Of a stretch of DNA of 32,285 nucleotides, positions 1-32,285 are shown piece by piece (positions within the stretch are counted from its first letter, which is position 1; every line of letters starts with the position of its first letter). The notes under the pieces are model-generated. The model had not been told where the DNA came from. It searched no databases and saw nothing but the letters and a program-made list of their open reading frames with translations. Both the position numbers and the translations under genes were made by a program. Origin of the DNA: Flavobacteriales bacterium. Its GTDB lineage: Bacteria > Bacteroidota > Bacteroidia > Flavobacteriales > Flavobacteriaceae. The stretch spans positions 1 to 32,285 of the forward strand of contig QIJL01000567.1 in the NCBI GenBank assembly GCA_003232435.1, in the 5' to 3' direction.

Positions 1-683
1 GTCCAAGCAGGAATATTATGTTGGGTTGAATTCGGAATAATGGCCTGTTTCCCTGAATTTGGAATGATTTCCTTGAAGCGTATAAAACTTTCGGTATCGA
101 AGATTTTTTCCGAAGGATCAGCGGAAACCTCTTCTTGAAAAGCTTTGTAAATGGCTTGTGTCTCTATTTTTGAAACCATTTGGTCGATTCCGCTCTTGAT
201 GGAATTCCGAAAGGAAAATTGCGTTGCCGGATCAAAATATAGCTTTACCTCCTTAGGTTCCAATTTTGATTTTTCAGAAGGAAGTTCTCCTTCAACCACT
301 CCGAATTTGGCCAAAATCCCCGCTACGTTTTCAGTCACTTTTAAGTTGAGGTCAGTCGATAGGTTTTCAGGGATCACGATCGCCAATTGATATTCTCCTT
401 TTTGCACTAACTCCTGCGCAGAGGATTCCTCATTGTTCGTGACCACTTCGAACATTTCCGATTCTCTCAAATTTTCCTCAACGCTTTTTGCAACATTTCC
501 ACCATCTTTATCGACCAAAATAATCGGAATCTTATTTTGCTTGATGGTCTTGAAAGAGCTGTCTTGAATGACGGTTATCGTAATGACCAAAAGCAATGGC
601 ATCAAGAATAAAACCGCCAGTCCGCCGATATCGCGTGTCAGCAGTAAAAATTCCTTATAGGCACTGGCCAGTAGTTTATGCAT
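1..683 (-). CDS. ABC-2 type transporter permease, N-terminal part (cut by window edge)
   Basis: This frame is absent from the ORF track because its stop lies outside the window. The minus strand reads MHKLLASAYKEFLLLTRD, then a hydrophobic segment (GGLAVLFLMPLLLVITITVIQ, about residues 19-39), then a long hydrophilic stretch containing IPIILVDKDGG and YQLAIVIPENL. One N-terminal membrane helix followed by a large extracytoplasmic domain is the layout of ABC-2 type export permeases of the YhgE/YbhR kind. About 227 codons are visible; the C-terminal membrane helices would lie beyond position 1. The start ATG overlaps the stop of the ATPase gene by 8 bases (ATGCATAA), which indicates translational coupling and a shared operon. 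The substrate cannot be read from the sequence. Export of a pigment or lipid is an inference from the flexirubin-type genes upstream. Confidence 0.85.
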   Translation of the reverse strand, partial: MHKLLASAYKEFLLLTRDIGGLAVLFLMPLLLVITITVIQDSSFKTIKQNKIPIILVDKDGGNVAKSVEENLRESEMFEVVTNNEESSAQELVQKGEYQLAIVIPENLSTDLNLKVTENVAGILAKFGVVEGELPSEKSKLEPKEVKLYFDPATQFSFRNSIKSGIDQMVSKIETQAIYKAFQEEVSADPSEKIFDTESFIRFKEIIPNSGKQAIIPNSTQHNIPAW

Positions 684-1374
684 AATCACGAAGGGCTTTA
701 CCGGTCAGGGCCAAGAAAACATCTTCTAAATGCCGGGCATCTTTTTGCTCGGCGATCAATTGCTTAGGCTCGCCCTTGCAGACGATGGTTCCTTGGTCGA
801 TGATGGCGACCCGGGTGCAGAATTCTTCCGCCTCGTTCAAATGGTGTGATGTATAGATTATGGTCGTGCCGTTTTTGTCTACTCCGACGGTGGGCTCATC
901 CAAGAATAATACTTTGGGTCGGTGTAATATTCCTGCTATAAGATTGACCCTTCTTTTCATACCGCCCGAATAGGTTTTTATTTTCTTTCCGGCAAACTGT
1001 GAAAGACCCAAGGTTTCGAGATGGTCTTGAATGTCTTTTTTCAACTCCCGACTCTTAATGCCGTACATGCTTCCGAAATACATCAAATTTTCCAAGGCGG
1101 TCAACGATGGATAAAGGGCATATTCCTGGGGTACCGTGCCAATGAGTTGTTTTAGTTCTTTTGGATTTTTCGAATAATCGAGTCCGTCAATGCTGAAAGT
1201 GCCCGAGCTAGGTTTTAGAATTGAACTCAACATTGAGATCAAGGTGGTTTTTCCCGCACCATTTGGGCCTAGCAAACCAAATATTTCTTCCTCTGAAATG
1301 GTCAAGTCCAACTCTTTTACCGAAAAAAAGTCGGTTCCCTTGTATTTTTTAGAAAGGTTGTTGATTTGAATCAT
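676..1374 (-). CDS. ABC transporter ATP-binding protein with internal deletion
   Basis: ATPase partner of the overlapping permease. Visible motifs are Walker A GPNGAGKT (residues 36-43), a Q-loop Gln at 83, the signature YSGGMKRR (135-142), Walker B VLFLDE (155-160), D-loop GVD (164-166) and an H-loop SHH (176-178). The oddity is the distance between the last two: only ten residues separate the D-loop Asp from the H-loop, whereas related ATPases have roughly 25. The usual helix that follows GVD is missing in frame, so the protein is 232 residues and not about 245-250. The two flanks join as GVD-KNGTTIIYTSHH. Whether the protein still works as an ATPase is doubtful. The start ATG is followed by a region nearly identical to a fragment at 2656-2721. 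Confidence 0.85.
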   Translation of the reverse strand: MIQINNLSKKYKGTDFFSVKELDLTISEEEIFGLLGPNGAGKTTLISMLSSILKPSSGTFSIDGLDYSKNPKELKQLIGTVPQEYALYPSLTALENLMYFGSMYGIKSRELKKDIQDHLETLGLSQFAGKKIKTYSGGMKRRVNLIAGILHRPKVLFLDEPTVGVDKNGTTIIYTSHHLNEAEEFCTRVAIIDQGTIVCKGEPKQLIAEQKDARHLEDVFLALTGKALRDYA

Positions 1375-1412
1375 ATCCTAATTAAGCTCTCTAAAGGGCT
1401 AACTTTTTCAGT

Positions 1413-2531
1413 TTATTGTTTTAAAAAATCCCTGAAATTTTCTTTATGAACGATATTTATTTTTGCATCGTAGGTTTCCATAAACGATTTGGGTTTTTTG
1501 GATTTTGCCTTCGGATTCCACTTAAACTCATATCCTTTGATTTTTCCGGCATTTTCCTCAACATAATCGATTTCCTGTTGTCTGGTGGTCCTCCAAAAGT
1601 AGGCATTGGTCAACGGACTTTCATAGTTCAGTATTTTTAGTCTTTCGGCTATTAGAAAGTTTTCCCAAAGGGATCCTTTATCCGTCCTAACTTCCAAAGA
1701 GTTAAAATTGCCGATTATCGCATTTCGGATTCCCGTATCATAAAAATAGATTTTTTGATTGGTCTTTATCTCGTTTCTAAGATTGCGACTAAAACTTGGT
1801 AGTTTGAAAACCACATACCCCTTTTCAAGAATTTCGATATAGTTGCCGACCGTTTTTTTATCGATGCCCAATAGTTGCGCCAGTTCGTTGTAGCTTACTT
1901 CGTTGCCGATCTGTAAGGCCAATGCACGTAGCAATTTTTCAAGGATTTCAGGTTTACGGATACCTCCAAAGGCCAATAGATCTTTGTATAGGTAACTGTC
2001 GGCCAATTGTTTTAACACCTCTGTTTCTTCGCCGATATGGTTGATGGCGTCGGGATACATACCATGTAGTATGCGAAGCTCCAATTGTTGTTCCGCATTG
2101 ACGTATCCTATTGAATTTTCAAGTTCGGCCCACGAAATCGGAAACAATTGGTACTGCCATTTTCTGCCGGTAAGCGGTTCGCTCGTCAGGTCGTTCAGTT
2201 CAAAGGCTGAGGAGCCGCTGACCAGTAGTTGTACTTGTTTGAATTGATCGGTAATAAGTTTCAAGGTAATACCGACGTTTTTGATGCGCTGCGCCTCATC
2301 GATAAATACGATTTTATGTTCTCCGATAATACTTTTGAGTTGTTGGGTGCTAGAATCGGTAAGCAAGTTTCTTGTCGTAGGGTCGTCTCCGTCAAGGAAC
2401 AAATGTTCCTTGTCTTTCAGGACGGAACTTATCAGAGTGGTCTTGCCGACCTGTCTTGGCCCGACCACGATTATGGCTTTTCCTTTGCCCAGTTTTTGAA
2501 TGATTTTTTGCGATAGACTTCGCTGAATCAT
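1413..2531 (-). CDS. AAA+ ATPase of the AAA_14/DUF4143 type
   Basis: A 372-residue protein with an N-terminal P-loop domain (Walker A GPRQVGKTT at 24-32; Walker B KIVFIDEAQR around 73-82) and a sensor-like LLVSGSSAF. A winged-helix-like stretch follows (YNELAQLLGIDKKTVGNYIEILE), then a DUF4143-type C-terminus. The C-terminus has EIDYVEE and YEFKW, spaced like the acidic and ExK residues of the PD-(D/E)XK nuclease fold. That resemblance is known for the family, but activity is not proven here. The biological role of these proteins is largely unknown. The gene sits just upstream of the ABC ATPase (38 bases apart) and has its own palindromic operator region (2540-2586), so it looks like an independent module that entered the exporter operon. 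Confidence 0.85.
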   Translation of the reverse strand: MIQRSLSQKIIQKLGKGKAIIVVGPRQVGKTTLISSVLKDKEHLFLDGDDPTTRNLLTDSSTQQLKSIIGEHKIVFIDEAQRIKNVGITLKLITDQFKQVQLLVSGSSAFELNDLTSEPLTGRKWQYQLFPISWAELENSIGYVNAEQQLELRILHGMYPDAINHIGEETEVLKQLADSYLYKDLLAFGGIRKPEILEKLLRALALQIGNEVSYNELAQLLGIDKKTVGNYIEILEKGYVVFKLPSFSRNLRNEIKTNQKIYFYDTGIRNAIIGNFNSLEVRTDKGSLWENFLIAERLKILNYESPLTNAYFWRTTRQQEIDYVEENAGKIKGYEFKWNPKAKSKKPKSFMETYDAKINIVHKENFRDFLKQ

Positions 2532-2539
2532 GATGATCA

Positions 2540-2586
2540 GGGATTATAATCCCCAAATATACGTATTTTTAGGGATTATAATCCCT
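2540..2586 (-). promoter_or_regulatory. Promoter with two identical palindromic operators
   Basis: The 14-bp perfect palindrome GGGATTATAATCCC occurs at 2540-2553 and again at 2572-2585, 32 bases centre to centre (about three helical turns). On the minus strand a TATATTTG lies between them. This matches the Bacteroidetes -7 consensus TAnnTTTG and directly abuts the downstream palindrome, 9 bases before the ATG of the AAA+ gene. The layout suggests a dimeric repressor that blocks transcription initiation, perhaps autoregulation. No repressor gene is adjacent. Confidence 0.65.
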
Positions 2587-2721
2587 GATTATACATTTTT
2601 TTGCTATCCTTGTATTTGCTAAGATTATTAAATCTCCTTGCGGAATATTCAAATCCAAATCTTTTACAGAAAAAAAGTCGGTTCCCTTGTATTTTTTAGA
2701 AAGGTCGTTGATTTGAATCAT
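2569..2721 (-). pseudogene. Decayed 5' fragment of a second ABC ATPase gene
   Basis: The minus strand from ATG at 2721 reads MIQINDLSKKYKGTDFFSVKDLDLNIPQGD and then runs into unrelated sequence, with a stop at 2569. The first 66 nucleotides differ from the start of the intact ATPase gene (1309-1374) at only three positions; the next part is more diverged (NIPQGD against TISEEE). Homology ends just before the Walker A region would begin, so nothing functional can be encoded. It is evidence of a former tandem duplication at this locus. Confidence 0.8.
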
Positions 2722-2754
2722 TGGTCGAAACAGCAGGAAATCTACAAATTGATA

Positions 2755-2800
2755 CTATTATTCCCTAAATATCCGTGTTTTTGGGGATTATAATCTCCAA
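2755..2800 (-). repeat. Degenerate second copy of the AAA+ gene operator region
   Basis: The stretch TTCCCTAAATATCCGTGTTTTTGGGGATTATAATCTCC aligns with the operator region at 2545-2590, keeping the order half-palindrome, spacer with a degraded -7 box, second palindrome (GGGATTATAATCTC at 2784-2797). It lies next to the ATPase fragment with no AAA+ gene between them, as expected if a duplicated unit lost its coding part. Confidence 0.6.
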
Positions 2801-3042
2801 AATTACATTTTATTCCCGCCAGTGGGTTTAATAACCCGAGGCTCGCCTCGATAATTCTTTAAAGCGCTATTTTGACACGAATTCGGCCAACCCTCCTACG
2901 GCGGGCAGGCCTGCCTGTCGGCAGACAGGTCGGCGCAATTTTTTCCGCAAACTATTTTTGGAACTTGGAACTTGGTTTTTGGAATTTTAATGCCTCGTGG
3001 GCTTGCCCCGAGGTAGTTTACTAATGTTCGCGTCTTTAGATC
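2801..3042. repeat. Intergenic cluster of REP-like palindromes
   Basis: No gene is seen here. The stretch holds three hairpins. CGAGGC-TC-GCCTCG (2837-2850) is perfect. CCTGTC-GGCA-GACAGG (2914-2929) is embedded in a GC-rich block of GCAGGC/GCCTGC steps. GCCTCGTGGGC-TTGCCCCGAGG lies near 2992-3013. Related GC-rich palindromes recur near 15815-15835 and 27618-27640, so they look like a dispersed repeat family. They lie just past the BtrH-like gene stop and could also end that transcript. Confidence 0.6.
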
Positions 3043-4053
3043 TTATTTAACCGCCCTTTTCAATTTCTTGAAAAAGGCTTCTTCCTTGTTGGCAATCGCC
3101 TCTAACTGGTCGGCGATGTTATTGTAGCCATCTGTTTGGCCACTTCTATTCTTATAGATTCGTGAGGCATCGACGGCAAAGCCTCGCCATTCGTCGCCAA
3201 TTTGGGTCATTTCCTTAGAAAGTTCCAATAGGGCGGTGTTATCCAAAATTTTCCCCGCTTCCTGCAAAAATGCCGCGTAGATAAATCGGAAGCCGCCGCC
3301 ACCGGTTCCTATTTCTTCTTGCATGCGAACGATCTGGCCCAAATAGTGATTTGTCTTTTTTGTGCCCAGTTTTTTGGGCCATTTACGAATATTCTTGGCG
3401 ACCCACCGCATGGCCTTTGTGCCCACTAAGGGCACAGGGGACGTCATATCCCTGCACGTATGTTTGATGCCTTTTACGATAGCCTTTTCCAATTCTAATT
3501 CCTCCGGAAAAGCTGTTGGGTAGTACATATGACCTTTTGGCGCAAAGGCACCTTTGGCAAAACGCACTTTTTCGAGCTCTTTATCTGTCAAGGTAGTCAC
3601 GCCCTCCATCACGGGATCGCTGATGAGATAAGTATTGCCTTCTTTTCCGTATACGACCATATTGTGGGCATTGAAATGAAAACGATATTCTTCCGGAAAA
3701 TAGGGCAGTTGGTATACGCCCACTTGAAGTGCTACCGGATTGTCATTTTCAAGGTTCTCGTCCAAACGAAATTTTGCAGTTGCGGGATTCGAAAATTTTT
3801 CCCTTTTCACCTTGATACCGACCCTTTTGGCGAAGCGGTCAAAAATCATGCCCGGCATGACCCTATAGGTAAAAACAGGGGCGTAATTTACCTTTATAAA
3901 TGGAAGGTAGCTGAATAACAGGCCAGACCCGATACCGAATACCAGAGGTTCGCTCACCTCAAAGCCGTTATGCCTCATGAGATTCGAAACCACACCATTT
4001 TCGCAATGTGCCGATTGCTTGTGCGCGAAATCTATTTTGAGGGATTCACTCAT
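3043..4053 (-). CDS. BtrH N-terminal domain protein, probable acyl-ACP-dependent acyltransferase
   Basis: The first half matches the BtrH_N family (butirosin BtrH moves an acyl chain from an acyl carrier protein to an acceptor using a Cys-protease-like fold). Candidate catalytic residues are Cys17 in AHCENG, His130 in FNAHNMVVYG and Asp146 in ISDPV. The second half (about residues 180-336) is helical and resembles the DUF4872 partner domain. There is no signal peptide, so it acts in the cytoplasm. Its start overlaps the stop of the preceding 133-residue gene by 8 bases (ATGAGTGA). In this cluster the natural guess is transfer of the finished aryl-polyene chain from the ACP onto the dialkylresorcinol or another acceptor; the substrate is inferred from context only. 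Confidence 0.8.
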   Translation of the reverse strand: MSESLKIDFAHKQSAHCENGVVSNLMRHNGFEVSEPLVFGIGSGLLFSYLPFIKVNYAPVFTYRVMPGMIFDRFAKRVGIKVKREKFSNPATAKFRLDENLENDNPVALQVGVYQLPYFPEEYRFHFNAHNMVVYGKEGNTYLISDPVMEGVTTLTDKELEKVRFAKGAFAPKGHMYYPTAFPEELELEKAIVKGIKHTCRDMTSPVPLVGTKAMRWVAKNIRKWPKKLGTKKTNHYLGQIVRMQEEIGTGGGGFRFIYAAFLQEAGKILDNTALLELSKEMTQIGDEWRGFAVDASRIYKNRSGQTDGYNNIADQLEAIANKEEAFFKKLKRAVK

Positions 4054-4447
4054 CGATGCGCTTTAACTCTTCAACCGAAATTTCGAAAACATTGGCATAT
4101 TTTTGAAGGATCTTGTTATTCAATTTTTTAAACACAGCGGGCTTAAAATGCCTTTTTACCCGCCATTTCCAAAGTCCGACATAACTTGCCAAAACGGGCA
4201 GGTCCATTTTATGGAGTTCCATATAATATTCAATGGGGCTGGTCTGGTTGTCCAATACCCGCCGCTTGGCTTCGGCAATTCGCTCTTCGATTACCTGAAG
4301 GGCATTGTCAAGGGCTATTGTCTTTGGTGCCCAACCAGTACTTAGTTCGGTCGTATATTCGCCGTTTTCATCAACGGCGTAGACCATATCCTTAATATTG
4401 GCGGATGCGAGATTGCTTTCGTCTTGCGGTACTTCTTCCTTCTTCAT
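4046..4447 (-). CDS. Small unknown protein of the flexirubin-type operon
   Basis: A 133-residue soluble protein with no signal peptide or membrane helix. The N-terminal 50 residues are acidic and polar. The C-terminal half is basic and helical (VGLWKWRVKRHFKPAVFKKL) and ends in ISVEELKRIDE, weakly reminiscent of the last helix of Xre-type DNA-binding domains. The start ATG directly follows the stop of the upstream dehydratase (TAG|ATG) and the end overlaps the BtrH-like gene. It is therefore translated with them and may be a partner of the BtrH-like protein. I do not recognise the family. Confidence 0.75.
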   Translation of the reverse strand: MKKEEVPQDESNLASANIKDMVYAVDENGEYTTELSTGWAPKTIALDNALQVIEERIAEAKRRVLDNQTSPIEYYMELHKMDLPVLASYVGLWKWRVKRHFKPAVFKKLNNKILQKYANVFEISVEELKRIDE

Positions 4448-4903
4448 CTAGACTTCATGAATTAAAAAATTCAAAGTACAATCTACAATTAAATCATCAT
4501 TTCTAAAAGAGGAGCAACTTATAGTGCAGAGGCTGAGGTCCTCACTGTCATAGCGTGAAACCAGTTTAGCTTTGCTGACCAGGGTGTCGCCCACCTGTGG
4601 CAATTGATGAACCACTGCTTTCTTGATGGCACTGATATAGCCTACTAATTTATTGCTGGTGCCCTCAAGATCATCACGATCAAAATAGCTTTGGCCAACG
4701 ATGGCCGATGAAGTCTGGGCGGCATTTTCAATAATACCGGTTTCGGACAATTGGCCGTTCTCGACAAAAACACAATCAGTGGTTATCTGAAATTCCGTCA
4801 CGACAGAATCGTCATCGATATAGGGCATGTTCGTAACTAATAGCAATGGAGGCCTGTGGGGCAAGAACTTTTTAATATCTATTTTCCCTCGTGCGTGTTC
4901 CAT
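4448..4903 (-). CDS. Hotdog-fold 3-hydroxyacyl-ACP dehydratase, catalytic residues present
   Basis: FabZ-like protein of 151 residues. It keeps the FabZ active-site signature: FLPHRPPLLLV with His16, and GIIENAAQT with Glu59. The expected reaction is removal of water from a 3-hydroxyacyl-ACP to give the trans double bond of a growing polyene. It starts three bases after the stop of a second hotdog gene that lacks the His. This arrangement recalls the ApeI/ApeP dehydratase pair of aryl polyene synthesis, so the two products probably form a heterodimer. Confidence 0.82.
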   Translation of the reverse strand: MEHARGKIDIKKFLPHRPPLLLVTNMPYIDDDSVVTEFQITTDCVFVENGQLSETGIIENAAQTSSAIVGQSYFDRDDLEGTSNKLVGYISAIKKAVVHQLPQVGDTLVSKAKLVSRYDSEDLSLCTISCSSFRNDDLIVDCTLNFLIHEV

Positions 4904-4906
4904 TTT

Positions 4907-5344
4907 TTATTTTGCCAATGCCGTTTTGATTTCTCCTCTGGCAATTAAAATACCCTCGCATTCAATGGTCGCCGATACCAAGGTCACATCCATAATGTCA
5001 TGAAGAATATTGACAGTGGTATGCAATTCTTGGTTCATTTTGGGAAGTTCGAAAATCTCGACCTTTTTCATGGCACCGATATATCCGACCGGTGCCGGAA
5101 GTTTTTTCAAATAATAGGAATATCCCTTGTGCAAAGCAATGGTCTGGGCCATATTTTCTATCAAACCAGGAGCTTGAAAAAGATTATTATCTGAAAATAG
5201 ATTTTCATCCTTTATTGTAAAACCGGAGACAATTTTATCCTCCGAAAAAAAGTGAAGGGCGTCGACCATGACAAATGGACTTTTTTGGGGAATCAAATTC
5301 CCGATAAAAGTTTTATCGGTCAAAGGCGCATCAAGAACATTCAT
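4907..5344 (-). CDS. Hotdog-fold dehydratase-like protein without catalytic His
   Basis: FabZ-like protein of 145 residues. The position of the catalytic His in the LPHR motif is Gln20 here (NLIPQKSPFVMVD), while the second active-site region, GLIENMAQT with Glu63, is kept. The protein is unlikely to dehydrate on its own; a structural or specificity subunit for the neighbouring intact dehydratase is the simplest reading. The ATG follows the darB stop with no gap (TAA|ATG), so the genes are tightly coupled. Confidence 0.8.
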   Translation of the reverse strand: MNVLDAPLTDKTFIGNLIPQKSPFVMVDALHFFSEDKIVSGFTIKDENLFSDNNLFQAPGLIENMAQTIALHKGYSYYLKKLPAPVGYIGAMKKVEIFELPKMNQELHTTVNILHDIMDVTLVSATIECEGILIARGEIKTALAK

Positions 5345-6478
5345 TTAACATACGGTTAAATATGCGTAAGTATAAGAAAAACGGGCACTTTCTGGTACGT
5401 GCAATAAGATTTTTTGACCCTTTTGAAGTTTTCCGGAAGCGACCAAGTCTTCCAGCATAACATAAATCGAAGCGGCACCGACGTTGCCTACATTTTCGAG
5501 GTTGAGGAACCACTTGTTCCATGGCATTTCAACACCTTGCTCTTTCAGTTCTTCGTACAATCCTTCTTTAAAGTAATAGGAGGAAATATGCGGCAAGTAG
5601 TAATCGACGTCATTAGGAGTTATGTCGTGTTTGGCCAAGGCATTTTTTAAGCTGTCAACTCCTTTGACCAAAATATTGCCAGCCAATAGCTTGACATCCT
5701 GTTTCATTGCGAAGAGCGATTTTTTGCCCCACATTTCGGCGGGATACTCGCTCCACGGTTTCAAATGGCCGCACTCCAACTTGTCACCGCCGGCATACAT
5801 GCAAGTCTCCATTTCGAAGGCATACGAATAGCCTTCCATCCATTCTATTTTCAACGGAGTGTTTCCCTTGGGCTCACTTTCCAATAACATGGCCCCGGAA
5901 CCATCCGAAAGCATCCATCTTAAAAATTCTTTGTCAAAAGCCAAAATCGGATTTTCTTCCAATTCCTTCAAGTGCTCTACTTCGTCTTCGAAGACATCTG
6001 ACTTCATCCAAGAAGATGTGCGTTCAGATCCGGTACATACGGCATTGTTCTTTTGCCCGGACCCTACCGAAAGGTATCCATACTTAAGGGCATTCATGCC
6101 AGAACAACAAGCTCCTGAAGGCGAGTTGATTTCCATATTGCCGTTTTTCAGAAATCCATGCACCATTGAGGCATGTGAAGGTAAAATCTGATCCGGGCTG
6201 GAAGTTCCACAAGACAAAAGTTCGATATCATTGGTCGTAAAATCTTCATCACACAGTTGCTCGACCGCCTCTTTAGTCAGTTGGGCATTATTATGGGTAA
6301 CCTCGCCATTTTTGTCAATGGCATAGTATCGGGTGGTAATTTTATTGTTGCGCAGAACGATTCGGCGTGCTTTGGATACTCTTCCGTCTATAACTCCGAG
6401 CTTTTCCTCCATTTCATCGTTCCCGATGGGGTTGTTCGGTAGAAATTTTGCGATTCTTGTGATGAATACATCCTTCAT
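5345..6478 (-). CDS. darB: Ketoacyl synthase III-like enzyme, probable DarB
   Basis: A 377-residue thiolase-fold enzyme of the FabH/KAS III group. The candidate catalytic triad is Cys125 (SGACCSGMNAL), His in DYYLPHISSYY and Asn in ENVGNVGAAS. DarB is the ketosynthase that, with DarA, joins two acyl units to give the ring of 2,5-dialkylresorcinols. The gene lies directly after darA and shares one base with it (TAATG), as in known dialkylresorcinol loci. This order is the main ground for calling it DarB and not a general initiating KAS III. Confidence 0.8.
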   Translation of the reverse strand: MKDVFITRIAKFLPNNPIGNDEMEEKLGVIDGRVSKARRIVLRNNKITTRYYAIDKNGEVTHNNAQLTKEAVEQLCDEDFTTNDIELLSCGTSSPDQILPSHASMVHGFLKNGNMEINSPSGACCSGMNALKYGYLSVGSGQKNNAVCTGSERTSSWMKSDVFEDEVEHLKELEENPILAFDKEFLRWMLSDGSGAMLLESEPKGNTPLKIEWMEGYSYAFEMETCMYAGGDKLECGHLKPWSEYPAEMWGKKSLFAMKQDVKLLAGNILVKGVDSLKNALAKHDITPNDVDYYLPHISSYYFKEGLYEELKEQGVEMPWNKWFLNLENVGNVGAASIYVMLEDLVASGKLQKGQKILLHVPESARFSYTYAYLTVC

Positions 6479-7440
6479 TAACTCTCCTTTAGCGCCACGG
6501 AGGAATAATACGCTCTTTCCCTATTCCTTTTGCGGCTCATCGGCAAATAAGTCAGCAAAAATACAACAAAAACTATTGGTGCTATGGCCCATATCGCAAA
6601 TTGCAAATAATATTTGAATACCCGGATCCATTTCAATCTTTCAGGTTCTCCAGGCCCGCCTTTTTTGATGATAAGGTCGGCCCATTTTGAGAAGATTATA
6701 TTGCCCCGCTCATCGGTTCGCACCAAAAACGGATTAATGTTAACACTTTTAAGGGCAACCAATTTTTCTTGTAGGTCTGAAAAGTTTCCTGATTCCAAAG
6801 ATTCCTTTATTGGTAGGCCGAACCTCGTGGCTTCTGCAATGTCCTTATCGGAAACCCCGGGTTTCGGAAAAACCCCCAAATACCTATCTTTCCTTCCTGA
6901 GAACATCCAATGTGAAATGGTTATTACGCTGATATGGTTGATATTTCTGTCGACCAATGCAATATGACCGACCAAATTTGCCTCGATGGATTTCAAGAGA
7001 CGTTTAAGTTTCTCTTGTGCTTGGATCCACATATTTCTGCAAGCCAGAACGGTTACGACTGGAGTATCTTTCAAAAGTTTTTTGGCAAATTCGGATTTTA
7101 AAAAAGAATTTATAGGGATGGACGGCGTCAAAAACCAGACCTGATACCCCAAGATCACCAAATCATATTTTTTATTTAGAATTTCTTCTTTAGGAGGATG
7201 GAATCCACAGGGAATTTGAAGAAATGACTCTGGAAAAACATCATAAAAATTTTTTTGCCTCCAAGGGAACTCGAATTCCGGATCCGACTGGATCTTGTAG
7301 TATGTAAAGTGGGTATTTTCATCTTTCAACGACCTGGTAACGTTCTCGATGATATCGAACAGTTGACCTGTCTGAGTGTAATATATAACCAGGACTTCTT
7401 TTCTTTTTTCATACTTAACTATAATCTTCCCAAAAATCAA
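6478..7440 (-). CDS. darA: Flavodoxin-like protein, probable dialkylresorcinol-forming enzyme DarA
   Basis: The N-terminus is flavodoxin-like: VLVIYYTQTGQL near residues 16-27 is a phosphate-binding loop, followed by YDLVILGYQVWFLTPSIP. A C-terminal hydrophobic segment (YYLQFAIWAIAPIVFVVFLLTYL, about 281-303) suggests a membrane anchor. This fits proteins annotated as DarA, the partner of DarB in ring formation and aromatisation. The start is problematic: no in-frame ATG precedes the conserved loop, and the track start at 7440 is a TTG overlapping the upstream gene by 26 bases. An ATG at 7410-7412, two bases after the upstream stop, is off frame by one base across a run of six A. Either an unusual start is used or one base is missing. 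Confidence 0.75.
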   Translation of the reverse strand: MIFGKIIVKYEKRKEVLVIYYTQTGQLFDIIENVTRSLKDENTHFTYYKIQSDPEFEFPWRQKNFYDVFPESFLQIPCGFHPPKEEILNKKYDLVILGYQVWFLTPSIPINSFLKSEFAKKLLKDTPVVTVLACRNMWIQAQEKLKRLLKSIEANLVGHIALVDRNINHISVITISHWMFSGRKDRYLGVFPKPGVSDKDIAEATRFGLPIKESLESGNFSDLQEKLVALKSVNINPFLVRTDERGNIIFSKWADLIIKKGGPGEPERLKWIRVFKYYLQFAIWAIAPIVFVVFLLTYLPMSRKRNRERAYYSSVALKES

Positions 7441-8296
7441 AATAATTGAACCATTGCAACGGATATTTTTTCAAGACCCACTCCATGCTCTCCGTATATT
7501 CTTTTAACATCCCTTGTGCGTCAAGCTCCTTTGCTTCCGCCGTTCTGGCATAAAGCTGGTAGTTTCTTTTTTTGCCTTTCATTACATAGACAAAAAGAAC
7601 GGGAACTTTCAAGCGCGAAGCCAGTCGAAAAGGGCCCAAAGGAAATTTCGCCGGCGCTCCCATAAATTTTTCGGTCAAGTATTTGCTGCCCGGTAAATAC
7701 CGATCACCGGTAATCACCACCAACCCACCTCTTTCCAAGGCAGCATGAATTTCGAAAATGTGCGACATATCGTCCTTGACCAAAATAAGCTCCAAGCTTG
7801 TGGCCGTGCTCATTTTATCGAGATAGGCACTGATATGTTCTTGTTCGGCCGGGGTGGTAACCATGCTTATTTTCGAAATGGAATATCTGTTCTCTAGAAA
7901 ATAGTGTGAAATCTCAAAATTACCGACGTGACCGCTGATCAATATGCCGCCCTTTTTCTTTTTAAGGAGGGCGTCGATTTTTTCCATTCCGTCATGGGTG
8001 TAATCAAAGGTTTCTTGTAGACCGGTGGATACTGTTACCCTGTCGCTCAATGTTTGACCCAGCTTATAATAATTTTTGTAAATACTGATAATACTCTTGA
8101 ATCTTGAATACCCAAGCCTTTTTCTGAAGTATTGATAAACGGCCTTTGAGCCTCGCCATGAAAATAAAAAGTAGTAAAGTACAATGGTGTGAAGAAGTAG
8201 ATAAGCACCGTTGACACCAAAATTTTTGAGAACGAAAATATAGATTTTGTACCCTAAAAGTGTTCCTTTAGATTTTCCTTCCCATTCGGTGGCCAT
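7415..8296 (-). CDS. LpxL/HtrB-like lipid acyltransferase
   Basis: A 293-residue protein with the HX4(D/E) active-site motif, HVGNFE (His123 to Glu128), preceded by GGILISG. A hydrophobic stretch (YLLLHTIVLYYFLFSW, about 32-47) can anchor it at the inner face of the membrane. Further family features are GGLVVITGDRYLPGSKYL and FPLGPFRLASRLKVPVLFVYV, which match the lysophospholipid/lipid A acyltransferase layout. In aryl polyene and flexirubin clusters such enzymes are thought to move the product from ACP to a membrane lipid; here that is inferred. It follows the ACP gene by 23 bases. Confidence 0.82.
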   Translation of the reverse strand: MATEWEGKSKGTLLGYKIYIFVLKNFGVNGAYLLLHTIVLYYFLFSWRGSKAVYQYFRKRLGYSRFKSIISIYKNYYKLGQTLSDRVTVSTGLQETFDYTHDGMEKIDALLKKKKGGILISGHVGNFEISHYFLENRYSISKISMVTTPAEQEHISAYLDKMSTATSLELILVKDDMSHIFEIHAALERGGLVVITGDRYLPGSKYLTEKFMGAPAKFPLGPFRLASRLKVPVLFVYVMKGKKRNYQLYARTAEAKELDAQGMLKEYTESMEWVLKKYPLQWFNYFDFWEDYS

Positions 8297-8319
8297 TCAT
8301 TGTTGGTTGTTGGTAGTGT

Positions 8320-8562
8320 TCAGGCGAGCTTTCGTTCGATAAGATCATAAAAGTCTTGTAGGGTCATAATATTGACAAAGTCTTCGCCTACCAATTTTAC
8401 CCCGAAATTGCTCTCTACTGCGACGACAAGATCAACAAAGTCTAAGCTATCAAGCTCCAAAGCATCTTTTAAATTGGCTTCGGGAGCAATCTCTTCTTCG
8501 TCAACTTCAAATTCATCAATAAGAAAGTCGTTTATTTTTTCAACTATAACTTCTTTGGTCAT
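8320..8562 (-). CDS. Acyl carrier protein
   Basis: An 80-residue acidic protein with the phosphopantetheine attachment site ELDSLDFVDLV (Ser39). It would carry the growing aryl polyene or resorcinol chain. The gene sits six bases after the ketosynthase stop and just before the acyltransferase, consistent with a dedicated carrier. The DSLDFVDL surroundings differ from the DSLDTVEL of typical housekeeping AcpP. Confidence 0.9.
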   Translation of the reverse strand: MTKEVIVEKINDFLIDEFEVDEEEIAPEANLKDALELDSLDFVDLVVAVESNFGVKLVGEDFVNIMTLQDFYDLIERKLA

Positions 8563-8568
8563 CTTTCG

Positions 8569-9786
8569 CTAGTACTTTTTAATAATCAAAGCCGAGTTTG
8601 TACCGCCAAACCCGAATGAATTGGACAAAAATACGTCAATTTTTTTATCAATTGTTTGCTTGGCGATGTTTAATTTGGCTGAATCTTCATCTGGTTTTTC
8701 CAAATTTATGTTAGGTGCCACAAAAGAATGTTGCATCATCAGCATTGAATAGACGACCTCGCTTGCACCGGCCATCCAACACTCGTGACCGGTCATCGAT
8801 TTCGTAGAACTTACAAGCGGATCGTTCTTGCCAAAAACTTCATAAATGGCTTTCGCTTCGTTGGCATCACCTACTGGGGTCGAGGTGGCATGGGCGTTGA
8901 CATAATCGATGGCCGAAGCATCCACTTTTGCATCTTCCAAAGCCCTGTTCATCGCCCGCGACGGACCTTCGGCATTGGGTGTGGAAATATGTTCGCCATT
9001 TGATGAAAAACCGTAGCCGATGACTTCTCCCAATATGGGCGCATTTCGTGCGATTGCCGATTCATAACTTTCCAGAATAACGGATGCACCGCCGCCGCTT
9101 GGGACCAATCCGTCGCGATCTTTGTCGAACGGTTTTGATGCTTTTTCTGGATTTTCAATATTGACTGCAAACACTCCAAGTCCATCGAAACTGCCCATTG
9201 CTAAATAATTGATTTCCTGCGCTCCTCCTGCAATGATGCAATCTTGAAGACCGCTCTTGATCAAATGATAGGCCATGCCGATGGAATGCGAGCCACTGGC
9301 GCAGGCGGCACTTATGGTAAAATTGACACCTTTCAATTTGAAAAGAGTGGCAAGGTTCATCGTAACGGTCGAATTCATTGCCTTGAATATGGCACCTGAA
9401 CCAACAAGGGTAGTATCGCCTTTCTCTTTAATGATATCCACCGATTCTATAGTAGATTTGGCAGTACTATCGTTTCCATATATAATGCCGACTTCGTTTT
9501 TGTCAAGAAAGTCTTGGTCTATTTTGGCATTTTGCAAAGCTTCAATGGTGGCCATATAAGCGTATTGAGCTTCTTGCCCCATGCTTATACGCTGTCTTCT
9601 AGAAAGCAAGGGCTTCAAATCGGGTTCTGGCACCATTCCCGTCAGGGGAGAACGATAGCCGAAATCTGCCCGTGCTTGATCAAAGACGATTCCTGATTTT
9701 CCTGCATAGAGCGAATCTTTGACCTCATCGAGATTTTTGCCGATACAAGAATAAATGCCCATGCCTGTAATTACTACTCGCTTCAT
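8569..9786 (-). CDS. Beta-ketoacyl-ACP synthase II-like (aryl polyene type)
   Basis: FabF-like ketosynthase of 405 residues. The catalytic Cys162 lies in AACASGSHSIG, His299 in NAHATSTPVGD, Lys329 in SSTKSM and the second His334 in TGHECWMAGASE. In housekeeping FabF the last motif is usually GHLLGAAG; the GHxxWMAGASE form is one I associate with aryl polyene/flexirubin ketosynthases. It elongates the ACP-bound chain with malonyl units. An intact Cys marks it as a catalytic subunit; no Cys-less chain-length-factor partner occurs in the window. Confidence 0.88.
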   Translation of the reverse strand: MKRVVITGMGIYSCIGKNLDEVKDSLYAGKSGIVFDQARADFGYRSPLTGMVPEPDLKPLLSRRQRISMGQEAQYAYMATIEALQNAKIDQDFLDKNEVGIIYGNDSTAKSTIESVDIIKEKGDTTLVGSGAIFKAMNSTVTMNLATLFKLKGVNFTISAACASGSHSIGMAYHLIKSGLQDCIIAGGAQEINYLAMGSFDGLGVFAVNIENPEKASKPFDKDRDGLVPSGGGASVILESYESAIARNAPILGEVIGYGFSSNGEHISTPNAEGPSRAMNRALEDAKVDASAIDYVNAHATSTPVGDANEAKAIYEVFGKNDPLVSSTKSMTGHECWMAGASEVVYSMLMMQHSFVAPNINLEKPDEDSAKLNIAKQTIDKKIDVFLSNSFGFGGTNSALIIKKY

Positions 9787-9958
9787 AATTCATTTGTCGA
9801 TTTTGGTAGGATAACCTAAAGTAAGAAAGTTTCAGTTTTTTGCTTTGCAAAATTGCAAAATATCGGTTAGATGGCACGCAGATGACGCTGATTATTATGA
9901 TAACTGAAGATTTTATCTGCGATAATCTGCCCGATCTGCGTTATCAGCGTTCCGTTTT
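9787..9958. repeat. Intergenic repeat inside the pigment operon
   Basis: The gap between the reductase and ketosynthase genes is much wider than others in the cluster. It contains CACGCAGATGACGCTGATTA and, about 45 bases on, ATCTGCGATAATCTGCCCG and ATCTGCGTTATCAGCGTTC. The words ATCTGCG and CGCAGAT alternate on both strands, so the RNA could fold. I take it for a dispersed repeat; no ORF is visible. Confidence 0.5.
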
Positions 9959-10714
9959 TTAAGAATATATACCCCCGTTGATGTTAATTACCTCTCCGGT
10001 AATATATGAAGACTTATCGGATGCCAAAAAAGACACCACATGGGCAACTTCTTCGGCCGTTCCGAATCTGTTGGCAGGGATGATCTTTTTCAATTCTTTT
10101 TCGTCTAGTTCGGCGGTCATGTCGCTTTTAATAAAGCCAGGCGCGACCGCATTTACCGTGACGTTTCTTTTGGCGACTTCTTGTGCAAGAGCCTTGGTCG
10201 CCCCAATGACTGCGCCTTTGGCCGCGGAATAATTTGTCTGCCCCGGAGTACCCTTGAGACCGGAAACCGAAACCATATTAATGATTCGGCCATATTTATT
10301 GACCAATAATTTTTGGATCAGGGTATTGGTCACGTTATAAAATCCGTTGAGGCTGGTATCGATGACCTTCGACCAGTCTTCTAGGGGCATCCACATAAAA
10401 AGCCCGTCTTTTGTGATTCCAGCGTTGTTTACAATCACTTCGATGACAGCATCCTTGTTTTTGTCATGCCAAGATTCCAAAATAGATTTTACCCCATCGC
10501 CATCGACAACATTGAATTGTAACAACTCTCCTTTTCCCCCGGCTTCCTCAACTAATTTCAAGGTTTCCTCTGCAGCTTCCTTGTTACTGTTATAGTTGAT
10601 CAAAAGGCCATAATCCAAATCTTTTGCTAACTGGAGACAAACGGCTCGACCGATACCTCGAGAGCCACCTGTAACTAATGCGTATTTTTGCTTTTCTATT
10701 TTTTTATCCTCCAT
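9959..10714 (-). CDS. 3-oxoacyl-ACP reductase, FabG-like
   Basis: Short-chain dehydrogenase of 251 residues: NADP-binding TGGSRGIG near residue 16, NNAG (VIVNNAGITKDGLF), active-site Ser in MVSVSGLKG and Tyr/Lys in TNYSAAKGAV, and a C-terminal TGEVININGG. It reduces the 3-ketoacyl-ACP made by the ketosynthase before dehydration. The setting makes a pigment-specific reductase more likely than housekeeping FabG. The first residues (MEDKKIEKQKYAL) are a charged tail before the Rossmann strand. Confidence 0.88.
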   Translation of the reverse strand: MEDKKIEKQKYALVTGGSRGIGRAVCLQLAKDLDYGLLINYNSNKEAAEETLKLVEEAGGKGELLQFNVVDGDGVKSILESWHDKNKDAVIEVIVNNAGITKDGLFMWMPLEDWSKVIDTSLNGFYNVTNTLIQKLLVNKYGRIINMVSVSGLKGTPGQTNYSAAKGAVIGATKALAQEVAKRNVTVNAVAPGFIKSDMTAELDEKELKKIIPANRFGTAEEVAHVVSFLASDKSSYITGEVININGGIYS

Positions 10715-10733
10715 TAGATATCATTCCAACGAA

Positions 10734-11832
10734 CTAATTGGCATCAGCAAAGTTCTCCGCATTTTTGTACCACTTGTTGCCTAAGAGTTCTCCTTTCGTA
10801 TTAATAAAACCCCAACCTTTTTTGGTCTTGACCCTTGCGAGACCATTGATAAAACCTTTTTCGGCATTCTTTTTAAGAAAAGAAAATCCTGCGGAAATAT
10901 CATATTCCATGGGAATTACGAGTTTGCCGGACTTATCGATAAACCCCCATAACTTCTCTTTCACAGGCGCAAGGCCATCGGCCGAAAATGTTTCTGCATC
11001 CTTATATTCGAAATCGATGACTTGTTCTCCTTTTTCATTGATATAGCCCCATTTTTTGTCCTTGAGCACTGGTGCCAATCCATTTGAAAAAGCACGGACC
11101 TTGTCAAAGGAAGGCTCGATTACCCATTCGCCTTTATTATTGATGAAACCTATTTTTTCATCTTTTTGTGCATAGGTTAGGTCTGAACTTGCCTTGAAAT
11201 CCCAGATTTTTGTCGCATCGGAAACCGGAGTGAACCTTCCGTTGACAAAAACCCCGAAATCGGATCCCTTTTTCCCCCAAACACCGTTAGTGTTATAGGT
11301 TCCGACTTCTTCATATTCAGCAGGAATAACAACTTCCCCTTTTGCATTGATCAGCCCCCAAAGCTCTCCCTTTCGAATTTTGGCATGCCCGTCCCAGAAC
11401 TTTTTGACGGTTTCATGGGTCGGTTCGAGAATAAGTTTTCCGTCTCCTATATAATGCAACACCCTCTTCAAAATCGAAATATTTATCGGGAGGGTCGACC
11501 TCCAAAACCTCGCCCGAAGTTTTGATATAATTCCATTGATCATCCTTGAAAACCAAGGCCAATCCTGAATTAAAGGCCTTGACTTTGTCATATTGCGGTT
11601 CGATGGCCCATTTTCCGGAGGTATCGATAAATCCCCATTTTTTGCCATCTTGGGCAGCGGCCAGTCCATTTGAAAAACTTGCGGCTTTTTTGAAGTCTGT
11701 CTGTAAAACATAGCTGCCGGAGGTATCGATATACCTGACCTTGCCATCCTCTACGACTTTTGCCAATTCTTGGGCATACGATGAAATGATGCCAAGCACT
11801 AAACATAAAATAAGAGTAATTTTGATTTTCAT
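10734..11832 (-). pseudogene. WG-repeat protein gene, frameshifted
   Basis: Two reading frames together make one secreted WG-repeat protein. The first begins at ATG 11832 with a signal peptide (MKIKITLILCLVLGIISSYA) and has repeats such as KKWGFIDTSGKW and QWNYIKTSGE. It goes out of frame near 11447-11465 and stops at 11413. The second frame continues from YIGDGKLILEPTHE with further repeats (LWGLINAKGEVVIP, KIGFINNKGEWVIEP, KKWGYINEKGEQVI, LWGFIDKSGKLVIP) to the stop at 10734. WG repeats form beta-rich surface domains of unclear function. The frameshift would truncate the product to about 139 residues unless it is a sequencing error. The gene lies 20 bases before the reductase gene, inside the pigment operon. 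Confidence 0.8.
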
Positions 11833-12239
11833 ATCGCTAGTATTTAAAATAATTATCTGTTTTTCAAAGGTTGGATTAGAAAACATTAGTGTCCGATAAA
11901 AGATATAAGACCGCTTACTTCGACAAGCTCAGCACAGGCCGCTTTAAGACGCAAGAATCAAGACTTGATCGTAGCTATCAGATAAACAATGCTTTAAATT
12001 ATGATAAATTTTAGTGGAAATGTAAATTTAAAAAAGCAAAAAAGCAAGGTGTGTCCTTTTCAAAATCACTCGATCTATTGCTGCATATCGTTTTCAGGCA
12101 TTATTGTGAATTTTAATCGGACAACAATGATTAGAAAATAGAATAGAGATAAGAGAAGGTAGCCTTCTTCTTTCTAGGTTTTGCAATCGCTTAAAGTCTA
12201 TTTTCTTTATTCTATTCTCCTTTTTCTATGTCTCTTTTT
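11833..12239. other. Intergenic stretch without a recognisable gene
   Basis: About 400 bases between the lyase stop and the WG-repeat gene start. It holds CTTCGACAAGCTCAGCAC near 11918, a phrase that I associate with dispersed repeats in flavobacterial genomes, an AT-rich run, and complementary words AGAAAATAG (12133-12141) and CTATTTTCT (12198-12206). Those words could form a weak stem downstream of the lyase gene. No ORF of interest is visible. Confidence 0.5.
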
Positions 12240-13772
12240 TTAGCTGTTCTTATGGTTAGTGATAAAATCCTTCACTTGGTTAACATAAGGGTACATGATC
12301 AAGTCTTCTTTGAACGGGGGAACGATTTTTCGAACGGCATCATACATGTTTTTGGTCTTGGTGGAAACCTTATCCTGCACTTTTAAATATTCAATTGCCT
12401 GAACAACGGTAATCATCTCTATCGCGATAACTTCAAAGGCATTTTCAATAACCTTCTTGGTAATAAGTGCAGCGTTCGCGCCCATACTCACGATATCTTG
12501 GTTATCGTTGTTATTGGGGATACTATGCACATACATTGGGTTCGACAGCATTTGATTCTCTGCCGTGGTCGAAGTGGCCGTAAATTGAACGCCTTGCATA
12601 CCGAAGTTCAACCCTAAAGTACCTAAATTGACAAATGGCGGTAAAATATCGTTCAGTTTTGAATTCAATAAATAATTCAACTGGCGTTCCGCCAACATGC
12701 TCATTTTCGTAACGACGATTTTAAGTTTGTCCATTTCCAAGGAAACATAGTCGCCGTGAAAATTTCCCCCGTGGTACACATGTTTTTTCTCAACGTTCAC
12801 GATGGGGTTGTCATTGGCCGAATTTACCTCTTGAATCAAAATGCGTTCGACTTCATTCAAAGTATCTAGGACCGGGCCAAGAATCTGGGGTACGCATCGC
12901 AAGGAATAATACTCCTGAACTTTTTCCTCAAATACCGATACACCACCATTGGTGTCGGTGTAAAGATGGTGTTCGCGCTTGCGCGTCAAGCTACTGTCGT
13001 TCAAATGACTGCGCATCGATCGGGCTATTTCCCGCTGCCCATGGTGCTTTTTTGTTTCGTTAAGATCAGATGAAAGATGATCATCGTAAGCCTGCACAAT
13101 TTCATTTATTGCAGAGGAGCAACTGATCATCCATTCGAGAAGCCTTCTTGTATAGATGGCATTGACAATACCGATACCGGTCATTACCGAGGTGCCATTG
13201 ATAAGGCCAAGCCCCTCGCGTAGCTCGACGTGGATGGGCTCGATTCCTTCAATTTCAAAAACCTCTTTTGTCGGTCTTCGATCACCTTTATAAAATACCT
13301 CGCCCTCGCCGATAAGCACTAGGGCCAGATGCGCCAATTGTACAAGATCGCCACTCGCACCCACCCCACCATGTTCATAAATAAGCGGTACGATATCTTT
13401 ATTGATCAAAGATGCCATAACCTCGATTACAGAGGTGTGCACCCCTGAATAGCCCAGACTAAGCGTATTCAAACGGGCCAACATGGCTGCTTTGACATAT
13501 TTAGGCGGAATAGGATTGCCCGTACCCGAAGCGTGGCTTCGAATTAGATTGTACTGTAATTGTACGGTCTGCGAATCCTTTATTTTGTATTGGGCCATGG
13601 GCCCGAAGCCCGTATTGACGCCATAAATGACTTTATTCTTAGAAAATTCTTTTAAGAAATCGAAACTCTCCTGTACGGTTTGAATTACCTTGTCATCAAC
13701 AGATACTTTTTCCTCATCGAAAATTATTCTGTAAAAATCCGTTATTTCTAACCTTCCCTTAATTTGTGGCAT
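12240..13772 (-). CDS. tal: Aromatic amino acid ammonia-lyase, probable tyrosine ammonia-lyase
   Basis: A 510-residue HAL/PAL/TAL-family enzyme. The MIO cofactor forms from Ala139-Ser140-Gly141 (GGVGASGDLVQLAHLAL); Tyr50 in YGVNTGFG is the catalytic base region. The selectivity position reads RSHASGTG (Ser79-His80), like histidase. However, the whole segment LQYNLIRSH is the same as in the characterised F. johnsoniae tyrosine ammonia-lyase, recalled from memory, and so is most of the C-terminal half (VNLGTLGLNFGMQGVQFTATSTTAENQMLSNP). Tyrosine to 4-coumarate, the aryl starter of flexirubin, is therefore the likely reaction. No histidine-degradation genes are nearby. It is divergent from the FAD enzyme gene across a 118-base gap. 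Confidence 0.88.
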   Translation of the reverse strand: MPQIKGRLEITDFYRIIFDEEKVSVDDKVIQTVQESFDFLKEFSKNKVIYGVNTGFGPMAQYKIKDSQTVQLQYNLIRSHASGTGNPIPPKYVKAAMLARLNTLSLGYSGVHTSVIEVMASLINKDIVPLIYEHGGVGASGDLVQLAHLALVLIGEGEVFYKGDRRPTKEVFEIEGIEPIHVELREGLGLINGTSVMTGIGIVNAIYTRRLLEWMISCSSAINEIVQAYDDHLSSDLNETKKHHGQREIARSMRSHLNDSSLTRKREHHLYTDTNGGVSVFEEKVQEYYSLRCVPQILGPVLDTLNEVERILIQEVNSANDNPIVNVEKKHVYHGGNFHGDYVSLEMDKLKIVVTKMSMLAERQLNYLLNSKLNDILPPFVNLGTLGLNFGMQGVQFTATSTTAENQMLSNPMYVHSIPNNNDNQDIVSMGANAALITKKVIENAFEVIAIEMITVVQAIEYLKVQDKVSTKTKNMYDAVRKIVPPFKEDLIMYPYVNQVKDFITNHKNS

Positions 13773-13845
13773 CTATGGTTGATTCTGTCAGGTATATGCA
13801 ATACCTTAGTAAACAAGTTCGAATAAAAATAAGCAAATCGATCGG

Positions 13846-13853
13846 CAAATTTA
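13846..13853 (-). promoter_or_regulatory. Candidate -7 element for the ammonia-lyase gene
   Basis: On the minus strand TAAATTTG matches the Bacteroidetes sigma-A consensus TAnnTTTG, 73 bases before the lyase ATG in the divergent gap. No clear TTG -33 box is seen at the usual distance, so the call is weak. Confidence 0.3.
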
Positions 13854-13890
13854 AGATAATTGACGGATTGACGAAGCTAATAGACTAAAT

Positions 13891-15135
13891 ATGCGTATGC
13901 CGGAAAATGTCGACGTTTTGATTATCGGTGCAGGCCCTTCAGGTTGTGTTGCCGCTTCATATCTGCACAACGAGGGATTTTCAATAAAAGTAGTCGAAAA
14001 AAACAAGTTTCCAAGATTTGTCATCGGGGAAAGTCTGATACCAAGATGTATGGATCATTTTGAGGCCGTTGGATTGTTGGATTGTCTCAAGGAAAAAAAC
14101 TTCGAAATTAAAAAAGGCGCACGTTTCATGCAAGGCCCTGTCGTCTGTGAGTTCGATTTTAGCAAAAAGCATACCGATGGATGGGATTGGACGTACCAAG
14201 TACCAAGGGCCGATTTCGATAAAACCTTGACAGATGAATTACAGCGCAGGGGAGTAGATATCGATTTTGAAAAGGAAGTCATAGCCGTGCAATTTTCAGG
14301 AGGTGTTTCTCAAACTACAATTAGAGATCTTGAAGGGAAAGAATCTACGATAACCGCAAAATATATCATCGATTCCAGCGGATATGGTAGGGTGCTGCCC
14401 AGGTTGTTGGATTTGGACAAACCTTCCGAACTCGGAAAGCATTCCTCAATATTCACCCATGTGAAGGATGTCAGAAGGCCCGAAGGCTGGGATGGCCATC
14501 GAATTACTTTTGATATTGTGAGTACTTCTACCTGGTTGTGGGTCATTCCTTTTTCAAACGGATATACCAGTATCGGTTATGTAGGGCCAACGGAATATCT
14601 AGAATCTTTCGAAGGGAGTAATGAAGAACGGCTGCGTGAAATGATGAAACTTTCTGACTATTATGTAGATCGTTTCAAAGATCTGCCCTATGAATTCGAC
14701 CCCAGAATAATCAAGAATTACTCAAAATCGGTAAAACAACTTTACGGAAAAGGTTATGTGCTGACCGGAAACAGCGCCGAGTTTCTAGACCCCGTTTTTT
14801 CGTCGGGAGTTACCTTTGCCACCGAATCGGCACATTTGGGCGCGCAGCTTATTGCAAAAGAACTTCGAAACGAAGAGGTCGATTGGGAAGTCGATTACAC
14901 CCGATACATTTTAGAAGGGGTAAATGTTTTTGCCACTTATATAAAAGAATGGTATACGGGGAATCTTCAAAAAATATTCTTTAGCGGATCGGAAAACCCG
15001 GTAATCAAAAGTCAAATATGTGCTGTGTTGGCAGGCTATGTTTGGGATAAGAGCAATCCGTTTGTGAAGAACCACGATCGCTTGGTCAAAACGGTGGCCC
15101 ACATAACGGATCTTGAAAAAGAGATGCCCGAATAA
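13891..15135 (+). CDS. FAD-dependent oxidoreductase, halogenase/monooxygenase-like
   Basis: A 414-residue flavoprotein with an N-terminal dinucleotide fold (VLIIGAGPSGCVAASYL, GAGPSG at 13-18) and a GES motif (FVIGESLIPRC, 46-48). A KKGARF stretch at 74-79 sits where flavin-dependent halogenases carry KxGA with the active-site Lys. STWLWVIP (213-220) resembles the GWxWxIP motif of that group with Gly replaced. FLDPVFSSGVTFA is the typical FAD-binding segment near residue 296. It could chlorinate or hydroxylate the aromatic head of the pigment; a geranylgeranyl-reductase-like role is the alternative. It starts at ATG 13891; an in-frame ATG two codons on is also possible. It is transcribed away from the lyase gene and ends at a hairpin terminator. 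Confidence 0.8.
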   Translation: MRMPENVDVLIIGAGPSGCVAASYLHNEGFSIKVVEKNKFPRFVIGESLIPRCMDHFEAVGLLDCLKEKNFEIKKGARFMQGPVVCEFDFSKKHTDGWDWTYQVPRADFDKTLTDELQRRGVDIDFEKEVIAVQFSGGVSQTTIRDLEGKESTITAKYIIDSSGYGRVLPRLLDLDKPSELGKHSSIFTHVKDVRRPEGWDGHRITFDIVSTSTWLWVIPFSNGYTSIGYVGPTEYLESFEGSNEERLREMMKLSDYYVDRFKDLPYEFDPRIIKNYSKSVKQLYGKGYVLTGNSAEFLDPVFSSGVTFATESAHLGAQLIAKELRNEEVDWEVDYTRYILEGVNVFATYIKEWYTGNLQKIFFSGSENPVIKSQICAVLAGYVWDKSNPFVKNHDRLVKTVAHITDLEKEMPE

Positions 15136-15139
15136 GTTG

Positions 15140-15167
15140 CCTAGTGTCGACACGACACTAGGTTTTT
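15140..15167 (+). terminator. Intrinsic terminator between convergent genes
   Basis: A perfect 10-bp stem, CCTAGTGTCG-ACA-CGACACTAGG, is followed by TTTTT, four bases after the stop of the FAD enzyme gene. The convergent gene's TAG stop lies within the right arm. The T-run is only on the plus-strand side, so it mainly ends the plus-strand transcript. Confidence 0.88.
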
Positions 15168-15754
15168 CTACAAAAGAATTTGGCCGACCAGCGACCTAGT
15201 TCGCCGAATGCCGTGGTCACTTTCTCAAATTCATCGCCGTCGGCAATTCCATGAATTTGTAGGGGCTTTGTAGAGAACAAAAGTGTTTCAAGGTTGTCAG
15301 TTCGATAGATTTCATAGGTAACTTCCAATTCCGCCTTTTGATGCCATAAGACGATATCTTTCCCGGGGTCGATGAACAAGACTTTTACTACCATTGTGTG
15401 GTCGGCCTCCTGATAATTTCTTGAAACCGTAACATGTCTATCCTCCAAACGAAAATCATTGAACTCCTTGATGAAGGTCGGCTCATACCGGTTCGCCCGG
15501 TTTTTAAACCACAATTCCTTAAACTCTTCTCCGGATCCGGCTTTTTTGTTTTCCCTTTTATTGACTTGAAATTCAAGAAATTCCTTTTCGGAATTGAACT
15601 TATGCACTTCAAGATCTGAAGGATATTCAAAAATAATCTTATATTGCTTGACACCAATAATACTATCGATGCTGCCTTTGTCGGCCTCGAATTTCTGACC
15701 AAAGGCCGAACAGGAAATGAATAGTGCTGCTATAATGAAAAGTTGTTTGGTCAT
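15158..15754 (-). CDS. Secreted protein of unknown function, paralogue 1
   Basis: A 198-residue protein with a cleavable signal peptide (MTKQLFIIAALFISCSAFGQ). The mature part starts KFEADKGSIDSIIGVKQYKIIFEY and shares its layout with the next gene: an early K-G-x-x-D/F-I-x-G-x-K block, a GSGEEFKELW / GKGETWEKGW segment, an APKF-like stretch and a C-terminal strand-rich half ending in a reference to relatedness of function only by position. I do not recognise the family. Export to the periplasm or outer membrane is the only firm statement. Confidence 0.75.
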   Translation of the reverse strand: MTKQLFIIAALFISCSAFGQKFEADKGSIDSIIGVKQYKIIFEYPSDLEVHKFNSEKEFLEFQVNKRENKKAGSGEEFKELWFKNRANRYEPTFIKEFNDFRLEDRHVTVSRNYQEADHTMVVKVLFIDPGKDIVLWHQKAELEVTYEIYRTDNLETLLFSTKPLQIHGIADGDEFEKVTTAFGELGRWSAKFFCRKT

Positions 15755-15926
15755 TTCGCTGAAAATTAGTGGGGATGCAATCTAAACCATTTTTGAAAAT
15801 CCCCCAAAATAAAACCTGTCAGCCGACGGGCAGGTTCCAAAATCCCGTTTTTCGGACATTGGAATTTAATGAAATTTTTTAAAATTCTCTTTCTTTTTTA
15901 AAAGCGCTTCTGTCAGAGTGCCTAAT
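15755..15926. repeat. Short intergenic gap with a REP-like hairpin
   Basis: AACCTGTCAGCCGACGGGCAGGTT near 15808-15832 forms a stem of the same GC-rich type seen at 2911 and 27618. Nothing else is recognised. Confidence 0.5.
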
Positions 15927-16535
15927 CTAGTACGCTTTTTTTTCTATCATTTTGGTAAAAGACTTACCGGTCTTTGCATAACCCTCTCCAATACGATCTT
16001 CGTTGTCGAAGCTGCTTCCCCACTGGTCTCCGGGAGCGTTTTTACTTGAGACCTCTAAAACCACATTATCACGGTTTGCCGTTTCAACAAACTTCAATCG
16101 GGTGGTTACTTTAGCCGGTTGTTTCATGATACCCGCATCCCATCCCGGAAACACCCAAATGGTCTCAACGACCAATGTATATTTCGCCTCGGTAAGGCCT
16201 TCGCCGAATTTGTTACCATGGTCTTCGTACAGATATCTATTCATCAATTCTAGAAATTTTGGGGCGTAGATCAATTCGCGGGCGGCGATCCAGCCTTTTT
16301 CCCATGTTTCACCCTTGCCCGGACTTTCCTCTTCCAGTTCGGCCGAGTGTTCTTTTACATATTCGTCGTTGGTCAAATTCTTTTTTAAAAGTGTCATGTT
16401 ATCATAGACAAACTCAACGTTTATCTCTTTTTGACCTTTGATAAAATCAAAACCTCCTTTTTCGATTTTCATTTTTTGTGCGGTAATGGCACCAGTACTT
16501 AAAAGAACCATTGCCAAGATGATAAAGCTTTTCAT
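15927..16535 (-). CDS. Secreted protein of unknown function, paralogue 2
   Basis: A 202-residue protein with a signal peptide (MKSFIILAMVLLSTGAITAQ). It resembles the downstream gene over its length: KMKIEKGGFDFIKGQKEINVEFVYDN matches KFEADKGSIDSIIGVKQYKIIFEYPS, and ESPGKGETWEKGWIAARELIYAPKFL matches AGSGEEFKELWFKNRANRYEPTFI. A tandem duplication is clear. The C-terminal part is rich in beta strands (VTTRLKFVETANRDNVVLEVSSK). Function is unknown; no catalytic motif is visible. Confidence 0.78.
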   Translation of the reverse strand: MKSFIILAMVLLSTGAITAQKMKIEKGGFDFIKGQKEINVEFVYDNMTLLKKNLTNDEYVKEHSAELEEESPGKGETWEKGWIAARELIYAPKFLELMNRYLYEDHGNKFGEGLTEAKYTLVVETIWVFPGWDAGIMKQPAKVTTRLKFVETANRDNVVLEVSSKNAPGDQWGSSFDNEDRIGEGYAKTGKSFTKMIEKKAY

Positions 16536-16831
16536 TTTGGTCAGTATTTAAATTAATATTTATTTCTATTGTTGTCCGATTATAATTATTTAAATCTATT
16601 TAAAGCCTTGCTATTGCTAAGTTTAAAGGGTTCTTAAAATAAGACACTTTGCTTTTGGATAATATAATGAAAATTATAGGATGTAAAATTCACATATCAT
16701 TGCCAAGCAGGTTATCAGTTAGTTACGGTCGCATCTTTATTCTAACAGCGAAGCGGTCTTATATCTTTTACCGTACAACAATGTATTTATTTCTTGATTT
16801 ATTAAAACTGAAGTTCAAAGTTAACATTTTG
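16536..16831. other. AT-rich intergenic stretch
   Basis: About 300 bases upstream of the secreted-protein pair and downstream of the serine hydrolase. The 157-codon plus-strand ORF here mostly overlaps the hydrolase gene in antisense and is not credible. No repeat or clear promoter box was found. Confidence 0.5.
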
Positions 16832-18118
16832 TCAATCATCAACAGCGGCAAAGACCATTTGGCGAAATTTCCAACTGGTTTGACTTCCCGTATTTCCCTG
16901 GGTTTGCTTCATGAGAACCCCGATTATTTTCTCCTTTGGATCGGCAAAATACTGGGTGCTAAAGTAACCGCCCCAGTCGAACGTGCCTTCGCTACCTTCC
17001 CCGCCTGCATCCTGCCCTTCTTCAGTAACTACCCCAAAGGCAAGTCCGTAGTGCTTTTTACCTTCTCCGAATTTTTCTTCGGTCTGATTTCCCATGAGGC
17101 TTTGAACGGTCGTTCTGCTTAAAATGCGTTTTCCATTCAGTTCGCCGTTGTTCAGGTACATCTGTAAAAAGGTAGCATAGTCCTTTGCCGTGCTAGAGAG
17201 TCCGGCACCACCTGAGAAAAATCGTTTCGCGCCTTTTTTCGGATAGTCGGTATCGTAAAAAGTGACCGGGTAATTTTTCCATTTGCCATCCTTTTTATGC
17301 TGTACGGCCACCAAACGGTCGTGTTTTTCCTTCGGAAGATAAAACCAGGTATCGTTCATGCCCAAGGGGTCAAATATTCGCTTTCGAAGGAACTCGTCAA
17401 AGGGCATACCTGAAACCACCTCTATGAAATAACCAAGAACGTCAAGCCCTTCGCTATAGGTAAACTTTTCCCCTGGATTATGATGAAGGGGCAACTTTGC
17501 CAATTTCTTGACACTTTCTTCAATGGAAATATTTTCGGTGGTAAACAGATCGGTAATGCCTGCTTTGGCATAGATTTTTTTGAAACGTTCGTCACCGTCG
17601 ATAACCCCATAGCCTAAACCGGAAGTATGTGTGATCAGGTCGCGGATGGTTATTTGGGCCTCCGCGGGTTTGGTCGTGTAGGTAGAATCTGTCTCAATGA
17701 ACGTATCCAATATTTGCGCTTCGCCGAATTCGGGAATGTATTTCGAAATGGGGTCGTCCATGCGAAATCTACCTTCCTCCCAAAGCATCATGACCGCTGT
17801 TGAAGTGATGGCCTTGGTCTGGGAGGCGATTCTGAAAATGGAATTTTCGTCAAGCTTTTCGCCTTTTTCGTTGGCCGACCCATGAGCCTTGTGATAAACG
17901 ATTTTTCCGTTTCGGGCGATTAAAGCTACTACGCCGGGTACTTGGTTTTCTTGAATTGCGTTTTGTAGCATCGCATCGATCCGATCGATCCGTTCTTGTG
18001 ACATGCCGACTTCTGCCGGTAGTGCCTTGGAGAGAGGTGGCGAGGTTTTTACGGATTTTGTTTGGGCGGTAAGGGTCAGAAAGGCTATGAGGAAAAGGGT
18101 TGTTAGGGTTGTTTTCAT
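16832..18118 (-). CDS. Secreted serine hydrolase of the beta-lactamase/esterase (class C-like) family
   Basis: A 428-residue protein with a signal peptide (MKTTLTTLFLIAFLTLTAQT). The SxxK nucleophile motif is SQTK (Ser99-Lys102 in FRIASQTKAITSTAVM) and the second motif is the Tyr-Ser pair in KFTYSEGLDVLG. The third motif region reads FDWGGYFSTQYF where penicillin-binding proteins have KTG/HTG, as is usual for the EstB-type esterases of this family. It is predicted to act in the periplasm or at the cell surface on an ester or D-amino acid amide; resistance to beta-lactams should not be assumed. No partner genes are obvious. Confidence 0.85.
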   Translation of the reverse strand: MKTTLTTLFLIAFLTLTAQTKSVKTSPPLSKALPAEVGMSQERIDRIDAMLQNAIQENQVPGVVALIARNGKIVYHKAHGSANEKGEKLDENSIFRIASQTKAITSTAVMMLWEEGRFRMDDPISKYIPEFGEAQILDTFIETDSTYTTKPAEAQITIRDLITHTSGLGYGVIDGDERFKKIYAKAGITDLFTTENISIEESVKKLAKLPLHHNPGEKFTYSEGLDVLGYFIEVVSGMPFDEFLRKRIFDPLGMNDTWFYLPKEKHDRLVAVQHKKDGKWKNYPVTFYDTDYPKKGAKRFFSGGAGLSSTAKDYATFLQMYLNNGELNGKRILSRTTVQSLMGNQTEEKFGEGKKHYGLAFGVVTEEGQDAGGEGSEGTFDWGGYFSTQYFADPKEKIIGVLMKQTQGNTGSQTSWKFRQMVFAAVDD

Positions 18119-18399
18119 TTTCTATGAGTGGATTGATTGTTATTTGATTTTTGCCGTAAAGCTTAATCGTGGATTTCGCTAACCTCATGGTCTAATCTAT
18201 GATGGTCTTTTGAACCCCAATTAGCTTCTTCGCCGTCTTCAAGTTCAGTAATGAATTTCTCGATTTTATGGTAACTATATACTTGTTTACACTATGATTA
18301 CATTCATTAAAAACATTTTTAAATGAAAAGATGAATTCGATAAGAGATATGGATTCATGTTAAGAAACAAAATAGTTTCCAATAAATCTTATCACGATG
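18119..18399. other. Intergenic stretch with a possible coding remnant
   Basis: On the minus strand an open stretch ending at 18163 reads HKIEKFITELEDGEEANWGSKDHHRLDHEVSEIHD. It has no start codon and a stop immediately upstream, so it is at best a gene remnant next to the accessory region. No other feature is seen. Confidence 0.3.
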
Positions 18400-18834
18400 T
18401 TAAGACTTTTCATCTTCAGAATTTTCAGGAAAAAGGTAAGGCATGATTTTAGCCTTATTATTTGGTAGAAATTCGTCGATAAATCTTAACTGTTCTTCTT
18501 TTTGTTTTCCTAAACAGTTTTCAAGCAAATAAGCCGTAGAGTGGAACAACTCTAGATGTTCTTTACCCATTACTTCCTTATAATATTCTGATATTTCATC
18601 AATTTTTTCTTTTGTCACCTCATGCATTATATCTCTAACCTTACCGTCATCAGCTATTAAATTTGAAGCTTTACCTAAAACAGTTTCTTCGTTCATCTTC
18701 ACGTATTCTTTAACTTTTTTAATATCGAAAATCTCAAAAAAAGTTTTCACGCTATTAAGAACTTTATTTTGCATAAAAAACAAAGCGACTAATATTGCCA
18801 GTACAACGGAGTTTACAATTTCAAGGTATTCCAT
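18400..18834 (-). CDS. Small membrane-anchored protein of unknown function
   Basis: A 144-residue protein with one N-terminal membrane helix (IVNSVVLAILVALFFMQ, about 6-22). A charged, mostly helical cytoplasmic or periplasmic region follows (KKVKEYVKMNEETVLGKASNLIADDG, EVTKEKIDEISEYYKEVMGKEHLELF). Low GC content compared with the pigment genes suggests acquired DNA. It is divergent from the IS1595-type transposase gene. No known family is recognised. Confidence 0.65.
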   Translation of the reverse strand: MEYLEIVNSVVLAILVALFFMQNKVLNSVKTFFEIFDIKKVKEYVKMNEETVLGKASNLIADDGKVRDIMHEVTKEKIDEISEYYKEVMGKEHLELFHSTAYLLENCLGKQKEEQLRFIDEFLPNNKAKIMPYLFPENSEDEKS

Positions 18835-18906
18835 TAAGTGTTTTTTTGGTTATTTGATAAATATATAAAATTCCTACACAAACTAAATAATTCACAAAGT
18901 AGACGT

Positions 18907-18943
18907 TAATTACACTAAATAATTAAAATTGGTGTAATTAAAG
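18907..18943. repeat. Inverted repeat upstream of the IS1595-type transposase
   Basis: TTAATTACACTAA and TTGGTGTAATTAA form arms with one mismatched pair, separated by about ten AT-rich bases. It lies 30 bases before the transposase ATG and could be part of the element's left end or an operator. A related TTAGTGTAA occurs at about 22760, beyond the RhuM gene. Confidence 0.5.
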
Positions 18944-19738
18944 TATTATCTTAGCTATGTAATATACTAGCAATGATAAACCAAGACTTCAATTCCATTT
19001 TAGAACTAATCCAAGCCTTTCCTGACCAACAGTCTTGCATTGACCATTTGGAAGCTTTAAGGTGGAACGGAAACGTTGTAAGTCCTTTTGATGCCGATTC
19101 TAAAGTCTATAGCTGTAAAGGCAATAAGTACAAGTGCAAGAACACAGGAAAGTACTTCAATGTAAAGACTGATACCATTTTCGACAACACTAAGATTGAA
19201 TTACAAAAATGGTTTCTTGCCATTTGGTTAGTTACTTCACACAAGAAAGGAATTTCATCTTTACAATTAGGGAGAGACTTAAATATTACTCAAAAATCTG
19301 CGTGGTTCATGTTGAGCCGTATTCGTCAATGTTTTGGCTTAGACAATGATTCTAAACTTGACAACGAAGTTGAAGCAGACGAAACCTTTGTAGGTGGAAA
19401 GAACAAAAACAGACACGCCAACAAAAAGACTTACGGCAGTTCTGACGACAAAGCACCAGTTTTAGGGATGGTAGAGCGCAATGGAAAAGTTATCGCTAAG
19501 AAAGTGCCTAATACGACTTACGAAACCCTATCAACCGAAATACTAAGAAGTGTAAATGAAACCGCTAAATTATATACCGATGAATATTCATCTTACAAGA
19601 AACTAAAGCGAGTTTACGACCACCAAACAGTAAAGCACCACAGACGCCAATACGTTAAAGGTAGAGTGCATACAAATACAATAGAGGGTTTTTGGTCATT
19701 ACTAAAGCGTGGTATCTTTGGTATCTATCACTTTACTT

Positions 19739-21039
19739 CACTAGTGGGTACTAAAAAATATAACAAGTTCTTTGAAATTCCTTGTATATCGTATTTACGG
19801 CAATTTTTGGTAGCGTGACGATTTGAATCGGAAAATAGGATTTTTGTTTAAAAATCCCATGAACCAAGGTAAATATGTCTTCGCCCAGATTACCGAATTC
19901 CTTCCGCGAAGGGTTTTCGACCGTATCGTAAAGGAACATCACGGCAACGGATACGTCAGGAGTTTCACCTGTTGGAACCATGCTCTGCATGGTCTTTGGG
20001 CAACTGACCTCAAGGGACGGTATGCGGGACCTGATTTTGAGCCTAGAGGCACACCGCCCCAAATACTACCATTTGGGGTTCGGGACATCCGTTACCAGAC
20101 GTAACCTTGGCAAGGCCAACGAAAAGAGAAGCCACAGGATCTTCGAGGAGTTCGCCTACGCCCTGATCGCCGAGGCCAGGAAAAGTTGTTACCGTGACGA
20201 TTTCGAGATCGATGTGGATGGCAACGTGCATGCCCTTGACTCTACGACGATAGACCTTTGCCTGAGCGTGTTCTGGTGGGCGGAGTTCCGAAAGGCCAAG
20301 GGAGGGATAAAGCTCCATGTGCTTTATGACGTAAAGACATCGATCCCCGGCTTCCTCCATATATCCAATGCGAGCCTCCACGATGTCAACGTGTTGGACA
20401 TACTTGCGTACGAGGCCGGAAGCTTTTACGTGATGGACAAGGCGTATATCGATTTTGCCCGGCTGTACGAGATACACCTGCAAAAGGCCTTTTTCGTTAC
20501 CCGTGCCAAGAAGAACATGCGCTTCAAAAGGATGTACTCGACAAGGACCGACAGGGTCAAAGGCATAAAATACGACCAGATAGGAAAACTAGAAGGACGC
20601 CATGCCAAAAAGAGCTATCCCGAAAAATTCCGGCGCATAAAGTATTTTGACGGTGAGGCCGAAAAGGAATTCATTTTCCTGACCAACAATACGGATCACA
20701 ATGCCACCGAGATAGCGATGCTGTACAAGAAACGCTGGGAGGTGGAACTGTTCTTCAAATGGATGAAACAACATCTGAGAATAAAATCATTTTGGGGGAT
20801 CAGCATCAACGCGGTCAAGATTCAGATCTATTGTGCAATCATAGCCTATTGCCTTGTCGCCATAATCGGGAACAAACTCAAATCAAAGCGTAGAATCTAC
20901 GAAATATTACAGATATTGAGCATATCGCTACTCGACAAAACCCCTGTAAGAGAGATACTTACAGATTACGATTACAAAGATGTCAAAGAACTAGAATCTA
21001 AACAATTGAAAATCAATGGGTTTTAAGTACCCACTAATG
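19739..21039 (+). mobile_element. Complete IS4-family insertion sequence, 1301 bp
   Basis: The left end CACTAGTGGGTACT (19739-19752) and the right end, reverse complement CATTAGTGGGTACT (21026-21039), match at 13 of 14 bases. The element is flanked by direct repeats ACTTTACTT at 19730-19738 and 21040-21048, a 9-bp target duplication. The GC content is higher than that of the interrupted gene. The transposase stop codon overlaps the right inverted repeat by one base. Confidence 0.92.
19859..21026 (+). pseudogene. IS4-family transposase, frameshifted near the start
   Basis: The N-terminus starts at ATG 19859: MNQGKYVFAQITEFLPRRVFDRIVKEHHGNGYVRSFTCWNH. It goes out of frame near 19978-19983, and the next frame continues as LCMVFGQLTSRDGMRDLILSLEAHRPKYYHLGFGTSVTRRN to the end. 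Relatives read CWNxLLCMVFGQL through this point, so a small indel (such as loss of two bases or gain of one) has split the gene. The IS4 signature Y-(2)-R-(3)-E-(6)-K is intact as YKKRWEVELFFKWMK. The acidic residues are in ALDSTTIDL and VMDKAYIDF. The long second ORF (348 codons) has an internal ATG but lacks the N-terminal domain, so the copy is probably inactive. Confidence 0.85.
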
Positions 21040-21180
21040 ACTTTACTTCTAAAAAACACTTACAGTTGTACGTTGACGAATTTGTTGTTAGATACAATTC
21101 AAGAAAACACCCTGAAGCAATGAGATTTAATTTATTTTTGAAAAATACAGAACACAGAATCACTTATAAGGAATTGATAA

Positions 21181-22317
21181 ATGGGTAATTTAGAAGAGCA
21201 AAAAAACTTTTTGTTCTATTCAACGCATGATGGAACAACTAATATTCAGGTTATTTTGGATGATGATACCGTTTGGGTAACTCAATCTAGCATGGCTGAA
21301 ATTTTCGACACCACAAAACAGAATATTAGCCTACACTTATCCAATATTTACAAAGAGGGAGAACTCAATAAATTTTCAACTGTCAAGGAAATCTTGACAG
21401 TTCAAAAAGAGGGAGGTCGGGACGTTCAGCGAACCATTGAGTTTTACAATCTTGACGCTATAATTTCTGTAGGGTATAGAGTAAATTCCCCTAAAGCCAC
21501 TTTGTTTAGGATTTGGGCTACTAGTATTATAAAAGAGTATTTGATAAAGGGGTTCGCTCTGGACGATGATAGACTTAAACAAGGTAAGACTTTGTTTGAT
21601 AAGGATTACTTCGATGAATTACTCGAAAGAATTCGTGAAATCCGTGCGTCAGAAAGGCGTTTTTATAAGAAAATAACCGACATATATTCTTTAGCTATTG
21701 ACTACGATTCTAAAGCTAAAATATCTCAAACATTCTTTGCTACGGTACAGAATAAGTTGGAATATGCAATAACTCATCATACAGCTTCGGAAATAGTAAA
21801 ACTTAGGGCAAATTCAAAATTGCCAAACATGGGTTTAACAAGTTGGAAAAATGAGAAAAGGGGAGGTAAGATTTTAAAATCAGATGTTTCCGTTGCTAAA
21901 AACTATTTCAACCGCGATGAAATATCAGAGTTAAATATTTTGGTCAACATGCTGCTTGATTTTGCGGAATTACAAGCAAAAAGAAATCAAGGGATGACTA
22001 TGAAGGATTGGGTTGAAAGACTAGATGCCTTCATTAAATTCAATGATTACGATTTACTAAAGGATGCTGGTAAAGTTAGGGCTACCGCGGCAAAGTCTTT
22101 TGCAGAAAAGGAATTTTCCAAATTTAGAATAGTTCAAGACGTAGAATTTAAATCTGACTTTGATAAATTTGTTGAACAATCAAAATCTGGAAAATTACCT
22201 AAAGAAAATAAGCACAATCTTCCGCCTTGGCCTGATGATGAGAAGGAAGAATTCTCTACGTTCAATAAGAAACTTAAAAAAGGATTAGAATGGAATCCTA
22301 AGAAAAATAAAAAATAA
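21181..22317 (+). CDS. RhuM-family protein
   Basis: A 378-residue protein. The N-terminal two thirds match the RhuM family (named after a Salmonella pathogenicity-island gene): IQVILDDDTVWVTQSSMAEIFDTTKQNISLHLSNIYKEGEL looks like a DNA-binding start, followed by EFYNLDAIISVGYRVNSPKATLFRIWATSIIKEYLIKGFALDDDRL. The C-terminal part (about 200-378) is rich in charged residues and ends with a basic tail. Its ATG overlaps the stop of the IS1595-type transposase by 8 bases (ATGGGTAA), so the two were once a single translational unit. The biochemical role of RhuM is not established. Low GC content like the transposase supports co-transfer. Confidence 0.85.
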   Translation: MGNLEEQKNFLFYSTHDGTTNIQVILDDDTVWVTQSSMAEIFDTTKQNISLHLSNIYKEGELNKFSTVKEILTVQKEGGRDVQRTIEFYNLDAIISVGYRVNSPKATLFRIWATSIIKEYLIKGFALDDDRLKQGKTLFDKDYFDELLERIREIRASERRFYKKITDIYSLAIDYDSKAKISQTFFATVQNKLEYAITHHTASEIVKLRANSKLPNMGLTSWKNEKRGGKILKSDVSVAKNYFNRDEISELNILVNMLLDFAELQAKRNQGMTMKDWVERLDAFIKFNDYDLLKDAGKVRATAAKSFAEKEFSKFRIVQDVEFKSDFDKFVEQSKSGKLPKENKHNLPPWPDDEKEEFSTFNKKLKKGLEWNPKKNKK

Positions 22318-22318
22318 C

Positions 22319-22550
22319 ATGAATCCGAAAATTGATATACTAACGGAAGCCGTTGTAAAAATGGAAAATCTATTTGAAGTCTATAATCCAGACGATGTAG
22401 AATCGGTAAGTATGCTAAATTATTCAGTAAATTCAAATGAATTGATGTTGCACACGGCTTAAAGAAGCAAACCACAACGAAGAATTCATTCCCATATTTG
22501 AAGCCTTAGAAAAAAGAGTTGCAGCTGTGAAGGCTAAAGCTAATCTTTAA
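22319..22550 (+). pseudogene. Small broken ORF downstream of the RhuM gene
   Basis: The first frame, ATG 22319 to stop 22460-22462, reads MNPKIDILTEAVVKMENLFEVYNPDDVESVSML. A second frame continues as LKEANHNEEFIPIFEALEKRVAAVKAKANL and stops at 22548-22550. Joined at about 22455 they make one small helical protein of about 76 residues. It starts two bases after the RhuM stop, so it was probably its operon partner before the frameshift. Family unknown. Confidence 0.55.
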
Positions 22551-22790
22551 AAATAGCACATCGGTTTTGACCGTTTCGTCTTGGTTACTGCCCTAAAAAA
22601 GCGAACATTGACATTGTGCATACGCTCCTTGAAACACAAGAATACCTTTAGCGGACTTTTTCCCTTGCTCTGCGTTACTGAATTAGCCGTAACGTAACCA
22701 AAAAGGTTGAACTTGTAAAAAAACAGGATGGCTCTACATCCGAAATCCGACTTTTCTCATTAGTGTAAAGTAGTATATAGTTTCGTGAAT
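22551..22790. other. Gene-poor stretch with degraded coding-like sequence
   Basis: Short open stretches such as FVLVTALKKRTLTLCIRSLKHKNTFSGLFP and, in another frame, PKKANIDIVHTLLETQEYL suggest a decayed gene, but neither has a start codon and both stop quickly. It ends with TTAGTGTAA at about 22760, partly matching the inverted repeat upstream of the IS1595-type transposase, so the end of that element may lie here. Confidence 0.35.
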
Positions 22791-22800
22791 ATCAATGATA

Positions 22801-22840
22801 TAAACGTTCATAAACGAAAACAAACGTTTATGAACGTTTA
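22801..22840. repeat. Perfect 16-bp inverted repeat rich in AAACG words
   Basis: TAAACGTTCATAAACG (22801-22816) and CGTTTATGAACGTTTA (22825-22840) are exact reverse complements around an 8-base A-rich spacer. With the following ACAAACG there are five AAACG/CGTTT words in about 48 bases. It has no T-run and lies about 145 bases before ssb, so an operator or recombination site is more likely than a terminator. Confidence 0.8.
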
Positions 22841-22944
22841 CAAACGAAAGTAATTATTTTCCGACCGAATAAAAGTTGAGGCAGGCTCTAGGTTTGTGGT
22901 GTCGGAGGATAGTCCGCCGATAGTATCAATTGTTTAACCATGAG

Positions 22945-22964
22945 TTTCCCGCCGTTGCGGGAAA
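22945..22964 (+). promoter_or_regulatory. Hairpin in the ssb leader
   Basis: TTTCCCGC-CGTT-GCGGGAAA forms a perfect 8-bp stem 21 bases before the ssb ATG. It would lie in the 5' untranslated RNA. The role is unknown; autoregulation by SSB or RNA stabilisation are options. Confidence 0.45.
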
Positions 22965-22985
22965 GAAATTAAAAAATCATTTATT

Positions 22986-23318
22986 ATGAACGCACTTAAA
23001 AACAAAGTACAGTTGATCGGTAACTTGGGCCAAGACCCTGAAATCGTAACCTTAGAAAATGGTAGCAAGCTCGCCAAGTTTACCATTGCCACAAACGACT
23101 TTTACAAGAACGCCCAAGGCGAAAAAGTAGAGGACACCCAATGGCACAATGTGGTCGCTTGGGACAAGCTCGCCGATATCGCCGAAAGTTATCTGGCCAA
23201 GGGCAAACAAATTGCCGTCGAAGGCAAGTTGACGCACCGCTCTTACGAAACGAAGGAAGGCGAAAAACGCTACTTTACCGAAGTCAGATGTAACGAGCTT
23301 TTGATGTTGGGAAAGTAG
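22986..23318 (+). CDS. ssb: Single-stranded DNA-binding protein, short form
   Basis: An OB-fold SSB of 110 residues: MNALKNKVQLIGNLGQDPEIVTLENGSKLAKFTIATND, then DTQWHNVVAWDKLADIAESYLAKGKQIAVEGKLTHRSYETKEGEKRYFTEV. The protein ends at CNELLMLGK, directly after the OB fold. The Gly/Pro-rich linker and acidic tip (usually ending DDDIPF or alike) that recruit repair proteins are absent. Short SSBs of this kind occur in Bacteroidetes alongside the full-length housekeeping SSB. It is in line with the ORF6N genes and recQ on the same strand, but with gaps, so one operon is not shown. Confidence 0.9.
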   Translation: MNALKNKVQLIGNLGQDPEIVTLENGSKLAKFTIATNDFYKNAQGEKVEDTQWHNVVAWDKLADIAESYLAKGKQIAVEGKLTHRSYETKEGEKRYFTEVRCNELLMLGK

Positions 23319-23327
23319 AGCCCTCCT

Positions 23328-23405
23328 TAATCTCCCCAAAGGGGGAGACCTGTTAAGGGTAGAAAGATGTGAACCGTCTGTCAGTAAAAACAGATGGACG
23401 GTCCA
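23328..23405 (+). terminator. Hairpins downstream of ssb
   Basis: TCTCCCC-AAA-GGGGGAGA near 23331-23348 and ACCGTCTGT...ACAGATGGACGGT (23373-23402), followed by a T-rich CCATTTTATAT, lie within 90 bases of the ssb stop. Either may end the ssb transcript. The first resembles a common flavobacterial dispersed repeat. Confidence 0.45.
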
Positions 23406-23530
23406 TTTTATATAGCATGTCGGTCGAACATGTCAGTCCGAGCGCCCGCCTGAATGACAAAGTCGGGCAGGCAGTCGAAGACCATACCGGCACAGAGATC
23501 AATCAATACCTAGCCAAAGTACTTTTAAAA

Positions 23531-23863
23531 ATGAACAAAGAGATAATCATTTCCGATGAGATTGTTCACGGCAAGATTTATCATATCAGAGGGCAAAAAG
23601 TTATGCTTGACAGAGATTTAGCAGAACTCTACGGAGTCGAAACCAAGTATTTGAAACGTCAGGTGCGAAGAAATATCGAACGTTTCCCCGAAGATTTTAT
23701 GTTTCAGCTTGAAAAAGAAGAACTTGAAAATTGGAGGAGACAAATTGGCACCTCCAATTCTTCCGATAACTTGAGGAGCCAAAATAGCACCTCAAGTTGG
23801 GGAGGCACCAGATATGCATCGATAGCGTTTGCAGAAAATGAATTCAAAAATTTAAGAGTGTAA
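23531..23863 (+). pseudogene. ORF6N-domain protein, truncated copy
   Basis: The real start is probably ATG 23531 (MNKEIIISDEIVHGKIYHIRGQKVMLDRDLAELYGVETKYLKRQVRRNIERFPEDFMFQL). The upstream part of the track ORF (from 23369) runs through a repeat-like region and lacks similarity to the paralogue. The ORF6N domain is nearly complete, but after GTRYASIAF the sequence diverges and stops (AENEFKNLRV), where the next gene continues with FTEQGVTMLSCILNSD. So the C-terminal two fifths are missing. ORF6N domains are DNA-binding-like modules common in phage and toxin-related genes. It may still make a short protein. Confidence 0.65.
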
Positions 23864-23875
23864 ATAATTTAGGAA

Positions 23876-24406
23876 ATGAGCAAGGAAATAACCATCTCCG
23901 AAGAAATAATCCATGGCAAGATATATTATATGCGGAGTCAAAAAGTAATGTTGGATAGGGATTTGGCCGAACTGTATGGCGTTGAAACAAAAGTTTTAAA
24001 ACAAGCTGTACGAAGAAACCTGAAACGGTTTCCCAAAGACTTTATGTTCGAGATGAGCAAAGTAGAGCTGACCCATTGGAGGTCACAATTTGTGACCTCC
24101 GATAACGACAAGTTCGGACTGCGATATGCACCATTTTGTTTTACCGAGCAGGGCGTAACTATGTTATCTTGCATTTTGAATAGTGATCGGGCAATTGCAG
24201 TAAACATTCGGATCATTAGAGTATTTGCAAAAATGAGAGAAGTGTTTGCAGATACCTTGAACTTAAAATTTGAAATCGAGGAAATCAAAAAGCAACTCTC
24301 AAACCATGGCAAGAACATAGAACTGGTTTTTGATTATCTGGATGAGCTGATCAAGAAGAAAGAAAATAACGAACCAAGAAAACGAATAGGCTACAAATCA
24401 CAATAG
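23876..24406 (+). CDS. ORF6N-domain-containing protein
   Basis: A 176-residue protein with the ORF6N domain over the first 100 residues (IIHGKIYYMRSQKVMLDRDLAELYGVETKVLKQAVRRNLKRFPKDFMFEMS, then RYAPFCFTEQGVTMLSCILNSDRAIAVNIRIIRVF). A coiled-coil-like C-terminus follows (KFEIEEIKKQLSNHGKNIELVFDYLDELIKKKE). It starts 12 bases after the truncated paralogue, with clear sequence similarity over the first 60 residues; the pair arose by tandem duplication. The function is unknown, probably DNA binding. Confidence 0.85.
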   Translation: MSKEITISEEIIHGKIYYMRSQKVMLDRDLAELYGVETKVLKQAVRRNLKRFPKDFMFEMSKVELTHWRSQFVTSDNDKFGLRYAPFCFTEQGVTMLSCILNSDRAIAVNIRIIRVFAKMREVFADTLNLKFEIEEIKKQLSNHGKNIELVFDYLDELIKKKENNEPRKRIGYKSQ

Positions 24407-24449
24407 CCGCACATAAGTATATTGAACAACAATCCATATTTTTACAACA

Positions 24450-26267
24450 ATGACATCCGTAACGACTACACACCAAGATTTACTCCCCTTATTAAAAACC
24501 CATTTTGGCTACGACTCCTTTTTACCGAACCAATTGGCGGTGATCGAGGATGTGCTGTCAAAAAAAGATGTATTGGCCATCATGCCTACGGGCGGCGGAA
24601 AATCACTCTGCTTCCAATTGCCTGCTTTGGCTATGGAAGGCACCACCATTGTGGTATCGCCTTTGATCGCATTGATGAAAGATCAAGTAGATGTACTTCG
24701 TGCCAACGGAATCGTCGCTGCCTACTACAACAGTTCACAATCCCCGGAAACACAACAGGAAATTTTTCAACAGTTAAAAAAAGGCGAACTAAAATTGTTC
24801 TATGTCGCTCCGGAGAGCCTAGGTTCGTTCGGCAGCATTTTCAAAGAAATCGAAATCAGTCTGTTCGCCATCGACGAGGCGCATTGCATCTCGTCTTGGG
24901 GACATGATTTTCGCCCGGCCTATACCCAATTGGGAAGTTTGAAAGAGCGGTTTCCCGAGATACCCGTTTTGGCCCTGACCGCTACAGCGGATAAAACTAC
25001 GCAAGACGATATTGCGGATCAATTGGCGATTCCGTACGCCGAAAGGCATTTGGCCTCTTTCAATCGACCGAATCTGTATTTGGAAGTCCGTCCCGCCCAA
25101 AACCGCATCAAACAGATTGTTGATTTTATTGGACACCGACCCGACGAAAGCGGTATCATCTATTGTTTGAGCCGGAAGAATACCGAGAAAATCGCCGAAC
25201 GGTTGCGGGATTCCGGCTTCTCGGCCAAGGCCTACCATGCGGGTATGTCAACACAGGAACGTACACAGACCCAAGAAGATTTTGTCAACGACCGCATACC
25301 CATTATCGTGGCGACCATCGCCTTCGGTATGGGTATCGATAAAAGCAATGTGCGCTGGGTAATTCATTATAACCTGCCCAAAAATGTCGAGGGCTATTAT
25401 CAGGAAATCGGCCGTAGCGGTCGAGATGGGTTACCTGCCCATACGCTGCTTTTTTACAGTTTTGGCGATGTAGCCCAGTTGCGCAGGTTTATTTCGGAAA
25501 GTGATAATGCCGAGGTCGAATATGCCAAACTCGAACGTATGCAGCAGTTCGCCGAGGCCTTGAGTTGCCGCCGCATCGCTTTGCTGAACTATTTTGGCGA
25601 GAATCTGACCGAAAATTGTGGCAATTGCGATATCTGTAACCGTCCGCCCAAATATTTTGATGGTACGCTGATGACCCAAAAAATCTGTTCCGCAGTGGCG
25701 CGGTTAAAAGAATCGGAACCTATGGGTACCGTGGTCGATGTGCTCAGGGGCGCGCAGAATGCGAATATTTACGAAAAAGGATTGCAAAGTATAAAGACTT
25801 ACGGTGCGGTAAAAGATGTTTCTTGGCAGGATCTGCAGCAATACGTAATTCAACTTTTGAACCAAGGGGTGCTTGAAATCAATTTTAGGGAAGGCTCCCG
25901 AATCGCACTGACCCCCTTGGCGAAACAAATTTTGTTCGAAAGAAAAAAAGTACAGCTCGCCATTTTGGTCAAGGAAAAACCGAAGACAAAACGGGAACGG
26001 AGAGCTACGATCGAAAAAACAGAATTGTTCGAAAAACTCCGTGCGCTGCGCTATCAGATTGCCACCAAAGAAAATGTACCCGCTTATGTGGTCTTCGGCG
26101 ATGCCAGTTTGAAGGATATGGAAGCGAAACTCCCTGCCAACGAACATGAATTTCTGGAAGTTTCCGGAGTAGGTAAGGCGAAGTTGGAAAAATATGCCGC
26201 CGTTTTTCTAAAGGCGATTGCCGAGCATCAAGCTTCCATGAAACATGAAACTTTCGCTCACAAGTAA
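24450..26267 (+). CDS. recQ: ATP-dependent DNA helicase RecQ
   Basis: A 605-residue helicase of full bacterial length. Motif 0 FLPNQLAVIEDVL, Walker A MPTGGGKS (45-52), DEAH box AIDEAHCISSWGHDFRPAY and motif VI region QEIGRSGRDG are present. The zinc site CRRIALLNYFGENLTENCGNCDIC follows, then the RQC winged helix and a C-terminal HRDC-like domain (LRALRYQIATKENVPAYVVFGDASL). It unwinds recombination and stalled-fork intermediates. It starts 44 bases after the ORF6N gene on the same strand. Confidence 0.95.
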   Translation: MTSVTTTHQDLLPLLKTHFGYDSFLPNQLAVIEDVLSKKDVLAIMPTGGGKSLCFQLPALAMEGTTIVVSPLIALMKDQVDVLRANGIVAAYYNSSQSPETQQEIFQQLKKGELKLFYVAPESLGSFGSIFKEIEISLFAIDEAHCISSWGHDFRPAYTQLGSLKERFPEIPVLALTATADKTTQDDIADQLAIPYAERHLASFNRPNLYLEVRPAQNRIKQIVDFIGHRPDESGIIYCLSRKNTEKIAERLRDSGFSAKAYHAGMSTQERTQTQEDFVNDRIPIIVATIAFGMGIDKSNVRWVIHYNLPKNVEGYYQEIGRSGRDGLPAHTLLFYSFGDVAQLRRFISESDNAEVEYAKLERMQQFAEALSCRRIALLNYFGENLTENCGNCDICNRPPKYFDGTLMTQKICSAVARLKESEPMGTVVDVLRGAQNANIYEKGLQSIKTYGAVKDVSWQDLQQYVIQLLNQGVLEINFREGSRIALTPLAKQILFERKKVQLAILVKEKPKTKRERRATIEKTELFEKLRALRYQIATKENVPAYVVFGDASLKDMEAKLPANEHEFLEVSGVGKAKLEKYAAVFLKAIAEHQASMKHETFAHK

Positions 26268-26347
26268 TCCCATATATGGTTCAAGAAAGGCTTGTCGGTC
26301 TCCAAAACCACTTTTAAACGTGCATTTATGCATTTTTAGGAATCTGA

Positions 26348-26456
26348 TCCCCTTCCTTCGGAGGGGAATGTCCCAACAAATGATAGTGGATAAATTTGAC
26401 ACCGAAAAAGCCTTTATCCCTCCCGATAGATTGGGACTAAAGGGAGGACTTTTTAT
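26348..26456 (+). terminator. Repeat hairpins downstream of recQ
   Basis: TCCCCTTCC-TTC-GGAGGGGA (26348-26367) and CCTCCC (26419-26424) pairing with GGGAGG (26442-26447), followed by ACTTTTTA, lie between recQ and the convergent nucleoside hydrolase gene. The second with its T-run is the better terminator candidate. The rest of the 274-base gap has no gene. Confidence 0.5.
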
Positions 26457-26541
26457 AGACTCTAGCCTCCCGACGCCTCGGGGTCAATCCCTTCAGGGCT
26501 TGGGCAAATAAAAACTGGCGGCTCTTTTGGGTAAATCCCTT

Positions 26542-27594
26542 TTACTCCGAACCTTTTGTGAAGACCGGATTCTCCATCGTTTCATAAAAATCAGCTATTA
26601 TCTCGTCGCGGTCAAAATTTTCCCAGAGCAAAATTTTCCGTTCGTTATTTGGTCGCTCGACCCATTTATTATCTATTAGAATGGGGCAAGGAATGTTTTT
26701 TATCTCTCCCCAATCGGAGTTCTTCAAAACGGATAAGGCTACCATGTCGAAAAGTGGTCGCGAAAGTGTAACCTGTGAAGTGCCCATATGATCGAAAATG
26801 TGTTCAAAGAGATTTGCGGCATAATCACCGAAGTTGTCAAAAGTACCTCCATGTCTTCCCGTTATCGGTTCATTGGCTTTCGGGCCGAGACCGGCCATTT
26901 TTTGTTCGACTTCAGTCTTTGTAACCGCGACGGCATCGGTACCCGACGGTTTTCCATAGCGCACGGTAACCATTTCAAAAGGTATTTTACTATTCAAAAC
27001 ATAGTTCATTGCTATGGTATCATTGTCTTGATTGTATTCCCCTGGCTCAGGGTAATTACTGCCCAGCCAAACAATTTTTGTGCGTTCGGTAAATGAAGGG
27101 TCTTTTTTAATTGCCAAGGCGATATTGGTCAATTTTCCTACGGCAACAATGATCACGGATTCTTTTTTGGTTTCTTCTAACATAAAATCAACACCATCTT
27201 GGCCGTCATATTCCAATGGGTTAAAATTTTTGGAAATTTTCGCGAAATTACCTTCTGCTCCTTTCAATAGCGGTAGCGAATCCTTCAAATTGCACAATTG
27301 CATTATGCGTTCCGCCTCATCATAGTGACCTTGAACATCGGGGTCATTTCGAGTAGCGTTTGCAGTTATTCCCTTGACATCGAAAACGTCGCCGTTCAAT
27401 AACATATAAGCAATTGCGAACTGGTCGTCCAATTCATTATTTGCGTCGGTGTCAAAAATCAACTTGATCTTGGTCACAGATTTTTCAAAGGCTTTTTCTG
27501 AAATTGTTTCGGGGTTTTCTGTTTTGATTTCCCTACAGGAAGAAATCAAAAAGAGTGTGCCTATACAGGACAAAAAGAAAAATCTAAGTTTCAT
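26542..27594 (-). CDS. Nucleoside hydrolase-family lipoprotein
   Basis: A 350-residue protein with a lipoprotein signal peptide (MKLRFFFLSCIGTLFLISSC; lipobox LISSC, Cys20). The mature enzyme carries the inosine-uridine nucleoside hydrolase signature DTDANNELDDQFAIAY (from Asp48), whose Asp cluster binds the catalytic Ca2+. It also has NATRNDPDVQGHYDEAERI and VIIVAVGKLTNIALAI. It would split ribonucleosides into base and ribose at the periplasmic face, for salvage. The EL in place of the usual DxxxDD spacing is common in the secreted Bacteroidetes members. No sugar or base transporter is adjacent. Confidence 0.87.
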   Translation of the reverse strand: MKLRFFFLSCIGTLFLISSCREIKTENPETISEKAFEKSVTKIKLIFDTDANNELDDQFAIAYMLLNGDVFDVKGITANATRNDPDVQGHYDEAERIMQLCNLKDSLPLLKGAEGNFAKISKNFNPLEYDGQDGVDFMLEETKKESVIIVAVGKLTNIALAIKKDPSFTERTKIVWLGSNYPEPGEYNQDNDTIAMNYVLNSKIPFEMVTVRYGKPSGTDAVAVTKTEVEQKMAGLGPKANEPITGRHGGTFDNFGDYAANLFEHIFDHMGTSQVTLSRPLFDMVALSVLKNSDWGEIKNIPCPILIDNKWVERPNNERKILLWENFDRDEIIADFYETMENPVFTKGSE

Positions 27595-27915
27595 TGGTCA
27601 CAATCGTTAGTTGAAACCCTGCCCGCCGGCAGACAGGTTAGTGCAAGTCCGCCTTGGGCGGATTCTAAAATACTTATCGTTTATTTTTGGCCAGAAGCCC
27701 GATGTGGGAAGTTGGAAGACGATCGCTTCCGACTTCGGTCTTCCGACAAAAACGGATTTTAAAAAAAACGAATTTCATTCGTAAAAAAATCTATGTACTT
27801 GCAGTGCATAGTGGTTTAATTGCTTTTCTAAATATGGTTTCAAATCTAATGAAAAATACAAAATATTGATTATGGCTTCAAATATCTACCAAGTTAATGT
27901 GCTGCAATACCCTGA
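27595..27915. repeat. Intergenic stretch with three hairpin repeats
   Basis: CTGCCCGCCGGCAGACAGG (about 27619-27637) belongs to the REP-like family at 2911. TCCGCC-TTG-GGCGGA lies near 27648-27662. GAAGTTGGAAG (27708-27718) pairs with CTTCCGACTTC (27726-27736) with one mismatch. The 60-codon plus-strand ORF here consists of this repeat DNA and is not taken as a gene. Confidence 0.55.
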
Positions 27916-28635
27916 TCATTCAGCCTTCAAAACGACAGAATGAGTTCCTTTTTTTGATTTTTCAAGAGATTTGTTTATGCCATGGTCGGCGTATTGTGCA
28001 TGTAGTACATATGCCGCTTTGTCTAGACCGTCTTTCCGTCGCTTCTTAGTCTTGAAAGCACCTTCTGTTCCGACATAAAAAGTAAAATCGGAATCTTGAG
28101 CATTTTTAAATATCCATTCAAGGATTTGCAAAATCTTATCGGTTCCCAACTCAGGTTGGCCAGGCATAATTTCGTCGCCCCAAACACCTTTTGAACCCTC
28201 GCGAATTTTTTGCGCCAAGTATTCTTTGTTTTCCGGAGCAGGACTGTATCTATTGGCTATTTCTTCAAATGACGGCCCGATCAACTTGCCCTTGGCTTTG
28301 TGGCAAGTGAAACAGTTTGAGGAAGCCATTTTAGAAAGCATGTCTGATCTTGCAGCAATTTCTTCCTTGACGTACTTTTCAACTTTAGAAGAATCAGAAA
28401 AGTATGTCACGGTCAGAACAACTTCGCTACTATTGATTTCATCATATTCCGAATTCCCATCCTCTTGATCCGAAATAATAATGCGATAAGGTACTATGGT
28501 ATTCCATTCCAATTTGACATTTTCGGAAGGGGAGATGATCTTGACCTTTGGAGCCGTGTTTTCCTGACCAGGCCAAAACGAAAAGATTAGGGTAAACAAG
28601 AAAAATAGAAGTATGGAGAGCAATTTGTTTCCCAT
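27916..28635 (-). CDS. Exported c-type cytochrome
   Basis: A 239-residue protein with an N-terminal export helix (KLLSILLFFLFTLIFSF). An all-beta segment (about 28-80: PKVKIISPSENVKLEWNTIVPYRIIISDQEDG) resembles the linker before cytochrome domains of secreted dehydrogenases. The haem motif is CFTCH (Cys108, Cys111, His112), with Met157 in EIMPGQP as the likely sixth ligand. The tail after residue 195 is basic and may pack against its partner. The gene follows the FAD oxidoreductase by 11 bases, so it is probably its electron acceptor. Confidence 0.88.
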   Translation of the reverse strand: MGNKLLSILLFFLFTLIFSFWPGQENTAPKVKIISPSENVKLEWNTIVPYRIIISDQEDGNSEYDEINSSEVVLTVTYFSDSSKVEKYVKEEIAARSDMLSKMASSNCFTCHKAKGKLIGPSFEEIANRYSPAPENKEYLAQKIREGSKGVWGDEIMPGQPELGTDKILQILEWIFKNAQDSDFTFYVGTEGAFKTKKRRKDGLDKAAYVLHAQYADHGINKSLEKSKKGTHSVVLKAE

Positions 28636-28646
28636 GAATTATTATT

Positions 28647-30116
28647 CTAGGCCTGGTCGATTTCTTTGGCCACTCGATTACCTGAGCGAGTTGCCGCCTC
28701 GGTACCCCAATTCAAGTTGTCGGCATAGGCGCCTGAAAAATGAATGCGCCCCTCGGATTTCATGATGACCGGCCAGAATTTTTTAAGTTCCCCGATGGGA
28801 AAAGATAATCTTTCACAGGTCGAAGCATAGGGTTGCTTTGTCCAATCCCTACCTATGGCAAGTTCAATAGTATCTTTACCGGGGTAGACCTCACGAAAAG
28901 CGGCCAATGCGCGTTGTGGTGAAATACCGCCGGACCCTGTACCCAGAACAATAACGCGATGGGTGTCAACCTCATCCGCAGAATGCCAAACCGCCCATAA
29001 ATCAGAATGCTCAAGGTTCATATTAATACTCAGGCCATCATCGAGCCAAAATTTTGAACTTGCCTGAAATACGAACCGCTGGTAGGAATCATAAGTGACA
29101 TTTTCTAGGGCATATTGCTTTTCTGGACTAAGAACGGGTTTAACCGGGATCTTCATGAAAGCCGGCGGGGGAATACAGTTCACAAAGTGATCCGCAGTAA
29201 TTTTTTTGGTTTCCTTGTTCTCGGCATAGGTAATGACCACGTTACTTTCATTGTTCTCGATGGAGGTAATCTTGCGGTTCAGCCAGACCCTTGGTCCTAG
29301 TCTTTTTGCAAAAGCGTTGGGCAACATCTGGTTTCCACCCTTTAAGCGAAAAATTTCGGTAAGATATTCTGGCACCCCACGAAACTTAAGGATGGCGGAA
29401 TACCATAATTCATACAGTGCCGAGGAATTGTTTCCTCCCAAAAAGTTCAAAGCTGTTTTAGAAGCACCCTCTTTTTTATAGATATCCGCCATGGGAATGT
29501 CGTCCAAATCATCATAACCTACTCCGAATGGCTGATATTCGTCTTTGAATTTGTCCAAATAGGGTTTAGTGTACAATGACTTCAATTCTCCCCACGGATG
29601 AGCGGACAAAAAGTCGACTTCTTTTTTGTTAAAGCCCATTTTTCGCAAAATAGCAATGTCATTAAGTTCTTTTTGGGTATAAAAAGTACCGTTGATACTC
29701 CTCAACAAATTTTTTCTTCGTTCGTAGGGTAGCGCGGTCAGGCCAAATTCCTCGATATACTGCCAATAGCGTTCATAGCCGGGCTTTGTAATGTGTTCTT
29801 GGCCACCGTCTCCATAGAGTCTATCTGAAAGTTCGTCTTGCACGGTATAAACATGCCCACCATGCCTGCCTGAAGCTTCAAGTACGGTGACATCATGGCC
29901 GAGTTTCAGGAGTTCGTAGGCAGCACAGAGTCCGCCAATTCCGCCCCCGCCGACTACAACTTTTTTTGGGTTGGCGATTTTTTTTATAACTAGGCCGTCT
30001 TTCCTTCCGGGCTCGCTCGCTTGAGAAGTATTAGTATTCAGAAGTGTTACACCTACTCCGGCCTTAAGTGTGTTCTTGATAAAATCCCTTCGCTTGTTTT
30101 TTCTAACATTCTTCAT
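28647..30116 (-). CDS. Tat-exported FAD-dependent amine-oxidase-like enzyme
   Basis: A 489-residue flavoprotein. The N-terminus has a twin-arginine motif (NKRRDFIKNTLKAGVGVTLL), so it is likely folded with FAD before export. The FAD-binding fold starts at VVVGGGGIGGLCAAYELLKLGHDVTVLEASGRHGGHV (about 53-90) and the C-terminal FAD contact is IHFSGAYADNLNWGTEAATRSG. It belongs to the flavin-containing amine oxidase group; the substrate is unknown. It is followed directly by a cytochrome c gene, which suggests a dehydrogenase passing electrons to haem and not to oxygen. Confidence 0.87.
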   Translation of the reverse strand: MKNVRKNKRRDFIKNTLKAGVGVTLLNTNTSQASEPGRKDGLVIKKIANPKKVVVGGGGIGGLCAAYELLKLGHDVTVLEASGRHGGHVYTVQDELSDRLYGDGGQEHITKPGYERYWQYIEEFGLTALPYERRKNLLRSINGTFYTQKELNDIAILRKMGFNKKEVDFLSAHPWGELKSLYTKPYLDKFKDEYQPFGVGYDDLDDIPMADIYKKEGASKTALNFLGGNNSSALYELWYSAILKFRGVPEYLTEIFRLKGGNQMLPNAFAKRLGPRVWLNRKITSIENNESNVVITYAENKETKKITADHFVNCIPPPAFMKIPVKPVLSPEKQYALENVTYDSYQRFVFQASSKFWLDDGLSINMNLEHSDLWAVWHSADEVDTHRVIVLGTGSGGISPQRALAAFREVYPGKDTIELAIGRDWTKQPYASTCERLSFPIGELKKFWPVIMKSEGRIHFSGAYADNLNWGTEAATRSGNRVAKEIDQA

Positions 30117-30176
30117 GTGCCGATCTTTAATTTACTCAAAAAGATACGACAAATCATGAAAGTTCGTAGTTCTGGA

Positions 30177-32285
30177 CTAACTTATCGTACCGCCGTTGCT
30201 AACACCATCTTCATCAGGGTTTACAAAAACCAATTTACCATCTGCATTTTCGGCCATTAGGATCATGCCCTCACTATCTACGCCGCGAAGTGTTCTTGGG
30301 GCTAAATTGATCAATACGGTCACTTTTCTACCAACGATTTCTTCCGGATCAAAACTTTCCGCAATTCCGGAAACGATGGTGCGAATATCAAGTCCGGTAT
30401 CGACTTTGAGTACCATCAATTTTTTGGTCTTGGCCATTTTTTCGGCTTCGACGATAGTGCCTACCCGCATATCAAGCCTAGAGAAGTCGTCAAAAGCGAT
30501 AGTATCTTTTTGTGGCATGAGTTCTTTGTTTGCGTTTTCGTTAGCTTTTTTTGTGGCCTCTAGTTTGTCAAGTTGGGCCTGTATTTCACTATCCTCTATT
30601 TTTCTGAAAAGAAGTTCGGCCTTGTTGATTTGGTGGCCTGATGGTAAAAGAGTTTCGTTTTCAGAAATACCTTCATATCTTGTTTTATTGGTTTTTTCGT
30701 TAAACCTATCTACGCCCCATTTATTTTCTGCTGAAGCATCGATTTTAGAAGAAAGTTCCTTGAAACTAAGATTTGTGCTTAAATTTAACATGGACTTTAG
30801 TTTTTTGGAGGTAAACGGTAAAAAAGGTTCACTAAGTATTGCTAGCTCCGCAACTTTTTGAAGTGCCACAAAAAGAATAGTTTTTACTCGTTCCTCATCC
30901 TGCTTAATAATCTTCCAGGGTTCTTCATCCGCAAGATATTTGTTGCCATATCTTGCGATCCACATAAACGACGCAAGTGCCTTCCTAAACTGATATTCTT
31001 GAATATTTACAGAAATATTCTTGAAGCTTATTTCTCTAGAATCAACTAGAGATTTCAAATCAACGGCCTTTGGTTCGGAGGGTATAGGAACTATGCCATC
31101 GAAATATTTATTAGTGAGAACAATTACACGGTTGACGAAATTCCCAAAGATTGCAACTAATTCATTGTCGTTTTTCGCCTGAAAATCTTTCCAAGTAAAA
31201 TCGTTGTCCTTTGTCTCGGGGGCATTGGCGGTCAAGGTGTATCGCAATACATCTTGCATATCGGGGAATTCCTCCAAATACTCATGCAGCCAGACGGCCC
31301 AATTTTTTGAGGTGGACAATTTATTTCCTTCTAGGTTCAAGAATTCATTTGCGGGCACATTTTCCGGGAGAATATAATCACCGTGCGCTTTTAATATTAC
31401 TGGAAAAATGATGCAATGAAAAACAATATTGTCCTTTCCGATAAAATGGAGCAGCTTGGTATTTTTATCTTTCCAATAAGGCTTCCAATCTTTTCCTTCG
31501 CGTTCTGCCCATTCCTTGGTGGAAGAAATATAACCGATCGGCGCATCGAACCAGACATACAAAACTTTTCCTTCGCCCCCTTTAACCGGTACGGGTATGC
31601 CCCAATCGAGATCACGGGTCACCGCTCTAGGTTCCAAACCGCCATCGATCCAAGATTTGCACTGGCCATAGACATTGGGTTTCCAATCGTTTTTATGTCC
31701 TTCGAGAATCCATTTCCTTAAAAAATCTTCATAACGGTTTAAGGGTAAGAACCAATGTTTGGTTTCTTTTGTTGTTGGAATAGTACCGGTAACCGTTGAT
31801 TTCGGATTTATCAAATCGGTAGCATTCAATGAAGAACCACAATTTTCACATTGGTCTCCATAGGCTTCCTTATGACCGCAAATCGGGCAGGTGCCAACAA
31901 CAAAACGATCCGCTAAAAATTGCTGCGCCTCCTCGTCATAAAGCTGGGCCGTGGTTTCCTCTATAAAATCATCCTGTTCATATAACTTTTTGAAAAAGTC
32001 CGAAGCGGTTTTATGGTGAACGGGCAAAGAGGTTCTAGAATAATTGTCAAAGGTAATTCCGAAGTCGGCAAAAGATTTTTTAATGATGCCATGGTATTTG
32101 TCGATGATTTCCTCGGGAGAAACACCTTCTTTTTTGGCTTTCATGGGGATGGCCGCACCATGTTCATCACTGCCGCAAACAAAAAGAACATCCTTTCCGG
32201 TAAGACGTAAATAACGTACATAAATATCGGCGGGCACATAGACACCGGCCAAGTGGCCGATATGAATCGGTCCATTGGTATAAGG
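30177..32285 (-). CDS. metG: Methionyl-tRNA synthetase (5' end beyond window)
   Basis: The reading frame stays open to the right edge: the first visible codons give [26 protein letters not shown], so the class I HIGH motif is present. The track start at 32252 is an internal TTG; about ten N-terminal residues are missing. Other features are [15 protein letters not shown], the zinc knuckle [18 protein letters not shown], the KMSKS-loop variant NKLSTSKNW, and a C-terminal tRNA-binding EMAPII-like domain ([31 protein letters not shown]). It charges initiator and elongator tRNA-Met. The C-terminal domain gives a dimerising form, as is usual in Bacteroidetes. Confidence 0.96.

What the first reader, a model, noticed from the sequence alone, without database searches (positions are those of the whole stretch)
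22790..22860. Perfect 16-bp inverted repeat with clustered AAACG words
The two arms are exact and each carries an AACGTT core; five AAACG-type words lie within 48 bases and none is explained by a coding region. There is no T-run. It may be an operator, an iteron-like site or a recombinase core at the island border, upstream of ssb.
Basis: seen in the sequence. Interest (0 to 1): 0.5.

Follow-up and report, generated by a model that had tools for sequence, protein, structure and literature searches.

The report
Promoter-locked 10-bp repeats before ssb
The "inverted repeat" is really a row of five 10-base repeats that sits at a fixed distance upstream of the promoter of a small single-stranded-DNA-binding protein gene in many bacteria of the flavobacterium family, and its best candidate reader is an unstudied small zinc protein usually encoded next door.

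Summary
The sequence observation is right: TAAACGTTCATAAACG/CGTTTATGAACGTTTA (22801-22816, 22825-22840), intergenic, exact. But the inverted repeat is not the conserved thing. The five words are five direct repeats of NNNANAAACG with a 10-bp period (22797-22846). The same array lies upstream of the orthologous tail-less 110-aa ssb across Flavobacteriaceae. In 137 ssb upstreams, AAACG words are spaced 10, 20 or 30 bp and almost never otherwise; their distance to the -7 box is 41/51/61/71 bp, so the array is locked to the promoter. A 15-bp or longer perfect inverted repeat occurs in 2 of 118 arrays. The site is single-copy in its genome, not a recombinase core, not an SOS operator. It is most likely the operator of ssb. 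Best candidate binder: a 116-aa treble-clef zinc protein (ZnR1), divergent from ssb wherever the two are neighbours, co-occurring with ssb in 224 of 251 genomes (neither in 17). Eight genomes that keep this ssb but lack ZnR1 have missing or degenerate arrays. That ZnR1 binds, and activates, is inferred, not shown. Downstream, the ssb mRNA starts with a covarying hairpin plus a conserved leader, absent from Rfam. I found no published description of either.

The parts
22797..22846 (+). array of five 10-bp direct repeats (units 22797-22806, 22807-22816, 22817-22826, 22827-22836, 22837-22846), consensus TTTACAAACG
   Evidence: conserved in 118 of 137 distinct ssb upstreams
22801..22816 (+). left arm of the perfect 16-bp inverted repeat (species-specific by-product of the array)
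   Evidence: inverted repeats of 15 bp or more in only 2 of 118 arrays
22825..22840 (+). right arm of the perfect 16-bp inverted repeat
22864..22868 (+). ACCGA element, 29 bp before the TTTG of the -7 box (same spacing in 55 of 58 relatives that have the word)
22876..22878 (+). TTG of the probable -33 element, 17 bp before the TTTG of the -7 box (the commonest spacing in relatives)
   Evidence: inference from the flavobacterial promoter consensus
22889..22896 (+). TAGGTTTG, -7 box of the sigma-A type TAnnTTTG; predicted start of transcription about 22901
   Evidence: consensus and -12 to -5 position from PMC9723704
22901..22921 (+). 5'-terminal hairpin of the ssb mRNA leader (GTCGG...CCGAT)
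   Evidence: covariation in 32 distinct leaders
22921..22939 (+). conserved unpaired leader segment TAGTATCAATTGTTTAACC (family consensus TAGTATTAACTGTTTAAC)
   Evidence: consensus word found only before ssb in held loci
22986..23318 (+). ssb, 110 aa, single OB fold, no acidic C-terminal tail (ends NELLMLGK)
   Evidence: Pfam SSB E=7.5e-34
24450..26267 (+). recQ, directly after ssb in several relatives; here two ORF6N genes (23369-24406) lie between

Best explanation
The array is the cis-acting control site (operator) of the ssb promoter. A protein binds the 10-bp direct repeats cooperatively, one unit per helical turn on one face of the DNA, upstream of the -33/-7 promoter, and most likely activates ssb transcription. 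The most likely binder is ZnR1, a 116-aa protein with an N-terminal treble-clef zinc site and a basic helix. In this genome ZnR1 is encoded elsewhere (G000 contig C49:7705-8052), but in many relatives it is encoded divergently next to ssb. Shown by computation: the array, its period, its lock to the promoter, its conservation and the ZnR1 association. Inferred: protein binding (about 0.9), ZnR1 as the binder (about 0.5), activation rather than repression (about 0.65). The confidence given is for the chain up to 'operator read by ZnR1'.
For: Among 137 distinct ssb upstreams the AAACG-AAACG distances are 10 (108), 20 (83), 30 (14), 40 (2); off-phase 11 (1), 21 (2), 31 (3). In 64 upstreams with a defined leader, 136 of 148 AAACG words lie 41, 51, 61, 71, 81 or 91 bp before the -7 TTTG, and ACCGA lies at 29 bp in 55 of 58. 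The two-unit pattern in 251 family genomes gave 47 matches against 2 for the backward control, nearly all before ssb. ZnR1 and this ssb co-occur: both 224, neither 17, ZnR1 only 1, ssb only 9, of which one (G569) has ZnR1 at a contig edge. ZnR1 is divergent from ssb at every locus where ssb lies within the 8-kb flank. In 43 loci chosen by ZnR1 alone the array score has median 6.9; in 8 genomes with ssb but no ZnR1 it is 1.5-4.3, median 2.2, Mann-Whitney p=3e-5. Second ssb copies unlinked to ZnR1 lack arrays. A ZnR paralogue (about 33%) lies divergent from a tyrosine recombinase, with an AAACG array between them in G065.
Against: No binding or expression data. ZnR1 is often separated from ssb by other genes or lies elsewhere, as here, and then has no array of its own, so a simple autoregulated pair does not hold everywhere. 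ZnR1 has no recognised HTH; its fold has no significant PDB match. G005 and G035 have ZnR1 but no clear array. Two ZnR1-less genomes (G537, G522) keep weak partial arrays. Array loss could follow loss of a third, unseen regulator lost together with ZnR1. The p-value is not corrected for phylogeny.
Confidence: 0.55

Rival explanations
1. The array is the ssb operator, but it is read by another regulator (for example an OmpR/PhoB-type response regulator, which bind tandem direct repeats); ZnR1 is a functional partner of SSB, not its regulator.
For: Direct repeats one helical turn apart upstream of -35 regions are typical of OmpR/PhoB-type activators (own knowledge). ZnR1 resembles the zinc-binding part of HNH nucleases, which could mean a DNA-processing role. 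In some clades ZnR1 sits in unrelated gene neighbourhoods.
Against: Exact arrays occur about once per genome, which suits a dedicated regulator better than a global one. Arrays are lost or decayed where ZnR1 is absent.
Confidence: 0.35
2. SOS operator: the site is bound by the non-canonical LexA of Bacteroidetes.
For: ssb and recQ are reported as SOS genes in some Bacteroidetes (PMC8565304).
Against: The published motifs GGA-N5-TCC and CTAA-N5-TTAG occur in 0 of 137 ssb upstreams and not in this one.
Confidence: 0.03
3. Recombinase core, att site or end of the accessory island.
For: Transposase genes and a rhuM-like gene lie upstream (18973-22317), and homology to relatives begins near the array.
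Against: The array keeps fixed spacing to the ssb promoter in dozens of genera with different upstream genes. No second copy exists in the assembly and no recombinase gene is in the window near it.
Confidence: 0.02
4. Iterons of a plasmid or element replication origin.
For: Tandem repeats next to ssb.
Against: No rep gene nearby, chromosomal context (ssb-recQ, metG), lock to a promoter.
Confidence: 0.01

Closest known systems
Tandem direct-repeat operators of OmpR/PhoB-type activators
   Same: 10-11-bp head-to-tail units upstream of the -33/-35 element, several units in phase with the promoter (own knowledge)
   Different: Sequence differs; no response-regulator gene is linked; the best candidate binder is a zinc protein of another kind
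Non-canonical LexA/SOS operators of Bacteroidetes (PMC8565304)
   Same: Control of DNA-repair genes, ssb and recQ among them, in the same phylum
   Different: Palindromic GGA-N5-TCC or CTAA-N5-TTAG, both absent here
Competence SsbB of Bacillus/Streptococcus (PMC3128108)
   Same: A second single-stranded-DNA-binding protein beside the housekeeping one, under its own control
   Different: Here 110 aa with no acidic tip; no link to competence was tested
DUF2116 / zf-FCS treble-clef zinc domains (Pfam)
   Same: CxxC...FCSDxCR zinc site at the N-terminus of ZnR1
   Different: Scores below the Pfam cut-off; the basic helix and C-terminal beta part are unlike them
Flavo-1 RNA motif (mentioned in PMC9723704)
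   Same: A structured RNA motif of Flavobacteriaceae
   Different: No Rfam family matches the ssb leader

Membership tests
Promoter-upstream operator array (tandem direct repeats) | Units repeat head to tail with about one helical turn spacing | tested here: met
   Distances 10/20/30/40 bp, few off-phase
Promoter-upstream operator array (tandem direct repeats) | Fixed register to the promoter | tested here: met
   136 of 148 words at 41-91 bp, modulo 10 = 1, from the -7 TTTG
Promoter-upstream operator array (tandem direct repeats) | Bound by a regulator that changes transcription | not testable with these tools
   Needs gel shift and reporter assays
Palindromic (inverted-repeat) operator | Inverted symmetry conserved among orthologous promoters | tested here: not met
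   15 bp or more in 2 of 118 arrays; most have 4-8 bp
Bacteroidetes SOS (LexA-like) operator | GGA-N5-TCC or CTAA-N5-TTAG | tested here: not met
   0 of 137 upstreams
Tyrosine-recombinase core or att site | Site at the ends of a mobile element, or repeated at both ends | tested here: not met
   Single copy in the assembly, constant place before ssb
Replication-origin iterons | Adjacent rep gene | tested here: not met
   None among the Pfam-scanned ORFs around it
Dispersed repeat | Many genomic copies | tested here: not met
SsbB-type competence SSB | Second SSB beside the housekeeping one | tested here: met
   Housekeeping SSB (about 40% identity, longer frame) is in the same genomes
SsbB-type competence SSB | Induced during competence | not testable with these tools
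   No expression data
DUF2116 / zf-FCS (for ZnR1) | Score above Pfam gathering cut-off | tested here: not met
   19.2 against 26.8 bits for the first member

The most novel reading that the evidence does not exclude
ZnR1 founds a family of sequence-specific treble-clef zinc regulators that polymerise along helically phased 10-bp repeats. One branch controls ssb across Flavobacteriaceae and another (ZnR2) controls a tyrosine recombinase from its own short CG-containing repeats: a DNA-processing control circuit separate from SOS.
Probability: 0.4. Interest if true: 0.7.

Novelty: new variant of a known kind. Interest (0 to 1): 0.55.

Why it matters
Control of single-stranded-DNA handling in Flavobacteriaceae is known mainly through the recently found SOS system. 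This site points to a second, dedicated circuit with a defined operator, a strong candidate regulator of a family without a name, and a structured mRNA leader, all testable in culturable strains. If ZnR1 is the binder it would be a new kind of bacterial DNA-binding regulator.

Tried and rejected
Plasmid and phage collections: one weak plasmid match to ssb, none for phages. Rfam: nothing in 18000-26500. Looking for arrays in front of znr1 when it lies away from ssb: none. PDB by sequence and by fold: no significant match for ZnR1. Some order-wide hits (L094, L098, L100, L110, L111) are simple tandem repeats with identical or near-identical spacers and were set aside; L252, L268 and L273 matched the two-unit pattern with no ssb or recombinase nearby and were set aside as probable background. 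Natural-competence literature gave no link to this ssb. Searches for the repeat's letters and for ssb plus motif terms found no description.

Full report
What is there. The arms of the reported inverted repeat are exact, at 22801-22816 and 22825-22840, in the gap between a rhuM-like gene (ends 22317) and ssb (starts 22986). Read on the + strand, the stretch is five consecutive 10-mers ending in ACG: GATATAAACG TTCATAAACG AAAACAAACG TTTATGAACG TTTACAAACG (22797-22846). In shuffled windows the triple word is expected 0.13 times at up to 2 mismatches; 3 overlapping matches are found, all in this array.

It is not a dispersed repeat. In the 4.1-Mb assembly the 16-mer is found only here, and the exact triple repeat once.

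It is conserved, but as a direct repeat. A DNA search with 22540-23318 finds the homologous ssb in 36 of 60 relatives. The matches begin around the array and cover the leader and ssb. I collected 137 distinct upstream regions of this small ssb. AAACG words are 10, 20 or 30 bp apart (108, 83, 14 pairs), with 2 pairs at 40 and only 6 off-phase pairs within 40 bp. 118 of 137 score as arrays; a perfect inverted repeat of at least 15 bp is found in 2 of those 118. The inverted repeat in this window is therefore a by-product of units such as AAACGTTT, which is itself a palindrome.

It is locked to a promoter. Flavobacterial sigma-A promoters have a TAnnTTTG box at -12 to -5 (PMC9723704). Here it is TAGGTTTG at 22889-22896, with a TTG 17 bp before its TTTG. 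In 64 upstreams with a defined leader, 136 of 148 AAACG words lie at 41, 51, 61, 71, 81 or 91 bp before the TTTG, and ACCGA lies at 29 bp in 55 of 58. The window fits: 51, 71, 81 and 91 for its AAACG words (61 for GAACG) and 29 for ACCGA. Such phase-locking is expected of an operator whose protein must face RNA polymerase. The position upstream of -33 favours activation; this is inference.

What is controlled. In 251 family genomes the two-unit pattern gives 47 matches against 2 for the backward control. Nearly all lie 100-200 bp before the small ssb; the rest are a few before a tyrosine recombinase (G065, G138), one orphan array (G071) and three with no ssb or recombinase nearby. The small SSB is 110 aa, lacks the acidic tail and accompanies a longer housekeeping SSB in the same genomes. 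In several relatives recQ follows directly; here two ORF6N genes have come between.

Candidate reader. Some hits showed an unknown divergent gene. It encodes a 116-aa protein, ZnR1, with CxxC...FCSDxCR and a basic helix. Where ssb lies within the 8-kb flank of znr1, the two are divergent at every locus. In 251 genomes: both 224, neither 17, ZnR1 only 1, ssb only 9, one of which (G569) has ZnR1 cut by a contig edge. This leaves a natural experiment. In the 8 genomes with ssb but no ZnR1 (7 genera) the array is missing or decayed (scores 1.5-4.3), while in 43 loci picked only for having znr1 the median is 6.9. The two low scores among the 43 (L200, L204) both have a second, partial ssb copy. Several ZnR1-less genomes keep the -7 box or the leader, so the ssb is orthologous and only the array went. 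A paralogue, ZnR2, lies divergent from a tyrosine recombinase in eight of the searched genomes including this one (G000 C87), with its own short repeats between.

Structure. AlphaFold gives ZnR1 a mean pLDDT of 83. No PDB fold matches; the first 35-40 residues resemble zinc parts of phage HNH and NinG proteins. DNA binding is plausible but not shown.

The mRNA leader. From the predicted start (about 22901) the transcript begins with a hairpin. 60 of 64 leaders have a stem of 6 or more pairs against 4% of shuffles. On 32 distinct leaders 92% of cells pair, 7 of 8 pairs show changes on both sides, and sliding the partner destroys the signal; RNAalifold finds nearly the same helix. G-U pairs and varied stems point to RNA rather than a DNA operator. 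The tail AGTATTAACTGTTTAA is found 47 times in 1.86 Mb of held loci, always within 150 bp before ssb. Rfam has no match. Its function is unknown; a 5'-terminal stem commonly stabilises mRNA (own knowledge).

What it is not. SOS motifs of Bacteroidetes occur in 0 of 137 upstreams. Recombinase core, origin iterons and dispersed repeat fail their defining features (membership table).

Limits. The genome is an 84%-complete assembly with 6% contamination. Genomes are anonymous and share ancestry, and the Mann-Whitney value ignores that. The array score was my own weighting of TTTACAAACG. No experiment supports binding or the direction of control.

Noticed in passing
window 22901-22939: Covarying 5'-terminal hairpin and conserved TAGTATTAACTGTTTAAC leader of ssb mRNA, not in Rfam; a new cis-regulatory RNA candidate of Flavobacteriaceae.
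   Followed up: partly
G000:C87:467-1935 (L151); also L146, L148-L150, L152, L153, L158: Tyrosine recombinase of about 375 aa with an extra N-terminal region, divergent from a ZnR paralogue, with short TATACG-type or palindromic repeats between them.
   Followed up: partly
window 22944-22965: A GC-rich hairpin TTTCCCGCCGTTGCGGGAAA between the leader and the ssb start; relatives have different inserted hairpins at the same place (L198, L025).
   Followed up: no
window 23369-24406: Two ORF6N (phage anti-repressor-like) genes between ssb and recQ, which are adjacent in several relatives.
   Followed up: no
G000:C2:38804-39133 and C64:3-92: Further copies or fragments of the small ssb in the same assembly, C2 beside a second metG-like gene; may be contamination of the assembly.
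   Followed up: no
window 22540-22780: Non-coding remnant without an identified origin between the rhuM-like gene and the array.
   Followed up: no
G071:C8:662471-662497 (L058, L269): An intact three-unit array without ssb beside it; znr1 lies about 1.2 kb away behind an unknown 307-aa ORF.
   Followed up: no
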